From: Armatimonadota bacterium
GTDB lineage: Bacteria; Armatimonadota; HRBIN16
Length of the DNA stretch: 64,000 nucleotides
Assembly: GCA_026003175.1 (NCBI GenBank)
Contig: BPGT01000002.1
Span: 558,001-622,000, forward strand
Direction of reading: 5' to 3'
Part shown: positions 1-64,000 of the stretch, piece after piece
Position numbering within the stretch: the stretch's first letter is position 1
Layout: each line of letters begins with the position of its first letter
Translations under genes and position numbers: made by a program
Notes under the pieces: generated by a model
Seen by the model: the letters and a program-made list of their open reading frames with translations, nothing else
Databases searched by the model: none
What the model was told of the DNA's origin: nothing

Positions 1-2
1 TT

Positions 3-776
3 ATCGTGGACGGCACCGATTCGACAACGGCGAGTATGGTGCTGGGCTATGCTTCTGGTGTGTTGAGGCGGTATGCGGAAGAAATCATGGGTGAGAGGTT
101 GCAACGGCTCAGGGTGAAGCTGGTACGCCTGCCCGTGATAGAGGAGCGCACACGCGTGTGGTTCAATCCCGAACTCAAAAGCGTGAACTACATGGTGCCA
201 GGTGTGCTGTGCACCATTCTGCTCATCGTGACGATGGTATTAACCTCTATGGCTATCGTACGGGAGCGCGAGATCGGCACGCTGGAGCAGATTATCGTTA
301 CCCCTGTTCGGGCGACGGAACTGATGGCAGGTAAGACTATTCCCTTTGTCCTGATTGGGTTCGTGGATATGGTGTTGATTCTGCTGGTAGCCACGCTCTG
401 GTTCCGTGTCCCATTGAAGGGAAGCCTGTTGCTCCTCTTCGCGCTGGCGGTCGTCTTCCTGCTCACCACGCTGGGCGCAGGGCTGTTTATCTCCACCGTG
501 TCGCATACGCAACAGCAGGCGATGATGACCGCTTTCTTTATCATGTTGCCATCCATTCTGCTGTCGGGCTTCATGTTTCCTATTGAGAACATGCCTCGAG
601 TTATCCAGTGGGTAACGTATCTCATCCCCCTGCGCTATTTCCTGAACATCGTTCGCGGTATCTTCCTGAAGGGGGTTGGACTGGAAGTGCTGTGGGGCGA
701 CGTGCTGGCGCTGCTGGTGACTGGGCTGATACTTTTCAGCCTGGCGAGCTTACGCTTTACAAAGAGGATGGGATAG
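3..776 (+). CDS. ABC-2 family transporter permease, C-terminal part (5' end outside window)
   Basis: The reading frame is open to the left edge, so the gene starts outside the window; the GTG at position 6 is internal. The first visible residues (VDGTDSTTASMVLGYASG) match the extracytoplasmic domain of YhhJ/YbhR/YbhS-type permeases. They are followed by the family's FNPELKSVNYMVPGV segment, a cytoplasmic REREIGTLEQIIVTPVR loop and about five more hydrophobic helices. This family forms the membrane part of ABC exporters for drugs or other hydrophobic compounds. The partner ATPase and membrane-fusion subunits are probably upstream, outside the window. The substrate cannot be told from the sequence. 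A hairpin at 785-812 follows the stop codon. Confidence 0.88.
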   Translation: MVDGTDSTTASMVLGYASGVLRRYAEEIMGERLQRLRVKLVRLPVIEERTRVWFNPELKSVNYMVPGVLCTILLIVTMVLTSMAIVREREIGTLEQIIVTPVRATELMAGKTIPFVLIGFVDMVLILLVATLWFRVPLKGSLLLLFALAVVFLLTTLGAGLFISTVSHTQQQAMMTAFFIMLPSILLSGFMFPIENMPRVIQWVTYLIPLRYFLNIVRGIFLKGVGLEVLWGDVLALLVTGLILFSLASLRFTKRMG

Positions 777-784
777 CGGTGGCT

Positions 785-812
785 CCCCTCTCCCGAAATG
801 GCGGGAGAGGGG
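785..812. repeat. Palindromic CCCCTCTCCCG hairpin between convergent genes
   Basis: CCCCTCTCCCG (785-795) and CGGGAGAGGGG (802-812) form a perfect 11-bp stem with a 6-nt loop between the permease stop and the dnaN stop. There is no T-tract on either side, so a classical terminator is not shown. The same core recurs at 33.9, 36.3 and 57.6 kb, which makes it one of a dispersed palindrome family. Confidence 0.7.
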
Positions 813-824
813 ATAAGGGAGTGC

Positions 825-1943
825 CTATGTCAGCGCCATCGGCATTAACACGCACAGATAGTTATCCTGGTCCACCGGACGTATCACGGCAGGGCGCAGT
901 GATTCGGTCAGTTCGAGGTGCACACCCTCCGAGTCTATCACGTTGAGCACATCGATCAGGTAGCGGGCGTTGAACGCTACCGTGATATCATCTCCTTCGC
1001 GCACCACTTCCACCTCTTCGTGCGCTTTGCCCGACTGTCCGCTTTCCGCCTCGATAATCAGATATTCGCCGTTGGTGCTGAGGATGAGACGATTGCTGAT
1101 GTCCCGGGCGACGAGGCTGGCACGGCGCACAGCGCGCAAGAACTCCTCCGTAGCGAGAGTCAGCCGTTTGGTGTAGGCGGTGGGGATGACGCGTTGGTAG
1201 GCGGGGAACTGACCATCAATCAGGCGGGTGATCAGGAAGGTGCGTCGCGAGTCGTCTACAGGGCGGAAGGCAGCCTGTTGCTTACCGATTTGCACCTCTA
1301 CCTCGCCTTCGTAGTCGCCCACAATACGCCCCAGCTCGTTCATCGCACGAGCAGGGATAACCGCTGCGATAGGTGTTTCCAACGCGTTGACGCCTACCGG
1401 ATGCGAGCGCACGGTCAACCGGTGTGTGTCGGTAGCGACCATACGCAGCGTCACGCCGTCGTACTCCACCAGCACACCCGTCAGGATAGCGCGGGTTTCC
1501 TCCGTGCTCACCGCGAAGATGGTTTGCTTGATCATCTCTTTGAGGGTGTCGGCGGGCACGGTGAAGCTGGTGGCATCGCTGACCTCGGGCAGGGAAGGGT
1601 ACTCTGCCGGCGACAGCCCGAGCAGCTTGTACTCCGAGCGCTCACAGGTGATTTGTACCGCATGGGTGGCGTCATCGCTCATCTTGATTTCCGCGTCGGG
1701 TAGAGAGGAGAGCACCTCCTGCGTCAGGCGAGCGGGCACGGTGGCTTCACCCGGCATCTCTACCGTCGCAGGCACAAAACACTCGATGCCGATTTCGAGG
1801 TCGGTAGCGGTCAGTTTCACACCATCGCCTTCGGCGTTGAGATGGATGTGTTGCAGGATAGGTAGTGAGCTGCGTCCGCTGACAGCATGCGCTACCGTCT
1901 GCACGCCTTCCAGCAGTTCTTTACGAGTGGTGGTGACTTTCAT
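825..1943 (-). CDS. dnaN: DNA polymerase III subunit beta (sliding clamp)
   Basis: This 372-residue protein is the ring-shaped processivity clamp that holds DNA polymerase III on DNA. The start is placed at MKVTTTRKELLEGVQ, 51 nt inside the longer open frame, because GGAGG lies six bases upstream of this ATG and the length then fits the family. Three clamp-fold repeats are visible: roughly 1-120, 125-245 and 250-372. The C-terminal strand ends in YLCVLMPMALT, resembling the usual end of clamps (VVMPM.L). The gene stands alone here, without dnaA or recF beside it. The sigma/anti-sigma pair lies upstream on the same strand, about 80 nt away. Confidence 0.97.
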   Translation of the reverse strand: MKVTTTRKELLEGVQTVAHAVSGRSSLPILQHIHLNAEGDGVKLTATDLEIGIECFVPATVEMPGEATVPARLTQEVLSSLPDAEIKMSDDATHAVQITCERSEYKLLGLSPAEYPSLPEVSDATSFTVPADTLKEMIKQTIFAVSTEETRAILTGVLVEYDGVTLRMVATDTHRLTVRSHPVGVNALETPIAAVIPARAMNELGRIVGDYEGEVEVQIGKQQAAFRPVDDSRRTFLITRLIDGQFPAYQRVIPTAYTKRLTLATEEFLRAVRRASLVARDISNRLILSTNGEYLIIEAESGQSGKAHEEVEVVREGDDITVAFNARYLIDVLNVIDSEGVHLELTESLRPAVIRPVDQDNYLCVLMPMALT

Positions 1944-2024
1944 TAGGAACCTCCCAATCCAGATTTTCCGTTTACGGCAGGTTGAAGCCTGCACACCGAG
2001 ATTTTTTAGTGTGTAGTGCGCGCT

Positions 2025-2342
2025 TCAATGCGCACGGGTATCTTTGCCTTCGCTTTCCAGTGGAAGCAGCGGCAAGGAAAACGGCTGCTCATGCTCATGC
2101 CTGGGCTGCAGGTGAGGGAAGTGTTCCGCGATGTGACGCAATATGCGCTCGCCAAGCGCCTCAGAAACCATCGGCGATTCCACTCCACGCTGAAGCATCT
2201 CACGCGCCTGCTCGATGGAGCGCGCTTCGTACGCGCAGGCGGGGCACCGAAGCAGATGCCTTTCGATGCGTTGCATCATGCTTTCGGTCAGCTCCTGGTC
2301 CATGTAGTTGCCAAGCAGTTCGCGCACCTCGGCACACTTCAT
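2025..2342 (-). CDS. Anti-sigma factor, zinc-finger type
   Basis: A small protein of 105 residues starting MKCAEVRELLGNYMDQEL. Near residues 30-36 it has an HLLRCPAC motif, the His-x3-Cys-x2-Cys zinc-binding signature of ZAS-type anti-sigma factors. Its ATG overlaps the stop of the upstream ECF sigma gene (ATGA), so the two are probably translationally coupled. It is inferred to bind and silence that sigma factor. No transmembrane helix is visible, and the charged, His-rich C-terminus (RHEHEQP) is not a recognised sensor domain, so it looks like a soluble anti-sigma factor. Confidence 0.85.
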   Translation of the reverse strand: MKCAEVRELLGNYMDQELTESMMQRIERHLLRCPACAYEARSIEQAREMLQRGVESPMVSEALGERILRHIAEHFPHLQPRHEHEQPFSLPLLPLESEGKDTRAH

Positions 2343-2881
2343 GCCTCTTCCCCCCATTCTTCGGAGAGCGCGTCGCGCAGGGCAGTTCGTGCTCGGTACA
2401 ACATGCCCTTTACCGACGGCACACTGCGCCCCAGCATCTCTGCCACCTCTTTCGCGGTGAACTCTTCCACGTCGCACAGCAACAACACTGTCTGATACTC
2501 CTCCGGCAAGCGTTTCAGAGCATGTTGTACAGCGACGCGCAATTCTATCTCGGCAGTGTCGTCACCTTGCACCGGTTCACCGCTGTCCTCCAGGCGCAGG
2601 AGACGTGGCTGACGCAGGCGGTCGATACAGCAGTTGCGTGCAATGCGAAACAGCCACGCTTTGAACGTGCCCTCGGCGCGGTAGCCAATGCATCCCTCGA
2701 AGGCGCGGAGGAACACCTCCGACAGCACCTCCTCAGCGTCGGCGCGGTTGCCCAGCAGGCGCGTGGCATACGCCAGCACCGAGTCCGCATAGCGCCAGAA
2801 CAGCGTTTCCGCTGCCTGCATGTCGCCTGCGCGGAACCGCGCGATGAGCCGTGCCTCTTCGTTCTCTCTACCGTTTTCCAT
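2339..2881 (-). CDS. RNA polymerase ECF-type sigma factor
   Basis: A 180-residue sigma-70 family protein of the extracytoplasmic-function class. Region 2 is recognisable around residues 20-85 (LIARFRAGDMQAAETLFWRY, then ADAEEVLSEVFLRAFE). Region 4 lies at about 120-175 (LPEEYQTVLLLCDVEEFTAKEVAEMLG, a helix-turn-helix that reads the -35 box). Regions 1 and 3 are absent, as expected for this class. It is followed directly by its anti-sigma gene with an ATGA overlap. No good Shine-Dalgarno sequence is visible before the ATG. The regulon cannot be deduced from this window. Confidence 0.93.
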   Translation of the reverse strand: MENGRENEEARLIARFRAGDMQAAETLFWRYADSVLAYATRLLGNRADAEEVLSEVFLRAFEGCIGYRAEGTFKAWLFRIARNCCIDRLRQPRLLRLEDSGEPVQGDDTAEIELRVAVQHALKRLPEEYQTVLLLCDVEEFTAKEVAEMLGRSVPSVKGMLYRARTALRDALSEEWGEEA

Positions 2882-3095
2882 AAGACAAGACGTGTGGGAG
2901 GTTCAAAAAGTACCGCGGCGGGTGCCAATTCCTTGCAGATTGTAACCGCCTTTGGGCAAGGAGTCAAGGCCGAGCCGTCCATTTCGGAATACCAAGACGC
3001 ACCTTACTACATCCTCTCGCAAAAATGCGGTGCGCTTTCACTCTCAGACTGCCGATAATGGAAGCGTATAACACCTTTTTGTGCGAGGGCTTGGC

Positions 3096-3419
3096 ATGAG
3101 CAGCCATGAGACGCTAACCGAACTGGTAGAGGTTTTAATCGACAAGACCCGCGACAAACGCCTGATGTGGGAGCCGGTTGGTGAAGCAGACTCTTATGCG
3201 GCGGTGATAGACGGCTCCTACACGCTGCGCGTGTATCGAGATGACGACGAGGTGTGTTTAGTGCTGCGCGAGATGCATTCCCCGGAGGCGATTACCCTCT
3301 TCGCGCACAATCAGATTGACCACGAGCGTCTGGAACTGCTACACCGCGTGGTGCGCGAGAACGCCCTGCGCTACGACGAGAAGATTGCACAGGTAGTGGA
3401 GATTCTGAAGGCGTTGTAG
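3096..3419 (+). CDS. Conserved-looking hypothetical protein
   Basis: An acidic protein of 107 residues starting MSSHETLTELVEVLIDKT. A GAGGG ribosome-binding site precedes this ATG; a GTG five codons upstream is possible but less likely. The middle (AAVIDGSYTLRVYRDDDEVCLVLREMHSPE) reads as a compact beta-sheet with a DDD turn, and the last 40 residues look helical. There is no signal peptide or membrane segment. I do not recognise the family. It is divergent from the sigma factor and converges with the proline dehydrogenase gene, one base apart. Confidence 0.7.
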   Translation: MSSHETLTELVEVLIDKTRDKRLMWEPVGEADSYAAVIDGSYTLRVYRDDDEVCLVLREMHSPEAITLFAHNQIDHERLELLHRVVRENALRYDEKIAQVVEILKAL

Positions 3420-3420
3420 C

Positions 3421-4344
3421 CTATCGCAGCACGTGACGCAAAAAGAAGAGCAAGTTCGCAGGACGCTCCGCCAGCCGCCGGGTGAAGTAGGGATACCACG
3501 CTTCCCCGTAGGGCACGTACACGCGCATCTGGTAGCCCTGCGCGACCAGTTTCTCCTGTAAATCGCGCCGGATACCGTAGAGCATCTCGAACTCAAACCG
3601 TTGTGGAGAGATATTGTTGTTCTGTGCAAAGGCTATCGCGTCGCGGATGATGCTCTCGTCGTGTGTAGCAAGCGCAGGAGCGTTTCCGTACAACAGCAGC
3701 TTTTGCATCAGGCGTCGGTACGCGGCGTTCACCTGACTCCGTTTCGGGTAGGCGATGCTTGCCGGCTCCGCATACGCGCCCTTGCACAGCCTCACCGACG
3801 CCTTGCAGCCGATGAGCCGCTCGATATCCTCCTCACTGCGATACAGGTAAGCCTGGATCACGATGCCCAGGTTGGGATAGCGGTCGTGCAAGGCGTAAAA
3901 GACGTCCAGCGTGCGCTGGGTATACGCGCTACTTTCCATATCGATACGCACAAAGCCACCTGCCTCTTGCGCGCACTGCACAATGCGCTCCAGGTTGTTT
4001 AAACAGAACTCGTCCTCGATGTCCAAACCCAGCTGGGTGAGCTTCACCGATACCTGTGTATCCAGTCCCGCCTGCGCTAACGTGGGCAGCACCCGCAGGT
4101 ACTCCGCCACTACCGACTCTGCCATCTGCCTGTCGCGCACGCTTTCGCCGAGATAGTCGACAGAGACCTTCATCCCTCTGGACTGAAGCTGTTGGGCGAC
4201 GCGGATGGCGTCCTGCAAGGTTTCACCTGCAACGAAGCGGTCCACCAGTTTGCGGAACGGTCGCCCCCGGGTGATGAGGTAGCGTACCGGAGGCAGGGAA
4301 GCGATTTTCAGCACAAGGGCACGAGTGAGCATGCTCTCCCTCAT
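3421..4344 (-). CDS. Proline dehydrogenase
   Basis: A 307-residue monofunctional FAD-dependent proline dehydrogenase, which oxidises L-proline to 1-pyrroline-5-carboxylate, the first step of proline use. It has the family's TIM-barrel signatures: SVKLTQLG near residue 100, FVRIDMESS near 130, RLCKGAYAEP near 185, THDESII near 228, FEFEMLYGIRRDLQ near 250, and the C-terminal YVPYGEAWYPYFTRRLAERPAN that closes the active site. It lacks the P5C dehydrogenase domain found in PutA. ATG at 4332 (GAGGGAG just upstream) is an alternative start. No P5C dehydrogenase gene is adjacent. A sigma-70-like promoter lies at 4365-4393. Confidence 0.93.
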   Translation of the reverse strand: MRESMLTRALVLKIASLPPVRYLITRGRPFRKLVDRFVAGETLQDAIRVAQQLQSRGMKVSVDYLGESVRDRQMAESVVAEYLRVLPTLAQAGLDTQVSVKLTQLGLDIEDEFCLNNLERIVQCAQEAGGFVRIDMESSAYTQRTLDVFYALHDRYPNLGIVIQAYLYRSEEDIERLIGCKASVRLCKGAYAEPASIAYPKRSQVNAAYRRLMQKLLLYGNAPALATHDESIIRDAIAFAQNNNISPQRFEFEMLYGIRRDLQEKLVAQGYQMRVYVPYGEAWYPYFTRRLAERPANLLFFLRHVLR

Positions 4345-4364
4345 TCGATAGTGTCTACACCTAC

Positions 4365-4393
4365 AGTATACATCTGCCGGGGAGCAAAGACAA
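4365..4393 (-). promoter_or_regulatory. Sigma-70-type promoter of proline dehydrogenase
   Basis: On the minus strand a TTGTCT -35 box (4388-4393) and a TATACT -10 box (4365-4370) are separated by 17 bp, about 25 bp upstream of the proline dehydrogenase start. This is inferred from consensus match and position only. Confidence 0.55.
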
Positions 4394-4482
4394 TCTATTT
4401 TGCCGCTACGCCTGCTGGGCGGTCGGTTTATAGTCGCGATGGGAGCGCCTCTCTACACACGCGGGACATCCAGCAGGTCAAA

Positions 4483-4512
4483 CAAAAAAACCAAGCCCCC
4501 GTACAGGGGGCT
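4483..4512 (-). terminator. Rho-independent terminator after the PEP-CTERM gene
   Basis: On the minus strand the stem AGCCCCC/GGGGGCT (4494-4512, 5-nt loop) is followed by TTGG and a run of seven T (4484-4490). It lies about 30 bp past the PEP-CTERM stop codon. Confidence 0.88.
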
Positions 4513-4543
4513 CGGCTCAAAGCGGAAAACTGCTGCCTTTCGT

Positions 4544-5233
4544 TTACGCACGGCGACGGCGCAATGCCATGCCCGCCAGCCCGACGATGCCGGTAGCCAG
4601 CGCCATCAGCCCGCCCGGTTCGGGAACGGGAACCAGGTTCAGCGTGACGCTACCACCGGGACGAATAGTTGAGCCATTTTCCAACGTTACTAAGGTCGTT
4701 CGGGACGAGCCTCCGCCCGGATTGTCCCAGATGTACAGCGGGTAAGGGGAATCACCAGGCATAAGCGCCTGGTTCTTCAGTTTGATATCAAAGACCTTTA
4801 CCCCTGCAGACGTGTCCACCTTAGCCGTCGCACTCAACACGATGTACCGCACACCGTACGGTCGTGTACCGGTACCGCGTGCCCCCTCGAGTGTCTTTAG
4901 TGGAGGTCCCAGGTCGGCCAGCCCCTGTATCACCGCGTCATCCAGCGTGCCGTCAAGAACGATCTTTCCATCTAAGGGGGTAGCAGCTGCTCCCATGCTG
5001 TTGGCGCGGTCGTAACCGAACATGACCTCAATCCCTTGCACCTTCTCTGGGCTGTGCTGCATCCATACCGACAGGGTGAACGACTCTCCCGGCGCCACCA
5101 TCAACTCGGTGATGGGAGTGGTGTCGCCCCCCCTGGTGAACCAGAACTGCAGTGCGCTGGCAGGGCTAAGGCTAAGCAGCATCAGCGTCGCAGACGCGAT
5201 ACCTGCTGTAAGCCAGAGACGTAAACCTTTCAT
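4544..5233 (-). CDS. Secreted PEP-CTERM sorting-domain protein
   Basis: A 229-residue exported protein with a signal peptide (MKGLRLWLTAGIASATLMLL, cleavage near ASA-LQF). The beta-rich central domain resembles cohesin-like or DUF-type extracellular modules (FTLSVWMQHSPEKVQGIEVMFGYD). The C-terminus is a typical PEP-CTERM signal: VPEPGG, a hydrophobic helix, then RRRR. Such proteins are cleaved and anchored by exosortase; no exosortase gene is in this window. The ATG has an AAAGGAG site upstream. A near-consensus sigma-70 promoter (5288-5316) and a sigma-54-like promoter further upstream (5501-5531) could both drive it. Its specific function is unknown. Confidence 0.88.
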   Translation of the reverse strand: MKGLRLWLTAGIASATLMLLSLSPASALQFWFTRGGDTTPITELMVAPGESFTLSVWMQHSPEKVQGIEVMFGYDRANSMGAAATPLDGKIVLDGTLDDAVIQGLADLGPPLKTLEGARGTGTRPYGVRYIVLSATAKVDTSAGVKVFDIKLKNQALMPGDSPYPLYIWDNPGGGSSRTTLVTLENGSTIRPGGSVTLNLVPVPEPGGLMALATGIVGLAGMALRRRRA

Positions 5234-5254
5234 ACTCGCCTTCCATCTCCTTTC

Positions 5255-5443
5255 TTAGAGTGGTACTCTGATGGATAACCTGAGCTTATTGTAGCGCACC
5301 GGTACAGGTTTGTCAACAGGGGAGCTTTGTCTGCCCCCAGAAAATTTTTCGTACGCAAGCACATCTTCTGCTGTTTCTACAAGTGCTTCTACGGACCGGC
5401 TCTCCTCTCTTGCAAGCAAAACCACTACAAGAAGTAGCGACAT
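5255..5443 (-). CDS. Possible short leader peptide, 62 residues (uncertain)
   Basis: An ATG preceded by GAGGAGGGAAGGG opens a 62-codon frame starting MSLLLVVVLLAREESRSVEAL. It lies between the sigma-54-like promoter and the PEP-CTERM gene. The N-terminus is hydrophobic and the rest is charged. Its 3' part overlaps the sigma-70 promoter of the next gene, and the last residues look random, so it may simply be leader RNA. No family is recognised. Confidence 0.3.
   Translation of the reverse strand: MSLLLVVVLLAREESRSVEALVETAEDVLAYEKFSGGRQSSPVDKPVPVRYNKLRLSIRVPL
5288..5316 (-). promoter_or_regulatory. Near-consensus sigma-70 promoter of the PEP-CTERM gene
   Basis: A perfect TTGACA (5311-5316, minus strand) is separated by 17 bp from TACAAT (5288-5293). 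The start site would give a leader of about 45 nt before the ATG at 5233. Confidence 0.75.
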
Positions 5444-5500
5444 CCCTTCCCTCCTCGGGGTAACAGGGTGCACCTGCTCAGGCTCTCCGCCCTATATATA

Positions 5501-5531
5501 ATGCAAGAATCGTACCACAAACGGGGTTTTT
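5501..5531 (-). promoter_or_regulatory. Sigma-54-type promoter block, copy A
   Basis: On the minus strand this reads AAAAACCCCGTTTG then TGGTACGATTCTTGCAT. The GG and GC are exactly 10 bp apart, as sigma-54 (RpoN) promoters require. The 31 bp are identical to 48786-48816 on the plus strand. Both copies also share an upstream A/T tract (here 5546-5565) and a similar GGGYGGA leader. It points towards the PEP-CTERM gene about 260 bp away. PEP-CTERM genes in other bacteria are often controlled by the PrsK/PrsR system with sigma-54, which supports the reading. Confidence 0.7.
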
Positions 5532-5733
5532 CGCGATTTACGAGCAAAAATTTTCGAAAATTTTTCGCCGAGAAGCCGACCGGCGAGAGGCGCAAACAGA
5601 AATATCGATTGGGACAGTCAATCCTGTCTTTAAACGCAGATTCTCTGATGGTTGACGCGCCTGTCCCGGAAGGGTAAGATTATAGTAGAATGGTGAAATG
5701 CCTTTTTGCAGTGGAGCCAGACATCTTATCGGT

Positions 5734-5824
5734 GGGGATTGCCTCAGCGCTTCGTGCTTCGCAATGGCATCGGGCAACGTCCATTGTGTCATTGCGAGGG
5801 AGCGCAGCGACCGAAGCAGTCCCC
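5734..5824. repeat. Dispersed inverted element with GTCATTGCGAG ends
   Basis: The left arm starts GGGGATTGCCTC and reaches CTTCGCAATGGCA. The right arm starts TGTGTCATTGCGAG (5785-5798) and ends GAAGCAGTCCCC. The arms are imperfect inverted repeats of about 38 bp. A second copy lies at 33824-34073. The element occupies the gap just before sucA and carries no gene. Confidence 0.65.
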
Positions 5825-5866
5825 TACCGCATCCTTGTAACAGAACCATAACGAATTGGTAAAGCT

Positions 5867-8743
5867 ATGAATCAGCCTGTTAACGATAATTTCTGGCAGC
5901 GGTTCTCTCCGTTTAACCTTGCCTATCTTGCAGAGGTGTACGAGCTCGCTCAGCGCGACCCTCAGCGGGTACCCACCGCGATTCGTGAACTGTTTCAGCG
6001 GTTCGGTGCGCCTCCAACAGCCGAGGTGGGGGTAACTGCTGTTGAGAGAGCAGATTACACCTGCGGACAGATTGCGGGAGCAGTGTCGTTGGCAAGGGCT
6101 ATCCGCGCGTACGGTCATCGTGCGGCGCAGCTGGACCCACTGGGCACTCCGCCTCCGGGCGACCCTTCTCTTCTGCCTGAAACGCACGGCATCACCGAAG
6201 ACGACCTGCGCGCTTTGCCTGCTGAGGTGATAGGCGGCGTGCTCAGTGAAGGCGCCCATGACGCGCTGACGGTTATCCAGAGGATGCGCGAGGTATATCA
6301 GGCAACGCTGGGCTATGAGTTCGAGCATCTGGAACAGGCGGAGGAACGCGCCTGGTGGGAGGAGGCGGTGGAATCGCGCCGATATGCTCCGCCCAACGAC
6401 CCGATAGACGAAATGGCACTGCTCGACCGCCTGACCGAGGTAGGTGCGCTGGAGCGGTTCCTGCATCGGGCGTTTCCCGGACACATCCGGTTCTCGCTGG
6501 AAGGGCTGGGCATAATGATACCGATGCTGGACGAGCTCATCGGCGCGGCGGCGGAAGCGGGCACACGCTATATCCTGCTGGGGATGGCGCACCGCGGCAG
6601 GCTCAACGTGCTGGCGCACATCCTGGGCAAACCCTACGAGCAGATTATCGCCGAGTTTTTGGGCGTGTATCAATCGCCGGGCGTCTCCTATAGCGGCAGC
6701 AGTGACGAAGGATGGACAGGCGATGTGAAATACCACCTGGGCGCACGCCGCGCATACAAAGGCGGTGAGGAAATCAGCGTCGAGGTTTATCTGGCACCGA
6801 ACCCGAGCCATCTGGAATGGGTGAACCCTGTGGTAGAGGGTATGACCCGCGCCTGCGGCGAGAAACGCGACCGAGCGGGCGCACCTGAACAGGATGAACG
6901 TATCTCGCTGGCGGTGTTGATACACGGCGACGCGGCGTTCCCCGCTCAGGGCATCGTGGCGGAGACGCTGAATCTCTATCGCCTGCCCGGCTACCGTACG
7001 GGGGGCACGATTCACTTGATTGCGAACAATCAGATAGGTTTCACTACACTGCCTCAGTACGGCCGCTCCACCGACTACGCCAGCGACCTTGCCAAGGGCT
7101 TTGACCTGCCGGTGATACACGTCAACGCCGATGACCCCGAAGCCTGTCTCACTGCTATTCGCCTTGCGCATGCCTACCGTGAGCGATTCCTTAAAGATGT
7201 GATTATCGACCTTGTTGGCTATCGGCGGTGGGGGCATAACGAAAACGACGAGCCAACTTTTACCCAGCCCCGCATGTACGCACGCATTGCCCGGCATCCT
7301 ACCGTGCGCGAGCTGTGGGTGCGCCGATTGGTGCAAAAAGGGCTGATAACTCAGGAGGAGGCGGATAGAAAGCTGCAAGATGCGATAGAACGTCTGCACG
7401 CCCTGAGGCGCAAGGTGGCGGACGAGATAGAATTGCACATCCGCAGACCGCTGGCGGGGCTGGAAGCAGGCGGCGAGCGGGGTGGGCTAGGCAGCCTCGA
7501 AGCGGAGGAGGGTATCGAAACCGCCGTAGAGCCTGCAGTGCTGCAAAGGCTGAACACCGAAATTACTCATATCCCCGACGGCTTCCACCTGCATCCCAAG
7601 CTGCAACGTCCCTTTGCGCGGCGGCGCGAGGTGTTTACTGCGGATGGCAAGGTGGACTGGGCACATGCGGAGATGCTTGCCTTCGCATCCATCCTCGCCG
7701 AGGGGACGCCTATCCGCCTGACGGGGCAGGATGTGACGCGCGGCACCTTCAGTCAGCGACATCTGGTGCTGTATGACGTGGAAACTGGAGCGGATTACAA
7801 TCTGCTCCAGAACATGCCCTCGGCGAAGGCATCATTCGAGGCGTGGGATAGTCCCCTCTCGGAAGCGGCGGTGCTGGGCTTTGAGTACGGTTACAGTGTA
7901 CAGGCGATGGACACGCTGGTGCTGTGGGAGGCACAGTATGGTGACTTCGCCAATTCTGCACAGGTGATTATTGACCAGTTTATTGTGTCGGGACGCTCCA
8001 AATGGGGACAGCGTAGCGGATTGGTTCTGCTCCTGCCGCACGGCTACGAGGGGCAGGGACCGGAGCACTCCAGCGCACGTCTGGAGCGGTTCTTACAGCT
8101 GGCGGCAGAGAACAACATCATCGTGGCGAACTGCTCGACGCCTGCACAGTACTTCCACATCCTGCGCCGGCAGGCGAAGCTGCTTCGGGTAGACCCGCGC
8201 CCGCTGGTGCTGTTGACACCCAAGAGCCTGCTGCGCCATCCGATGGCGGTCTCCTCGCCCCAAGAGCTGGCGCTGGGGCGGTTTCATCATCTGTTGCATG
8301 ACAAGCGTCCCGCACGCGAGGCAAAGCACGTCAGACGCCTTATCCTGTGCAGTGGCAAGGTGTACTACGACCTGCTGGCGACGGGCAGGCTCAGTGCCGA
8401 TTCACCGCAGTATGACGAAAGGGTAGTGGTAGCACGGTTAGAGCAGTTCTATCCCTTCCCTGCAGCAGAGGTAGAAGCATTGGTGGCGCAATATCCCAAC
8501 CTGCAGGAGGTAATCTGGTTGCAGGAAGAGCCGCGCAATATGGGCGCATGGACGTTCATCGCGCCACGCCTGCGAGATATTCTCGGCAGCCACCTACCAC
8601 TGCGCTACGTTGGGCGCACACGTATGGCAAGCCCTGCGGAAGGCACGCAGGAGTGGCATCAGCAGGCGCAGGCGCAGATCGTCGCCGCCGCTTTTGAGCC
8701 CGCAGGCGAAGCTGAACCGGCGGAAGCGGTGCAAAAATCATAA
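5867..8743 (+). CDS. sucA: 2-oxoglutarate dehydrogenase E1 component
   Basis: A 958-residue thiamine-diphosphate enzyme that decarboxylates 2-oxoglutarate in the TCA cycle and passes the succinyl group to E2. The N-terminus ([21 protein letters not shown]) is the short E2-binding segment; there is no fused acyltransferase domain. Motifs in order are [13 protein letters not shown] near residue 240, [21 protein letters not shown] near 350, NNQIGFTT near 385, the [11 protein letters not shown] segment near 455 and [23 protein letters not shown] near 730. These match E1 enzymes of the SucA/OdhA family, and the length is normal. sucB follows after 11 nt, so they form an operon; no E3 (lpd) gene is adjacent. 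Confidence 0.97.
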
Positions 8744-8754
8744 GGAGGACGGAT

Positions 8755-9972
8755 ATGCCGATAGAGATTCGCGTTCCGATGCTGGCGGAGTCGGTCGTGG
8801 AGGCGACTGTTGGCAGGTGGCTCAAGCGCGAAGGGGAGCGGGTATCGGTCGGGGAACCGCTGGTGGAGCTGGAAACCGACAAGGTGAACGCGGAAGTACC
8901 GGCGGACGAAGCAGGCGTGCTCCAGCAAATCCTGCGACAAGAAGGCGAGGTGGTACGCCCTGGTGATGTACTGGGGGTGTTACTGGAGTTGGAGGCAGCC
9001 GCCGAGTCTGGCGCTCCCACACCCACTCCGGTGAAAGAGGAGGAAGAGGGACGAGCTACACCCATCGCCCGCAAAATGGCGGGGGAGCTGGGCATCGACC
9101 TGCGCGAGCTGCGCGGCACCGGACCGGGCGGCAAGGTGACCAAAGAGGACGTGCAGGCCGCCGCCCGTCTGAAGCAGCAGATAGAGGAGAGCATCTACGA
9201 ACCGGTCGTGCAGGAGCCTGCTGTGCCACCTCCGCCCGTGGAGGAGCGCGTATCGCTTCCTGCCGCCCCTGCACGTGCGGAAACGCGCCAGAGGCTTTCG
9301 CGTCGCCGACTCACTATCGCCCGCCGTCTGGTGGAGGCGCAACATACCGCTGCCATGCTCACCACCTTCAACGAGGTAGATATGAGCGCGGTGATGGCAT
9401 TGCGGGCGAAGTGGAAGGAAAGATTCCAACAGCAGTACGGCGTAAGCCTCGGCTTCATGCCCTTCTTCGTGAAAGCGGTTATTGGGGCGTTGCGTGAGTT
9501 CCCGCAGCTGAACGCCGAACTGCAGGGCGAAGAGCTGGTGCTCAAGCATTACTACGATATCGGTATTGCCATAGGCGACCCGGAGGGACTGGTTGTACCG
9601 GTGCTGCGCGATGCAGATAAAATGAGCTTCGTGCAGATAGAGAAAGCGATTGCGCAGTTTGTGGAGAAAGCTCGCAACCGCACGCTCACGTTGGAGGAAC
9701 TGCAGGGCGGTACGTTCACTATAACCAACGGCGGGGTGTTCGGCTCGTTGCTGTCCACTCCCATCCTGAACCCGCCGCAGGTGGGCATTCTGGGGATGCA
9801 CCGCATTCAGGAGCGACCGGTGGTGGTAGAGGGGCAAATCGTTATTCGCCCGATGATGTACGTCGCGCTGAGCTATGACCATCGTGTGGTGGATGGGCGT
9901 GAGGCGGTGTTGTTCCTCGTTCGGGTGAAGCAGCTAGTAGAAGACCCCGAACGGTTGTTGCTGGAGGGGTAG
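8755..9972 (+). CDS. sucB: 2-oxoglutarate dehydrogenase E2 (dihydrolipoamide succinyltransferase)
   Basis: A 405-residue E2 subunit forming the core of the complex; it transfers succinyl from lipoamide to CoA. The lipoyl domain covers residues 1-75, with the modified lysine in [13 protein letters not shown]. The peripheral-subunit-binding domain follows at about 100-140 ([33 protein letters not shown]). The catalytic domain covers about 175-405 and ends with the [18 protein letters not shown] active-site motif. An AAGGAGG site precedes the ATG. Substrate choice (succinyl rather than acetyl or branched-chain) is inferred from the sucA neighbour. The stop codon abuts the stop of the convergent serine hydrolase gene. 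Confidence 0.96.
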
Positions 9973-11022
9973 TTACTTTATCAGCGTACTCACCGCGTTC
10001 AGAATGCGCCGACGGTATGGCAGCCACTTATCGCCTTCATAGGCGCAGTACACGCGGTTGCTGAGTAGCACGATGAAAAACTCCGGCTGGCGATTCAGTA
10101 ACAGCGCGGTGCCCGTAAAACCGGAATGACCGATACAGCTTTCGGGGAGCAGGTTCGCCCTGGGGAGCATGTCGTTGGGATGGGTGAACCAGCCGAAGCT
10201 TTGCCCGCCGATGCCCGCAATCTGATTGCGGAACATCTGCTCTACAGTCATTCTGCCCAGAACGTCGTCGCCTCCGCGCAGCAGAGCCTGGCAGAAGCGA
10301 GCGAGGTCGTCGGCGGTAGAAAACAGCCCTGCGTGTCCGCTCACACCGCCCATCGCCCAGGCGTTGGCATCGTGTACCTGCCCGCGCAGGATTTGCCCTC
10401 TGCGCCAGGGGCAGTTGGCGGTAGCCGCTACACGGTGCAGCAACTCTTCGCCCGGATTGTAGAGGGTGCTGGTCATTCCGACGGGCAGGAAGATGCGCTC
10501 CCGCGCGTAGTCGTCGAGGCTTTTGCCTGTAGCGCGCCGGACGATTTCGCCCAGCAGGATATAGTTCAGGTCGCTGTATTCGTACTCCACCTCAGGCAGG
10601 CGCAATGGAGGGGTCTGCAGTACCGCCTGAACCAGTGCGTCACCCTGTGCCTGCTCGTAAAAAGGCTTCCATGCAGGCAGTCCCGACGTATGGGTGAGCA
10701 AGTGGCGCAGACGGACGCGTTTGAACCACGCTGGGGCTTCCTCGATAATCGAAGACACCGGTGCCTCCAGCTGCAGCGCTCCTTCTTCCACCAGAGCCAT
10801 CACACTGGAGGCGCACGCCACTGGCTTGGTGAGTGAGGCGAGGTCAAAGAGCGTTGCGGTGTCGACAGGTGTTTGTTTTTCCGGGTCTGCCAGCCCCGCG
10901 CTGACGGTATGCCATATCGACCTCGAATCGCCCACTACGGCGACACAGCAGGAGTAGATTTGCGATGGTATGCCTTGCTCCAGAAGTGTCTGTACTTTCT
11001 TCCAGCGCGATGCGTTACCCAT
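9973..11022 (-). CDS. Serine hydrolase of the beta-lactamase (class C/PBP4*) family
   Basis: A 349-residue protein with the family's catalytic motifs: SLTK (Ser-x-x-Lys) near residue 65, YSDLNY in place of the usual YxN near 145, and GHSGFTG near 295. It has no clear signal peptide, so it may act in the cytoplasm or leave by another route. The family includes esterases, D-aminopeptidases and penicillin-binding proteins, and the substrate is not evident. Its start overlaps the arsM stop by one base (TAATG), so it may be cotranscribed with arsR-arsM, although a role in arsenic metabolism is not implied. Confidence 0.9.
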   Translation of the reverse strand: MGNASRWKKVQTLLEQGIPSQIYSCCVAVVGDSRSIWHTVSAGLADPEKQTPVDTATLFDLASLTKPVACASSVMALVEEGALQLEAPVSSIIEEAPAWFKRVRLRHLLTHTSGLPAWKPFYEQAQGDALVQAVLQTPPLRLPEVEYEYSDLNYILLGEIVRRATGKSLDDYARERIFLPVGMTSTLYNPGEELLHRVAATANCPWRRGQILRGQVHDANAWAMGGVSGHAGLFSTADDLARFCQALLRGGDDVLGRMTVEQMFRNQIAGIGGQSFGWFTHPNDMLPRANLLPESCIGHSGFTGTALLLNRQPEFFIVLLSNRVYCAYEGDKWLPYRRRILNAVSTLIK

Positions 11023-11876
11023 TATTCTTTCACCGCAGTGATGTCTGCACTGCAGATGCGCGATAGCAGTGTTCTCTGCAGCTCCTCCGGCAGCACACGC
11101 AGGGCTTCAGGAAGGGCAGAGAGGTCATCGCGCAGATAGCGGTACTTAAGGGTGATGTTCGGCTCTTTGAACCCTGCCTCCTCCAACATCTGGCGGTAGG
11201 CGTCGATAGACAGTGCTCCAGCCACACAGCCTGTCCAACTCAGCGCGGCACGAACTTGTTCTTCCGCGATGGGCAGGTCATCGAAGCCTCTATCCACCAC
11301 GATGTCGCTTATCGCCAGCCTGCCGCCCGGTTTCAGCACGCGCCAGATTTCGCGGAATGCGCGCGCCTTGTCCGGCACGAGGTTGAGCACGCAATTGGAG
11401 ATAATCACATCCACGCTGGCGTCGGGCAGAGGGATGGCTTCGATTTCGCCTTTGATGAAGCGCACATTGGTGATACCCGCCTTCTCTGCGTTGCGTGTGG
11501 CGAGGGCAATCATCTCGTCCGTCATATCCAGTCCGTATACCAGCCCTGATGAACCCACCAGCCGAGCAGCAAGAAACGCGTCTATGCCACCCCCGGAGCC
11601 GAGGTCCAGCACCACCTCGCCTTGCTGGATATTGGCTATCTTCACCGGCGCGCCACAACCCAGCGAGCTGCTGGCAGCCTCCTGGGGTATCTGCGCCAGC
11701 TCCTCCGGGGTATATCCCAACCGGGTTGGGTCCTCCACGCAAGCCTCCTCGCAGCAGCTGGTACTAGTGGACGGTGCGCAGCAACCTGCTCCTTGGGCAG
11801 CTTGCTGAGCAATACGACCATAGCGGTCTCTTACCGCCTTGCGAATGGTTGTCGGGTCGATGCGGCTCGTTGTCAT
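11022..11876 (-). CDS. arsM: Arsenite S-adenosylmethionine methyltransferase
   Basis: The start is set at MTTSRIDPTTIRKAVRDRYG, whose ATG overlaps the arsR stop (ATGA). The protein of 284 residues methylates arsenite using SAM. The SAM-binding fold begins VVLDLGSGGGIDAFLAA near residue 75. The ArsM-type cysteines are present: GCCAPSTSTSCCEEACVED near 28-45, NCVLNL near 145 and TGCVAGAL near 200, matching the arsenic-binding cysteines of this family. It sits in an arsR-arsM operon behind an ArsR-type operator and is presumably induced by arsenite. Confidence 0.95.
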   Translation of the reverse strand: MTTSRIDPTTIRKAVRDRYGRIAQQAAQGAGCCAPSTSTSCCEEACVEDPTRLGYTPEELAQIPQEAASSSLGCGAPVKIANIQQGEVVLDLGSGGGIDAFLAARLVGSSGLVYGLDMTDEMIALATRNAEKAGITNVRFIKGEIEAIPLPDASVDVIISNCVLNLVPDKARAFREIWRVLKPGGRLAISDIVVDRGFDDLPIAEEQVRAALSWTGCVAGALSIDAYRQMLEEAGFKEPNITLKYRYLRDDLSALPEALRVLPEELQRTLLSRICSADITAVKE

Positions 11877-12253
11877 GACACTCCTCCCAATGATGCGGCA
11901 CCGCGAAGAGCGTTGTGAAGCTCCTGAAGGATACGTTCTACTTCTTCGTGTCGTATGAAGTAGTACGCCCACAGTCCACGCCTTTCCGAATCGATTAGAC
12001 CGGCTTCACGCAGGATGTTCAGATGGTGTGAAACGGTCGGCTGTTTGACAGGTAGAGCCGCCTCCAGGTCGCAAACGCAGACCTTACCCTCGTATTGCGC
12101 CAGGATATACAGTATCTGCAGGCGAACAGGGTGCGCCAGCGCCTGCATGGTGCGACTGAGCGGCTGAGCGCGCTCGGCAGGCAAAGTCAACCGCACCCCT
12201 TCTGCGCAACACCGACTTCCCCGCTTACGAAGTGTGACAGGTACCTGAGCCAT
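11873..12253 (-). CDS. arsR: ArsR/SmtB family transcriptional repressor
   Basis: A winged-helix repressor of 126 residues. Residues 35-110 carry the fold (MQALAHPVRLQILYIL, then QPTVSHHLNILREAGLI as the recognition helix). The KVCVCDLE motif near residue 58 is the classical Cys-x-Cys arsenite-sensing site of ArsR proteins, and a further CC pair lies at residues 15-16. It is expected to repress its own operon until arsenite binds. The gene begins about 30 nt downstream of a promoter overlapped by an ATTGA-N6-TCAAT repeat. Confidence 0.95.
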   Translation of the reverse strand: MAQVPVTLRKRGSRCCAEGVRLTLPAERAQPLSRTMQALAHPVRLQILYILAQYEGKVCVCDLEAALPVKQPTVSHHLNILREAGLIDSERRGLWAYYFIRHEEVERILQELHNALRGAASLGGVS

Positions 12254-12282
12254 GTCTTCACCACCGCGTTCTGGCTATTGCA

Positions 12283-12313
12283 AGTATACCACAATATATT
12301 GACAAACTTCAAT
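12283..12313 (-). promoter_or_regulatory. arsR promoter with overlapping ArsR-type operator
   Basis: Minus-strand TTGAAG (-35, 12307-12312) and TATACT (-10, 12283-12288) are 18 bp apart. A perfect inverted repeat ATTGA-N6-TCAAT (12298-12313) covers the -35 region, a suitable place for repression. An adjacent palindrome CAATATATTG (12292-12301) adds symmetry. Confidence 0.65.
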
Positions 12314-12368
12314 GCATCTTCGCTTTTGCAAAAGAAAGCAAAGCTTTCGCCAGTCTGTTAAGCCCCTG

Positions 12369-12394
12369 CTGTCCCCCCGCAAGCGGGGGGACAG
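12369..12394. repeat. Strong GC hairpin between arsR promoter and ferritin
   Basis: CTGTCCCCCC and GGGGGGACAG form a perfect 10-bp stem around GCAAGC. No T-run follows on either strand, so it is a poor intrinsic terminator. It may be a dispersed palindrome or a structured end of the ferritin transcript. The rest of the gap 12314-12450 shows nothing clear. Confidence 0.6.
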
Positions 12395-12450
12395 GTACAT
12401 ATCCTTCGCGCGGGTGGGGCAATTTCGACTTTGGCTGTTCGGGAGAATTG

Positions 12451-12942
12451 CTACTCCCCAGCGCCGTGCGACAGGTATGCTTCCACCATAATCAGATAGT
12501 GCTCACCCACCTGCTGCACAATCTGCAGCAGGTCCTGCATGGTAGAGACCTCTTCCACTTGCTCCTTCACAAACCAGTCAAGGAACTCCTGGGCGGCGTA
12601 GTCTTTCTGCTCGATAGCCATCGTCATCAGGTCGTTGATGTGCTTGGTTACCTCCAGTTCCCACTGCAGAGCGAGGCTTACTGCTTCTTCGGCGCTCTGG
12701 AAATCGCTTTTCGGGGCTTCAATAGCAGGCACCTCTACCTTGCCGCTCACATCATTCAGGTACTCTACAAACTTCATCGCGTGTTCGCGCTCTTCTTCGG
12801 ATTGCTTGAAGAACAGCGCAGCCAGCTTCTTCAGCGCACGTCCGTCAAAGTAGGACGCAATGGCGATATACTGATGCGACGCGAACAGCTCGCGTCCAAT
12901 CTCCTCGTTAAAGGCTTTGTTCAATTCCGGGCTGATAAGCAT
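12451..12942 (-). CDS. Non-haem ferritin
   Basis: A 163-residue FtnA-type ferritin that oxidises Fe(II) and stores iron in a 24-subunit shell. The ferroxidase residues are in place: E in NEEIGRELFASHQYIAIASYFD (residues 14-32), the EEEREHAMKF motif near 50, E near 95 (LQWELEVTKHIN) and the EQVEEV segment near 128. AAGGAGGAGAACG precedes the ATG. It is transcribed in the same direction as the PEP-utilising-like gene upstream but is separated from it by 56 nt. Confidence 0.95.
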   Translation of the reverse strand: MLISPELNKAFNEEIGRELFASHQYIAIASYFDGRALKKLAALFFKQSEEEREHAMKFVEYLNDVSGKVEVPAIEAPKSDFQSAEEAVSLALQWELEVTKHINDLMTMAIEQKDYAAQEFLDWFVKEQVEEVSTMQDLLQIVQQVGEHYLIMVEAYLSHGAGE

Positions 12943-12998
12943 CGTTCTCCTCCTCTTTGTTTCCGCAGGGTGTTGCGGGATTCGTATTCTGCCAGAGT

Positions 12999-14210
12999 TT
13001 ACTCGTTTTGCATCTGCTTTTTCAAGCGCTGGTAGAAGCGACGCACTTTTCGGCGATTTTTGGTGACATCGGGCGAAGCCTGCAGGGCGTGCACCAGATC
13101 ACGGCATTGCTCATAAGAGAGGTAGGGAATCATCTCTTTCGCGCGAGAAATACAGTGGGGAGGTAGCAACAGTTCGCTGATGCCCACACCCACAGCCAGG
13201 GGTATCAGCCACTCGCTTTCCGCTCCCAGCACGATGCCCCGCGCCAGCAACCGTGCCTGTGCAAACAGTGTGAGGTGCTCTATTTCTTGCAGCCACCCTG
13301 CCTGCAACCACGAGCGCGCTTCTGCTTCCCGCAGGTACACGGCGCGGATGTTGGCGACATCAGGGATGTCGGGCAGCGGGGAAAAAGATGTCCATCCGCC
13401 CAGCAGTGCCTCCTGAAAGAGCAAAGCGCCCTGTTCGTCCTCGATGTGGCTCTGTGCCTGTTGCAGGTTATCCATGAAGGCGGCTACCTCGCTTTCATGC
13501 AGGGATGGTAGCACGAACGTAATGACTGCCTGCAGGGTGCACTCGGCGATGGCGCGCCAGATGGCGTCGTCGGGCAGGGCAGGCAGCTCCAGCAGTAAGC
13601 ACTTACCTGCTGCACCCTGCAACAGCGCGTGCAGAGCCGCCGGGTTCAACAGGCACTGCTCGCTGGCGTAAGCGTCCAGGAACGCGCCGTCCGCCCCAGC
13701 TTCCAATGACTGCACCGCACTTTGCCAGTCTTCGCTGACGGCGATAGTGCGCACAGGATGGTCATCTAGTGTGCGAGCGGTCTCGTGGGTTAAACCGAGC
13801 ACATAGCGTTTGCCGCTCGGGTGTATCTCGAGCCTCTGGTACTGCGTCATCAGGCGCATATCGGGGTCCACAATGAGCACCCCGCGATCGGCATCTACAA
13901 CCACGATGTCGCCGTCGCGTACGTTCAGCAGCAGCTGGTTCACTCCCACCAGCGCAGGCACACCGATAGCGCCTCCTTCGGGGAGAGCGGGGCTCTCCGC
14001 CACTATCGCGCTCACACCCGCACCCGCTCGCCAGAGCGCCTCACCCAATGCGATGTCACGACATACCGCCACGAACCCCAGATGTTCCCGATGGCGCGAC
14101 TCGTAAGCAGTGAAAAGATCCAGGGTAGCCCGTAAATCGCTGGCTCGCAGCACCATTGCTGTGCCCACAGCGATGCCACGTGAGACCGGTTCTCCAGTGA
14201 GCTTCAACAT
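12999..14210 (-). CDS. PTS enzyme I-like protein lacking the phospho-histidine
   Basis: A 403-residue protein with the partial layout of phosphoenolpyruvate-protein phosphotransferase. The N-terminus (LTGEPVSRGIAVGTAMVL) and GVPALVGVNQLLLNVRDGDIVVVDADRGVLIVDPD (about 85-120) match the swivelling phosphohistidine domain. The C-terminal VGISELLLPPHCISRAKEMIPYLS matches the end of the PEP-binding barrel. However, the GGxTSH motif with the catalytic His is absent; the region reads SAIVAESPALPEGGAIG. The barrel region is shorter than in real enzyme I (about 570 residues). It is probably not a sugar-transport phosphotransferase; a regulatory or structural role is possible. It overlaps neither neighbour and follows lptC/A by 7 nt. 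Confidence 0.75.
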   Translation of the reverse strand: MLKLTGEPVSRGIAVGTAMVLRASDLRATLDLFTAYESRHREHLGFVAVCRDIALGEALWRAGAGVSAIVAESPALPEGGAIGVPALVGVNQLLLNVRDGDIVVVDADRGVLIVDPDMRLMTQYQRLEIHPSGKRYVLGLTHETARTLDDHPVRTIAVSEDWQSAVQSLEAGADGAFLDAYASEQCLLNPAALHALLQGAAGKCLLLELPALPDDAIWRAIAECTLQAVITFVLPSLHESEVAAFMDNLQQAQSHIEDEQGALLFQEALLGGWTSFSPLPDIPDVANIRAVYLREAEARSWLQAGWLQEIEHLTLFAQARLLARGIVLGAESEWLIPLAVGVGISELLLPPHCISRAKEMIPYLSYEQCRDLVHALQASPDVTKNRRKVRRFYQRLKKQMQNE

Positions 14211-14217
14211 CGTTTGC

Positions 14218-15543
14218 TCACCTCGTCACTGAACCCTGTTGGGGCGGTGGAGCAGGTGTGGGAGTCTCCTCTGCGGTTTCTTCTTCCTCTTCAACGAATA
14301 TCACCATCTTGCCCGGCTGCGTAATCTTCAGCCACTCGTCGCCTTCCTTCACCGAGACAAGGATTTCGGGGGCGATGAGCTCCTGTCCTTTCTCGTCCAC
14401 CCCATGTACCTCACCGACCAGCTGCACCTGCTCCGTGCGCGAGTTGTAAATCGCCTTCTGCGCGGTGAGGGTACGTGTTTTGCCGTTCTCCTTCAGCAGC
14501 TGCACCATCTTCAGGTTGCCGGTCAGCGTGATGATTTTCTTCTGGTACAGGTTCTCAGCGCGGTCGCAGGTGATTTGCACCGGCTCGCGCATTTCGGTCT
14601 TGAGGGAGCGGGTTTCTTCGCTGGTGGGCTGCGTGTCTGCTTGCTGCGATTCTTTGGGCTTCACTAGGATTTGGACGTTGCCTTCCAGGATAGCTCGCTT
14701 CTCTTTGAGCTCGATAGTGAGCCTGTCGGCAGATAGCTCCACGCGCGGGTCGGTGACGCGCAAATTGCCCGTGGCGTGGATGACCTGCGCCTCGATATCC
14801 TGCTGTGCGCGGTCAGCGGTCATCACCGTATCGCCATCGCGGATCACCAGCCCTTCGCCGATGCGCGTTTTGCCCTGCTGTTCCTCTAACCGTTTGAACT
14901 CCACCTCCACCCGCCGGGTTTTGGTCTGCTTTTCGTGCGCGTTCTGCTTCGGAGGCTCCGCTTGTAGAAAGGCAACAGGTTCCAGAGAGGTGCGCATCAC
15001 CAGCCGCACCCCTTCGGCTACGAGACGCTTTTCACCGCCCAGATAGTGCAAAGCCTGCGCAGTGAACTCACCGTCGCGCAGAGAGCCCCGAATGATACCC
15101 GTGCACTGCAGCTCGCGCGTCTGGTCACGCCATGTGGCTTGCGAGCAGGTTATCTGTACGGGGTTGCTGTGCAGGCGAGCATCTGCCACCTGAAGGAAAC
15201 GCGATGCGCCTTCGTATACCGCTTGCGCAGCGGTCAATCGCCATGCGGGCTTACCGTCTTCGTAGAGCACCGCTTCTTGCACGCCGTCAATCAGCCATCG
15301 CTGGCGGTCACGGGAAAGGTCGGCGCGTTTCACCTTCATCCGCCACAGCGGCTGATTGAGCTGGCGGGCGCGCACTTCCGTTTCCGTAAAACGTACCAGC
15401 ACATTGCCCATGCCCGCATCGGCGTAGAGGGGGTTGAGGCGTGCAAACGGGTCTATCTGCTGAAGCCGGTGGACACACCACGCCAGCCCGGCAATGCACA
15501 TCAGGGCAAGAGCCGAAGGTATCGCCGCACGCCAGTTTCTCAT
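14218..15543 (-). CDS. LptC/LptA (OstA)-like LPS-export protein
   Basis: A 441-residue protein with an N-terminal membrane anchor (AIPSALALMCIAGLAWCVHRL). An LptC-like domain follows at about 45-190, then OstA/LptA repeats at about 225-420 (DTVMTADRAQQDIEAQVIHATGNLRVTDPRVELSADRLTI and further ALEGNV/TGNLK-type strands). LptC and LptA form the periplasmic bridge carrying lipopolysaccharide to the outer membrane, so the domain order suggests both functions in one chain. The tail is acidic and proline-rich. It implies a diderm envelope. No lptB/F/G genes are adjacent. Confidence 0.8.
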   Translation of the reverse strand: MRNWRAAIPSALALMCIAGLAWCVHRLQQIDPFARLNPLYADAGMGNVLVRFTETEVRARQLNQPLWRMKVKRADLSRDRQRWLIDGVQEAVLYEDGKPAWRLTAAQAVYEGASRFLQVADARLHSNPVQITCSQATWRDQTRELQCTGIIRGSLRDGEFTAQALHYLGGEKRLVAEGVRLVMRTSLEPVAFLQAEPPKQNAHEKQTKTRRVEVEFKRLEEQQGKTRIGEGLVIRDGDTVMTADRAQQDIEAQVIHATGNLRVTDPRVELSADRLTIELKEKRAILEGNVQILVKPKESQQADTQPTSEETRSLKTEMREPVQITCDRAENLYQKKIITLTGNLKMVQLLKENGKTRTLTAQKAIYNSRTEQVQLVGEVHGVDEKGQELIAPEILVSVKEGDEWLKITQPGKMVIFVEEEEETAEETPTPAPPPQQGSVTR

Positions 15544-15576
15544 TTCCGTTTGTTAGACGAGTAGGACGGGAACAGG

Positions 15577-17682
15577 TTATCGTCTGGAACGCGCCAGCCA
15601 CTTTTGCCAGATTTGAGGGTCGGCGAGCATCTTGATGAACACGCCACCTACCACCGACCGCGCCTGAAAACCTACCTGCCTTCCGTCGTGCGTCCAGTAC
15701 CAGTCAGTGAGTGGAACCCGGCTGGGTGTCTCGTTCATCCACCGCCATATCGCGTCAATGAACAGGTTGAAATCCTCACGCGACTCCGCCAGCGTGGCGG
15801 TCCACACTGTCCAGTCCAGCTTGGTGTACTGGCTTCGGTTGTCCAGCGGCAGCCCATATGGGTTCATCTTCGTTTTATAATACGCAATCTCTTTGCGAGC
15901 GACTTCCTTCGGGAAGAGGTGCAGACCTAGCAGCTCATCCCAAACAAGATTGTACTTCTGGCTCCAGGTGCCGGGTTTGTCGAAAGCAAGGCGATAGTGG
16001 TCGCCGTCATCCGCCATGCGCATCCATTGCTGCGCCATCTGCTGCGCTATCTGGTGGTACTCTTCGGCGCGGCCGGTGTCGCCTACCATCCGGCAGAGCA
16101 TCGCGTAGCCGCCTAGAGCCAGTATCGCTTTCAGTGAGAGATTGGTATTGTGCGCGAGGTGTCCGGCGAAGTCATCAGTGCAGAGCTGGTTTTCAGGGTC
16201 CAGTCCCTTTTCGCGCAGGTACTCTGCCCATCGTGTTAACAGGTTCCAGTACTTTTTCGCGTAATCGGCGTTGCCTTCCGCCTTTGCTAGTGCAGCCACC
16301 ATCAGCAGCATGTTGCCGCACTCTTCCACCGGCATCTGGTTCTCTTCAGAACGCTCTCCGCCGCCGTATACCTGTCCATTCGCTTGCGGATAGGTTCCCA
16401 AATCGTGCGGGGCGAAGGGGAACTTCCAGCGCGGCGAGCGGGCGTAGTCCAGCACAGGCGTGAGCATTGCCTTCAGCAGTTCGGGGTTGAACAGCAAGAA
16501 GAACGGCGACGAAGGGTAGGTGACGTCGACGGTGGCGATGCAGCCGTTGCTGAAGTTCTCCTTCGAGAAGAAGAGCGGCGTGCCGTCGAAGTCCGCCACC
16601 AGCTTGTGCGCGGCGAGACACTGCCGGTAAGCCAGCACGCACAGGTCGGCATATTTTTCGCCTCCCACGCGCTTCAGGTCTTCTACCAGTTCCGCGTCGA
16701 ACCGGGCGCACTCTTGCTGCAGGCTGGGTAGCTCTCGCTCCGCGAGCCGGAGCAGTTCATCCACCTCCATACCCGCCCTGCGCCAGTAGGGACGCAGCTT
16801 GCGGTGGAAGTACTCGGTGGAATAGAGGTCGTCGTAAGCAATGAGCACATGCCGCGAAACGGGTTGCTGTCCCACCTTCCCGAGGTGAAGTGCGCACGCC
16901 AGCACCACCCAGTCGTCGTGCGCGGCGCGCGGCATTCGCAGGTCATCAGAGTCGGGCAGCGTACCCCTTTGCGCGAAGGACAGACGGCTAAGGTGCTCGG
17001 CGGTCATCACCGTCTGGTCGCCCGCCTGAGCAGGCACCGCCAGATACAGGTATCCCCAGTCAATGCGCAGGTTGTCGCCCGCTTTTTCCAGTACCGGTTG
17101 TTGCACCGTGCCTACGCGCATCACTTCCATACCCTCTAGCCGGAAGCGCGACCAGACCACCCTCTGGTCGGTGGTGTTCACCGCCCATTCCGCGGAAGCA
17201 TCCAGATACAGCGACACCTCATGGGTTTTGCCATCGGTGGAGCGCGCCTGCCAGACGATATAGGTCACCGGGCGGGAGAGTATATCCAGGTCGTAGGGCA
17301 GGGCAGGAGTGAAGAAGGTAAGCTGTAATTCCACACCTTCGGCTTCAAAGGTGTAAATAGTTCGCGTGGGCAGCACCTGCAGACTCGCCTGCTGCATTGC
17401 GGGCACGTTTTCGGGGCGCACCCCTATAAAACGATACGGCTTGCCATCTACGCGCGCCAGCCCGCACAGGGCATGATTTGTCCCTGTCCAGTGCTTGCTC
17501 CAGCTGTCGGTAAGCTGGTCTGTTGTACTCCACACGCTAAAATAGGGGTCGTGTGTGACCAGAGGAACAGCTGGGGGACGCAAAGTTTTCTGTGCTTCTA
17601 CAGAAACACCACTCTCTGCTGCAGCTGCTACAGCAAAAGCGCACACCACCAGTACAACAAGAAACATCTCTGCAGGGTACAA
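15577..17682 (-). CDS. Secreted glutaminase-like protein (DUF4965/DUF5127/DUF1793 type)
   Basis: A 701-residue exported protein with a signal peptide (MFLVVLVVCAFAVAAAAES). The domain order is that of fungal and bacterial GtaA-type glutaminases. An N-terminal beta domain contains PPAVPLVTHDPYFSVWSTTDQLTDSWSKHWTG. A middle domain follows (about 110-300). The C-terminal alpha-barrel (about 330-700) has FFSKENFSNGCIATVDVTYPSSPFFL, DLGTYPQANGQVYGGGE, MPVEECGNMLLM and WTVWTATLAES. The actual substrate in bacteria is not established. I keep the TTG start at 17682 because it has GGAGGAGGCGG just upstream; ATG at 17667 is the alternative. Confidence 0.85.
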   Translation of the reverse strand: MYPAEMFLVVLVVCAFAVAAAAESGVSVEAQKTLRPPAVPLVTHDPYFSVWSTTDQLTDSWSKHWTGTNHALCGLARVDGKPYRFIGVRPENVPAMQQASLQVLPTRTIYTFEAEGVELQLTFFTPALPYDLDILSRPVTYIVWQARSTDGKTHEVSLYLDASAEWAVNTTDQRVVWSRFRLEGMEVMRVGTVQQPVLEKAGDNLRIDWGYLYLAVPAQAGDQTVMTAEHLSRLSFAQRGTLPDSDDLRMPRAAHDDWVVLACALHLGKVGQQPVSRHVLIAYDDLYSTEYFHRKLRPYWRRAGMEVDELLRLAERELPSLQQECARFDAELVEDLKRVGGEKYADLCVLAYRQCLAAHKLVADFDGTPLFFSKENFSNGCIATVDVTYPSSPFFLLFNPELLKAMLTPVLDYARSPRWKFPFAPHDLGTYPQANGQVYGGGERSEENQMPVEECGNMLLMVAALAKAEGNADYAKKYWNLLTRWAEYLREKGLDPENQLCTDDFAGHLAHNTNLSLKAILALGGYAMLCRMVGDTGRAEEYHQIAQQMAQQWMRMADDGDHYRLAFDKPGTWSQKYNLVWDELLGLHLFPKEVARKEIAYYKTKMNPYGLPLDNRSQYTKLDWTVWTATLAESREDFNLFIDAIWRWMNETPSRVPLTDWYWTHDGRQVGFQARSVVGGVFIKMLADPQIWQKWLARSRR

Positions 17683-17710
17683 CCGCCTCCTCCTCTCTGA
17701 AGCAAAGCGT

Positions 17711-18187
17711 TTACGGGCAGATGTCGTGAGGTGGCGGTGGTGGTGTGCCCTGTGAGTAGACAGTCACAACGCCGACGTTGATGATATTGCCCTGGGGTGC
17801 AGGCAGGTTAAAGGCACAACCCTGCACGTTTCGCCCGCCGTAGCCAACAACCTCGTAATACTCGTTCGCGCGATTGCTCACATCCACTTTGAAAGAGTTA
17901 GGTACTGTGCCGCTACCTATATCGATGGTGAAACTGCCGTCGCTGCGGCTCAGTGCGCTAGCTACGCTAACACCGTTAGAGAACACGATAATGCGTATAC
18001 CGGAGACCGCTCGTCCCTGCTCATCCTGCACGGAGCCCTGCACGAGTAATCCAGTTGGTAGTCCTCCGCCGGTTCCGGCGCCTCCTCCGCCGCATCCGCT
18101 CAGTGTGGTCAATGCTGCCAGCGCCAGCGCAGCCATCGCCGCCAGCGCGGCCACCATGCGAAACGAGTTCCCTGTTGCCTGTCGCAA
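17711..18187 (-). CDS. Lipoprotein with carboxypeptidase regulatory-like domain
   Basis: A 158-residue protein with a lipobox (LTTLSGC) and a glycine-rich linker. A single carboxypeptidase-regulatory-like beta-sandwich follows (LLVQGSVQDEQGRAVSGIRIIVFSNG, then SRSDGSFTIDIGSG). It ends in a proline-rich tail, TPPPPPHDICP. The start is a TTG with GGGAGGAACAGG upstream, and an ATG eleven codons inside is possible. It is predicted to be an outer-surface lipoprotein of unknown role, upstream of the glutaminase-like gene. Confidence 0.75.
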   Translation of the reverse strand: MRQATGNSFRMVAALAAMAALALAALTTLSGCGGGGAGTGGGLPTGLLVQGSVQDEQGRAVSGIRIIVFSNGVSVASALSRSDGSFTIDIGSGTVPNSFKVDVSNRANEYYEVVGYGGRNVQGCAFNLPAPQGNIINVGVVTVYSQGTPPPPPHDICP

Positions 18188-18367
18188 AGCCTGTTCCTCC
18201 CTTTGTGTCTCTCACAAGTTGTCGAGCAAACGCCGATTCTTTTTTGCGACGCCGCCTGCGCAGATTCCTGCAACCGCTACCGCGTCAGGTTCACGTTCAC
18301 CGTTACCGGTTGATTCTGCGCGGTGAGAGTTATCTCCTGCTATGGTTCGGAACCAAGCGAAGGCATT

Positions 18368-20200
18368 CTACTGCGGTTGCATCTGTAACCACTCGTCCCA
18401 ATACGTGGCGCGAGCAAACGCCAGCAGTCCGTAGCGCGTTTCGAAGCCGCCGGGCGTCGGCACGTAGATAGACAACCCGTGCGAGCGGTTCACACGACGG
18501 CTGCTGTGCGCCTCTGCAATCACTGCCTGCGACAGCGCGTTCTGCACGCCGTTGAGTGCGTCGGTGAGTTCGGGCGAGCTGGGCAACCGGACACGCAATT
18601 GCTCAGTATAGTCCCACAGGTCCTTGTAGGTATACTCGGCATAAGCCTGCGCACTATCACGAGATGCAGCAACAAGAACTGGGTGGTCAATGGCGACTAC
18701 TGACAAGGTGTGTGCCAATCTACTTACTGTTTGTATCACGTTCTCGAGAAAAGAGGTGTCTATGGCGGACTGAGTAATGTTGTCGTAGTACATTCCTGGT
18801 TTTGTGTAGAAGTTCACTGTACGACTTACGATAAGACAAGCTAATTCTCGAGGGGATATCCGTGGGCTCGACACCATAGGATACAAAATCTCATGATATG
18901 GATACCCCGCAGCCGGCGGGCTCTCCTCAGAACCCACAATGTAGTCGCCCAGATGGCGTATCTCGTATGCCACCTCCAGCATCTGCATCAGCGAGGCGTC
19001 AAAGGCGATGATGTCCCACCGGACACCCGCACTCAGCGCGAGAGGCAGCTCCCAGATGCGGATGTGGTTGCCGGTGTTGTCATCATAGGAGACGCCACGC
19101 GCGAAGAGGTTCAACCTGTCGCGATAAGCCCGCCAGCCTGCTCCGTGATTCCATATCACCACCATATACTTGCGTGCAGGGAAACTGCGCACTCCCCACT
19201 GCAGGAAATCGCGCAGGGTGTTGGGACTGCCCATGTCTACCCCTGTGCCCATATCCACCAGCAGGTTGGAGTTCACCGTTTCGGGGTCGCTGTCTTTGGT
19301 CACGTAGTAGCGACGGGTGGTTTTCCAGTCACCGTTGGTGCTGTCGTAGTTCGCAATGCGCTTCCACTGCACCACGATATTCACGTCGCTGGTAGAGCCG
19401 AGTTGTTCCATCTCGTTCATATCGTCCACACTGTCCGGCTCCAGATTGTTGGCAGCGTTCATGAACACCAGTATCGTCCACTCGCGGGTGACTGTCTGCA
19501 CGCCAACGGAGGCGTTTGCTGTGAGCCCCAGAGCATCCACGCTGGCAGTCACCGTCACGCTACCCGGCGCCAGCGCACGCGCAACGCCGTCTGCGCCGAG
19601 GTTCACCACGCTGGCGTCACTCACACTCCAGCGCACGGAGGTGCCCGCTGGCAGGAGCAGATAACGCCCCTGCGCGTCTACCCCCAGCACCGACAACGGC
19701 AGGATTTGTCCGGGCGTGAGGTTGACGACGTTCGGCAGGATGGCGAGGGCAACGGGCGTGCCTCCGGTAGCAACGTTCAGCCGTTGAATGGTGTTCTGCA
19801 CAATCTGCACGGTAATATCACCGACTGCGACCGGTGTTCCTGTGGCGTTTTCGTTGTTGTAGACGTTCAGCTGTATCCGGTAAACTCCTGTCTCCAACTG
19901 GACGACCCATGCTGTGGAATCCCCGAGGACGCGGTTCAGAACTGCCTCTTGTATCAGTTTGTCCGAGCGATAGAGAGTTGCTCGCACCGCATGAGGCGCG
20001 GATGGGTCGCCGCGGTTGCCGGTCCAGGTGATGGTAAGTGCCAAACTCCCCGAACCAGTGGACGACGAGCCCGTGAAGCTGTTAAACATACCACATCCGC
20101 ACAGGGGTAACAGTAGCAGCGAGACCCCCACGCAAACCAAACCCATACAGATTTTGGTATTAGGCAACACCTGTCGAAGCTGACCTCCTGAATTTTTCAT
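18368..20200 (-). CDS. Clostripain-family (C11) lipoprotein with Ser in place of catalytic Cys
   Basis: An exported protein of about 610 residues with a lipobox (LLLLPLCGCGMF). An N-terminal beta domain (about 40-130) and a BIG2-like domain (about 145-230; PNVVNLTPGQILPLSVLGVDAQG to GSVTVTASV) come first. A C11 peptidase domain covers about 235-610 (TREWTILVFMNAANNLE, VIWNHGAGWR, then WDIIAFDASLMQMLEVAYEI). In clostripains the last motif is FDACLM, whose Cys is the nucleophile; here the codon is TCG (Ser). The His motif NHGAGW is kept. It may be a pseudo-protease or a serine variant. The start is uncertain: TTG at 20251 or ATG at 20200. Confidence 0.82.
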   Translation of the reverse strand: MKNSGGQLRQVLPNTKICMGLVCVGVSLLLLPLCGCGMFNSFTGSSSTGSGSLALTITWTGNRGDPSAPHAVRATLYRSDKLIQEAVLNRVLGDSTAWVVQLETGVYRIQLNVYNNENATGTPVAVGDITVQIVQNTIQRLNVATGGTPVALAILPNVVNLTPGQILPLSVLGVDAQGRYLLLPAGTSVRWSVSDASVVNLGADGVARALAPGSVTVTASVDALGLTANASVGVQTVTREWTILVFMNAANNLEPDSVDDMNEMEQLGSTSDVNIVVQWKRIANYDSTNGDWKTTRRYYVTKDSDPETVNSNLLVDMGTGVDMGSPNTLRDFLQWGVRSFPARKYMVVIWNHGAGWRAYRDRLNLFARGVSYDDNTGNHIRIWELPLALSAGVRWDIIAFDASLMQMLEVAYEIRHLGDYIVGSEESPPAAGYPYHEILYPMVSSPRISPRELACLIVSRTVNFYTKPGMYYDNITQSAIDTSFLENVIQTVSRLAHTLSVVAIDHPVLVAASRDSAQAYAEYTYKDLWDYTEQLRVRLPSSPELTDALNGVQNALSQAVIAEAHSSRRVNRSHGLSIYVPTPGGFETRYGLLAFARATYWDEWLQMQPQ

Positions 20201-20202
20201 TG

Positions 20203-20246
20203 AAGGCAGCTTCCCCTCCTTGCTCCCGGAGAGGAGAAGCTGCCTT
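20203..20246. repeat. Inverted repeat AAGGCAGCTTC / GAAGCTGCCTT
   Basis: Perfect 11-bp arms (20203-20213 and 20236-20246) enclose a CCCCTCCTTGCTCCCGGAGAGG middle that can extend the stem imperfectly. It lies between the tail-fibre-like gene and the clostripain-like gene and overlaps the latter's possible upstream start, so it could influence its translation. Confidence 0.6.
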
Positions 20247-20277
20247 AGCAACCCGGATTCTTGGATTGCTTATACCA

Positions 20278-20302
20278 CAAGAAGAACGCCTCTTCAAGGC
20301 GT
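20278..20302 (-). terminator. Hairpin overlapping the stop of the tail-fibre-like gene
   Basis: ACGCCT-TGAAG-AGGCGT on the minus strand starts inside the TGA stop and is followed by the T-rich TCTTCTTG. It is a reasonable, though weak, intrinsic terminator. Confidence 0.5.
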
Positions 20303-21692
20303 CAACGGGCGATCTCCTGGTGGAGAATGCCCATCTCCTTAGGTTGTCCATACAGCTCTGGGTGCAGATACTTCCCCTGCTGTTCCTTAGGCTTCATTTG
20401 TTCCGTCAGGAAACCGTATTCCTGTACCCAGCGGTCGTTGCGTATCGCCTCTACCCGCCAGGAAACCTCTGTGTACGGCTTGCTGGTGCGGATTACGAAT
20501 CGGTTGTTTTGTATCTTGCGTACAACCTTTGCCAGCACGAAGTCGTCGCTGCTGTCAATCACCGTTAACTGGTAGCGAAAGTCGCGGTTGATCGCCTCAA
20601 AGTAATCGGGCAGGCATACGACCGCGTAGCCTTGGGCATCAGTGATAATGTTCCCGCTGTAGGCGTTGTATGGTTCGGGGCCTTCCGTGCAGAAGTGATT
20701 CAGATATGCTCTGTCCGGTTTCAGCGGATGGTCTATCTGGAAGGACTTGGTACCGCTGGCGGCAAGGTTTCCGGCAGAATATACGCCATAACTGGATGAG
20801 GAATCGGTTTGCCCTAGAACTCCGACGTTCACGGTAGCATAGCCGTACACTCCTGCCCCACCTGTGCTGTTGCTGCGCCCGTAAACGCCGTATGCACCTC
20901 CTTGGCTCGCAGTTGCATATCCGTACACCCCTCGCCCGTCGACGCTGTCACTACGTCCGTACACCCCAAAAGTTTGTCCCCTGTCGGGGGTAGCGGTCGC
21001 ATAGCCGTAGATACCGGCCCAAGGGGCTGTACCGTACACTGCTGTACCTCCGGGGCTGTTGCTTCGGAAGTAGCCTCCGTATGCGCTGCCGCTGGTAGCA
21101 CTGCCGTAACCGTAGACACCGGCACCATCAGGACTGTTACTTTGCCCAGACACACCGTACGTATACCCGCTGGAGGCGTTAGCCAACCCTGCCACACCTA
21201 TTCCCGCACTGCTGGCACTCTCGAACAAACCTCCGTATGTGTAGCCAGTAGTTGCCGTTGCTACACCACGTACACCTTTGCCACCGGTGCTCTCGCTCTG
21301 GAACCAACCACCGTATGTGCCTCCGCTTGTGGCTGTTGCATGTCCTACTACGCCTTTGCCTGAACTACTGTAGCTTCTTCCATATACACCGTACGTGTAG
21401 CCACTGGAAGCGGTTGCTAATCCAAACACTCCCATCCCGGCGGTACTAGCACTTTCGAACCAACCGCCATAAGAAACACCGCTAGTAGCAGTGTGTCTGC
21501 CAAAGATGGCACGGGAGCTTAGCGAGGTTTCCACATGCAGCAGATATACTGGGTTCGATGTACCTACTCCCACATTCCCGTTTGTGTAGTAGATATCGCT
21601 TCCAGATTGCTGCCATTGCGCGATCGCTGTTGGGGAGCATAGTGTAAAGAGAAGCAGGATCAACCCCCCCCTGCAAGTATAGTCGTTTTCAC
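20302..21692 (-). CDS. Secreted repeat protein, tail-fibre/S74-like (frameshifted in signal peptide)
   Basis: A 463-residue secreted protein if one base is restored. A GTG at 21690-21692 lies 9 nt after AAAGGAGG and begins MKTTILAGGG. With nine G instead of the eight present (21664-21671), it reads on as a perfect signal peptide ending SPTAIAQ; as sequenced, that frame stops after ten codons. The mature part opens with NGNVGVGTSNPVYLLHVE, as in phage-tail-like and S74 proteins. About eight Gly/Tyr-rich repeats follow (YGVYGRSNSTGGAGVYGYAT type). The C-terminal domain begins SFQIDHPLKPDRAYLNHFCTEGPE and includes DFRYQLTVIDSS. It is probably a surface fibre; the function is unknown. Confidence 0.75.
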
Positions 21693-21752
21693 TGTTTTTT
21701 TCCTCCTTTATAGATAGTAGGATTACGGGAATTCCCCGCATGTGCTATTGAG

Positions 21753-21782
21753 ATATTATCATCATAAGTCAAGCTTTGTCAA
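21753..21782 (-). promoter_or_regulatory. Sigma-70-type promoter of the tail-fibre-like gene
   Basis: A perfect TTGACA (minus strand, 21777-21782) lies 18 bp from TAATAT (21753-21758) or 16 bp from GATAAT (21755-21760). It is about 60 bp upstream of the AAAGGAGG-GTG start. Confidence 0.6.
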
Positions 21783-21827
21783 CAGGACAGCAATGGCCCA
21801 TGGCAAATGGCTTGTAACGCCTCTCAA

Positions 21828-22983
21828 CTAACGACAGACGTCTCGCTGGGTAATCACGACGTCTACCACCAAAGGCTGGTTCGTCTCGGTGATATTGACA
21901 GTCTGGCGAACCTCCAGACAGACCGCATTGGTCATCTTTCTTGCTTTGAGCACATACCTCCCCAGTGGCACCCAGAAGCGGAACTCGCCGCTGGGCTGGG
22001 TGATAACCATGCTGTCCACCTGCGACTGCGTGTCCGCGTCCAGCAGCTGCACGCTGGTTCCCACCGGACTGTCGCCGCCTTGAAGCGTCACCGTGCCGCG
22101 CAGGTTGTAGGGACCACCCGGCGGTTCGTTGCTCACCGGCGGGGCAATGCGTATTTCGCCCAGGTCGTTGTCGCCCGGTGCGAGCGGAGGGTCTATCGCA
22201 AATACCTTCTTCTCGAAACCGATGGCTTCTACCGTTCCCCTGGTCGGTTTGTGCGACCAGACGGTCGAACACAAAGCTGCCCGTCTGGCTGGTCAACGTG
22301 CTGAACGCGCCGATGGTCACTTTCGCGCCCTGCACGGGCTGCCCCGTCTCGGCGGAAACCACCCTGCCGGTGGCACGGGCGATGCCTGTATTCGGACCGA
22401 TGTACACCTCTCCGATATACACTGTACCACTGCTGGGCAGAGGGGGCAGCGGGAAGGTCACTGCGGTGTCGGAAGAACCTTGCGGAGGGTTAATCGTGCC
22501 TTCGGTAGTGGTGGATGGCACCCCTACCACCTCGAAGTTGTAGTCCTTGCCCTCGGCGTTTTGTTGGAGCTGGTCGGTGACCTGTACGGTTTTGCCCGCG
22601 ATGGTCACGCTCGTGCCGGTGTCTGGCAGCCCACGTGTGTCGGAGCGTTTGACCAGTCCCTGGATCGTGACTGCACCACCGCCCCCACCCCCGCCGCCAC
22701 ACGAGGCGAGCAGCAACGCAATGAGGGATAGTATGAGTAGACCCAACCCCCTTGCCCCCTTCCCTACGAGGGAAGGGGGAACATGTGCGTTCCTCTGCCT
22801 GTGGGAGAGGAGGTGGGGGAGTTGGACCTGACCTAACCCCCTTGCCCCCTTCCCTACGAGGGAAGGGTGAACCGTGCGCACCCCTCTCCTCTCAGGAGAG
22901 GGGTCGGGGGAGAGGTCAACGCAACCTTGTCCCCCGCTCATGGAAGAAGGGCTGGGGGAGAGGTTCCATCGCTTTGCTTTCAT
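21828..22983 (-). CDS. Lipoprotein with regulatory-like domains, frameshifted, with repeats at its 5' end
   Basis: Two overlapping frames join into one 384-residue protein if one base is removed near 22230-22245 (the span 22983-21828 is then exactly 385 codons with stop). The first frame ends in FVFDRLVAQTDQG and the second continues TVEAIGFEKKVFAIDPPLAPGDNDLGEIRIAPP. It has a lipobox (LLILSLIALLLASC) and a poly-Gly stretch, then two carboxypeptidase-regulatory-like domains (RVVSAETGQPVQGAKVTIG; LRGTVTLQGGDSPVGTSVQLLDAD). The ATG at 22983 overlaps the upstream gene's stop. The first 75 codons are translated dispersed repeats, so the true start may be a TTG just before the lipobox (about 22747). 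Confidence 0.65.
22741..22966. repeat. Tandem copies of the CCCCCTTGCCCCCTTCCCT palindromic repeat
   Basis: Two copies of a unit starting ACCCCCTTGCCCCCTTCCCT followed by ACGAGGGAAGGG (about 22745-22820 and 22834-22920), plus a decayed third part (22925-22966). Each unit holds one or two CCCTTCCC or CCCTCTCC hairpins. Another copy is at 57585-57665. They sit inside the 5' end of the lipoprotein gene frame. Confidence 0.8.
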
Positions 22984-25900
22984 CGTGTCACCACCATCGG
23001 TAAGATTGCCTGTGACGAGGTTCCATCTTCGCTCTGGGCACGTATGCGCAGGAGGTATGCCCCCGCTGGCACCGCGACGCCGCCCGCATCGCGCCCATCC
23101 CAGGACACGGACTGGATACCCGCCCGCGATGGCGCGCCGCTTTGCAGTATCCGTACCGGCTTGCCCGATGCGCTGAGCACTTCTGCTTGCACCTGCGCGT
23201 CGGCGGAGAGGGTGTACTGGATAGAGTACGCTCCGCCGCGTGTGCGTTGTGCTCGCAGCCCGGTGATGCGCAGAACGCCACCCGATTGGGGCTCGGCGAC
23301 CAGCTGCAGACGACGCGTACCGTTCTGGTCGGTGCGCAGGGTGACAGAAGATACTGTGCGCAGGTTGTAACGTCTGCCGGTAGCATCATCTACCAGCAAG
23401 AGGCGAATGTCTTTCGGTACGGGGCGCAGGTCGCCCCACGTCAGCGTCACATCCATATCAGGTGCAGGGGTGCTTACCTGCAGATTCCATGTGGTGCGCG
23501 CTCCGCTTCGCCTGACATCCACCGCGTAACGTCCGGCAACCGCCCCCCAATCCGGGTTCACCACGCCGAAAGCCAACATTTGCCCAAACGCTGGCGGTGC
23601 TTCGCTGTCGAAGGTGGGGTCGAAGCAGTCACTGGCGTGAGCGGATTGTCCAACGCGCACCTGTGCACGGCTGTCCCCAGCGTTTGCGGTCAGGGCGATC
23701 TGCCAGTCTCCTTTTGCCTCTGTGGCTGGCTGTGCACGAGAAACCAGACGAGAGCGTGAGGCGGGGGCGGGGAAGGTAAGCGTGACTCCCTCTGCCACCA
23801 GCACCCGTAGCCAGTAGCCTTCCCACGGCTGGAGGGTGGTCGCCGCCTCGTAACTGTTGGTGGCGGGATGGTATCGCCAGATGGTGCCGCCTACCCAGCC
23901 TTTGCTCACCGCCGTCGCGAAGGGCACGGGGTCGTTCAGCAGATACTGCACTTCGATTTCCGACACGTCTACCGGCGTGGTAAACGGGTTGCCTATCTGG
24001 TTCCAGCCGTAGGTGGTAGCAATGGTGAAGTTCTGGTCGGTGCGCGGCGTCAGCCCACGAATGTCCGCGATAACATTACTGCGCAGTTTCACCCAATAGC
24101 CTACGCCCGGTCGGAAGGGGGGCGCGGTGGGGTAGAGCAGGTACTTGTTCTCGCCCGGCGTGTCCTGCCGCCAGTGCGCCAGCAGAAACTGGTTGCGCGC
24201 TACTCCCAGCGCATCGGCGTTGTCGGTCGCGAAGGGCAGGATGGGCAGAGAAATCATCTGCAGACCCGCAGAGAAACTGTGCGTCAGCGTCTGCGCACTG
24301 TCGGTGACCTCCAGCGTCAACACCGCCTCCTGATAACCCAGGTTCACCTGCCGTGTTGCCACCGTGTTGCCGTTGCTGTCCTTGACGGTGATCGTGTATC
24401 TGGCAAGCTGCTCGAAGGCGGGTGATGGCAGTTTGACGCCGAACCCACCCTGCGACAGCGCGGCACTTGCTTCCACGCCCAGACTACTGCTGATATGCAC
24501 CGTGCCCGAGTCCAGCCCCAATACCGCTCCGTACAGGTTGTTGGGATTGGTTTTGGTGCCGCCGTAGCCCGGGGCGAAGGGGATGCGCAGTTGTAGTCCC
24601 CCCAGCGGCAGGTCTATCAGCACCCTTTGTGCCCCGCCGATGTTAATGAATAGCGGCGCCGCCGTGCCCTCGCCGTCCACGATGTCGATGCGCTCGTATT
24701 GCGCCCCCAGAAAAAGGCGGTTTTGCTGGTTGTAGTCCCAGTAGATGGGATAGCACACGTCGTTGAGCGGTATCTCGTCGCCGTCGGCAGTGGTCTGGTA
24801 ATACATGAGCACGATGGAGATACCGGGGTTGTCCTGCCCCTCATCGGCGCGGTCGGGCACTACCCAGGCGTAAATCTTCTTTCCGAACGAGACGCTGGTA
24901 TCCAGGATGTATTGTCTCTCATACCAGCGGTCAAAGGGTAAGCCTTCCACCATGCCGCCGTTAGCCAGCACGCCGGCAGCAATCGCTTTCAAGCGTGGGA
25001 TGTCTCCGCTCAGTTTGACCGTTTCGTTCGGGTTGTACTGGGCGTAGTATTGTGCGTTGAACTTCTTGAAGAAGTCGGTGTCTTCCAGATACACCTTCAG
25101 CCATGCGGAGCCTGCCATCTGCATACGCGGCAGGTACATCCCGCCCAGCTGCCCCGGAGTGACGGGCAGTTGTCTGAGCGAAGGCGCGATGAACGCGTTA
25201 TTGCCCAGCGCGGGCTGATTCAGCAGGTCGTAGAAGGGCAGGGCATGGTAGTTCGGGTCAGTCTTGAAGAAGCTCTCCGGGTCTGCAATGCCCATCGCCT
25301 GTGCCACGCGGTGCGCCACCAGTATCGTCACCGCCCGCGCGAAGCCCTCTTCCCACGCATCGTAGTCAAAGATGAGCGGTCCGTGAAAGGCATGTACTAG
25401 CAGGTGTACCAGATTGATGACCACCGAGTTCTGGCTATTGTATACCGGAAAGAGAATCTCGTTGGTGGAAGCGTTGAAGATGCCTCCTGCGACCGCGTCG
25501 CGGTCGCCGATTTGCTCATCATAGTTGACAACTTTGACGGTGCCGCTCTGGGCAGGTTTGCCATAAACGCTCTCAATCAGGGGCAGGGCGGTATTGATGA
25601 CCTGACGCAGGAAAGCTTCTTGTCCGGCACCCCAGCCTTCGAAGACGAAGGAGAGCGTGCCGTCGCCGTAGCGGGTACGCGCGGGCTGCACGATTCTGCC
25701 GCCGTCGCGCAGCACCACCAGCGTGTCCACAGCCCACCTGCGCGTTCTGGGGCAGCGCTCCGATCCGTTTCCAGCGGCGCACCTGCTGGGCAACGCGCTG
25801 CACCTGCGCCCTTCTGCACGGGCACTGCCTGTGTCAGCACCAGCTGCCGCAGGTCTGCGGCGGAGCGGCTGCCTGCGGGAACGTCTATGACCAGCGCACC

Positions 25901-26011
25901 CTGCGGCCCGTTTGAGCGGGTATTGAAAGGCACGTTCACCACGTTACGATAAGGCGCGCTCCACGTGACCGTGGTCACGAGGAGGCACACTGTTGCGGAC
26001 AACCACTTCAT
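22980..26011 (-). CDS. Large secreted protein with degenerate metallopeptidase site and FlgD-like C-terminus (two frameshifts)
   Basis: The signal peptide MKWLSATVCLLVTTVTWSAP starts at 26011 after AAGGAG. Removing one base near 25805-25812 and one near 25733-25738 gives a continuous 1009-residue protein (1010 codons with stop), reading through ALPQNAQVAVDTLVVLRDGG. A domain at about 110-400 has the gluzincin-like layout NLVHLLVHAFHG followed by WEEGFARA, but the usual HExxH is HLLVH (25422-25436). Beta-rich modules and a FlgD-Ig-like C-terminus follow (PVRILQSGAPSRAGIQSVSWDGRDAGGVAVPAGAYLLRI), as in bacterial secreted proteins. It precedes the lipoprotein gene with an ATGA overlap, so the two are coupled. 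The function is unknown. Confidence 0.72.
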
Positions 26012-26027
26012 CGGTGAGAAAACTCCT

Positions 26028-27404
26028 TCATGGTCGGTATGTGAATTTCCAGAGCGGGCTGATGCTGCGAGCGCGTCCATCCGCTGAGAAAGCGACCACC
26101 ACCCAGTAGTAGGTCTGTCCGGGCTGCAGCGCGGGACCGGTGTACACGGTGCTGTTGTTTGGATGGGACACCCTGCTGTTGCCGGGGTTGTTCAGGTCAG
26201 CGGGCCAGAGCGGGTCGCGGTTGATGTCTGGGAACCCCTCGAACAGGATGACCTGATAGGAAGACGCTCCGTTCAGCCTGTCCCAGCGCAGAGTAGGGGA
26301 GGCGGTGCTGATGGTTGCGCCATGTGCCGGGGAGGAGAAGGTGCTCATCGGCTCCAGAGGCGTTGCGCTGGCGTTGTTGGAGGGGTCGCTGGCACCTGCG
26401 CCGGTATCGGGGTCAAAGTTTGCCCCCACTGCCACCACCTGATAGTAGTAAGTAACTCCCGGCGTGAGAGCAAGGTCCAGGTCTGCGAACAGGTCGGCGA
26501 GCGGATCGCGCAAGAAGGCAATGGCATTGTCGGGAACCGAGGCGGGATTCGCTGACCGCCCACGATAGATGCCGTATCCTAGTCGTCGGTTATCCTCCAC
26601 GTAATCCCAGGTGAGGTCAATCTCAATCAGCGAGCCGGTCGGCGTTACCCGGCTGATAGCGCGTCGCTGGGCGCGTCGGGGGTCTATCAGTCGCTTCACC
26701 GCTTCCAGGGCGTTTGCCATTTCTGGCGATGAGGAGCGCGTGACGCCGCGAGGCATCGTCCATACCACCGCCTCCAAATTGGCGGGGGTTGCGGGCACAA
26801 CGCCAGAAGCTACCCCCAGCGCGAAAGAGGCAGCGGTAATCTGTCCAGCAACCACCGTCACCGTTTTCCTGTCGTTCAGGAAGCCGGGCGAAGAGGCGAC
26901 GACGGGGTAATCATAGCCGCCGCGCAAGCCGTCGATGCGGTAGTATCCGCTCTTGTCGGTTACCGCCATCGCAGAAGAGAGGGGACCACCTGCGAATACA
27001 CGCGCACCTTCGATACGATTGCCGTACGGGTCCAGCACAAAGCCCTCGATAGAACCCTGCAAGTTCTCTGGGCAAAGCAGGATGTTGGTATTGCGCGTGG
27101 TGTCGTTTGCGAAGACCTGCACCAGTGCAATACCGCTCCAATTCTGATTGCCAATGCGTGCGCTGGCGCGGACGTTCTTGAAACCTTCAGAGACATCGGT
27201 CAGCAGGAACGTGCCGTTGGTGTTGGTAAAGGTTTCGCCTTCGCCCGTGACCCACACGCGCGCGCCCACTACAGGGTCGCCGTTAATGTCGGTAACGGTG
27301 CCCGCAATATTCCCTCTTTGAGCCTCTTTACCTCCGCAGGCAATAAGCCATGATATCGCCACACCAACCGCAACCAGTCGCCAGAAAGCTCCCGATCGCA
27401 TCAT
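26028..27404 (-). CDS. Lipoprotein with two regulatory-like domains and fibronectin-like domains
   Basis: A 458-residue exported lipoprotein starting MMRSGAFWRLVAVGVAISWLIAC after a GGGAGAGG site. Two carboxypeptidase-regulatory-like domains follow (IAGTVTDINGDPVVGARVWVTG near 30; IEGFVLDPYGNRIEGARVFAGG near 118). Two fibronectin-III-like modules come next (IDLTWDYVEDNRRLGYGIYRG near 260; SPTLRWDRLNGASSYQVILFEG near 365; AQTYYWVV-type strands). It is probably displayed on the cell surface. A strong promoter is at 27436-27464. The next gene starts 16 nt after the stop, which suggests a three-gene operon from here to 21828. Confidence 0.82.
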   Translation of the reverse strand: MMRSGAFWRLVAVGVAISWLIACGGKEAQRGNIAGTVTDINGDPVVGARVWVTGEGETFTNTNGTFLLTDVSEGFKNVRASARIGNQNWSGIALVQVFANDTTRNTNILLCPENLQGSIEGFVLDPYGNRIEGARVFAGGPLSSAMAVTDKSGYYRIDGLRGGYDYPVVASSPGFLNDRKTVTVVAGQITAASFALGVASGVVPATPANLEAVVWTMPRGVTRSSSPEMANALEAVKRLIDPRRAQRRAISRVTPTGSLIEIDLTWDYVEDNRRLGYGIYRGRSANPASVPDNAIAFLRDPLADLFADLDLALTPGVTYYYQVVAVGANFDPDTGAGASDPSNNASATPLEPMSTFSSPAHGATISTASPTLRWDRLNGASSYQVILFEGFPDINRDPLWPADLNNPGNSRVSHPNNSTVYTGPALQPGQTYYWVVVAFSADGRARSISPLWKFTYRP

Positions 27405-27435
27405 ACCTCTCCCATCCTCAGAAATGACCGTGCTT

Positions 27436-27464
27436 ATCATACCAACAGACGGTTCCGGTGTCAA
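27436..27464 (-). promoter_or_regulatory. Near-consensus sigma-70 promoter of the lipoprotein operon
   Basis: Minus-strand TTGACA (27459-27464) and TATGAT (27436-27441) are 17 bp apart. They lie between the preceding gene's stop and the lipoprotein start, about 32 bp upstream of the ATG. Confidence 0.72.
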
Positions 27465-27476
27465 CGCGGTTATCTT

Positions 27477-29411
27477 CTACTGGATGGTGCCGACCTGCGC
27501 CAGAGCCACCAGCCTTTCGCCGTCGGTCAAACCCAGCGTGATGCGCAGGATGGGCATTTTCTGCATCACCTTCGCACGTTCTTCAGGGGACAGACTCTCC
27601 AGCCAGGGACGAAACGCACCGACCTCCAGCATCTCTTCCGGCACCCGAGACAGGTCGATACGCTCTGCCTCTGACTGTTCGGTGTGAATCACCAGTGCCA
27701 TTTGGGCAGTTTCATCGGGAAACAAGCTGGGCGATTGTGCGGAGGTATCGGGCAAAGCTGCCGCTACCTGCAATCGCGCCGCCACCTGCCGAGTCATGGC
27801 GGTGAGAGCAACTGGCTGTCCGCTTAGCAGAACGCGTTTCTGGGCGGTACTGAGCAAAGCGTACGCCTGCAGGGCGAACAGCGCTCTCGGGTTGTTTTTG
27901 ACGAACTGGATAGGTGTGTCCAGCCCACCAAGGTACCCCTCCCCGGAGGGGGCGTGGTGGAGCAGTCTCCACGCGGTGGATCCCAGATTCTGCTGCTGTC
28001 GCTCGTGCAGAAAGGCGATTTCGGCAACATCGTCCAGTGTCAGCCTGCCTTCCGCCTGTGGTTTGAGCAGCCATCTGGCTATCTGTGAATGGGGAATGTT
28101 CGTTCGGCGGGCAACGGCGCGGGCGAAACTGCGCACCAGCACCCACTCCTCTGAGGCGGTGATTTCGGCGGAGTAATCGCGCAGCTGCATCATCATCTCG
28201 CCCCACGTTGCGACCGCTTGCACCGCCCTCGCGCCAGGCATCCCTCCGAGCGAGAAGGGGTACCACTCTGCCGCCAGCGGCACGCGGTTTGCACGGGCAA
28301 AGTGCGCCAGTTCCACGCCGATGGGGTCCGACAGGTAGTCGTTGCTGTTTCGTCGGAACTCTGCCGCCTTCGTCGCTTTCTGGAAGATGGGCGATTCGGG
28401 CAGGCGAGGCGCTATCATCCCGCGCAGCAGACCGTTTATCTGAATGTACAGGTCCCATGCGCTGGGCGTGACCTCGTGTACTTGTGAGCCTCCCTTGCGC
28501 GCCTCTGGAGAAATGAAGTACACCAGCGCCTTGATGTTGCCTGCTCCCGGGTCGGGGAAGAGCCACACTTCTACGTTGTTCCAGTGCTGCGACTGATAAG
28601 GCTTTTCCATACGAGGCTCGAGGGTATCTGGCTGCTCGGCACCGATGGGAGGGGGAGGAGCAGGCACCTCTGCCTCGCGCCACTCTGCCAGTATCTGCTT
28701 CAACGCCTCTGGGGAGAGGGCGTCACCGGTCACGCGCTGGATGTTTCCTGCTCGCAATTGCCTCATCTGCGCGGGCGACAGGCTGGCTAAGGCAAGCGTT
28801 GCCGCACGTCGCCAGGGCTGCTGGGAGGCAGCAATCGCGTACGCTTCGCGCAGGACGCTGACTATCTCTGCACGAGACAGCTTGCCCTCCTTGAGGCGTG
28901 CTTCGTACGTCTGGCGCAGCTGCTCCATCCGCTGCTCTACTTCCTTTTTGCCTACCGTCGCCCATTTTGCCGCCTGCGCCGCGGCGTATCGCCATATCTC
29001 ATCGGCGAGGCGTTCCATCTCGCGCAGTTCCGCTGCCTCCCGTGCTGCGTCAGAAGCAGGTTGTACCAGCATGTAGATCGGCGGTTCGCCCTCTTTGCCC
29101 TTTCGTTCCCACGTGAAGCCAAACGCCTCCGCGAGCCGGCGCATCACTTCGTGCAGGGGACGTTCCTCGGCGACCAGAATGGCGCGATACTCGCTCACGC
29201 TGCGTTCGGTGGTGAGCAGAACGCCTGATGGCGCAGACAGCGCTTTCACCACCGCCGAGAGCGGGGCAGGGGGCTGAAAAACGCTGACCATCTTTTCCAG
29301 ACGGGGGTCGGCTTTGGGGTCTAAGACATCCTCGTCCGCGAGGGCGTTCGTGGACACCAGCAGCAGGACTGTCAACAGGATGCAAAGGTGTTGGCGGGAC
29401 ACAGATATCAC
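27477..29411 (-). CDS. Secreted protein with STN/secretin-like N-terminal domain
   Basis: A 644-residue protein with a signal peptide (LCILLTVLLLVSTNALA). Residues about 40-115 (LEKMVSVFQPPAPLSAVVKALSAPSG to VMRRLAEAFGFTWERKGKEGEPPIYMLV) resemble the STN domain found at the start of secretins and TonB receptors. A charged helical segment follows (about 120-200; MERLADEIWRYAAAQAAKW). The large C-terminal part is not recognised. It has no beta-barrel or secretin domain, so it is not a secretin itself. A role in the cell envelope is likely but unproven. It ends just upstream of the lipoprotein operon promoter. Confidence 0.7.
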   Translation of the reverse strand: MISVSRQHLCILLTVLLLVSTNALADEDVLDPKADPRLEKMVSVFQPPAPLSAVVKALSAPSGVLLTTERSVSEYRAILVAEERPLHEVMRRLAEAFGFTWERKGKEGEPPIYMLVQPASDAAREAAELREMERLADEIWRYAAAQAAKWATVGKKEVEQRMEQLRQTYEARLKEGKLSRAEIVSVLREAYAIAASQQPWRRAATLALASLSPAQMRQLRAGNIQRVTGDALSPEALKQILAEWREAEVPAPPPPIGAEQPDTLEPRMEKPYQSQHWNNVEVWLFPDPGAGNIKALVYFISPEARKGGSQVHEVTPSAWDLYIQINGLLRGMIAPRLPESPIFQKATKAAEFRRNSNDYLSDPIGVELAHFARANRVPLAAEWYPFSLGGMPGARAVQAVATWGEMMMQLRDYSAEITASEEWVLVRSFARAVARRTNIPHSQIARWLLKPQAEGRLTLDDVAEIAFLHERQQQNLGSTAWRLLHHAPSGEGYLGGLDTPIQFVKNNPRALFALQAYALLSTAQKRVLLSGQPVALTAMTRQVAARLQVAAALPDTSAQSPSLFPDETAQMALVIHTEQSEAERIDLSRVPEEMLEVGAFRPWLESLSPEERAKVMQKMPILRITLGLTDGERLVALAQVGTIQ

Positions 29412-29535
29412 CTCCTATCTTGTAAGACGATACAACTTACTTTGACGGAAATCCGCCTTGTCCTGCAAAACAGGGGTGAGGTTGGTCTGGCGCAGGAGAT
29501 GGCTTCGCCATAAACTGACTGGTGCAGGCTCCGTG

Positions 29536-29952
29536 TCAGCCATGCGCTTTTAGCCTCTCCGCCAGCCCTTTCATTCGGCTCTCAATCTCGTCCCGTACGG
29601 TGCGAAAGACCTGTAGCACCTCTTCAGGAGTGCCGGTGGCGCGGGCAGGATCGGGCAAGCCCCAGTGTTCGGTATGCTTCGCGCCGGGGAAGGTGGGACA
29701 TTCCTCCGCCGCTTCGCCGCACAGAGTGACCACAAAATCTACCGGTCGGGGAATATCGTTGACCATCTTCGGGTAATGGGTGGAGATATCGATGCCCTTT
29801 TCCGCCATCACCTGCACTGCCAGAGGGTTCACCTGCTCGGCGGGGCGTGTGCCCGCGCTCCAGATGTCCCAACCCTTAAGTAATTGGCGAGCGAAGCCTT
29901 CCGCCATCTGGCTGCGGCACGAGTTACCAGTACAAAGGAAAAGAATCCTCAT
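29536..29952 (-). CDS. arsC: Arsenate reductase, thioredoxin-coupled (low-molecular-weight phosphatase fold)
   Basis: A 138-residue protein that reduces arsenate to arsenite. The nucleophile loop CTGNSCRS sits at the N-terminus (Cys-x5-Arg, residues 7-13), and the redox pair is in VTLCGEAAEEC (about Cys78 and Cys85), as in Staphylococcus pI258-type ArsC. The catalytic Asp is in GLPDPA near 100. GGAGGTAG precedes the ATG. It is not linked to arsR-arsM at 11-12 kb, but its product, arsenite, is the substrate of ArsM. It is divergent from the DUF1559 gene; the shared gap 29953-30155 holds a promoter for the latter. Confidence 0.95.
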   Translation of the reverse strand: MRILFLCTGNSCRSQMAEGFARQLLKGWDIWSAGTRPAEQVNPLAVQVMAEKGIDISTHYPKMVNDIPRPVDFVVTLCGEAAEECPTFPGAKHTEHWGLPDPARATGTPEEVLQVFRTVRDEIESRMKGLAERLKAHG

Positions 29953-30031
29953 AAACTACCTCCTTTGAAAAAGGATACCCCGAAAAGTACCGGTTTTGCA
30001 AAGTATGGGAAATGCAAAAGGAGTGAGCATC

Positions 30032-30060
30032 TTGCATAAAGTATGCAATAGTGATATACT
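30032..30060 (+). promoter_or_regulatory. Sigma-70-type promoter with overlapping palindrome
   Basis: TTGCAT (30032-30037), 17 bp, TATACT (30055-30060). A perfect inverted repeat TTGCATA-AAG-TATGCAA (30032-30048) covers the -35 box and spacer, in the position of a repressor operator. It lies about 95 bp before the DUF1559 start. Confidence 0.6.
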
Positions 30061-30155
30061 ACCAACGGTGACAGAAGTGTTTGCGCACTCGCAAGTGTAG
30101 TAGCTATGCCAGGTATCTCTCGGTGAGTAACCGATTGCGCAAGGAGGGTGCAAAA

Positions 30156-30869
30156 GTGAATGACAGATTGTACCGCCGATGGGCGTTTACGCTCATCGAG
30201 CTCCTCGTGGTGATAGCGATTATCGCCATCCTGGCGGCGATACTATTCCCCGTTTTTGCGAAGGCTCGCGATAAAGCACGGCAAACGCAGTGTATCTCCA
30301 ATCTCAACCAGATTGCCAAAGCCTTCCGCATGTATAGCCAGGACTACGACATGTATATGCCTCCAACGGCGGTGGACAGTTCAAACCCCCTTTCCCCGAT
30401 ATGGAGCGCGATGGTGGCGCCTTACGTTAAGAACACAGGTCTGTTCCGCTGTCCATCCGACGGCACGGGCAGGTATGTGGAGACCTACGCGGAGCGAGGC
30501 TGGTTGCCCTACGGTTATAACCGCGAATGGGCGCCATTTAGCCCATCGAGAAACTCGGTGGACTATGTTATCCAGCTGAGCCGGGTGATTCAGCCGGCGA
30601 TGGTGGTGGTAGTGACCGATAGCGTGCCGGGTGACGTAGCTCAGGGCTTCGTGGGTTATATTGTGCGGGCGAACATTTCCCCAACCCCTATCAACAACAA
30701 AGCGGGGTTCTCGGCACGCCACTCAGATGGGTTGAACATCGCCTTCGCGGACGGGCATTCCAAGTGGTACAAGGCGGAGTCGGTGGTGCCTCAGCCTCTG
30801 TCTGCACTGAATAACACCCCTGCTGGAGTACGCTGGGATCCCATCGACTACTACTCCGGTACGAACTAA
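30156..30869 (+). CDS. DUF1559-type prepilin-like secreted protein
   Basis: A 237-residue protein with a type IV pilin-like N-terminus ([19 protein letters not shown]) followed by [18 protein letters not shown], typical of Armatimonadota. The N-terminal methylation motif implies processing by a prepilin peptidase. The globular part ends in the family motif ARHSDGLNIAFADGHSKWYK. I chose the GTG at 30156 because AAGGAGGG lies 8 nt upstream and the pilin motif then begins at residue 9. It is followed by a paralogue after 12 nt. Such proteins are very numerous in these genomes and their function is not known. Confidence 0.9.
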   Translation: MNDRLYRRWAFTLIELLVVIAIIAILAAILFPVFAKARDKARQTQCISNLNQIAKAFRMYSQDYDMYMPPTAVDSSNPLSPIWSAMVAPYVKNTGLFRCPSDGTGRYVETYAERGWLPYGYNREWAPFSPSRNSVDYVIQLSRVIQPAMVVVVTDSVPGDVAQGFVGYIVRANISPTPINNKAGFSARHSDGLNIAFADGHSKWYKAESVVPQPLSALNNTPAGVRWDPIDYYSGTN

Positions 30870-30881
30870 AGGAGGCGCGCC

Positions 30882-31727
30882 ATGAGAAACAGATTACGCG
30901 CTTTTACGCTTATCGAGCTACTGGTGGTGATTGCTATCATCATCATTCTCGCGGCGATCCTGTTCCCCGTGTTCGAACGCGCTCGCGAGAAAGCGAATCA
31001 GGCAGGTTGCCTTGCCCATGCCAGGCAGCAGGGACTGGCACTGATGATGTACGCTGAGGACTACGATGAGACTCTGCCGTGGTCCTGGGGCATGCCGGGC
31101 AACGAGTATCCTCTGAACCCGCCCAACATCGCTCCCACCTGGGCGGAGCTCATCTACCCATACACCAAAAACCTGGGTGTATTCGGTTGCCCTGCAAACC
31201 TGCCCAACTTCGCCGAGTACCGCAAGCGGTGTCAGCGCGGCTGGTTTGCCTGCCTGAACCAGAACGAGCTGGTGCGTCGCTACTCGCTGTATGGCGCACG
31301 CAGCTACTCGGCGAACGCCTATGTGCTGGGCTGGCTGGGAGCAAATCCCAACGGTTCGCATGGTCCTGGCACAGTGCGCTCACTGGGGGCGATCCCGCAA
31401 CCCGCTCAGGCGATCGCTATCACGGAGTCCATTTCGTTCGGCACAGTGATGCGCTTGCCAACAGGGACTACACCTGCGCCGGATATGCACTGGTGGTGGG
31501 CGATTTCCGACGAGTGCTGGGTCGCCGCGGAAATGGGGCGAACAGGGGATACCGCGACGTGGACCAGCCTGCTGTTGCACAACGACGGTGCGAACTATGT
31601 GATGGCAGATGGACATGCCAAGTGGTATCGTCCTGAGCAGACATGGGCGCCGCTGGAAGTGGTGAACGGTCAACCGAAGGGCAACCTGTGGCAATGGGAT
31701 TACGCGCCCGGGGCGCGTTGCCAGTAG
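30882..31727 (+). CDS. DUF1559-type prepilin-like secreted protein
   Basis: A 281-residue paralogue of the preceding gene. It starts [39 protein letters not shown] and has the same C-terminal motif ([18 protein letters not shown]). A GGAGG site lies before the ATG. Several aromatic and Cys residues in the middle ([21 protein letters not shown]) suggest disulphides. With the upstream gene and the two propeller genes it forms a co-directional cluster, 52 nt from the next gene, consistent with an exported surface assembly. Confidence 0.9.
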
Positions 31728-31779
31728 TGAAGGTGTAGTACGGCAACAAATCTATTTTGGCAAAGGAGGGTTCGTGAAC

Positions 31780-33814
31780 ATGAAGGCTCGTCTGCTCATG
31801 GTGGGGTTATTGCTCGCGTTGCTGGTCACAGCGGGCAACGCCCAGGATAACCTCGATTCACCATGGGGCGTGAAAAACGCCGACATCTATGCCACGAATG
31901 CGTTCCCGGTGTGGCAGCTGCCTACAGCGGGCGGTTGGGTGGACACACCCGTGGACCTTGCTGCCTACGCCATCCGTTCGGGTGGGCACTATGAAGTGCA
32001 AACGGTGTTCGACTCCGAAGGGAATATCTACTTTCGCGGTAGCATTGGGGCGGATGCTCCCAACAACAGCGTGCGCATCTACTCGTTTACCGCTGATGGC
32101 ACATTCCGCTGGAAATCCGATAGCATCTTCGGCAACTGGCCTGGCGCGTCACCTATCGTTGGGCAGAACGCTGTATACGGGATCGGCGCGGAGTACGGCA
32201 AGGCGGGTACCGGTAGCCCACCGGTGGTCGCTGCGCTGGATAAGAACACCGGGGCAACGCTCTGGACAACGGTATTGCCTGAAGGGCAGCCGGGCTGGGC
32301 GGCTACACTGTACGATGGGGTGCTGTATGTTGCCACGCGCGACTACCTGCGCTCTACCGGGGAAGAAGATATCCCAACGGTTACCATCTACGCTCTGAAC
32401 GCGGCGAACGGCAACGTGCTCAACCGCTACGATGTCACAGTGTCGCAAGGGGGGGTGGACAGCCACTCCACGCACCTCGCTGACCATCGTACCTGATGCA
32501 TTCGGGGCAGGCGCACACGGACTGTACTTCACGATAGACCGTTCTCCGAGCGATCCAACCGCTCCCACCGTGTTTGGCATCAACCTAGCAACAGGCAGCT
32601 ACTGGACAGCTTCGTCGGGCAAAGCGTTCCACAGCCATATCATCTACTCACCGGTGACGAACGAGCTCATCAAGGTCTCCTGGAACGATTACGGGCAGAC
32701 CATCGCTACCCTTGATCCGGCGACCGGAGCGATAAAGCATGAGTCCAACTGGAGCGGTGTGTCGATGATTGACCCTCTGCAGTCGCTGGAGTCTTCCAGC
32801 TCGTGGCTGTGGAGCAATATTGGTGGGCATGGTTATGCGGACACCGCTGCACTGTTGCCGGACGGCACCTCGGTGATTACCGCGGGCTTCGGTGGTGTGG
32901 TTGTCCTGTATACCCGCGACGATTCAGGAGCGTATACCGGGCGCATCCTGACACAGGGCGCATCGCACTGGGGCGAGTTCCACAACATGGCGCAACTGCT
33001 GGTGTCCATGCCGTCTACAGGTCCCCAGTTCCAGGAGTCTCCTGCGATATGGCTGACCGCTACCCGTTCGGAACGCTCTGAAACCGGACAGACTTCGATG
33101 ATTATCGCAGTGGACGCCTTGACGGGGCAGGTGCTCTGGCAATACGATACACAGCGCGCAAGTCAGGTAGACCTGCGCGGCGGCGCGGTGGTGGGACCGA
33201 GCGGCAAAGTTTACTATATGACACCGGATAACGTGCTGCATATCCTGTCACCGGCTGAGGCGGCGCAGATCGAAGGCGCGGTGGAGATGCCGGGCTACGC
33301 GGGACCGATGAACACCGGCAGCGGCGACGGCAGCTGGACGGCGATGATACCGCTGACCCTGGAGTTCCGGCAGCCCGGCACGACCAACGTGCTGTTCCGT
33401 AAGACGGTCGCGCTGACGATGCCCCAGCTTGACGGCGGAATCGCCACGTTCAGGCTGAACAACATCCCGGCAGGCACGTACGATATCGCCGCTAAGGAGT
33501 ATATCCAGTTCTTCCCGTGGGACGGCGGCAGGACGTTCAAGTTCACCCGATGGCTACGGGCGAAGGCGTCGGACGTGGTCGTGCCAGCCAACGGCACGGG
33601 TAGCGTAGCCGTGTCCTTGGTCATGCTCGCTGGCGACGCCGACGACGACAACGAAGTCACCCTGTTCGACTTCGGGTTGCTGGTGCAGGCGTTCGGCACG
33701 CTGCGTGGTGATGAAGGCTGGAACCAGGCGGTAGACTTCGACGGCGATGAGGAGATCACGCTGTTCGATTTCGGCATCCTGGTGCAGAACTTCGGCTTGA
33801 TCGGCGAGGATTAG
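31780..33814 (+). CDS. Secreted PQQ-like beta-propeller protein with dockerin-like tail (one frameshift)
   Basis: The ATG at 31780 follows AAAGGAGG and begins a signal peptide (MKARLLMVGLLLALLVTAGNAQ). The frame breaks in a run of seven G (32449-32455). Removing one G joins VTVSQGG to WTATPRTSLTIVPDAF and gives 677 residues. It is a full paralogue of the next protein, with propeller blades such as ALDKNTGATLWTTVLP and AVDALTGQVLWQYDT. An Ig-like module follows, then a two-repeat calcium-type tail, DADDDNEVTLFDFGLLVQAFG and DFDGDEEITLFDFGILVQNFG. The tail resembles dockerins. The propeller's ligand is unknown. Confidence 0.82.
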
Positions 33815-33823
33815 TATATCTAC

Positions 33824-34073
33824 TGTGTCATTGCGAGCCGCGAAGCGGCGAAGCAATCTCCATCAAAGCACAGGGGAGATTGCTTCGAGGGCTAATGAAC
33901 TTTGAGAGGTTGAACGCACATGTTCCCTCATCCCCCTGTCCCCTTCTCCCAGAAGGAGAAGGGGGAGACGCCACCCCTCTCCCGTTGGGAGAGGGGTTGG
34001 GGGTGAGGGCAAGTGAGTAAGTATCGCTGTTTTTCAAGTTTTCAAAATTCATAAGCCCCCTCGCAATGACACA
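33824..34073. repeat. Nested inverted elements filling the gap between the two propeller genes
   Basis: The outer ends are TGTGTCATTGCGAG (33824-33837) and CTCGCAATGACACA (34060-34073), the same family as 5734-5824. The outer element also contains GCAATCTCC/GGAGATTGC arms. Inside it, imperfect inverted ends of about 26 bp starting GGGCTTATGAATTTTGAAAA (right, 34034-34058) and GGGCTAATGAACTTTGAGAG (left, from 33889) flank two CCCTTCTCCC/CCCTCTCCC hairpins. There is no coding potential. Confidence 0.75.
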
Positions 34074-34170
34074 CTCAGTGCTTGATTGCGGTCGAAACAC
34101 CCCGTGAAGACGGGGTATGACGATATAGACACTTCGCATAGTCCTTGACTTCGGAAAAGGAGGGTGCAAA

Positions 34171-36270
34171 ATGACAGCTCGGTTCGCATCTCTCGTGGCG
34201 CTGTTTCTGCTGGTTGCGAGTGTTGTCTGGGGGCAGATACCGGATAATCCCGACGGTCCCTGGGCGCAAAGGAATACGGATATCTACCGTACCAACGTGA
34301 CCACAGCTCCCTACATCTTCCAGAATGGTGGGGTCGCGGTACGGGCAGTGCCTTTGCCGAGTGGGGTACAGCCGCCTCGTCATGGGTTCCACAGTCAGAT
34401 TATGTTCGACTCGCAGGGTAACCTCTACTGGCGGGGTAGCAACAACGAACCCAGTCCAAACCCTAACGAGAGCGTCAGTATCTACTCGCTGGACCCGAAC
34501 GGCAACCTGCGGTGGAAGTCGGACAACCTGTTCGGCCACTTCCGTGCGTGGGGTGCGCCACTGGTTGGACAGCAGCGCATCTACGCGGTCGGCACCGACT
34601 TCGGCAAGGCGGGACCGGGCTCGCGTCCGGTTATTGCCGCGCTGGACAAGGGCACCGGCGCGACCATCTGGGCAACACCGCTACCGCCAGGTCCACCAAA
34701 CTGGTCACCTGCCCTGGCATTAGCAAACGGTGTTCTGTACGCTGCGTCCGAGCCGTGGCGGAAGACGGTTGGCGAGGAGGACATCACAGTCATTACTGGC
34801 TTCGCTATTGATGCCGCTACTGGCACCATCGCATTCATGGCGGACTACCAGCTGCCGAATGGTGTGCCGGTAGCAACTCCCGGCTCACCTGTGGGGATGC
34901 CCAATCAGGCGTTTACCATTGTGCCGGATGCCTTCCCCACAGGTACCACCGCGGAGCCGGGTATCTTCTTCAACGTGTCCTCCAACGTGCCAAACGAGGA
35001 AACCATCATCGCGATCAACCTCAACACGGGAAACGTGCAGTGGAAAGCAGTTGGCGAGAAGATGAATCACAACCACCTCATCTACTCGCCGGTGAACCGC
35101 GAGCTGTACAAGGTGTCGTGGAGCGACTACGGCTACACCTTCACCGTGTACGACGTGGCGACAGGCGCTGTCAAAGGACGGTTGAACGCTTCGCAAGAGT
35201 CGTTCCTGGACCCGCTAGTGCCGTCTGATGGTTCCTCGAACCTGCTGTGGCACAATGTAGGTGGGCATGGCTACTGCGATACCGCCTCGCTGCTGCCGGA
35301 CGGCAAATCCATCATCACCGCAGATTTCAGCGGTGTGGTGAGTATCTACTCCAGCGACGGACAAGGCAACCTTGCTCATCGTATCCTGCTGTCGGGTCCC
35401 TCGCATTGGGGCGAGATGCATCACTTCGCGCAGTTGCTCGTCCCCCCTGCAGGGCCATCGCCGGAAGGGGGCGTATGGATTGCCATGACCCGCCACAACC
35501 CGGACGACCCCTATCACAGCGACACGGTGCAGGTAATCGCTGTAGACGCGGCAACAGGGCAGGTGCTGTGGCAGTATGATACAGGCATCTGGGGTCCGGT
35601 GTGGCACAACTTCTACACCTTCGATATCGGTGCACGCGCGCCGGTTGCCGTCAGCCCGAGTGGAAGGCTTTACTATGTGCGCCAGAACGCGCTGTACATT
35701 CTGGAGCCTGCCGAAGCACCGCAGATCGACGGCAGGGTGGTACTGGACGGCTACTGGGGCTCGCCCAATTACGGTGGCGGAGATGGCACATGGACGGTGG
35801 CGCCGCCGCTAACCCTGGAGTTCCGCGAGCCGGGTACCACCAACGTGTTGTTCCGCAAGAGCATCGCGCTGAACGTGAACACCGAGGCGGATGTTCGCGG
35901 TGGGGTAGGCTGGTTCAAGCTGAACGGTATCGAGCCCGGCGTGTACGATATCGCCGTGAAGAGCTACGTGCAGGACCGCTTCGGCAGATACTACGAGTTC
36001 TCGCACTGGCTGAGAGCGGTCGCGCGAAGCGTATCGGTGCCGCCGAGTGGCACCGGTAGTGCACCTGTCGAACTGTTCATCATCAACGCCGACGCGGACA
36101 ACGACAACGAGGTGACGCTGTTCGACTTCGGCTTGCTGGTGCAGGCGTTCGGTGCACTGCGCGGCGACGAGAATTGGAACCAGGCGGTGGACTTCGACGG
36201 CGATGAGGAGATCACGCTGTTCGATTTCGGCATCCTGGTGCGCGACTTTGGTTTGATTGGGGAGGAGTAG
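34171..36270 (+). CDS. Secreted PQQ-like beta-propeller protein with dockerin-like tail
   Basis: A 699-residue intact paralogue of 31780-33814. It has a signal peptide (MTARFASLVALFLLVASVVWG) and a propeller region at about 60-520 (AALDKGTGATIWATPLP, AVDAATGQVLWQYDTG, GGHGYCDTASLLPDGKSIITADF). An Ig-like domain follows at about 540-630 (LTLEFREPGTTNVLFRKSIALN). The C-terminal tail has two repeats of D-x-D-x-(D/G)-(N/D)-E-(V/I)-TLFDFG. It starts after AAAAGGAGGG. A terminator follows at 36282-36321. The duplication suggests surface proteins carrying the same docking module. Confidence 0.88.
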   Translation: MTARFASLVALFLLVASVVWGQIPDNPDGPWAQRNTDIYRTNVTTAPYIFQNGGVAVRAVPLPSGVQPPRHGFHSQIMFDSQGNLYWRGSNNEPSPNPNESVSIYSLDPNGNLRWKSDNLFGHFRAWGAPLVGQQRIYAVGTDFGKAGPGSRPVIAALDKGTGATIWATPLPPGPPNWSPALALANGVLYAASEPWRKTVGEEDITVITGFAIDAATGTIAFMADYQLPNGVPVATPGSPVGMPNQAFTIVPDAFPTGTTAEPGIFFNVSSNVPNEETIIAINLNTGNVQWKAVGEKMNHNHLIYSPVNRELYKVSWSDYGYTFTVYDVATGAVKGRLNASQESFLDPLVPSDGSSNLLWHNVGGHGYCDTASLLPDGKSIITADFSGVVSIYSSDGQGNLAHRILLSGPSHWGEMHHFAQLLVPPAGPSPEGGVWIAMTRHNPDDPYHSDTVQVIAVDAATGQVLWQYDTGIWGPVWHNFYTFDIGARAPVAVSPSGRLYYVRQNALYILEPAEAPQIDGRVVLDGYWGSPNYGGGDGTWTVAPPLTLEFREPGTTNVLFRKSIALNVNTEADVRGGVGWFKLNGIEPGVYDIAVKSYVQDRFGRYYEFSHWLRAVARSVSVPPSGTGSAPVELFIINADADNDNEVTLFDFGLLVQAFGALRGDENWNQAVDFDGDEEITLFDFGILVRDFGLIGEE

Positions 36271-36281
36271 CCCTCACCCCC

Positions 36282-36321
36282 AACCCCCTCTCCCGAAACT
36301 CCGGGAGAGGGGGTTGTTTTT
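36282..36321 (+). terminator. Rho-independent terminator after the propeller genes
   Basis: AACCCCCTCTCCCG (36282-36295) pairs with CGGGAGAGGGGGTT (36302-36315) and is followed by GTTTTT. The stem belongs to the dispersed CCCTCTCCC palindrome family, here apparently serving as a terminator. Confidence 0.85.
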
Positions 36322-36323
36322 CC

Positions 36324-36656
36324 CTATAACCTCTGTTGCAGGGTCTGTTGCTCCAGAGCGGAAAGACGTTCTTCCAGACGCTCTACCTTCTCACGCAGGG
36401 CAGTGAGGGAGTTATCCGAGCTGAGCACAAACTGCGCGTTCGTCTCACGCAGTTGCTGAAACTGTTGACGCAGGGATTCAATCTCCTTCCTCAGCGATTC
36501 CGTGCCCTGCGTTTGTGCCTGAAGCCTCATGCGCTCTATCTTTACCTTGTGCCAGTAGTGGCTGACAATCCACAGAACAGGCACCACAAACGTTAACAGC
36601 CCTATACTGCCCAGAAGCACACCAAAACCAGTTGCCACCACATCCCAACCGCTCAT
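36324..36656 (-). CDS. Small membrane-anchored coiled-coil protein
   Basis: A 110-residue protein with one N-terminal membrane helix (VVATGFGVLLGSIGLLTFVVPVLWIV) and a long charged coiled coil (ESLRKEIESLRQQFQQLRETNAQFVLSSDNSLTAL to ERLEERLSALEQQ). It shares its layout and the central QLRET-x-x-Q-(F/Y)-x-L motif with the next two genes. It resembles PspB-like small membrane proteins in shape only. It is the last gene of the run that begins with hisA's neighbour. Confidence 0.75.
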   Translation of the reverse strand: MSGWDVVATGFGVLLGSIGLLTFVVPVLWIVSHYWHKVKIERMRLQAQTQGTESLRKEIESLRQQFQQLRETNAQFVLSSDNSLTALREKVERLEERLSALEQQTLQQRL

Positions 36657-36671
36657 GAGCCATTCCCCCCG

Positions 36672-36950
36672 TCATAATCGGCTCTGGATCTGCTGTGCTT
36701 CTATAGCGCCGACGCGCTCCTCCAGCTGGTCCAGGCGGCGTTCTATGCGCTGCAGAGCGTCCTCAAAACTCAGCGCATATTGCGTGCTGGTTTCTCGCAC
36801 CTGCGCCAATTCCTGGCGGATCTGTTCGAAGGCTCTATCGCTCTTTTCCTGACGGATGCGTTCTCGCTCCAGCTGATAGCGCGTCCACAGGGCGAACATC
36901 GGTCCTCCGAATATCAGCACCACCGCTACCAAACCGACAAGGTCTCCCAT
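36672..36950 (-). CDS. Small membrane-anchored coiled-coil protein, paralogue 2
   Basis: A 92-residue protein: membrane helix (GLVAVVLIFGGPMFALW), TRYQLERERIRQEK, then a coiled coil with QVRETSTQYALSFEDALQRIERRLDQLEERVGAIEAQQ. It is clearly paralogous to both neighbours. GGGAATG gives only a weak ribosome-binding site; spacing to the neighbours is 15 and 6 nt, which supports one operon. Confidence 0.75.
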   Translation of the reverse strand: MGDLVGLVAVVLIFGGPMFALWTRYQLERERIRQEKSDRAFEQIRQELAQVRETSTQYALSFEDALQRIERRLDQLEERVGAIEAQQIQSRL

Positions 36951-36956
36951 TCCCTT

Positions 36957-37244
36957 TCACCTCAAGAGTTGCTGCGATTGTTGCTGCTCCAGTTGCGCCA
37001 CCCTGCTTTCCAGGTCTTCCAGCTTGCGCTCGATGCGTTGCAGGGTCTGGTCCAGCGCCAGGTCGTACTGGGTGGTGGTCTCGCGCAGGTCTTCCAGCAT
37101 CTTGCGCAGTTCAGCAGTGGATGCGGCGTCTCGTGATGCCAGGATTTTTGTGCGCTCAATCTGGTAGCGTGTGAGAATGGCAACGATAGGAATAGATAGC
37201 GCGAGTATCGGTATAGCCAGCGCAAGTATCTCTGCCATCGTCAT
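36957..37244 (-). CDS. Small membrane-anchored coiled-coil protein, paralogue 3
   Basis: A 95-residue protein: membrane helix (LALAIPILALSIPIVAIL), TRYQIERTKILASRD, then DLRETTTQYDLALDQTLQRIERKLEDLESRVAQLEQQ. The first ATG overlaps the hisA stop (ATGA); a second ATG at 37238 sits better behind GGTGGG. The overlap suggests transcription and translation are coupled to hisA, but a role in histidine synthesis is not implied. Confidence 0.75.
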   Translation of the reverse strand: MTMAEILALAIPILALSIPIVAILTRYQIERTKILASRDAASTAELRKMLEDLRETTTQYDLALDQTLQRIERKLEDLESRVAQLEQQQSQQLLR

Positions 37245-37954
37245 CCCACCTTTTCCATTGCGTCCCGCAAGTTAATGCTGCCAGTGTACAATGCTTTTCC
37301 AATAATGACTCCCTCTACACCTGTTTCTTTCAGCGCCAAGAGGTCGTCGAGGGAAGACACGCCGCCGGATGCGATAACCGGAATGCCTGCTTCTTGCACA
37401 AGCCGTTTCAGCAGTTGCAGGTTTGGTCCCTGTAACGTGCCGTCGCGTGAGATGTCGGTGACGATAACGCGACGTGCCCCCAGCTCTGCCATGCGCTGTA
37501 TCAGCTCCAGCGCGTCCACCTTTGTTTGCTCCTGCCAGCCGTGGATGGCTACTTTGTCGTCGCGCACATCTACGCCCAGCACCACGCGCTCCCCCCACTC
37601 GCGGAACACTCGCTCGGCGAACTCGGGGCTGGTGATCACCACACTACCCAGAACGACGCGCGTGGCACCGGCTTCGAGCGCCTTGAACAGGTGGTGTTCG
37701 GCACGGATACCTCCTCCGAACTGTATGGGGACACGCACAGCGTCCACGATGTTCTCCAGTATGTGCAGCTGCTGCGGCTTGCCGGTGCGTGCGCCGTCCA
37801 GGTCCACTATGTGCAGCCACCGTGCTCCTTCCGACTGCCAGCGCAGAGCGGTCTGCACCGGGTCGTCGCTGTACACCGTCTCGGCGTCAAATTGTCCCTG
37901 TAACAGGCGCACGCAGCGCCCGCCGCGAAGGTCTATGGCTGGATAGAGATCCAC
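37241..37954 (-). CDS. hisA: Phosphoribosylformimino-5-aminoimidazole carboxamide ribotide isomerase
   Basis: A 237-residue TIM-barrel enzyme of histidine synthesis that isomerises ProFAR to PRFAR. Typical motifs are YPAIDLRGGRCVRLLQG at the start, the first catalytic Asp in PAIDLR (residue 7), LHIVDLDGA near 47, VPIQFGGGIR near 75, and IVTDISRDGT near 165 with the second catalytic Asp and the phosphate-binding loop SGGVSSLDDL near 195. The length is normal. It follows hisH after 42 nt. The related hisF gene is not seen in the window. Confidence 0.96.
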   Translation of the reverse strand: MDLYPAIDLRGGRCVRLLQGQFDAETVYSDDPVQTALRWQSEGARWLHIVDLDGARTGKPQQLHILENIVDAVRVPIQFGGGIRAEHHLFKALEAGATRVVLGSVVITSPEFAERVFREWGERVVLGVDVRDDKVAIHGWQEQTKVDALELIQRMAELGARRVIVTDISRDGTLQGPNLQLLKRLVQEAGIPVIASGGVSSLDDLLALKETGVEGVIIGKALYTGSINLRDAMEKVG

Positions 37955-37996
37955 TTTCTATTGACCCTGTTGATGCTTTTGAAGTTTCTATCACGA

Positions 37997-38632
37997 TTAC
38001 GTGTTCTCCGCAAAATTGCGCAGGATGCGCAATCCCACCATGCTGCTCTTCTCAGGGTGAAACTGTACCGCGCGTATATTCTCCTGTTGTACGGCACAGC
38101 AGAAGGTCATCCCGTATTCCGAAACGGCAGTAACCACCTCGTTCTGCTCAGGCATGGGAAAGTAGGAGTGCACAAAATAGACGTGCGAACCTTCCTCTAT
38201 CCCCTCGAAGAGGGCGTCATGGCGCGTGAAGTGCAGGGCGTTCCAGCCGATGTGGGGCACTTTAAGAGGCTTACCCTGCCCATCGGTCAAACCATCAGGG
38301 AAGCGTACCACTTTGCCTCGCAGGATGCCCAGACCACGTTCCAGTTCCGCCGTCCAGGTCTCCTCGCTGAAGTCAAAGAGCAACTGCAGACCGAGACATA
38401 TCCCCAGAAACGGTTTGCCCGCCTCGATGAACTCACGGATCGCTTTGTCCAGCCCGGCGTGACGCAGGTTCTGCATCGCCGTGCCAAACGCGCCTACCCC
38501 CGGCAGGATGAGTTTATCCGCCCGACGCACCCTCTCTGCATCGCCAGTGATTTCGGCATCAAAACCCAGCTTCTGCAGCGCTTTTTGCACACTGCGCAGG
38601 TTGCCCATGCCGTAGTCCACGATGGCAATCAT
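37997..38632 (-). CDS. hisH: Imidazole glycerol phosphate synthase, glutaminase subunit
   Basis: A 211-residue class I glutamine amidotransferase that supplies ammonia to HisF. The catalytic triad is visible: Cys in FLGICLGLQLLF near 81, and His/Glu in RAVQFHPEKSS near 191-193. The oxyanion strand is GVGAFGTAM near 50. The start MIAIVDYGMGNLRS is the family's usual N-terminus. hisB ends 2 nt upstream, so the genes form an operon. HisF must be elsewhere. Confidence 0.96.
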   Translation of the reverse strand: MIAIVDYGMGNLRSVQKALQKLGFDAEITGDAERVRRADKLILPGVGAFGTAMQNLRHAGLDKAIREFIEAGKPFLGICLGLQLLFDFSEETWTAELERGLGILRGKVVRFPDGLTDGQGKPLKVPHIGWNALHFTRHDALFEGIEEGSHVYFVHSYFPMPEQNEVVTAVSEYGMTFCCAVQQENIRAVQFHPEKSSMVGLRILRNFAENT

Positions 38633-38634
38633 CG

Positions 38635-39231
38635 CTATAGCACTCCCTTCGTGCTGGGAACACCCGTTTCGCGCGAGCGATAGCGTACGGCGTCCGCCAG
38701 AGCACGCCCCAGAGCCTTGAAAGCCGCTTCGGCGATGTGATGAGCGTTCTCGCCCGCCAGCTGGCGCACATGCAGGTTCATGGGCACGTTGAACGCGAAG
38801 GCACGCAGGAACTCCTGCACCAGCTCTGCGGGCATCTGCCCCAGCATCACCGCAGGCAGGCGCAGGTCACAGTGCAAATACGCCCGCCCTGAGAGGTCTA
38901 TCGCTACCATCACCAGTGCATCGTCCATTGGCACGATGGCGTGTCCATAGCGCTCGATACCACGCTTATCGCCTAGAGCGCGTTGCAAAGCCTGCCCTAT
39001 GCAAATGCCCACATCTTCTACTGTATGATGCGCATCCACCTGCAGGTCGCCCCGTGCTTGAACCACGCCATCGAACAGAGCGTGCCGAATGAGGTGGCTA
39101 AGCATGTGGTCGAAGAAGCCGATGCCGGTTTCCACCTCTGCCTTGCCCGTGCCGTCCAGATGCAAGCTGACGTGCACACTGGTTTCAGCGGTTTCGCGGT
39201 CTACCTGAGCGATGCGTTCCTCAATGTTCAT
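38635..39231 (-). CDS. hisB: Imidazoleglycerol-phosphate dehydratase
   Basis: A 198-residue monofunctional dehydratase starting MNIEERIAQVDRETAETSV; the longer open frame overlaps hisD and is rejected. The two metal-binding motifs are present: FFDHMLSHLIRHAL near 39 and the second repeat VEDVGICIGQAL near 70, with HHTVED and ENAHHIAEAAFKALG near 165 providing manganese ligands. It lies 19 nt after the hisD stop. Confidence 0.96.
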   Translation of the reverse strand: MNIEERIAQVDRETAETSVHVSLHLDGTGKAEVETGIGFFDHMLSHLIRHALFDGVVQARGDLQVDAHHTVEDVGICIGQALQRALGDKRGIERYGHAIVPMDDALVMVAIDLSGRAYLHCDLRLPAVMLGQMPAELVQEFLRAFAFNVPMNLHVRQLAGENAHHIAEAAFKALGRALADAVRYRSRETGVPSTKGVL

Positions 39232-39250
39232 TGTATACGCTCTCCTGGTG

Positions 39251-40537
39251 TTAATCTTGTAGCCTCCATTCCACCGCCTGGCGGTGTGCTTCCAGACCTT
39301 CCACCGCCGCCAGAGTCTCGATGGCTTCCGCGACCTGTTGCAGGGCTTCGCGGGTGAAGCTGACCACGCTGGTCTTTTTGACAAAATCATCCACGTTCAA
39401 CGGCGAGGCGTAGCGTGCGGTGCCGCTGGTGGGCAGTGTGTGGCTGGGACCTGCCACGTAGTCTCCCAGCGACTGCGGGGAGTAGTTGCCGATGAGCACC
39501 GCGCCCGCGCAACGGATGTGGGGTAGATATCGCCACGGCTCGGCGACCATCAGCGCAAGGTGTTCGGGAGCGCACAGGTTAGCGAGTTCTACCGCCTCGT
39601 CCATGTCGCGCGCGATGAGGATGCCCCCGTTTTGCGTCAGGGTCTGCTGCAGGATATCCCGACGGGGCAGCTTGGCAACCGCTTTTTCTATCTCCTGCAA
39701 CACCGCCTGCGCGAGGGCAGGGGATGGGGTTATCAGGAAGGCGGCGGTGTGGATGTCGTGCTCTGCCTGTGTGAGCATGTCTATCGCCACATAGCGCGGG
39801 TTGGCAGTATCGTCTGCAAGGATGCATACCTCGCTGGGACCCGCGAGCATATCGATGCCCACCATGCCGTACACCAGCTTCTTGGCAACAGTGACGTAGA
39901 TATTGCCCGGTCCCACGATCTTGTCCACCGCAGGAATAGACTGCGTGCCGTAAGCCATTGCAGCTATCGCCTGCGCTCCGCCCACCTTGAAGATGCGGTT
40001 CACCCCGGCTTCCTGCGCCGCCAGCAGCACCAGCGGATGCACCGTGTCGTCTTTGCGCGGCGGAGTACAGAGTAGTATCTCTTCCACGCCGGCTACCTGC
40101 GCGGGGATAGCGCACATCAGCACCGAGCTGGGATACACCGCCAGTCCACCGGGCACGTAAACGCCTACCCGTTGCAGCGGGGTTATCATCTGCCCAACCA
40201 GCCCGCCGTGTTCGTCCACCTGGAACCACGAAGTGCGCTTCTGGTGTTCATGGAAACGGCGGATACGCACGGCGGCAAGACGCAGGGCGTCTGCTACAGG
40301 CACAGGGACCTCCTCTCGTGCCCTTTGCAGCTCCTCGCGAGTTACCTCGAGCTGCGCCAGCTGCACCCCATCGAAGCGAGCGGTGTATTCGCGCAGAGCG
40401 TCGTCGCCACGGGATGCCACATCTTTCAGGATGGCGCGTACGCGCGATTCTATCTCGGCGTCATCCAGTGCCAGCGAGCGACGCAGTAACGCCATGATTT
40501 CTTCACGAGATGCTCTTTCTGTTGAAAGCACGCGCAT
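39251..40537 (-). CDS. hisD: Histidinol dehydrogenase
   Basis: A 428-residue zinc enzyme for the last two steps of histidine synthesis (histidinol to histidine, NAD-dependent). Recognisable parts are GVYVPGGLAVYPSSVLM near 125, KVGGAQAIAAMAYGTQSIPAVDKIVGPGNIYVT near 195-225, GPSEVCILAD near 245, the zinc and catalytic segment ILTQAEHD (LTQAEHDIHTAAFLIT) near 265, CAPEHLAL near 335 and GPSHTLPTSGTARYASPL near 380. The start is MRVLSTERASREEI; the extra 31 codons upstream are unlike the family. It leads the hisD-hisB-hisH-hisA operon. Confidence 0.96.
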   Translation of the reverse strand: MRVLSTERASREEIMALLRRSLALDDAEIESRVRAILKDVASRGDDALREYTARFDGVQLAQLEVTREELQRAREEVPVPVADALRLAAVRIRRFHEHQKRTSWFQVDEHGGLVGQMITPLQRVGVYVPGGLAVYPSSVLMCAIPAQVAGVEEILLCTPPRKDDTVHPLVLLAAQEAGVNRIFKVGGAQAIAAMAYGTQSIPAVDKIVGPGNIYVTVAKKLVYGMVGIDMLAGPSEVCILADDTANPRYVAIDMLTQAEHDIHTAAFLITPSPALAQAVLQEIEKAVAKLPRRDILQQTLTQNGGILIARDMDEAVELANLCAPEHLALMVAEPWRYLPHIRCAGAVLIGNYSPQSLGDYVAGPSHTLPTSGTARYASPLNVDDFVKKTSVVSFTREALQQVAEAIETLAAVEGLEAHRQAVEWRLQD

Positions 40538-40567
40538 GGAATAGGTTCCGTCCCCGTTCGTATTGCC

Positions 40568-40598
40568 GAAAAAGCAGGGGGCGAACCTCGCCCCCGCT
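40568..40598 (-). terminator. Rho-independent terminator between oxidoreductase gene and hisD
   Basis: On the minus strand GCGGGGGCG/CGCCCCCTGC forms a stem (40574-40598) followed by TTTTTC (40568-40573). It lies about 75 bp past the oxidoreductase stop and just upstream of hisD, so it ends the first transcript. Confidence 0.88.
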
Positions 40599-40671
40599 TC
40601 TGTTCGCAGAAGTATTGTACGCTCTTTCACGCTTTGCCGTCAACTCTGCTTGAAATCTGCGGTGATACAGT

Positions 40672-41658
40672 TCATGGGACGGCAACCGGCATGCCACGCT
40701 CTTGCGAGAGATAGGCGGCTTCACACATCGCCACCGCCTGCCGTCCGTCCCAGCCGGTGAAGATGGGCGGCTCATCGTGTAACACCCAATCCACGAACGA
40801 GCGCAGCTCGCGCACGTAGGGGTCGCCGTATTGCTGTTGCGCCTCTTCCACAGACACTACCGTTTCTTTTTCGCCCAGCCGTGCCCAACGCAGGTTGCCA
40901 CCGAAGCCTCCGTGCGCTATCGCGCCTCCTTCGCAGATGATGTGCACGCGATACTCACCGACCGCCGCGGACAGGCTAGCTTCCAGGTCGCCGATACCGC
41001 CGTTCTCGAAGTCGATAACGAGGTATGCTACATCCTCATACTCCATCTTGCCGAGCAGGTTGAACATGCGGGCGTACACCTGCGTCGGCTCGCCCATCAC
41101 TGTGCGCATGTAGTCCAACTCGTGCACGTTGGTCTCCAGCAGCATTCCGCCCGCCAGTTCACGCTTGACGCGCCAGCCGGAGTGGAACACGGTAGCGTAC
41201 CCCGCCCGGGTGACCGCAATCGCTTTCGGCTTACCGATTTCACCCGACGCAATGATGTCCAGCGACTTCTGGAATAGTGGGAATAGGCGCAACACCTGTC
41301 CAACCATCAGCTTCACGCCCACTTCTTCGGCAGCACGATTCATGCGGTCGCATCGCTCCACCGAAATCTCCATCGGCTTTTCGAGGAAGATATGCTTGCC
41401 TGCCTGTGCAGCTGCCAGAGTGGGTTCCAGGTGCAATCCGCAGGGCGTGCCGATGACAACGGCGTCCAGGTCCTCCTTCTGTAGCATTTGTTCGTAGTCG
41501 GTATAGAAGGAGGCGTTCAGTTCGTCGGCGACGGACTTGCGTTCTGGGTTAGTATCCGATGCCGCTACAACGACTGCGTCCTCAAACTGCTGGAGCCGCT
41601 GCGCCAGAGCTGCCGCCATGCCTCCAATGCCAATCACGCCAAAGCGTAGCTTTTCCAT
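40672..41658 (-). CDS. Gfo/Idh/MocA-family oxidoreductase
   Basis: A 328-residue NAD(P)-dependent dehydrogenase starting MEKLRFGVIGIGGMAAALAQ, a Rossmann fold with the GxGxxA-type loop. The EKPMEIS motif near 95 contains the family's catalytic lysine region, followed by a C-terminal alpha/beta domain (GMLLETNVHELDYMRTVMGEP near 180). The substrate, probably a sugar or sugar-like alcohol, cannot be told. The 27-nt upstream extension starting with GTG is less likely. It is divergent from the glycosyltransferase gene. Confidence 0.9.
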   Translation of the reverse strand: MEKLRFGVIGIGGMAAALAQRLQQFEDAVVVAASDTNPERKSVADELNASFYTDYEQMLQKEDLDAVVIGTPCGLHLEPTLAAAQAGKHIFLEKPMEISVERCDRMNRAAEEVGVKLMVGQVLRLFPLFQKSLDIIASGEIGKPKAIAVTRAGYATVFHSGWRVKRELAGGMLLETNVHELDYMRTVMGEPTQVYARMFNLLGKMEYEDVAYLVIDFENGGIGDLEASLSAAVGEYRVHIICEGGAIAHGGFGGNLRWARLGEKETVVSVEEAQQQYGDPYVRELRSFVDWVLHDEPPIFTGWDGRQAVAMCEAAYLSQERGMPVAVP

Positions 41659-41831
41659 CCTGCTCCATGTGTGCTGTGTGCACACAACCTCCTTTCCACA
41701 GTGGGTTGATAGCAGATTCGAGGCGGAGAAGGAGTGTTCCTGTAATATATTTGTCCAGTCGTATAGGATTTGATACGGTACATGCGGAAGGTATAACTGA
41801 CTCTGTCGGACAGTACATTTGTGAGGTAAAG

Positions 41832-42968
41832 ATGCCTCTTGCCATCATTCATGACTATCTGAACCAGCTGGGTGGAGCGGAGAAGGTGCTCTATACCTTT
41901 CTGCGTCTGGTTCCCGGTGCGACGGTGTATACGTCGGTGGTGCATCCTTCCGTACGCGCGTCCTGTGTGCCAGAGACAACCCCTGTGCGAAAGAGTTTCC
42001 TGCAGAGTCTGCCTCTTGCTGTCACGCGCACGCGCCTATATCTGCCTTTGCTTCCGCTGGCTTTCGAGAGGATGAACCTGCACGATCATCACCTCATCGT
42101 GAGTATCTCCAGCGCGTTCGCCAAAGGAGTACGACCTCCAGAGGGGGTGCCTCATCTGTGCTACTGCCAGACGCCGATGCGCTTCGCCTGGAATCTGGAC
42201 GGCTACATGCGTTACGAGCGCGTCTCCCCCGCCACACGGGCGGCAGTGCGGTTGCTCATGACATGGTTTCGCCGTTGGGATGTACGAACCTCTGAACGGG
42301 TCACCGAGTTCGTTGCCATTTCGCACACGGTTCAAGAGCGAATCAGGCGGTTTTATGGGCGCGACGCACGCATCATCTATCCTCCTGTAGATACTGACCT
42401 GTATCACCCGGTTTCGTTTGCGGAGAAGGGAGAGTACTATCTGGTACTGAGCCGTTTGCTACCGTATAAGCGCATCGATGTGGCGATAGAGGCATGTAAC
42501 CGTCTGCGTTTGCCGCTGGTAGTAGCGGGGGAGGGGAGAGACGAGCCGCGCCTGCGTCAGATGGCGGGACCCACAGTGCGTTTCACGGGCAGGGTGCCGG
42601 ACGAGGAGGCGAGGCGTTTGCTTTCTCATGCCCGTGCGTTGATTCTGGTTGCCGAAGAGGATTTTGGGTTGACTCCTGTGGAAGCGATGGCGTCGGGCAC
42701 ACCGGTGATTGCCTATCGCGGTGGCGGGGCGACAGAGTCGGTGGTGGAGGGCGAGACAGGGGTGTTCTTCGAACGACAGGAGCCAGAACCTCTCATGGAG
42801 GTTCTCCGGCAGTTCCACCCCTCCGATTACGACCCTCAGCGCTGCGTGGAGCGAGCGAGAGTCTTCGATTCGACGCGGTTCTTGAGCGAGTGGCGGCAGC
42901 TGCTGCAGGAGTACGGATACACCTCACTCCCTCGGATACTGGTGGAGCGAGACGCAGCGGGGTGGTAG
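41832..42968 (+). CDS. Family 4-type glycosyltransferase
   Basis: A 378-residue GT-B glycosyltransferase starting MPLAIIHDYLNQLGGAEKVL, with the GGAEKV glycine-rich acceptor-side motif. The C-terminal donor domain begins near 190 (YYLVLSRLLPYKRIDVAIEACNRL) and ends with the EX7E-type segment EEDFGLTPVEAMASGTPVIAYRGGGATE near 285. It resembles mannosyltransferases of polysaccharide synthesis (WbaZ type). A GAGGTAAAG site precedes the ATG; the much longer upstream frame overlaps the oxidoreductase promoter region. The exact sugar is unknown. Confidence 0.92.
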   Translation: MPLAIIHDYLNQLGGAEKVLYTFLRLVPGATVYTSVVHPSVRASCVPETTPVRKSFLQSLPLAVTRTRLYLPLLPLAFERMNLHDHHLIVSISSAFAKGVRPPEGVPHLCYCQTPMRFAWNLDGYMRYERVSPATRAAVRLLMTWFRRWDVRTSERVTEFVAISHTVQERIRRFYGRDARIIYPPVDTDLYHPVSFAEKGEYYLVLSRLLPYKRIDVAIEACNRLRLPLVVAGEGRDEPRLRQMAGPTVRFTGRVPDEEARRLLSHARALILVAEEDFGLTPVEAMASGTPVIAYRGGGATESVVEGETGVFFERQEPEPLMEVLRQFHPSDYDPQRCVERARVFDSTRFLSEWRQLLQEYGYTSLPRILVERDAAGW

Positions 42969-42978
42969 CTACTTCACT

Positions 42979-43245
42979 TCAGAAGGGATGCTTTGAGTGC
43001 CTCTCCCACGTCCTTCTGACCAAACTGTCCAGCACGATTCGGCACACGAGAAGATACAGTACTGCCATCCAGAAAGCGATGAGTATTGTCCACAGTAGAG
43101 GCTTCAGCCAGTGAACCCGCTCGATGTGCTGTCCCAACCCACGTATCAAGAGATTCAGCACAACGTAGCCTCCGGCGAACATCGCGATACGGTATGGTGT
43201 TCGGAATCGTGCCAGCCACAGGCGGAAACGTATGAAGGGCAGCAT
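42979..43245 (-). CDS. Small two-helix membrane protein
   Basis: An 88-residue frame starting MLPFIRFRLWLARFRTPYRIAM, with GAGGTGG just before the ATG. Two hydrophobic helices are visible (FAGGYVVLNLLIRGL; LLWTILIAFWMAVLYLLV), ending RRTWERHSKHPF. It begins inside the end of the broken AAA+ gene in another frame. It could be an independent gene or the 3' end of a gene fused by deletion to the AAA+ fragment. Confidence 0.5.
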   Translation of the reverse strand: MLPFIRFRLWLARFRTPYRIAMFAGGYVVLNLLIRGLGQHIERVHWLKPLLWTILIAFWMAVLYLLVCRIVLDSLVRRTWERHSKHPF

Positions 43246-43939
43246 CCACCTCGTCAATGAACAGGATGCAAGGCGCGTATTGGCGGGCGGTTTCGAACAC
43301 AAGGTGCAGCATCCGTTCGCTCTCACCAAACCAGGGGGAGAGGATGTCGCTTACCGCCACGTAGAGCAAAGGCATCCCGCTCTCGGTGGCGGTGGCTTTC
43401 GCCAGCAGCGTCTTGCCGCAGCCGGGAGGTCCGTATAGCAGTGTATTCCTCCTCCCGCCTGCCTGCTGTAGGTCTGATAGATTTCCGGATACTGGAGAGG
43501 ATAGAGTACCATCAGCCGAATCTGTTCTTTCACCTCTTCCATCCCGCCGATGTCTGCAAAGGAGACGCCTGTCCGATGGAGGAGGAAAGGAGGACCTTCT
43601 TCGGGGGAGGTCGGCTCGTCTATCTCTGGCTCCTCTTCCTCTGCCAGTCCCCATCGCTTGCGCAAGAGATGCGCCTCGATGAGGTCGGGGTGGCGTTCCA
43701 ACACCATCTGTAACTCCTGGTAGGCTTCCTGTTCGTGTCCCAGAGCGTACAAACTACGCGCCACCCCCCAGCCAGGCGTCGGGGTGCGCAGGCTGGTAGT
43801 GAAGCACCTCGCGGTATTCCGCAAGCGCTTCGGCGTGGGCGCCTGCCTCTTGTAACAGTTGCGCCAGATGCAAGCGCACGTCGATGTCATCCGGGTTGGC
43901 TTGTAGCGCAGCGCGCAGGGCACGAATGACGCTTTCCAT
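43200..43939 (-). pseudogene. Broken TPR-AAA+ ATPase gene
   Basis: Starts at ATG 43939 (MESVIRALRAALQANPDD) with tetratricopeptide-like repeats. One extra G near 43744-43751 must be removed to reach VARSLYALGHEQEAYQELQMVL. A missing base near 43440 must be restored to reach NTLLYGPPGCGKTLLAKATA (Walker A); Walker B follows (ILFIDEVDA). The SFADIGGMEEVKEQIRLMV segment before Walker A is typical of Cdc48/FtsH-like AAA+ modules. After Walker B the expected sensor-1 and arginine-finger region is missing and other coding sequence begins. It is therefore truncated as well as frameshifted, whether by real deletion or misassembly. Confidence 0.7.
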
Positions 43940-44074
43940 CGCTAGTAGAGAAGGTGTCCCATTCCCTCTATGGGCTTGAGCCTGTTCTCTCCCTACAACG
44001 TCACGGTGAAGCATGACCCTCCAGAAAAACTCTGTCAGGTCCACCCTTATTCTAAATCCATGAAGGAAAAGAGG

Positions 44075-44671
44075 TCAAGAGGTAGTTTGCGCCTGCAGGA
44101 ACCGGCTGCCCGGCTCGGTAATGGGCTCGCCGCGCTGGCAGAGAGGACATTCCTCAGGCTGCCACGCCTCCACTCTCAGTTGCAGCAGGGTTTCGGTACG
44201 CGCGCCGAGGTCTACCTGCCCGCCAGTGCGGTCTACGAGGATACCCACGCCCACCAGCCGCACGCGGTACGGCTCCAACATCTCAAGCACCTCACGCACC
44301 GAACCACCAGTGGTCAGGATGTCATCTACTACCAGCACGCGCTCGCCTTCGCACAGGGTAAAGCCCCGACGCAGCACGCGCTTGTCACCCTCACGTTCGG
44401 CGTACACCGCTCGCGTGCCCAGCTGTCGAGCCACCTCATAAGCGATGATGACTCCACCCGTGGTCGGTCCTACCACCACGTCGATGCGGTCGTCGCGGAA
44501 TCGCTTCGCCAGCTCGCCGCACAGCTGTTGCACATAGTGGGGGTGCTGCAGCACCTGAAACTTTTCGAAGTAGGTATCGCTGTGCTTTCCCGAGCTGAGC
44601 CGAAAATGCCCGTGCAGCACCGCGCCACAGTCGCGAAAGATTTGCAGAATGTTTTCAGGAGAGAGACCCAT
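44075..44671 (-). CDS. pyrE: Orotate phosphoribosyltransferase
   Basis: A 198-residue enzyme of pyrimidine synthesis making orotidine 5'-phosphate from orotate and PRPP. The PRPP loop is VLVVDDILTTGGSVREVLEML near 113-133, and the VVGPTTGGVIIAYEVARQLG segment near 65 is also typical. The N-terminus MGLSPENILQIFRDCGAVLHGHFRLSSGKHSDTYF fits the family. The start was chosen at this ATG; the upstream extension lies in the TPR gene. A C-terminal CPLC pair near 175 is seen in some relatives. Confidence 0.95.
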   Translation of the reverse strand: MGLSPENILQIFRDCGAVLHGHFRLSSGKHSDTYFEKFQVLQHPHYVQQLCGELAKRFRDDRIDVVVGPTTGGVIIAYEVARQLGTRAVYAEREGDKRVLRRGFTLCEGERVLVVDDILTTGGSVREVLEMLEPYRVRLVGVGILVDRTGGQVDLGARTETLLQLRVEAWQPEECPLCQRGEPITEPGSRFLQAQTTS

Positions 44672-44720
44672 TTTTTCGCCTTCGTGTCCTGGTGTAAATG
44701 TTTCCAAACGGTTCGGGAGA

Positions 44721-45302
44721 TTACTTCGTCTGGCGCGAGCGGTTTTCCTCTTCCTCGATCTTGCGGCGTATGGTGGCGCAGAATCGCTGAAGCCGCTGCC
44801 GATCAAACTCATCGCTGGCGAGCGAGAGTGCTTTGGTGAGGTAAGTGTAGGCTTCGTGGTAATCCTTGCGGGCACGCAGAATCGCCATGCCCATCTCCTC
44901 ATACAGTCCGTACGATTTGGGGTTGTTGCGGATGCCTTCTTCCAGCAGTTGGCGGGCATGTTCGTAGCGGTGTAATCGTCCCGACAGCATGAACCCCGCT
45001 ACCTGATACGCCTGCACGAAATGCGGGTCCAGCCAGGTAATCATGCGCAGCAGGGGCAGCAGGTCGGTATCCTGTGTCCAGTCGCCATGGTGTTCAATGT
45101 ATTCATGGTGATACTGGTCTACCTTAATCCACAGCAGGTTGGCAAACACGATGCGGAACTGTCCTGCCATCGCCATCACGGTGCGCAGTGCGGCGTTCTC
45201 GGCAGGGACGCTCTCCATCTTCGGGGCATTTGCCGAGAGCAATCCTTCCGAGAGCACGCACCCAACAGCCAGAACTGCAACCAGTGCGGAGAAGCGGTTC
45301 AT
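44721..45302 (-). CDS. Membrane-anchored or secreted TPR-like protein
   Basis: A 193-residue protein with a signal-like N-terminus (ALVAVLAVGCVLSEGLLSANA) and helical repeats resembling TPRs (FVQAYQVAGFMLSGRLHRYEHARQLLEEGIRNNPKSYGLYEEMGMAIL). It resembles TPR proteins encoded beside ABC-2 exporters in related genomes. Its ATG overlaps the stop of the His-rich gene (ATGA at 45299-45302), so it is coupled to that gene and the ABC genes upstream. Confidence 0.72.
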   Translation of the reverse strand: MNRFSALVAVLAVGCVLSEGLLSANAPKMESVPAENAALRTVMAMAGQFRIVFANLLWIKVDQYHHEYIEHHGDWTQDTDLLPLLRMITWLDPHFVQAYQVAGFMLSGRLHRYEHARQLLEEGIRNNPKSYGLYEEMGMAILRARKDYHEAYTYLTKALSLASDEFDRQRLQRFCATIRRKIEEEENRSRQTK

Positions 45303-45514
45303 GCGTGCCCCCTCCGACGTATCAACCGGTAACCTCCAGCAGCTATCCCCAGCACGACCATACCTTCCAGCTGGGTGATTATCTCGTGACGCATTTCCGC
45401 GCTTTCCCAGTGATGTGGTTCGTGGTGATGGCGATGACCATGCTCGTCTTCTTCGTGGGCGAAGACGGCAGGTAGCAACACGATAGTCACCAGCAGAGCC
45501 ACAAGCAGCCTCAT
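45299..45514 (-). CDS. Small His-rich secreted protein
   Basis: A 71-residue protein starting MRLLVALLVTIVLLPAVFA (signal peptide), followed by HEEDEHGHRHHHEPHHW, a cluster of nine histidines and several acids likely to bind a divalent metal. A C-terminal membrane helix follows (LEGMVVLGIAAGGYRLI) with an RRRG cap. It sits between an ABC permease gene (1 nt away) and the TPR gene, with ATGA coupling to the latter. Confidence 0.72.
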   Translation of the reverse strand: MRLLVALLVTIVLLPAVFAHEEDEHGHRHHHEPHHWESAEMRHEIITQLEGMVVLGIAAGGYRLIRRRGHA

Positions 45515-45515
45515 G

Positions 45516-46283
45516 CTATACCTCACGCCGTCCAAAGTTCCATATCGATAGCGCCACGCACGTTGCCAAGTAGCAGAGCCCATATATCGCTACCAGCACC
45601 AGGTAGCTCGTCGGAACCGACAGGTCGTGTACAAGAGCATCCTTAAAGCGGAACGCCTCCACGTTAGGTAGCACCACGCCGACTGCGGTAATTGCCCATT
45701 TGGCAAAGCCGGTATTGCGCTCCGCCAAGTGGTGCAGATAGCCCATCTTCAAACTTCCCAACAGGTAGAGGAAGAGTGTGAGTGTAGCGGTCATCGCAGG
45801 GGTGAAGAAAGTGGACAGGAGCAGCGCCAGCGCGCCGACCAGTGCCACCTCCAGATAGGTAAAGATGACGGCAACGACCGCTAAAACGGATACATAGTGC
45901 AGGTGCGCCCACAGCAAGAGGATCAGCGTGATTGCCATCAGGGTCATGCCAGCATACACCGCCAGCAGCGCGCCGATGTAGCGAGCAACGAGGTATAAGC
46001 CACGCGAGATAGGACGTGCCAGCACCGGGTAGACGATGCGTTGCTCTACGTCATGAAATAGCGCGCCGCCGAGAAGGAAGACGACACTGAGCGAGCCTGC
46101 GAGCAGAATCATCACCATGCCGGTGTCCTTCACGATTTTGACCTGCACCCCCAGGTCAAAGAACGACACCGTTCCCGCAACGGCAATCACCACCAGCGAC
46201 AGTAAAACCATCACATGCAGTATCTGCCGGCGTACCGCTTCCAGAAAACTCAGTTTGACGAGGGCGAAAAGCGATCTCAGCAT
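45516..46283 (-). CDS. ABC-2 type transporter permease
   Basis: A 255-residue integral membrane protein with six predicted helices, in the ABC-2/NosY-like class (RSLFALVKLSFLEAVRRQILHVMVLLSL at the start; PVLARPISRGLYLVARYIGALLAVYAGMTLM near 100). It is followed after 1 nt by the His-rich protein and preceded after 11 nt by the ATPase. It forms the transmembrane part of an exporter; the substrate is unknown, but the His-rich neighbour hints at metal handling. Confidence 0.85.
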   Translation of the reverse strand: MLRSLFALVKLSFLEAVRRQILHVMVLLSLVVIAVAGTVSFFDLGVQVKIVKDTGMVMILLAGSLSVVFLLGGALFHDVEQRIVYPVLARPISRGLYLVARYIGALLAVYAGMTLMAITLILLLWAHLHYVSVLAVVAVIFTYLEVALVGALALLLSTFFTPAMTATLTLFLYLLGSLKMGYLHHLAERNTGFAKWAITAVGVVLPNVEAFRFKDALVHDLSVPTSYLVLVAIYGLCYLATCVALSIWNFGRREV

Positions 46284-46294
46284 GGCTGTCCCTC

Positions 46295-47245
46295 CTATGC
46301 TGCCTTATCGATAGGGCTTGTTGCAGGTGCACTCTGGACGATGCGCAGGAACGCCTCTTCCAGAGTCTCGCGTTGCTGGACGACACTGACCAACCGGGCG
46401 TTTGCTTCACCCAGCAGTTTGACCAATGCAAACACCTGTGCCTCGTCCGTTACCGCAACAACCTGAAAACCTTCGCGACGGACGCTCGTGCAGAGGTCGC
46501 ACAACGCTCGTTCGGTGTTTGGGGTAACGTTCTCAGCAATAAGCACGTATCGGTTGGTTTGCTGGGTGAGCTCTTCGGGCGTTCCGAAGGCGAGCAGTTG
46601 TCCCTGGTGGATAATCGCTACGCGGTCGCAAATCAGTTCCACTTCACCAAGATGGTGTGAGCTGAGGAAGATGGTTTTCCCTTGCTCCTTCAGCACCTGC
46701 AGCACATTGCGCATCTCCACCCGTGACACAGGGTCTAGTCCTGAGGCAGGCTCGTCCAGGATGAGTAGTCGCGGGTCGCCTACCAGCGCCTGCGCCAGAG
46801 CCACGCGCTGCGTCATGCCCTTGGACAGCTTGCCAATGGGGCGGTGTGCGAAGGTATCGGCACGAGCCAGCTCCAGCGCGATTTCCACTCGGTGCTTCGC
46901 CTCACGTGCCGATACGCCTGCCAGTGCGGCATGAGCAGAGAGCAACTCGCGCGGTGTGAGATAACGCGGGAAGTAGGGCTGTTCGGGCATGTAGCCAACT
47001 TTTTGACGGGCGCGAGGCTCCTCGCAGGGAACACCGTATAGCCATGCTCGTCCCTGTGTCGGCGCGATAAAGTGCAGCAGCATTTTGATGGTGGTGGTTT
47101 TTCCCGCGCCGTTTGCTCCCAGAAAACCGACCGTCTCGCCGTCTGCAATCTGCAGGCTGAGGTCATGCACAGCGGTATGCTTCTGATTGCGCGATATGTA
47201 TATCTTGGTTAATCTTTCGGTGCGAATAGCGTACAGCGTTTGCAT
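46295..47245 (-). CDS. ABC transporter ATP-binding protein
   Basis: A 316-residue ATPase of the ABC-2 exporter class (CcmA/NatA-like). Walker A is GANGAGKTTTIKML near 38, the signature is LSKGMTQRVALAQAL near 132, Walker B is RLLILDEPASGLDP near 153, and the H-loop is SSHHLGEVELICDRV near 190. The C-terminal extension (about 215-316) is of the kind common in this class. It starts the ABC-permease-His-rich-TPR run. Confidence 0.93.
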   Translation of the reverse strand: MQTLYAIRTERLTKIYISRNQKHTAVHDLSLQIADGETVGFLGANGAGKTTTIKMLLHFIAPTQGRAWLYGVPCEEPRARQKVGYMPEQPYFPRYLTPRELLSAHAALAGVSAREAKHRVEIALELARADTFAHRPIGKLSKGMTQRVALAQALVGDPRLLILDEPASGLDPVSRVEMRNVLQVLKEQGKTIFLSSHHLGEVELICDRVAIIHQGQLLAFGTPEELTQQTNRYVLIAENVTPNTERALCDLCTSVRREGFQVVAVTDEAQVFALVKLLGEANARLVSVVQQRETLEEAFLRIVQSAPATSPIDKAA

Positions 47246-47414
47246 CTGTACTTGCTCCCGCTTGTTGTGGCGTGCTCCCTATATCTTTATCGGTAGCGTA
47301 GGCTCTTTTGTAGAGAGAATATGGCACTTTTTCGGGTGAGGTGCGCCCGACGCACGACCGATGATGTGACTAAGAGGTTTAAACAACTATTTTCTGCCGG
47401 AGAAGGTGTAGCCT

Positions 47415-48461
47415 ATGGAAGCTTCGCGAAAACATCTGAATAGAAACGAGCGTGAGTCTCGTCTTCTTGAACTGCTGCCGATTGCTCTGCAGCCTATATA
47501 CAGCGCACCGCAAGTACATCAGGTTGTGGAACGCGCCTGTACCGCCATTGGCGAGGGGTTGGGCGTACAGGCAGCGTTTGTGTTGTGGTACTCCGATAGT
47601 GAGCGCGCCTTCGTAGGGATGCCCTCGGGCTACGGCATTGACGATGCGACGCTATCGCACATCCACCTGCCCGCGGGCACGTGCGTCGCCAGCGATTACG
47701 CTTTTGTACACGGTAAGCCATACCTTAGCGACCAAACGGATGAGGAAGAGCTGCTGACCACTACACTGCGGCGCGATTTACGCTTATCTCGCTTGATGAC
47801 GCTTCCCGTTCGGGACGAAAGGCATGCGCGCGGCGTACTGCATGTGGTGAACAAGCCGGGCAAGCCATACGACAGCATCGATGTGGCGTTTGCCCTGAGC
47901 GTTGCGCAGGCATGTGGTGCAGCACTATCCCTGCTGCACTATCGCCACTACATTGACCGCATGGCGGTTACGGATGGACTGACCGGGCTGTTCAACCGTT
48001 ACCACGCTGAGACTTTGCTGGAGGAACATTCCCATTTTGCTATGCAGAACAAAACGCCTTTGAGCGTGGCAGTGGTGTATCTGGACCATCTGAAGTATAT
48101 CAACGATGTCTATGGCTATCGCACTGGTGACAGAGCACTGCTATCGCTAGCGCAGGCACTGCAGAAGAGCGTGAGCCCACGCGCGATACTGGCACGCTAC
48201 GCTGGCGATGAGTTCGTAGCGCTACTGCCGGGGGTCGGTTTGCGAGAAGCACAGATGCAAATGCAGATGGTGCGCGACCTGGTTGCGCAGGAATGCTGGG
48301 AGCCGGTAGGCAGTTTGAGCGTCAGTATCGGCGTGGTCAGCTTCCCGGAGAGTGCGGTGCCAGCAGAACAGTTGCTCTCCGCTGCCGAGGATGCAGCAAT
48401 GGCAGCCAAACGTCACGGTCGTAATCAAGTGGTGCTGGTGACTCCGCGTAGCGCAGCATAG
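47415..48461 (+). CDS. GAF-GGDEF protein with degenerate active site
   Basis: A 348-residue protein with an N-terminal GAF-like sensor domain (about 30-170) and a C-terminal GGDEF domain (about 185-345; DRMAVTDGLTGLFNRYHAE, then RYAGDEFVALLPG). The signature is AGDEF rather than GGDEF, which is often active. However, the metal-binding DxD segment reads VYLDHLKYINDVYGYRTGD, lacking the first Asp and the usual His. Diguanylate cyclase activity is thus doubtful. It may be a regulatory c-di-GMP or GTP sensor. The gene lies upstream of the Rhs locus with a 440-nt gap. Confidence 0.85.
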   Translation: MEASRKHLNRNERESRLLELLPIALQPIYSAPQVHQVVERACTAIGEGLGVQAAFVLWYSDSERAFVGMPSGYGIDDATLSHIHLPAGTCVASDYAFVHGKPYLSDQTDEEELLTTTLRRDLRLSRLMTLPVRDERHARGVLHVVNKPGKPYDSIDVAFALSVAQACGAALSLLHYRHYIDRMAVTDGLTGLFNRYHAETLLEEHSHFAMQNKTPLSVAVVYLDHLKYINDVYGYRTGDRALLSLAQALQKSVSPRAILARYAGDEFVALLPGVGLREAQMQMQMVRDLVAQECWEPVGSLSVSIGVVSFPESAVPAEQLLSAAEDAAMAAKRHGRNQVVLVTPRSAA

Positions 48462-48785
48462 ATGTTTGCACCCAACCGGAGGGCGAACCTGCGGGTGAGC
48501 CGAAAACTGGTCTCTTTGCTCCTCCACCCGCAGGGGCGGATCACCTCAGTATGGGTCTGCGGCTAAAGCGCATCCTTGCAACCAACCTCTGCCTTCGCAG
48601 GGTTTTAGTAGCCAACACAGGCTGGCTTTGTCAGAACGGCTGCATCTAGAAAGACACCTACTTAAGGGTACGACGGTGTTCATTTATTTCTTAAAAAAAT
48701 AGAAAATTATTACATCATTGCAATGCAATCACACTTTCTGGCAATAGTGGCAAAAATTTTATGAAATTTTCCCCGTCAAAACCCC
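48462..48785. other. Gap before the Rhs promoter, with a strong hairpin
   Basis: This stretch has no credible gene. CCTGCGGGTG (48488-48497) and CACCCGCAGG (48525-48534) form a perfect 10-bp stem with a 27-nt loop just past the GGDEF stop; no T-run follows. An A/T tract (48751-48770) close to the sigma-54 promoter matches the tract upstream of copy A at 5.5 kb and may bend DNA or bind IHF. Activator sites are expected here but not identified. Confidence 0.5.
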
Positions 48786-48816
48786 AAAAACCCCGTTTGT
48801 GGTACGATTCTTGCAT
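48786..48816 (+). promoter_or_regulatory. Sigma-54-type promoter block, copy B, driving the Rhs gene
   Basis: AAAAACCCCGTTTG then TGGTACGATTCTTGCAT, with GG (48801-48802) and GC (48813-48814) exactly 10 bp apart, matching the -24/-12 elements of RpoN promoters. The predicted start is near 48826, 78 bp before the Rhs ATG. The 31 bp are identical, in inverted orientation, to 5501-5531. Confidence 0.78.
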
Positions 48817-48903
48817 ATATATCAGGGTGGAAAGGCTCTGCGGGCAAACGCCTTAAGCACGCATTTTGGACAACTTTTTCAAAACGAAAAAGGAGGCTTC
48901 AAA

Positions 48904-51900
48904 ATGTTACGTAAAAGGTTATTCCTGACCCCCCCCTATTAGTGTAATCCTTGCTACGTTTCTGTTCCTGCTGGTCTCCCTTGCACGAGCACAGCAACCT
49001 CCCACGCTCACCCTCCTCAATGCCGACATCGACGGCGATAATGAAGTCACCCTCTTTGACTTCGGGGCACTAACGAACGCCTTCGGCAGTGTGCCCGGCG
49101 ACCCCAACTGGAACCCCGATGCCGACCTGGACGGGGATGATGAGGTGACCCTGTTTGACTTCGGTATCCTGACCGCCAACTTCGGTCTTATCGGTGCGGA
49201 GGAGTTTGCAGGCAGCACGCAGTCGGCGTCGGGTGTGTTTACCGCCACGGTGCACGTGGTGTTGGGTGACTGGACAGCCCAGACCGACCGCGCGGTGTAT
49301 GTGGTGTTGCAGTTGAAGCGAGCGGGCACGGAGGGCGATTCGGGCACCCCCATTTACGAGCAATCGGTGACCTTCACGCAGGGTGAGGTGGAGAGGGATG
49401 TGCAGGTTCACCTTGCTGCTGGCATTTACACGGTGCGTGCGCTGGCATATAACGACGAGGCACACACCGACATCTCGCACTGGTTGCGCAGTGAGTTGAC
49501 AGGGTTCGTGGTGCCCAGTGGAGGTGGTAGCGCCCGCAACGTGGTTCCTGCTCCAACGTGGGCAGAGGAGGTCATCCCAGCGGACAGTGTCCCTTCTGGC
49601 GGGATGGGGCCCTCCAGTGCGAGCAGGGTGAATCTTGCCTCAGGGGCATACGAGCACGTTCCCCCTGCTGACCTAGAGGTGCCCAACCCGTTCGGCCCGT
49701 TTGTGGCGTTCGCCCGGCGTTATAGCAGCTGGATGGCGCAAGCAGGTATCAGTTCTCCCGGTTTGGGAGTAGGGTGGAAGCACAGCTTAGACCTTTTCAT
49801 CACCTGGGACAGAGTTTCCAACCCCACAACAGCCACATTATTCTATCCTAACGGTGCTACCGAGTCACTGGGCGCGACCCAGCAAGGTAGCGCGTATCGG
49901 TTCACGCCGCCGGAAGGGGCTCCGTATGCCGGGTTGGCAGAGCCAGACAATGCCTACCCAGGTGGCTGGCGGATTACCCTGTTCTACCGCGACTACTCGC
50001 GACTGGTTTTCGCGCCCGTTTCCGACCAGATGCTGACTGTCTTCCGTCTGGTGGGAATAGTGGACCGTGCGGGCAACGCGGTGGGGCTGTTCTACCAGAA
50101 CGGACTGCTGCGTTACGTGCGCGCTGGCGGTACTAACCTGCTGGAACTGGTGTATGACGGCAACGGGATGCTGGCGCAGGCGAAGGCGTATGACGCAGGC
50201 GCGAACAACTACGCTACTGTGACCTACACCCACCAGCAGCTAGACGACGGCAACCGCCATCTGGTGCAGGTTTCGCAGATAAATGCTCCAGCCTCCTTGC
50301 GCTGGGGGTTCGGTTATGGCTACGTGTGGACACGCCAGGACAACAGCCAGGTGCGTCTGCTGACGCACGTCAGCGCACCTGACCCGCGAGGCGGTGGGGG
50401 GATACTAACGGTTCCAGTGGCTTACGATAGCAACGGCATGGTGCAGATGCTGATGGACGCCAACGGTCATGCCCGCCGCTACGTATACCAGAACAACGGT
50501 ACGACCGATGTGGAGGTGTACAACGGCTCTACTGGCGAACTGGACTTCGGCTGGACACAGAAGCTGGGTGTGGCAGGGGTAAACGGCGGTATCGTGGATG
50601 CACTCAGCAATCAGAGCCAGCTGGTGTATGCCAACACCTACTTACCCACATCCTATACTAACCGCAATGGGCAGACTCTGCAGGCGAACTACGACCAGTA
50701 CGGTAACCCTACCACAATGATCGCTCCGCGCAACATCCGTACGGTCATCAACTACACCTATCCCGCCGACTACCCAATCAGCCCCATCCAGCAAGTAGAG
50801 GTGCGGCAGATAGCAGCCAACGGCACGGCGAAGACTTCGACCATTTACACCTTCTACACGCCTGCGGAGGAGGCGCTACAGGTTCCGGGCGCGAAGGCAG
50901 GTTTGCTCAAAGAGGTACAGTCCCCACGTCCGGGAGTATCTGGCGAGCGGGTGAGCACGCGCTATTACTATACCTCACAGGGCAATCTGGCGGTAGTGGA
51001 AGCACCGGGTGCCAACGATGCGGGGCGCAAGCGGACGACGGTGTACTTCTACGATCGCGACCCCTTCAATGGCGAGAACTTCGTGCCCTTGCTGGGGCGT
51101 CCGGTAGCGGTAGCGGTGTACGACGAGACCATCGCCAACGTCTGGGGCGAATACCAGAACTGGCTACAAAACCGCAACGACACCTTCTGGACGCAGTCGC
51201 CTCGACGGCTCATCTTCTTCGATCGGTATCGCTATGACCTGCTTGGGCGGCTTGTTTCGGTAACAGACGCCGCGGGCAACACCACCAGCTTCACCTACAA
51301 CGAGGCGAACCAGCTGGCAACGGTTACCTATCCTCCAGTAAAAGACGCAGTAAGAGACGACACGGGCAAGTGGATCCCCACGTGGGTCACCACGAAGGAG
51401 CAGTATGTGTACTGGCCAGGCGCAGGTGGACAGCTCAAGCAGGTGCTGTTGTTCGCCAATAACGTGTTCTTCCGGTCGGCGGATATTAACGTGGGCGCGG
51501 AAGGTGAGCAAAAAGGCACCACCGGCACCAGCGTTCAGCCGATACAACTGGGCTATGATGCACAATATCGACCGCTAGGTGTGGTGGACGGCAGAGGCAA
51601 CGCTACCACCTTAGGCTACACGCAAGCAGGGTTCCCCAACCTGAAGCAGTATCCTCTGGCAGATGCCTTCCAGTGGTATTACGCCCCGGTGAACCAGCAA
51701 AGCCTGTGGTGGGGCGAGGATAAGGAGGGTAACCCCGTTGCCCGGCTGGATGCCAACGGCGTGCTGACGCGCTATGTGCGGGATGCCGAGGACAGCCGAT
51801 TGCTGCGGGTAGAGTACTACAGCGAACCATACGACCCGAACAGTCTCATCAGTTCCGAGACGGTATACATCGGCTACGACGAGTTCAACCGTATCTCGCA

Positions 51901-53296
51901 GCTGGTCAACGCACAGGCGCAGATAGACTACACCTACGACGACAACGACCTGTTGCTATCGGTGACCATCACCTATCCCGCACCTGTCGGCACGAAGACC
52001 ATCAACTATCAGTACTACCCCGACGGCAGTCGCAAGAGCATGAGCGTGCCCAACGTGGGTACCTTCAACTACTATTACTACTACACCGACGGTTCCGGCA
52101 CGATGCGGGTGATGGGATCGGTGGTGCGGGTGACCTGTCCCTGGACGCTGCATCCGAATATCTCGTGCAACTATGACCAGGCAGGACGACTGCGCCGTGA
52201 AACCAACGGCGGTGTGCTCATAGACTACGACTACTACCCACGCGGGCTGCTTAGCCGACAGGTGAGTTATTCCGGAGCGGGTAACTTACTCTCTGCTTTT
52301 GCCGATTTCGATGCTGGAGGGCAGCCTACCCTAGAGGGCATCTTCTACGACGCCTCAGGCAATCGCACACATCTACTGGTAACTATCCCGCCGCAGCGAA
52401 GTGCGCTGGGCATCGCCGGGCAGATCGACTACACCTACGACAGTCGTGACCGCCTCAGCCGTGAGACCTTCACACTGGCGAATAACCAGGTGTGGTACGA
52501 CGACCAATACACCTACGACAGTGCAGATAACCCTACCTCTATCCACGGTTCCAGCTACACGCACAATGCAAACAACCAGGTCAGCAGTGCATTGTTCCAG
52601 TATGACGACAATGGCAACGCCATCCTCTTCCGGGGATTGGCTGTCGGTTTTGACCTGGAGAATCGCATAGTGCAGCTGCCCGACTTGTTTTGGGGCGGAA
52701 GCAACGTCATCACCTCGCGTTATCGTCCGGACGGCTTGCAGGCGTGGAGGCAAGACGCTAACGGGCGGGTGTACTTCCTTTACGACGGTACACGCCTTGT
52801 AGCGGAATACAGCGGCAGCAACGGTAGCCTGTTGCAGCACTTCGCCTACTCCGCCGAGGGCTTGAACCAGCGGCGTGGCAACCAACACCGACTGTTTACC
52901 TTTGACCCCGACGGCAATCTGGTGCACCGCTTGACAGCCGGTACGGTTAGTGCGTTGAGCATCACCTGGCACAACCGTTTAGGAGTGGTGTATCAAGACC
53001 AACTCGCCAGCACGGGACAACTAGTAGATGTTCCCAACGCCGGCACGGTTGGTTATCAAGGCTACCTCGGCGCCTACTCCGACGCCAGTACCCGCACCTT
53101 GGGGCAGGCACGCTTCGCCGCGCTGGTTACGTTGAACGCAGGTGGATACTTCGACCCTGTCACCGCGCAGGGGATGCAGCGCGACCTGGGTGCAGTCAAC
53201 CCCTACACCCGCCTGTATCGTCAGGGTGGCTCCCTTGCCGACCGGTTGACGAATCTGGTATATATCCTGGGCGGATGCGGGCTGGACGTCAGGTGA
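48904..53296 (+). CDS. Secreted Rhs/YD-repeat protein with N-terminal dockerin-like repeats (frameshifted)
   Basis: The ATG at 48904 follows AAGGAGG. As sequenced the frame stops after 12 codons; with seven rather than eight C at 48929-48936 it reads on as a signal peptide (ISVILATFLFLLVSLARAQQ). Two dockerin-like repeats follow (NADIDGDNEVTLFDFGALTNAFG; DADLDGDDEVTLFDFGILTANFG), then an Ig-like domain. A long run of Rhs/YD repeats, about 1100 residues, forms the shell that encloses a toxin tip. The frame ends at 53296, but removing one G near 53273 fuses it to the next gene. With both corrections 48904-53846 is exactly 1647 codons. Confidence 0.85.
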
Positions 53297-53324
53297 CCCC
53301 TCGGCGGCGGAAGGCGCGGCGTTC

Positions 53325-53846
53325 GTGAAGGCGGTCGATGCCCTGCAGCGCACCATCGGCACCGCGTGGGAGATCCAGAACATCGCAGCACTGCCCAGGC
53401 TGGCAGGCGGATTAACTCTGGCGGCAGGTGAAGCAATATCAGAACTAGGTGAGCGGGGCATTAGTATTGCCTCACGGTTACAGCGTTTAGCCCGCGTCAT
53501 AACTACCGAGGTTGAGTCGTACAGAACCTTCCGTTATCTGAAGCAGACACATCCAGAGGCAGTTGTCGAGCTTTATCATTACACAAGCGGCAAGGCCGCC
53601 CAAGAGATTATGGCATCGGGCTTTCTGCGCGGTGGGCGTGGCTTATGGCGCCTATGGGCATCCGAGGATGTCTATTTCTCCGTTTACCCAAATGCTCCAG
53701 GATGGCTTTTGAAGGGCGTTTACATGCTTGAGCCTGCCAAAACACAGGTGGTGATACCTGTCAGATTACCTCTTAAAGAGGTCATCTGGCGACCATTCGG
53801 TATTCGGATAGTGCCTGGGCCTGTGCCCATAGCCGCTGGTTACTAA
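53325..53846 (+). CDS. Rhs C-terminal tip: putative ADP-ribosyltransferase-like toxin
   Basis: A 173-residue frame that is most likely the end of the Rhs protein, reached through DAGWTSGDPSAAEGAAF just upstream. The first part (NIAALPRLAGGL, encoded at 53379-53413) is conserved in the displaced tip at 54.8 kb. The variable part includes ELYHYTSGKAAQEIMASGFL and EDVYFSVYP, resembling HYD1-type or related ADP-ribosyltransferase-like toxin domains (HYT motif, then VYFS). That match is by eye only. The next gene is 15 nt away, the normal place for an immunity gene. Confidence 0.65.
   Translation: MKAVDALQRTIGTAWEIQNIAALPRLAGGLTLAAGEAISELGERGISIASRLQRLARVITTEVESYRTFRYLKQTHPEAVVELYHYTSGKAAQEIMASGFLRGGRGLWRLWASEDVYFSVYPNAPGWLLKGVYMLEPAKTQVVIPVRLPLKEVIWRPFGIRIVPGPVPIAAGY
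53379..53413 (+). repeat. 35-bp direct repeat, copy 1 (inside the active toxin tip)
   Basis: Identical to 54786-54820 and in the same reading frame; it encodes NIAALPRLAGGL. It is the junction between the constant Rhs part and the variable toxin domain, a natural site for homologous recombination. Confidence 0.95.
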
Positions 53847-53860
53847 GGTGGAACGGTAAC

Positions 53861-54694
53861 ATGATGCGCTCAAAGAGACCTTTTTGGATTAATGCACTGG
53901 CAGCGGCGGGGAGTTGGTTTATCATCACCCTGCTATCGGCGGGTATGAGCTGGGGGATATTTATTTCTTCCCCCGGCCTGCCTTTATCTATCCGTGTCTT
54001 TGTGGCGGGCTTAACCTTTGTCCTATTGTTCGTGATGTGTCATCTTTTCTTTCTGCCCCTTTGGCATTTGGGCGTGCGTCTACTTTCTGGCGAAACGCCT
54101 GGCCCTGTCCGGCTTGGTGAAGGATTCATTGTGGATGTGGCAAGCCTACTAGCGGCAATTGTTACTTGGGGAATGGTGTTCGGCGGAAGTTTTATTGCAG
54201 GAGCAGCTTCTTACAATTTGTGCTCGCCCATTAAAATCACGGCGTTATGCATAGGGTTTTCTGTACTCCTCGCGCTCATTGCGTTGAGCATAGGTATTGT
54301 ACTAGCTGAGCCTTTCTACAAGATACTTCGCTTTGTGATGTCAGGAGGTCTCACAACATGCCTGCACCGTGCGGACGATGAGGTAGTTATTTGGCGATTG
54401 CTGAGGCTGTGGCAGCAATTGGCACATCGGCTATACCCGGTACACAACCCGTTGACCCCTGAGGAGCAGATACGATTGCTGGTTACCTACGTGCTGGATG
54501 GTAGTATATCCAGCTATGACCAATTCGTGAAGGAGGCTGGTACAGTACGCATCAAGCTATCTAATGTCAGCACTTTTGAGGAGTTGCTAGCAATTCTCGG
54601 GCAGTGTAGCACAGACAGCGGTGAATTCTCTCAGGAGTGCATTTCTTCTCATCTGAAAGATATTAACACCCTGATAGAGAAGCTATCTAAGTAA
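53861..54694 (+). CDS. Four-helix membrane protein, candidate immunity protein
   Basis: A 277-residue protein with about four membrane helices in its first 165 residues (LAAAGSWFIITLLSAGMSW; FVAGLTFVLLFVMCHLFFLPL; VDVASLLAAIVTWGMVFGG; ITALCIGFSVLLALIALSIG) and a soluble C-terminal domain (about 170-277). No family is recognised. The assignment rests only on its position, 15 nt after the toxin tip and before the displaced tip. A soluble ADP-ribosyltransferase toxin would normally need a cytoplasmic immunity protein, which leaves some doubt. AAGGTGG precedes the ATG. Confidence 0.6.
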   Translation: MMRSKRPFWINALAAAGSWFIITLLSAGMSWGIFISSPGLPLSIRVFVAGLTFVLLFVMCHLFFLPLWHLGVRLLSGETPGPVRLGEGFIVDVASLLAAIVTWGMVFGGSFIAGAASYNLCSPIKITALCIGFSVLLALIALSIGIVLAEPFYKILRFVMSGGLTTCLHRADDEVVIWRLLRLWQQLAHRLYPVHNPLTPEEQIRLLVTYVLDGSISSYDQFVKEAGTVRIKLSNVSTFEELLAILGQCSTDSGEFSQECISSHLKDINTLIEKLSK

Positions 54695-54773
54695 CGCCAT
54701 AAAAACGTGTTGAGAGCGGTCAGGACGTCCTTTTGGCAAACGGAGCGATTATCTAATAGCCTCACCACACACG

Positions 54774-55265
54774 ATGTCGTACGGTAACATCGCAGCACTG
54801 CCCAGGCTGGCAGGCGGATTGGGAGTAGGTCTACTCGATGTTGCCGAAGACCTTGCTGGCGGTGGGTTCCGCCTGGCACGGCAAACCGCACGGCAGGCGG
54901 CAAGGGAACTCCCGCCCGTGGTGATAGGTGAGAATATGGAACGGGTCAGAGCCTATGCACGGATGATTGGTGCAGAGACGATAGACGATTGGTTGGCAGG
55001 ACGCCAGTGGACTGAGGAACTCAACGCGGCGTGGATTCGCCAAATGATGCGACAAGGACGCCGTGTGATTGACATCGGACCTGACTTTACTCGACGCCTG
55101 AAGCGGTATCTCGATATCCGCGCGGGGAAGCCGAATGTTCCCTCGCCTATATCCGACCCATATAACCTTGAACGCCGCTTGCTGAAAGGCTATCCACGTT
55201 ATGAAAAGCAGTTTATCCGACGAGGCAAGTGGTGGGGCGGCGTCCTAGACCTTAGTGAACTTTGA
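54774..55265 (+). CDS. Displaced Rhs C-terminal tip (orphan toxin cassette)
   Basis: A 163-residue frame beginning with the conserved junction NIAALPRLAGGL. It continues into a different C-terminal domain: RVRAYARMIGAETIDDWLAGRQW, VIDIGPDFTRRLKRYLDI and LERRLLKGYPRYEKQF with RRGKWWGGV. I recall the IDIGPDF...GK..GG pattern from the ends of other Rhs proteins, but no activity is known to me. There is no ribosome-binding site before its ATG, so it is likely silent until recombined into the main gene. A candidate immunity gene follows at 55318. Confidence 0.7.
   Translation: MSYGNIAALPRLAGGLGVGLLDVAEDLAGGGFRLARQTARQAARELPPVVIGENMERVRAYARMIGAETIDDWLAGRQWTEELNAAWIRQMMRQGRRVIDIGPDFTRRLKRYLDIRAGKPNVPSPISDPYNLERRLLKGYPRYEKQFIRRGKWWGGVLDLSEL
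54786..54820 (+). repeat. 35-bp direct repeat, copy 2 (orphan tip junction)
   Basis: An exact copy of 53379-53413 in the same frame; the sequences diverge immediately on both sides. Recombination between the copies would delete about 1.4 kb and swap the first tip and its neighbour for the second. Confidence 0.95.
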
Positions 55266-55317
55266 CGAAAAACGCGGGGGGTGTGCTAAACGCTCTCCCA
55301 CGAGCAGGAGGAATACA

Positions 55318-55809
55318 GTGTCGTTTGCACAGGTCTTCTTTGAGGAGTGCTCCAGATCGCTGGGGTTCCTGGTCGATGAACGCGGCTGGCGTGAGGTGCA
55401 GAGAGAACGTACTTCTGTTTCAGCGGAGGTGGTTTATCTCAAACGAGGGATTGCGCTGGAGGTCGTTTTAGACTGGCGTGACTTTGATATTTCTGCTTAT
55501 ATCTCACTATGGGAACGCGCTCAAGGGGTCTGGCGTGTTGACAAATCGGGATATATCGTGCGCAGAAGGCTTGAAGAAATCGCGGACAGGTCGTGGTTTT
55601 TCCGTGAAGAAGTGAGCCTTTTGTATATGCCTGCAAAGTTAGCCAAGCAAGCCCAAAAGACGCGGGATTTAGGCTTATGTCGGCAGTGGTTTCGTAGTGA
55701 GCTCAGCGTGCTGGGCAGGGTAATACACGATTGGGAAGAAGAGATTTTGACCAGGGCGCAGGCATACTTAGGAGTACCTGCTGGTTCCGATGAGCTGGAT
55801 CGGTTTTAG
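55318..55809 (+). CDS. Candidate immunity protein for the orphan tip
   Basis: A 163-residue soluble protein starting at GTG 55318 (VSFAQVFFEECSRSLGFLVDERGW) behind AGGAGG; a longer frame from 55255 overlaps the tip gene and is less likely. The protein has mixed alpha/beta character (VVYLKRGIALEVVLDWRDFDISAYISL) with no membrane segment, and its N-terminus resembles small immunity-like proteins of the DUF type found after Rhs tips. The assignment rests on position. After it, 55810-56091 has no gene. Confidence 0.6.
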   Translation: MSFAQVFFEECSRSLGFLVDERGWREVQRERTSVSAEVVYLKRGIALEVVLDWRDFDISAYISLWERAQGVWRVDKSGYIVRRRLEEIADRSWFFREEVSLLYMPAKLAKQAQKTRDLGLCRQWFRSELSVLGRVIHDWEEEILTRAQAYLGVPAGSDELDRF

Positions 55810-56091
55810 GATATATGGAACCGACTGCTGCATTAGATAAATTAGGCAGTTCGTAGGGCACACTCTGGCTATTCTCCTTCTTCCAGTGAAGCGAGTCGGT
55901 TTGGTGCGGGCTTAGATACACTGGTCGCCTGCTGGCGGTGGGGAGCGAGTGGGGCAGTTACGCTGCGCCGGTATCAGGCTCTGCGGCACGGGCAGGTGGT
56001 AGCGTTGCCCGCACCGCGTTGCGTGTTGTATGGTTGATCTGGCAAAAATCGCTTGCTGTGCTTGCATTTCCTCTTGCGGTCGGGAGTTTGT
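55810..56091. other. Non-coding stretch after the Rhs cassettes
   Basis: No convincing gene. Part of it (about 55938-56030) could encode a glycine/alanine-rich fragment (YAAPVSGSAARAGGSVARTALRVV) that recalls Rhs linker sequence, so a decayed third tip is possible but cannot be shown. Confidence 0.3.
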
Positions 56092-57361
56092 TCAAGCCCT
56101 GTTCAGCATCTGCTGCACCGTCGCTACCGTTGCTTCCAACTCCACCGTGCGCTGTTCTTTCGTGACCATATCGCGCAGGGTAACCACTCCTTGCTTCAGC
56201 TCGTCCTCGCCCAGCATCAGCGTGATGCGGCATCCCAACCGGTCGGCAAGTTTCATCTGTCCCTTCAGGCTGCGACGCTGGTAGTCGGTTTCGGCGGAGA
56301 TGCCAGCCTGACGCAACTGCTGTAGCAGCTGCAATGCGGGCAGAATCGCTTCCTCGCCCAGCGCGGCGACGAACACCTCCACCGTTTCGCGCTGCGCCTC
56401 TGCCAGCCCCAGCTCTTTCAGCACGATGATTGCTCGCTCAATACCGAGCGCGAAGCCGATGCCGGGGGTAGGGGGACCGCCTATCTCCTCCACCAGCCCA
56501 TCGTAGCGCCCGCCGCCACCCAGCGCGTTCTGCGCGCCCAGTGCATCGCTGACGATTTCGAAGGCGGTTTTGGTGTAATAGTCAAAGCCGCGCACCAGAT
56601 GCTTATCCACCACGTAACGGATGCCCAGCGCATCCAGATAGGAGCGTAAGGCGTCAAAGTGCGTTCGGCATTCCTCACACAGGCTGTCGAGGATGTCGGG
56701 CGCGTCGTGTAGCAAAGCTCGGCATTTCTCACGCTTGCAGTCCAGCATGCGCAGGGGGTTCACCTCGTAGCGCGTCTGGCACGCCTCGCAGAGTTCGTGT
56801 ACAACGGGACGAGCGAACTCACGCAGCCGTTCGCGGTACACTGGACGGCACACAGGGCATCCTACCGAGTTGAGTACCAGTGAAAGGCGCGAGATGCCCA
56901 GCTCCTGATAGAAGTGCATCGCCAGCGCGATAATCTCCGCATCAAGCGCGGGATGTTGCGAGCCGATGGCTTCCACGCCCAGCTGGTGTGCCTGTCGGTA
57001 GCGCCCTGCCTGGGGACGCTCGTAGCGGAAGATAGGGGTGATGTAGTAAAGCTTGCTGACCCCGCCCTGAGCGGCGAGGTTGTTCTCCACGTATGCCCGC
57101 ACCACAGGAGCAGTTCCTTCTGGCTTCAGGGTAACACTGCGCCCGCCGCGGTCGGTGAAGGTGTACATCTCTTTGCTCACCACGTCGGTATGCTCGCCCA
57201 TGCTGCGGGTGAACAGGTCGGTGTCCTCGAAGATGGGGGTACGGATTTCGTGGTAGCCGTAGCGTTTGCACAGCGTGCGGAAAGTCTCCTCCACACGGTT
57301 CCAGAGTGGGGTTTCGTCGGGCAGGATGTCGTTGGTGCCGCGCGGGCGCTGGTACCCGCAT
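56092..57361 (-). CDS. hisS: Histidyl-tRNA synthetase (frameshifted at the start codon)
   Basis: A class II synthetase of 422 residues that charges tRNA-His. The body has motif 1-3 features and both histidine signatures: SVTLKPEGTAPVVRAY near 75 (motif 2 side), LVRGFDYYTKTAFEIV near 265 and the GGGRYDGL motif near 293, with GFALGIERAI near 310. The ATG at 57359-57361 behind GGAGGTGG reads MR, then a run of three C on the plus strand (57355-57357) puts the rest out of frame. With two it gives MRYQRPRGTNDILP, the normal start. 1270 nt minus one is exactly 423 codons. This essential gene being broken points to a sequence error. Confidence 0.93.
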
Positions 57362-57373
57362 TCTCCACCTCCG

Positions 57374-57411
57374 CAATAAAACAGCGACACCGCGATAGCG
57401 GGTGTCGCTGT
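57374..57411 (-). terminator. Rho-independent terminator after tRNA-Met
   Basis: On the minus strand CAGCGACACC and GGTGTCGCTG (57382-57410 on the plus strand) form a stem of ten or more base pairs, followed by TTTTATT (57374-57381). It lies between the tRNA and hisS. Confidence 0.88.
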
Positions 57412-57420
57412 AAGGTAACA

Positions 57421-57497
57421 TGGTAGCGGCGGGCGGACTCGAACCGCCGACTCCACGGGTATGAGCCGTGTGCTCTGACCGACTGAGCTACGCCGCC
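57421..57497 (-). tRNA. tRNA-Met (CAU)
   Basis: The minus strand folds into a complete cloverleaf of 77 nt with CCA encoded. The acceptor stem is GGCGGCG/CGCCGCT (G-U first pair). The D arm is GCTC...GAGC, the anticodon stem CACGG/CCGTG with loop CTCATAC (anticodon CAT), and the T arm GGCGG-TTCGAGT-CCGCC. The first pair is not the C-A mismatch of initiator tRNAs, so an elongator tRNA-Met is likely; a lysidine-modified tRNA-Ile2 with the same anticodon cannot be excluded. Confidence 0.93.
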
Positions 57498-57546
57498 GTA
57501 TCGCACTTTTATTTTACACGCAATTTCGGCGGCTGTCAAGCCTCAC

Positions 57547-57737
57547 CGAGGGTGTTCGAAATTGCTGGTTGAATGGATAGATAACCTAACCCCCTTGCCC
57601 CCTTCCCTGCAAGGGAAGGGGGAACGCCCCTCTCCTCGTAGGAGAGGGGACGGGGGTGAGGTAAGGCAGGGATAGCAAGAACGCCTCTCTCCTTGCGCTA
57701 CAACCAACTTCTCAACAATTCTCGAACACCCTCAGCC
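57547..57737. mobile_element. MITE-like element with inverted ends around CCCTTGCCCCCTTCCC repeats
   Basis: The left end is GAGGGTGTTCGAAATTGCTG and the right end, in reverse complement, GAGGGTGTTCGAGAATTGTT: inverted ends of about 18 bp with one indel. They enclose the same palindromic units seen at 22.7 kb (57585-57665). The 191-bp unit has no coding capacity. No target-site duplication is obvious. Confidence 0.65.
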
Positions 57738-57762
57738 TCACCCGCCGCGCCGCAGCCGGTGC

Positions 57763-58566
57763 TTAGCAGCCTACATCTTCCGAGTCGGTAATGCCGGTGC
57801 CAGGCACGCCGTGCAGGTCGTTATACGGGTCCTGTCGGGTGCTGGGTGCGGCTTCCAGAGCGGCTTCGCTGTTGCGCAGTGGTTCGGTGGTGCGCCAGCT
57901 ATAGTAAGTGGGGCGCAATGCACCCGATGGTGTCGCGCCGCCGTTAGGGATACCGCTGTAGCGGAACCACTTGGCGTGACCATCTGCGAAGTTCAACACC
58001 AGTCCCTCTTTGTGCCTTGCGTAGCCAAGGAAGCTATAAAACTCCATCTGCCCCACGTTGCTCAGCTGCTTCAGGTAGCCGTCGAAAAACATGATGGTTT
58101 CGGCGGGCAGGGGCATACCGCCCAGTGTGGTCGGCGGCGTGCGCTTGGGGATGTAGGGGCAGAAGCTCTCGCCGAACAGACCGAGGTTGGGGATGTAGCC
58201 CGTGAAGCGGAAGGTACCACCGTAGTTCAATCCCAGCGTTGCCAGGCGCGATTGCCAGTCCACGCCCGGGCGGTAGCTGGGGCAGACAAAGATTTCCGTG
58301 TTCTTCAGGTATGGAGCAACCATATCGTACACTGCGATAACCGTCGTGGGGTTTGCCAGATAAGCGCTCATCGGGAAGGTCTCATCATAGTCCTGTGCGT
58401 ACATCAGCACTCCCAATGCTAACTGTTTCTGGTTGCTGGTACAGCTGGTTTGCCTCGCGCTCTCCCTTGCTTGTGAAAACACAGGGAAGAGAATCGCTGC
58501 CAGTATCGCGATAATCGCGATAACCACAAGCAGCTCGATGAGGGTAAAAGCGTTGCGTCGATGCAT
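57763..58566 (-). CDS. DUF1559-type prepilin-like secreted protein
   Basis: A 267-residue third member of the family, starting [21 protein letters not shown] after GGAGG, followed by [21 protein letters not shown] and ending with the [15 protein letters not shown] motif. Conserved CPSYRP and DYDETFPM segments match the other two. A promoter-like sequence is at 58631-58660. It is separate from the cluster at 30-32 kb. Function as for the others is unknown. Confidence 0.9.
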
Positions 58567-58630
58567 CCATATCCTCCTGTGCAAATGGTTTACCCGTTGT
58601 CGCCAGTGATGAGTAGCGACATGCTGGTTT

Positions 58631-58660
58631 AGTATAACCGCTTTGCCTAGCAAAACGCAA
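58631..58660 (-). promoter_or_regulatory. Possible promoter of the third DUF1559 gene
   Basis: Minus-strand TTGCGT (58655-58660) and TATACT (58631-58636), 18 bp apart, about 65 bp before the ATG. The -35 match is weak. Confidence 0.45.
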
Positions 58661-58688
58661 GGGGTGCAGAAATATCTTCGGCACTGAG

Positions 58689-58718
58689 TTGACAATCGTG
58701 GGGTGCACCGATTATACT
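58689..58718 (+). promoter_or_regulatory. Sigma-70-type promoter of the mla operon
   Basis: TTGACA (58689-58694) and TATACT (58713-58718) separated by 18 bp, about 18 bp upstream of the mlaE ATG, which gives a very short leader. Confidence 0.75.
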
Positions 58719-58735
58719 GTTACCGCGATTGAGAG

Positions 58736-59533
58736 ATGATGCAAACACGAGTGCCATTGAGCCATCCTTTAACTAGCCTCGCCGAGCAAGCCACCCAGCT
58801 GGTGCTGTTTGTGGGCGACATCGGTATCCTGCTGGCGCAGGCGCTAGGGTTCGTGTTTCGTGGACGGTGGGAGGCGCGTGAGACGATAGTGCAGATGGCT
58901 CTCATCGGGGCGCAAGCAGTGCCGATGGTGGTGATTACCAGCGGGTTTACCGGCGCAGTGCTTGCACTATATTCGGCGAAGCTGATGCTACAATTCGGGG
59001 TGGGTTCGCTGGCAGGAGGAGCGGTTGCATTGGCGATGGCGCGGGAGCTGGGCCCGGTGGTGACCGGTGTGGTGGTGGCAGCTCGCTCTGCCTCGGCGAT
59101 TGCTGCTGAAATAGGCAGTATGAAGGTCACCGAGCAGGTGGATGCGCTACGCGCTCTGGCTGTGCCGCCGGTACAGTATCTGGTGGTGCCTCGCCTGATC
59201 GCCTGCCTGACGATGCTGCCTGCGCTGGGTATGCTGGCGTTCGTTGTAGGCACGTTTGGAGGTTATGCGGTCGCTGTGCCGATAGGCGTTTCGCCCACGT
59301 CCTACCTGCTGGGCATCCGGGAGCTGGTAGACACATACGATGTGTTCGCTGGACTGCTGAAGACGGTGGTTTTTGGAGCAATCATCGCGTTGGTTGGTTG
59401 CCGAGCAGGATTGAGAACAGAAGGAGGCGCGGTAGGGGTTGGGCAGGCGACCACGAACAGTGTCGTGGTAGCGGTATTGCTTATCTATGTGGCGAACTTC
59501 TTTCTGGCGTATCTGTTGTTTGGTGGACGATGA
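58736..59533 (+). CDS. mlaE: MlaE-family lipid-transport permease
   Basis: A 265-residue membrane protein of the MlaE/YrbE family, the inner-membrane permease that moves phospholipids (or other lipids) between membranes in diderm bacteria. Family motifs: GAQAVPMVVITSGFTGAVLALYSA near 60-85, VTGVVVAARSASAIAAEIGSMKVTEQVDALRALAVPPVQYLVVPR near 110-155 and the C-terminal VVVAVLLIYVANFFLAYLLF. It begins the mlaE-mlaF-mlaD operon and overlaps mlaF by four bases (ATGA). Confidence 0.93.
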   Translation: MMQTRVPLSHPLTSLAEQATQLVLFVGDIGILLAQALGFVFRGRWEARETIVQMALIGAQAVPMVVITSGFTGAVLALYSAKLMLQFGVGSLAGGAVALAMARELGPVVTGVVVAARSASAIAAEIGSMKVTEQVDALRALAVPPVQYLVVPRLIACLTMLPALGMLAFVVGTFGGYAVAVPIGVSPTSYLLGIRELVDTYDVFAGLLKTVVFGAIIALVGCRAGLRTEGGAVGVGQATTNSVVVAVLLIYVANFFLAYLLFGGR

Positions 59534-60318
59534 CCGAGCAACCTGTTGCCCAAACTGCCGTGCGCGTCAGCGATGTCTGGTATGGGGCCGACTCGCGATG
59601 GGTGTTGCAAGGCGTTTCTCTGGAGGTGCATGCAGGCGAGATATTTGCCATCATGGGACCCTCCGGCTGCGGTAAAACAACACTGTTGAAGTTGATTAGT
59701 GGTTTGCTCAAGCCGCAGCGGGGAGAGATATGGATTGGCGGCACCGAGATATCGCGCCTGTCTGAAGCGAATCTGACACCTGTCCGCAGGCAGATAGGGC
59801 TGGTGTTTCAGTACGCTGCGCTTTTTGACTCGTTGACAGTTTATGATAACGTGGCGTTTGGGGTGCGTCGTCATATCACCCGGCGTGAACGAGAGGTGGC
59901 GGAGATCGTGCGCGAGAAGCTGGCGATGGTGGGCATGGCAGGCACAGAGCATCTGTATCCGGCGCAGCTATCGGGCGGGATGCAGAAGCGGGTGGGGCTG
60001 GCACGTGCGCTAGCAATGAACCCGAGTATTGTGCTGTACGATGAACCGACCGCTGGCTTGGACCCGATTATGGCGGAGACCATCGACACACTGATAGTAG
60101 ACACTACGCGGAGGCTACAGGTGACCGCGCTGGTGGTGTCGCATGACCTAACCAGCGTGTTCCACATCGCAGACCGCATAGCGATGCTGCACGAGGGACG
60201 GATAATCACCTGCGGTTCGCCGGAGGCAGTGCGGGCGGATACTAACCCTGTAGTGCGTCGCTTCTTGCAGGCTGGCGGTATCGTGCCGAGCGGTGAAACC
60301 ACGGTGTCAGGAGGCTAA
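59530..60318 (+). CDS. mlaF: MlaF-family ABC transporter ATP-binding protein
   Basis: A 262-residue ATPase of the MlaF/TtgA class starting MTEQPVAQTAVRVSDVWYG. Walker A is GPSGCGKTTLLKLISG near 43, the signature LSGGMQKRVGLARALAMNPSIVLYDEPTAGLDP near 140-170 includes Walker B, and SHDLTSVFHIADRIAML carries the H-loop near 205. The FQYAALFDSLTVYDNVAFGVR segment is typical of this family. The start is set at the ATG overlapping the mlaE stop; a longer upstream frame is not used. Confidence 0.93.
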   Translation: MTEQPVAQTAVRVSDVWYGADSRWVLQGVSLEVHAGEIFAIMGPSGCGKTTLLKLISGLLKPQRGEIWIGGTEISRLSEANLTPVRRQIGLVFQYAALFDSLTVYDNVAFGVRRHITRREREVAEIVREKLAMVGMAGTEHLYPAQLSGGMQKRVGLARALAMNPSIVLYDEPTAGLDPIMAETIDTLIVDTTRRLQVTALVVSHDLTSVFHIADRIAMLHEGRIITCGSPEAVRADTNPVVRRFLQAGGIVPSGETTVSGG

Positions 60319-60321
60319 GCC

Positions 60322-61704
60322 ATGATAACCTCGCGCAAGGCGGTGTTTCTGGTAGGGTTGACCATCATTCTAGCGGTAGCGTGGATGGTGGCAACGGTTA
60401 TCTATTTGCGCGGTACGCTGGCTGCCCAACGTGTGTACAGCGTGGAGGCGGTATTCCCCGACGCGCTGGGCATCCGCGAGCAGGCGCGGGTGTACCTCGC
60501 GGGGGTGGAGGTGGGCGAGGTGCAGAGGGTGTGGTTAACACCCGACCTGCGTGCGCGAGTACGCATGGCGCTACGGAAGGAAGTGCGGATCCCTGAGGAT
60601 ACAGTGGCGGTAGTGATGTCGCCGGGCATTGCGGGCGTAGATAAACTGATTGCGCTGGTGCCGGGCAAGTCGCCCCATGAGGCGCGAGAAGGCACGGAGC
60701 TGCAGGGAACAAAGGAGCCGGGTATTAGCGATATCGCTCCAGTCGCGCAACAAACGCTGCAAGAGGTGCAAAAGCTGGTGCGTTCCGCCAACGAATGGCT
60801 TACCCGATGCGGAGATACGCGCCAGCGTTAAACAGACGCTGAGAAACGTGGAACAAGCTTCAGCCCGCTTGACCTGCACTGACCGAGCAAACACGGAAAC
60901 TACTGGCGAGTACAGGGCGTTCGCTGGACGCAGTGGTACAAGACACACGGCGTTCTACCCGATTGCTGCCGGATGTGGTGAATGACCTTCAGGCGTTACT
61001 GGAGCAGTCGCGCGAAACTGGTGCGTACCGCACAACACGCTACCGAGAGCTTTGACCGCTTCGTCAGCGACGAGCAGCTTCAGCAGAACCTGCGCGATAC
61101 AGCCCGCGAAATGAGCTCGCTCAGCGCGAAGCTCAACCGCATCGCAGAGGACATCGGCAAGTATACAAGCGACGAGGGAACTGCGGCAGAACGTGCGCAC
61201 TACCGGTTGCTGAAGCACGAGCGACCCTCAACCGAGGCGCGTCAGGCGACAGAGAAGATTAACCGCTTTGTAGAGCGGTTGATTCAGCCCAGCAGATTGT
61301 CCATCAGACCGATGGGACGTTTCGCTGGACGTATACGCGCTACTACGTGATAGCATGTTTCGCACGGACCTGGCGCTCTCTTTCCCGTACCGTGATAATC
61401 GGTTCTTCCACCTGGGGGTGTACGATGTCACCGAGAGTAATAAGTTCATTCTGCAGTATGGTTCCCATCTAACGCCAAACACTGGATTTGCGCTATGGCT
61501 TATATGCATCCAAGCCGGGCGTCGGTGTGGACTGGAAGGTAAAACCCAAGCTGCTGCTGCGTACAGATGTTTTCAACCCGAATGACCTGCAGATTAACAC
61601 ACGAGCGAAGATACAGCTGGACGCGGACTGGAGCCTGTGGGGTGGGTATTGACAGCCTGTTCCGTGACAACCAGCCTGTGCTGGGCTTGCAGGTAACGCG
61701 GTAA
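60322..61704 (+). CDS. mlaD: MlaD-family substrate-binding protein (several frameshifts)
   Basis: Starts MITSRKAVFLVGLTIILAVAWMVATVIYL (one membrane anchor), then the MCE domain YSVEAVFPDALGIREQARVYLAGVEVGEVQRVWLTP (about 40-110). The frame breaks near 60810. Later pieces of the same protein can be read in other frames: DAEIRASVKQTLRNVEQASARL, LLPDVVNDLQALLEQSRETGAY, EQLQQNLRDTAREMSSLSAKLNRIAEDIGKYT, FFHLGVYDVTESNKFILQYG, then NTRAKIQLDADWSLWGGI to the stop at 61704. Intact it would be about 460 residues, usual for MCE proteins of this type. The breaks are scattered and most likely errors. Confidence 0.78.
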
Positions 61705-61728
61705 TAAAAAAGGAGGCAGAACGAGACT

Positions 61729-62200
61729 ATGGCGATAAAGGTGATACTAACGCAGGACGTACCCTCGGCTGGCGGAAGCATGGCGAGGTGGTCAACGTTT
61801 CTGAGGGGTATGCGAGGAACTATCTGTTCCCGCGTGGGTTGGCGATTGCGGCGGAATAAAGGCGCGATGAAGAACGTGGAACTGCGCCAGCGACAGGAGG
61901 CGATGCGCATCGAGAAGGCGGCGCAGGAGGCGAAACAGATTGCTGAGGTACTGAGGGGGCAAAACGGTGACAGTCAAAGCGCACGTTGGCAAAGGAACCA
62001 CCAAGCTGTTCGGCGCGGTGACTGCCCAGCATATTGCAGATGCCATCGCGCAACAGTACCATGTGAAGGTGGATAAACGCAAAATCGGTCTACTGGAGCC
62101 GATTAAATCGCTGGGCGAGTACGAGGTCCCCCTGCATCTCCACCATGATGTCAACCTGACCTTGAAGGTGGAGGTAGTATCTCAGGAGGCTTCAGCATGA
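61729..62200 (+). CDS. rplI: Ribosomal protein L9 (frameshifted)
   Basis: Starts MAIKVILTQDVPSAGG, followed in another frame by KHGEVVNVSEGYARNYLFPRGLAIA and in a third by KGAMKNVELRQRQEAMRIEKAAQEAKQIAEVL. The C-terminal domain TVKAHVGKGTTKLFGAVTAQHIADAI then ends in VEVVSQEASA. Together these make a normal L9 of about 150 residues that binds the 50S subunit. At least two indels (near 61762 and 61848) and a further one near 61967 break it. As an essential-type ribosomal gene it supports poor sequence quality here. Confidence 0.85.
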
Positions 62201-62258
62201 AGCGTGGCGTGGCGCGATGAGAAGGAATGCCAATCGGCAGGGTGGGCAAGAGGTGCGC

Positions 62259-64000
<1,742 letters not shown>

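What the first reader, a model, noticed from the sequence alone, without database searches (positions are those of the whole stretch)
33640..36270. Dockerin-like TLFDFG module shared by three secreted proteins
Two beta-propeller proteins end in, and the Rhs protein starts with, two repeats of D-x-D-x-x-x-E-(V/I)-TLFDFG-x-L-x-x-x-FG. The acidic loop followed by TLFDFG recalls dockerin calcium loops, but LFDFG replaces the usual dockerin helix signature. A common docking or surface-anchoring system would link a toxin shell to the propeller proteins. Position at opposite ends suggests a movable module.
Basis: partly seen in the sequence, partly recalled or inferred. Interest (0 to 1): 0.65.

Follow-up and report, generated by a model that had tools for sequence, protein, structure and literature searches.

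The report
X-dockerin tail tag without cohesins
Three secreted proteins in this hot-spring bacterium carry a genuine calcium-loop dockerin, the docking plug known from cellulosomes; 46 full copies sit at the extreme end of exported proteins across its genome, yet no matching cohesin socket can be found, so what they plug into is an open and testable question.

Summary
The module is a real dockerin: it passes Pfam's Dockerin_1 cut-off, both calcium loops are complete, and the model of the Rhs copy fits a solved type II dockerin (1.3 Å, 60/60 residues). LFDFG does not replace the helix signature: its D is loop ligand 12. The true unit is a dyad, a prealbumin/CnaB-like X domain plus the dockerin, homologous to the type II X-dockerins that anchor clostridial cellulosomes. 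This Armatimonadota genome has 46 full copies: 35 end at the C-terminus (X-Doc), 11 directly follow a signal peptide (Doc-X), none is internal. Carriers include propellers, subtilases, a beta-helix and Rhs. No cohesin was found in 10 genomes of the genus, although the same profiles find cohesins elsewhere in the phylum. Best reading: a calcium-dependent surface-docking tag whose receptor is not a recognisable cohesin (docking inferred). Unexpectedly, the N-terminal copies, Rhs included, have a C-rich run inside the signal-peptide codons. Its length varies and mostly puts the gene out of frame, while the OFF Rhs gene is under purifying selection: a probable phase switch.

The parts
31774..33814 (+). 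Propeller protein 1 (secreted), split by a frameshift; ends in X-Doc
   Evidence: Two overlapping ORFs 31774-32496 and 32432-33814; orthologues open throughout
32449..32455 (+). G7 run at the frameshift of propeller 1
33254..33628 (+). X domain (prealbumin/CnaB-like) of propeller 1
33629..33811 (+). Dockerin of propeller 1, last 61 residues of the protein
   Evidence: PF00404 25.9 bits, cut-off 22.9
34171..36270 (+). Propeller protein 2: signal peptide, PQQ-like propeller, X, Doc
35725..36084 (+). X domain of propeller 2, with SHWLR signature
   Evidence: AlphaFold2 model m30219932e156
36085..36267 (+). Dockerin of propeller 2, last 61 residues
48890..48896 (+). Shine-Dalgarno AAGGAGG of the Rhs gene
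48904..48942 (+). ATG and charged signal-peptide n-region of the Rhs gene, running to a stop (TAG 48940) in the wrong frame
48929..48936 (+). C8 run between n-region and h-region of the signal peptide: putative phase switch
49019..49201 (+). Dockerin of the Rhs protein, directly after the signal peptide
   Evidence: PF00404 25.9 bits isolated; model fits 2y3n_B Z 10.4
49235..49522 (+). X domain of the Rhs protein, after the dockerin (inverted order)
   Evidence: profile of C-terminal X domains matches at E about 4e-9
48929..53296 (+). Rhs/YD-repeat protein reading frame (1455 aa)
   Evidence: PF05593 1.5e-20, TIGR01643

Best explanation
The module is an X-dockerin dyad of the cellulosomal type II kind, used as an export-and-dock tag. 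Proteins leave the cytoplasm by Sec; the two EF-hand loops bind calcium and fold the dockerin next to the X domain; the dyad then docks on a partner at the cell surface or in the extracellular matrix, holding propellers, proteases and other cargo at the cell. The partner is either a cohesin too diverged for the profiles or a different receptor. Shown: homology of both halves, complete loops, strictly terminal placement, cargo diversity, absence of recognisable cohesins. Inferred: calcium binding, docking, surface location. In the N-terminal (Doc-X) subset, which includes the Rhs gene, export is probably switched by slippage of a poly-C run inside the signal-peptide codons.
For: Dockerin: PF00404 over its cut-off; loop positions 1, 3, 5, 12 are D in both loops of 46 copies, except 2 copies at position 3 of loop 2; Rhs dockerin model on type II dockerin 2y3n_B, Z 10.4, rmsd 1.3, 60/60, Foldseek TM 0.89 on the target. 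X-Doc: profile of 34 genomic dyads hits 4wi0_B at 6.6e-12, then 4u3s_B, 2b59_B (CipA), 5k39_B and 3kcp_A, spanning X and Doc. Terminal tag: all 35 full C-terminal copies end within one residue of the stop, 11 follow a signal peptide, none internal; 31 of 37 C-terminal carriers (35 full plus 2 half copies) have a signal-peptide-like start by a crude test. Cargo: PQQ/WD40/NHL propellers, S8 subtilases, beta-helix, PA14, GHL10, Rhs. No cohesin: 0 of 10 genus genomes by PF00963 and by a phylum-tuned profile, which rings in 8 of 8 cohesin genomes. Literature: type II X-dockerins bind type II cohesins in Acetivibrio (PMC4217186).
Against: No partner identified and no binding shown. Residues 10-11 of the loops are LF rather than the usual small polar pair of clostridial type I dockerins (own knowledge), so known specificities may not carry over. 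The dockerin half of the X-Doc model of propeller 2 has low confidence (pLDDT mostly under 55); the Rhs model is good only in the dockerin. Dockerins without cohesins may be plain stabilising end-caps.
Confidence: 0.62

Rival explanations
1. The X-Doc dyad is a calcium-stabilised terminal cap with no partner: it protects the ends of secreted proteins of a thermophile against proteolysis or fraying.
For: No cohesin in the genus; always at an extreme end; X-Doc-rich genomes of the phylum have fewer cohesins than the rest (0 of 41 against 36 of 250, Fisher 0.004; genomes are related, so the p value is optimistic).
Against: A cap would not obviously need the conserved non-ligand residues (LF at 10-11, G14, the FG after each helix); close homologues are high-affinity docking modules.
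Confidence: 0.2
2. It is a C-terminal sorting signal read by a dedicated secretion system, in the manner of type IX secretion CTDs or PEP-CTERM tags.
For: Strict C-terminal end, mostly closing in acidic residues, in 35 copies; a preceding beta-sandwich domain recalls type IX CTDs (own knowledge).
Against: 11 copies sit behind the signal peptide in inverted order, which a cleaved C-terminal signal cannot explain; the dyad is a clear dockerin homologue.
Confidence: 0.08
3. X-Doc tags bind each other or a shared glycan and build an extracellular matrix without a protein receptor.
For: High copy number and diverse cargo; no receptor found.
Against: No precedent known to me for dockerin self-assembly of this kind.
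Confidence: 0.08

Closest known systems
Type II X-dockerin of clostridial cellulosomes (CipA of C. thermocellum, ScaA of A. cellulolyticus; PDB 2b59, 4u3s, 4wi0)
   Same: X domain of CnaB-like fold followed by a two-loop dockerin at the C-terminus; profile match over both parts
   Different: 46 full copies on mostly non-cellulolytic cargo; no cohesin; inverted Doc-X form at the N-terminus
Non-cellulosomal dockerin-like modules (Peer et al. 2009, cited in PMC2930009; the paper itself is not held here)
   Same: Dockerins in organisms without cellulosomes
   Different: Here a genome-wide terminal X-Doc system, with X-Doc dyads in 76 of 291 genomes of a phylum
Rhs-bearing ScaP2 scaffoldin of C. 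alkalicellulosi (PMC6780208)
   Same: Rhs repeats and a type II X-dockerin in one protein, whose X-dockerin binds type II cohesins there
   Different: That protein also carries a cohesin, peptidases and galactose oxidase; here Doc-X lies at the N-terminus and no cohesin was found
Opa leader-peptide repeats of Neisseria (PMC3960869)
   Same: Repeat slippage inside the leader-peptide codons switches a surface protein
   Different: Poly-C run instead of CTCTT repeats; unrelated proteins; switching not shown here

Membership tests
Dockerin domain (PF00404) | Score over the curated cut-off | tested here: met
   25.0-25.9 bits for the three isolated copies, cut-off 22.9; in two full-length scans the score is lower (propeller 2 18.7 bits; Rhs not listed)
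Dockerin domain (PF00404) | Two calcium loops D-x-D-x-D...D12, each followed by a helix | tested here: met
   46 copies; helices 22-31 and 55-63 in the model
Dockerin domain (PF00404) | Dockerin fold | tested here: met
   2y3n_B Z 10.4, rmsd 1.3, 60 of 60
Dockerin domain (PF00404) | Calcium binding | not testable with these tools
   ligand residues complete; no measurement
Type II X-dockerin dyad | X domain adjacent to the dockerin, homologous over both parts | tested here: met
   4wi0_B 6.6e-12, profile positions 29-142; X modules of cellulosomes among fold matches at Z 5.5-5.7, which is weak on its own
Type II X-dockerin dyad | Order X then Doc (both propellers and all other C-terminal carriers) | tested here: met
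Type II X-dockerin dyad | Order X then Doc (Rhs and the other N-terminal carriers) | tested here: not met
   Doc then X; these are described as an inverted variant, not filed as X-dockerins
Cellulosome (cohesin-dockerin system) | Cohesin-bearing scaffoldin in the genome | tested here: not met
   PF00963 none at E<=10; genus none; tuned profile none, positive control 8 of 8
Cellulosome (cohesin-dockerin system) | Cargo mainly plant-cell-wall enzymes | tested here: not met
   propellers, subtilases, beta-helix, Rhs; one glycosidase-like GHL10
Phase-variable contingency locus | Slippery run early in the gene, length varying between copies, frame-changing | tested here: met
   25 genes in 6 genomes, longest C run 4-11, both OFF frames and ON seen
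Phase-variable contingency locus | Switching within one population | not testable with these tools
   needs raw reads or culture

The most novel reading that the evidence does not exclude
Armatimonadota run a cohesin-independent, calcium-dependent docking system: X-dockerin tags on dozens of exported proteins plug into a receptor of a new kind, and the N-terminal Doc-X branch (Rhs, metalloprotease-like and other proteins) is switched on in a minority of cells by poly-C slippage in the signal peptide.
Probability: 0.4. Interest if true: 0.78.

Novelty: new variant of a known kind. Interest (0 to 1): 0.6.

Why it matters
Dockerins are understood only as one half of a pair with cohesins. A whole branch of a phylum that uses the anchoring form of the dockerin as a bulk terminal tag without any recognisable cohesin makes the long-standing question 'what do orphan dockerins bind?' directly testable, could give a new calcium-triggered thermophilic coupling tool, and links an Rhs protein to surface attachment and to a likely phase switch, in a group for which I found no paper on phase variation.

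Tried and rejected
'Only three proteins': rejected (46 copies). 'Structural linker in all secreted proteins': rejected; never internal and missing from other exported-looking proteins of the window. Cohesin in the genome: sought with PF00963 and with a profile of eight Armatimonadota cohesins, none; a far-diverged cohesin is not excluded. Assembly error as the cause of the poly-C frameshifts: unlikely, because about 11 other C7/G7 runs deep in long reading frames of the same assembly are intact and five other assemblies show the same site with other lengths; for the single G7 in propeller 1 it remains possible. Alternative in-frame start for Rhs: no ATG/GTG/TTG between the run and the dockerin; CTG or ATT starts without a Shine-Dalgarno cannot be excluded. 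Foldseek for the X-Doc model gave no match under E 0.001, so the X fold rests on sequence (Pfam CarboxypepD_reg) and modest fold scores. Literature on Armatimonadetes dockerins: only passing mentions.

Full report
Where it is. The window is part of a 4.1 Mb, 97 % complete genome (G000, contig C2). Its closest named records are Armatimonadota metagenome genomes (Bacterium HR16, Chthonomonadia bacterium Ch118, Armatimonadetes bacterium RSWS16).

The observation. The repeat is at 33629-33811, 36085-36267 and 49019-49201. The two propeller proteins end with it; in the Rhs frame it comes right after a signal-peptide-like stretch. Aligned, the three share 38 of 61 columns. Read against the dockerin loop, DxDxDNEVTLFD is loop positions 1-12: ligands D1, D3, D5 and D12, with the D of LFDFG being D12. 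Pfam Dockerin_1 scores 25.0-25.9 bits on the isolated module against a cut-off of 22.9; in the full-length scans the score is lower (18.7 bits in propeller 2; not listed for the Rhs frame).

Genome-wide. PF00404 finds 50 places and the three-copy profile 53 places in the genome. I took out 46 copies of at least 60 residues. 35 end within one residue of the stop codon; 11 start directly after a signal peptide; none is internal. Loop positions 1, 5 and 12 are D in all 46 copies in both loops, position 3 in all of loop 1 and in 44 of loop 2. 31 of 37 C-terminal carriers (35 full and 2 half copies) show a signal-peptide-like start by a simple hydrophobicity test. Carriers include PQQ, WD40, NHL and sortilin-type propellers, two S8 subtilases, a beta-helix, PA14, a GHL10 protein and several of unknown fold.

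The unit is a dyad. In the C-terminal carriers about 85 residues before the dockerin are conserved ('..GTYDVAFKASHWLR..'), often matched by CarboxypepD_reg, a prealbumin-like family. A profile of these regions matches the stretch after the dockerin in 10 of the 11 N-terminal carriers (6e-12 to 3e-4, small database; the eleventh is truncated). So the order is X-Doc at the C-terminus and Doc-X at the N-terminus. Against solved structures, the profile of 34 X-Doc dyads hits first the type II X-dockerins: 4wi0_B 6.6e-12, 4u3s_B 2.3e-11, 2b59_B (CipA) 2.6e-11, 5k39_B 8e-11, 3kcp_A 1e-10, aligned over both parts. The AlphaFold2 model of the Rhs Doc-X (pLDDT 85-94 in the core of the dockerin, low elsewhere) superimposes on the type II dockerin 2y3n_B at Z 10.4, rmsd 1.3 over 60 of 60 residues. 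The X-Doc model of propeller 2 shows a confident beta-sandwich whose matches are prealbumin/CnaB-like folds, with X modules of cellulosomes at Z 5.5-5.7, a modest score; its dockerin half has low confidence.

The partner. No cohesin in G000 at E<=10 nor in any of the 10 genomes of the genus. A profile of eight Armatimonadota cohesins also finds none in the genus, but rings in 8 of 8 control genomes with cohesins (one of them only at E 0.3; none of the eight gave a row to the profile, though G276 shares a genus with one that did). X-Doc dyads occur in 76 of 291 genomes of the phylum. Of my count of 41 genomes with seven or more, none has a cohesin match, against 36 of the other 250 (Fisher 0.004; shared ancestry makes this optimistic). 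That search scored at most 13 candidates per genome, so X-Doc counts are lower bounds.

Mechanism. Known X-dockerins of this kind bind type II cohesins, which tie scaffoldins to the cell surface (PMC4217186; PMC3413522). By homology, terminal placement and cargo diversity the best reading is a docking tag; that it docks, and where, is inferred. Rivals are an end-cap, a sorting signal and self-assembly.

An unexpected switch. None of the 11 N-terminal carriers of G000 has its signal peptide in frame with its ribosome-binding site and start. Each has a Shine-Dalgarno and ATG/GTG, an n-region, then a C-rich stretch, and the hydrophobic h-region in another frame. Across the genus I tabulated 25 distinct genes in six genomes: longest uninterrupted C run 4-11, 23 out of frame in either of the two wrong frames, 2 in frame, one of those with a stop soon after. 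One third ON would be expected by chance; the excess of OFF (P 0.0035 if the genes were independent, which they are not) is unexplained: most cells may be OFF, or some product may be made by slippage. Between two OFF Rhs genes of different species dN/dS is 0.07-0.10, so the protein is under selection. Other C7/G7 runs deep inside long frames of this assembly are intact, which speaks against systematic homopolymer error. Only one of 33 C-terminal carriers has a C or G run of six or more in its first 120 bases, and that gene is in frame. Leader-peptide switching of this kind is known from Neisseria Opa (PMC3960869).

Runs of eight or more C or G are rare in this genome: 58 overlapping places in 4.1 Mb. 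Of about 35 distinct runs, five lie in N-terminal dockerin genes, one or two in other signal peptides, and five in a repeated -35/-10-like spacer.

Novelty. Dockerins without cohesins are not new as such (Peer et al. 2009, cited in PMC2930009), and Rhs with X-dockerin is known from C. alkalicellulosi (PMC6780208). New as far as I could find: the scale, the type II X-Doc identity, the strict terminal placement, the inverted Doc-X form, and its link to a poly-C run.

Noticed in passing
window 21664-21671 (-), ORF 20302-21741: A G8 run between the n- and h-region of the signal peptide of a repeat-rich secreted protein (VYGYATATSG repeats), out of frame with its GTG start: same layout as the N-terminal dockerin genes, no dockerin.
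   Followed up: partly
L162, L172, L173, L179, L180 (G000 C2:230627, 688955, 944307; C3:123453, 128472): Five copies of TTGAC(A/G)C-G(8-11)-ACAGAGTAGAAT: a poly-G run of varying length inside what looks like a -35/-10 spacer, as in phase-variable promoters.
   Followed up: partly
L146, L182, L185: A family of three C9-C10 runs just before TCATG..(G)GAGG(C)GAAG, context not understood.
   Followed up: no
window 53325-53846 and 54774-55265 (+): Two ORFs after the Rhs gene begin with a shared IAALPRLAGGL stretch, each followed by a possible immunity-like ORF: they look like orphan Rhs C-terminal cassettes.
   Followed up: no
G000 C1:1508630, C2:606929 (window), C3:154106: Three Rhs genes with nearly identical signal peptide, dockerin and X domain but diverging bodies: a mosaic family.
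   Followed up: partly
L043, L047, L041, L046: N-terminal dockerin genes of about 700 aa with an HExxH metalloprotease-like motif, and two internally deleted relatives.
   Followed up: no
window 32449-32455: Propeller 1 is frameshifted at a G7 run, orthologues intact; decay, switch or sequencing error not decided.
   Followed up: partly
L110 (G283): Elsewhere in the phylum, a lipoprotein-like protein holds a cohesin-like stretch and a dockerin in one chain.
   Followed up: no

What the first reader, a model, noticed from the sequence alone, without database searches (positions are those of the whole stretch)
48751..48830. Sigma-54 promoter module shared by the Rhs gene and a PEP-CTERM gene 43 kb away
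31 bp (48786-48816) are identical to 5501-5531 in inverted orientation, far beyond what a sigma-54 core requires. Both copies have GG-N10-GC spacing, an A/T tract about 30 bp upstream and a similar GGGYGGA-type leader. Known: PEP-CTERM genes are often under PrsR/RpoN control. Inference: a common regulon of surface proteins includes the Rhs toxin, possibly with a specific activator reading the conserved upstream AACCCCGTTTG part.
Basis: partly seen in the sequence, partly recalled or inferred. Interest (0 to 1): 0.8.

Follow-up and report, generated by a model that had tools for sequence, protein, structure and literature searches.

The report
Enhancer-less sigma-54 surface-gene regulon
The repeated 31-base block is the core of one promoter type that a hot-spring Armatimonadota genus places in front of its exosortases, surface proteins, Rhs genes and three new small RNAs; the only sigma-54 activator found in the genome lacks a DNA-binding domain, so the promoter itself probably decides which genes are switched on.

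Summary
Confirmed: 48786-48816 (+) equals 5501-5531 (-), a perfect -24/-12 sigma-54 site, and these are the only two such sites in the window. The genome has about 25 of them, against 3 hits for the reversed control pattern. They precede 9 PEP-CTERM-type proteins, both exosortases, polysaccharide export, a REC-PilZ regulator, subtilases, cold-shock and pseudopilin genes, all three full-length Rhs genes and three conserved non-coding RNAs without Rfam match. The genome has one rpoN and one sigma-54 activator (REC-AAA+, NAFTGA loop) that ends before any DNA-binding domain, as do its orthologues in 8 of 9 congeners. Across 111 genus sites the 31-bp block is simply the promoter consensus, and nothing is conserved further upstream. 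So the common regulon including Rhs is supported; a specific activator reading AACCCCGTTTG is not: the arrangement resembles enhancer-independent FlgR/CtcC. Only 4 of 27 PEP-CTERM genes above cut-off carry the site, so sigma-54 controls a subset. Also seen: the Rhs start codon is out of frame with its body across a C8 run, part of a genus-wide family of poly-C signal-peptide switches. All of this is sequence evidence; no transcription was measured.

The parts
48786..48816 (+). 31-bp block shared with 5501-5531; matches the genus-wide extended sigma-54 promoter consensus
48800..48815 (+). sigma-54 core TGGTACGATTCTTGCA (-24 GG 48801-48802, -12 GC 48813-48814) of the Rhs gene
48752..48771 (+). 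upstream A/T tracts (AAAAATTTT-ATGAAATTTT), conserved in position across the genus
48817..48833 (+). conserved ATATATCAGGGTGGAAA segment between -12 and the early transcribed region; predicted start near 48826
   Evidence: position inferred from spacing
48890..48906 (+). Shine-Dalgarno AAGGAGG and ATG of the Rhs gene
48929..48936 (+). C8 run at which the Rhs reading frame changes (ATG frame stops after 12 codons; body lies in the +1 frame)
48929..53296 (+). Rhs body: signal-peptide core, dockerin-like repeat, RHS/YD repeats (open frame of 1455 aa)
5501..5531 (-). second copy of the 31-bp block
5502..5517 (-). sigma-54 core TGGTACGATTCTTGCA of the PEP-CTERM gene; predicted start near 5491
5546..5563 (-). 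upstream A/T tracts (AAAAATTTTCGAAAATTTTT) of the second copy
4544..5233 (-). PEP-CTERM protein, 229 aa, C-terminus VPEPGG...RRRRA

Best explanation
Both sites are members of one sigma-54 regulon for the cell surface. RNA polymerase with the single RpoN binds an unusually long promoter (phased A-tracts, CCCC, TGGTACGAWTCTTGCA, TATATA). A two-component system (GAF-GAF-PAS histidine kinase plus a REC-AAA+ activator) opens all these promoters together. Because this sole activator has no DNA-binding domain, it probably acts from solution, without enhancers, so membership is set by the promoter sequence alone. The output is two exosortase/polysaccharide operons, a subset of PEP-CTERM proteins, subtilases, a REC-PilZ regulator directly behind the activator gene, three small RNAs and, in this species and one close relative, Rhs genes. 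Shown by sequence: promoter, regulon content, one rpoN, one activator without DNA-binding domain. Inferred: enhancer-independence, activation by this kinase, and transcription itself.
For: Strict pattern 30 hits vs 3 control in the genome, about 24 of the 30 intergenic and correctly oriented; longer pattern 21 vs 1; congeners 2-20 sites each with 0 control hits. One rpoN (TIGR02395 289 bits over cut-off). One PF00158 protein at 255 bits; the other four score 25-31 bits and have no GAFTGA-like loop. That protein is REC + AAA + lid and ends there. Orthologues in 8 of 9 congeners also lack a DNA-binding domain. The activator gene ends just before a sigma-54 site and a REC-PilZ gene. Both exosortases lie behind sites. 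Extended consensus from 111 sites; no k-mer shared by more than 7 of 21 own promoters further upstream. Target families are conserved between species. RNA-A has 72 pairs, 14 with double compensatory changes; RNA-C is found once in each of 9 of the 10 genus genomes, directly behind the promoter, and in no other genome searched.
Against: No transcription data. The A-tract pair can be read as a palindrome (GAAAAATTTTCGAAAATTTTTGC), so an unrelated DNA-binding protein could still read it. The genome is 97% complete, so a second activator could be missing. The 111 sites were found with a core pattern, so the core's information content is inflated; the flanks upstream of the core were not selected. 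The G001 Rhs orthologue has no sigma-54 site, so Rhs membership is not general. PEP-CTERM genes with the VPEPA/VPEPS signal mostly lack the site.
Confidence: 0.75

Rival explanations
1. Promoter choice is helped by a separate DNA-binding protein that reads the A/T palindrome at about -74 to -55 (or the CCCC stretch) and recruits the DNA-binding-less activator or bends the DNA.
For: The A-tracts are fixed in position over 111 sites and in many promoters form an inverted repeat.
Against: Only 22 of 111 sites fit a palindrome-like pattern; the tracts recur at roughly 10-13 bp down to -36, as expected for curved DNA or alpha-CTD contacts; no candidate protein identified.
Confidence: 0.2
2. A classical Prs-type regulon: PrsK/PrsR with the activator bound at an upstream element, possibly AACCCCGTTTG.
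For: Same biology (PEP-CTERM, exosortase, polysaccharide, sigma-54) as in Proteobacteria (PMC1569441, PMC9850573); the activator gives 412.5 bits to TIGR02915.
Against: Below the TIGR02915 (502.6) and TIGR02916 (109.9 vs 300) cut-offs; no DNA-binding domain; TTTACA in 8 of 115 upstream regions, 3.7 expected; no upstream element outside the promoter.
Confidence: 0.05
3. The two copies are a recent duplication or mobile promoter cassette rather than a regulon consensus.
For: The five Rhs promoters found with the strict core pattern share homology on both sides of the core and clearly spread with the gene.
Against: The 5501 and 48786 copies differ outside the core; the block equals the consensus of 111 sites before unrelated genes; the 5501 site is conserved with its own gene in relatives (L079, L081, L117, L280).
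Confidence: 0.03

Closest known systems
PrsK/PrsR/PrsT-RpoN control of PEP-CTERM genes in Proteobacteria (PMC1569441; PMC9850573)
   Same: sigma-54 promoters before exosortase and PEP-CTERM genes; two-component kinase and AAA+ response regulator
   Different: the activator lacks the Fis-type DNA-binding domain and no motif 1 is seen as a general feature; family cut-offs not met; both exosortases, Rhs and small RNAs are included; only a subset of PEP-CTERM genes is covered
FlgR of Helicobacter/Campylobacter and CtcC of Chlamydia (type Ic activators without DNA-binding domain, PMC3162934, PMC7482065)
   Same: one activator in the genome, REC + AAA+ without DNA-binding domain, no upstream element
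   Different: drives a surface/exosortase regulon, not flagella or chlamydial development; NAFTGA loop; Armatimonadota; long conserved promoter
RpoN control of T6SS-associated toxins in Pseudomonas aeruginosa (H2-T6SS, PMC8855297)
   Same: sigma-54 control of an antibacterial-type arsenal
   Different: here the Rhs protein has a signal peptide and a dockerin-like repeat; whether a T6SS is present was not tested

Membership tests
sigma-54 promoter | GG-N10-GC at -24/-12 with TGGCACG-N4-TTGCW consensus | tested here: met
sigma-54 promoter | rpoN in the genome | tested here: met
   (TIGR02395 289 bits, cut-off 277.35)
sigma-54 promoter | transcription depends on RpoN and an AAA+ activator | not testable with these tools
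   needs transcripts
Prs (PrsK/PrsR) system | activator passes TIGR02915 | tested here: not met
   412.5 vs 502.6 bits
Prs (PrsK/PrsR) system | kinase passes TIGR02916 | tested here: not met
   109.9 vs 300 bits
Prs (PrsK/PrsR) system | Fis-type DNA-binding domain and motif 1 (TTTACA) upstream | tested here: not met
enhancer-independent type Ic activator (FlgR/CtcC-like) | REC + AAA+ activator without DNA-binding domain | tested here: met
enhancer-independent type Ic activator (FlgR/CtcC-like) | functional GAFTGA loop | tested here: met
   NAFTGA in this genome and in most congeners; G1N is reported in a validated activator
enhancer-independent type Ic activator (FlgR/CtcC-like) | activates without an upstream binding site | tested here: inconclusive
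PEP-CTERM protein (window 4544-5233) | TIGR02595 above cut-off | tested here: met
   18.9 vs 16 bits; 23.1 bits in the genome scan
Rhs polymorphic toxin | RHS/YD repeats with a variable, toxic C-terminal tip | tested here: inconclusive
   repeats met; C-termini differ between copies; toxicity not tested

The most novel reading that the evidence does not exclude
A phylum-level branch of bacteria runs its exosortase/surface regulon through one enhancer-less sigma-54 activator, with specificity written into an 80-bp promoter, and the regulon also drives three undescribed small RNA families and phase-variable (poly-C) secreted Rhs genes.
Probability: 0.5. Interest if true: 0.75.

Novelty: new variant of a known kind. 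Interest (0 to 1): 0.62.

Why it matters
Sigma-54 promoters normally get their specificity from activators bound at enhancers. A genus with one DNA-binding-less activator and over a hundred recognisable promoters shows a whole regulon readable from sequence, which makes enhancer-independent activation outside Helicobacter and Chlamydia directly testable. It also links exosortase sorting, polysaccharide export, PilZ signalling, Rhs proteins and new small RNAs under one switch in uncultured hot-spring bacteria.

Tried and rejected
Chance repeat: rejected. Coding-region hits L008, L009, L010, L028, L029, L030 of the strict pattern and L049 of the relaxed one: set aside as false (L049 judged false from its context). 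All PEP-CTERM genes in the regulon: rejected, 4 of 27 above cut-off, plus one below cut-off. A second exosortase outside the regulon explaining the other PEP-CTERM signals: rejected, both exosortases lie behind sigma-54 sites. Known RNA families: none. A sigma-54 site before every gene of the poly-C family: rejected, only the full-length Rhs copies in G000 and G004 have one. Poly-C family as purely programmed frameshifting: not kept as the leading reading, since run lengths vary and 2 of 25 are in frame; interrupted runs leave it open.

Full report
Observation. The 31 bases 48786-48816 (+) are identical to 5501-5531 read on the minus strand. No shuffle gave a match. Each contains TGGTACGATTCTTGCA with GG-N10-GC. 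With a matrix from 21 promoters of this genome, the two sites score 58.1 and 68.2, and nothing else in the window exceeds 4.7 (both sites were among the 21, so their own scores lean upwards). The genes behind them are an Rhs gene (from 48904 +) and a PEP-CTERM protein (4544-5233 -).

Genome-wide. The window is G000:C2:558001-622000 of a 4.11-Mb, 7-contig genome. The strict core gives 30 hits against 3 in the reversed control. Six of the 30 lie in coding sequence and were set aside; the rest, plus one site from the relaxed pattern, give 25 intergenic sites, nearly all with a TATATA-like stretch and a GGTGGAAA-like leader. The genes behind them: PEP-CTERM-type proteins (L004, L007, L013, L016, L018, L020, L021, L025, L045), a relative of L016 cut short of its C-terminus (L017), exosortase (L024), a Wza-like export protein heading an operon that ends in the second exosortase and EpsI (L015/L227), REC-PilZ (L003), subtilases (L006, L027), cold shock (L002), a pseudopilin (L019), full-length Rhs (L014, L022) and shortened Rhs modules (L001, L005, L012). 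A third full-length Rhs (L201) has a one-base variant core and still scores 47. Three sites (L011, L023, L026) are followed by conserved non-coding RNAs.

Relatives. G003 is very probably Bacterium HR16: its contig 178 is 7945 bp like BEHS01000178.1. HRBIN16 is a class-level clade of Armatimonadota (PMC9671151). All nine congeners carry the promoter (2-20 sites at up to one mismatch, no control hits), while most other families of the phylum have none or one. Target families recur between species: exosortase, PEP-CTERM L016 and L025, cold shock, RNA-A, RNA-B, RNA-C. Rhs under this promoter was found only in G000 and its close relative G004; the 73%-identical G001 orthologue has no sigma-54 site and instead a TTGACA/TATATT-like sequence.

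What the 31 bp are. From 111 distinct genus sites (effective number 67) the conserved promoter runs, relative to T of TGG, from A-tracts at -46..-40 and -35..-29 through A at -22..-20 and -14..-10, CCCC at -9..-6 and T at -2, then TGGTACGAWTCTTGCA, any base, TATATA, and a GGTGGAAA-like start region. The core and the first TATA bases were used for finding the sites, so their information content is inflated; the upstream flank was not selected. Identity of 29-31 positions is not confined to this pair, though many other such pairs are orthologous promoters.

Regulators. There is one rpoN. PF00158 gives one strong protein (255 bits) and four weak ones (25-31 bits) without a GAFTGA-like loop. The strong one (L058:7095-8321) is REC, AAA+ and lid, 408 aa, and stops where activators normally continue into the Fis-type domain; its stop is about 35 bases before the next sigma-54 core. 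Orthologues in eight of nine congeners end the same way; the ninth genome is 77% complete and showed none. Elsewhere in the phylum the domain is present or absent; the tree needs at least two changes. The loop is NAFTGA; G1N occurs in a validated activator (PMC3162934). The upstream kinase is GAF-GAF-PAS-HisKA. Neither protein passes the PrsR/PrsK models.

Mechanism. With no DNA-binding domain, no second activator found and no conserved element beyond about -75, the simplest reading is activation from solution, as described for FlgR and CtcC (PMC3162934, PMC7482065). The phased A-tracts would then serve curvature or alpha-CTD contact (inference). A separate DNA-binding protein on the A/T palindrome is the main rival.

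Limits. Only 4 of 27 PEP-CTERM genes above the model cut-off have the site, and the sigma-54 set tends to VPEPG/PDAS-type signals while the others are mostly VPEPA/VPEPS; this was noted by eye, not tested. The first stage's 'toxin' is unproven.

Small RNAs. RNA-A (about 205 nt) folds with 72 pairs, 14 with double compensatory changes in seven species. RNA-B ends in a terminator hairpin with a CCCCCC loop. RNA-C contains the invariant TTTCCGTTCAGACACTCACT (one base varies just after it) and TTCATTCCTGCG; a covariance model finds it once in each of nine of the ten genus genomes, and in none of the other genomes searched. No Rfam match in the five loci scanned.

Frame. The Rhs ATG at 48904 runs MLRKRLFLTPPY and stops; the signal-peptide core and mature protein lie in the +1 frame from a C8 run. 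Of 25 such genes in the genus, 2 are in frame, 8 at +1 and 15 at +2, with runs of 6-11 C and five interrupted runs. Phase variation by slippage is the ordinary reading; the interrupted, out-of-frame copies leave frameshifting or locked-off copies open. Homopolymer errors cannot be excluded for any single copy.

Noticed in passing
48904-48936 and L201-L224: Family of secreted genes whose ATG and signal-peptide body lie in different frames across a poly-C run; 2 of 25 in frame, some runs interrupted but still out of frame. Phase variation or frameshifting.
   Followed up: partly
L023:1526-1733 (+): RNA-A, a ~205-nt structured RNA behind a sigma-54 site; 72 pairs, 14 with double compensatory changes; no Rfam family.
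   Followed up: yes
L026:1526-1662 (+): RNA-C, ~137 nt with an invariant CACTCACT and a TTCATTCCTGCG stretch (possible anti-SD) and terminator; once in each of 9 of 10 genus genomes, directly behind a sigma-54 site.
   Followed up: yes
L011, L124, L132: RNA-B, terminator hairpin with a conserved CCCCCC loop behind a sigma-54 site.
   Followed up: partly
L001, L005, L012: Shortened Rhs modules (about 410-430 aa) that carry their own copy of the Rhs sigma-54 promoter.
   Followed up: partly
53250-54908: Rhs C-terminus leaves the frame of the G004 orthologue near 53260; a 41-aa stretch of the orthologue's tail recurs at 54786-54908, like displaced C-terminal tips.
   Followed up: partly
48990-49170 and many loci: Dockerin-like DGDNEVTLFDFG repeat occurs in dozens of secreted proteins per genome.
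   Followed up: no
L247, L281, L248: G10, G9 and G6 runs early in other genes that have the sigma-54 promoter.
   Followed up: no
L141-L170: PEP-CTERM signals seem to split: sigma-54 genes VPEPG or PDAS type, the rest mostly VPEPA/VPEPS, although both exosortases are sigma-54 linked.
   Followed up: partly
G006:C197:2314-2460: Two divergent sigma-54 sites about 105 bp apart, one driving RNA-C.
   Followed up: no
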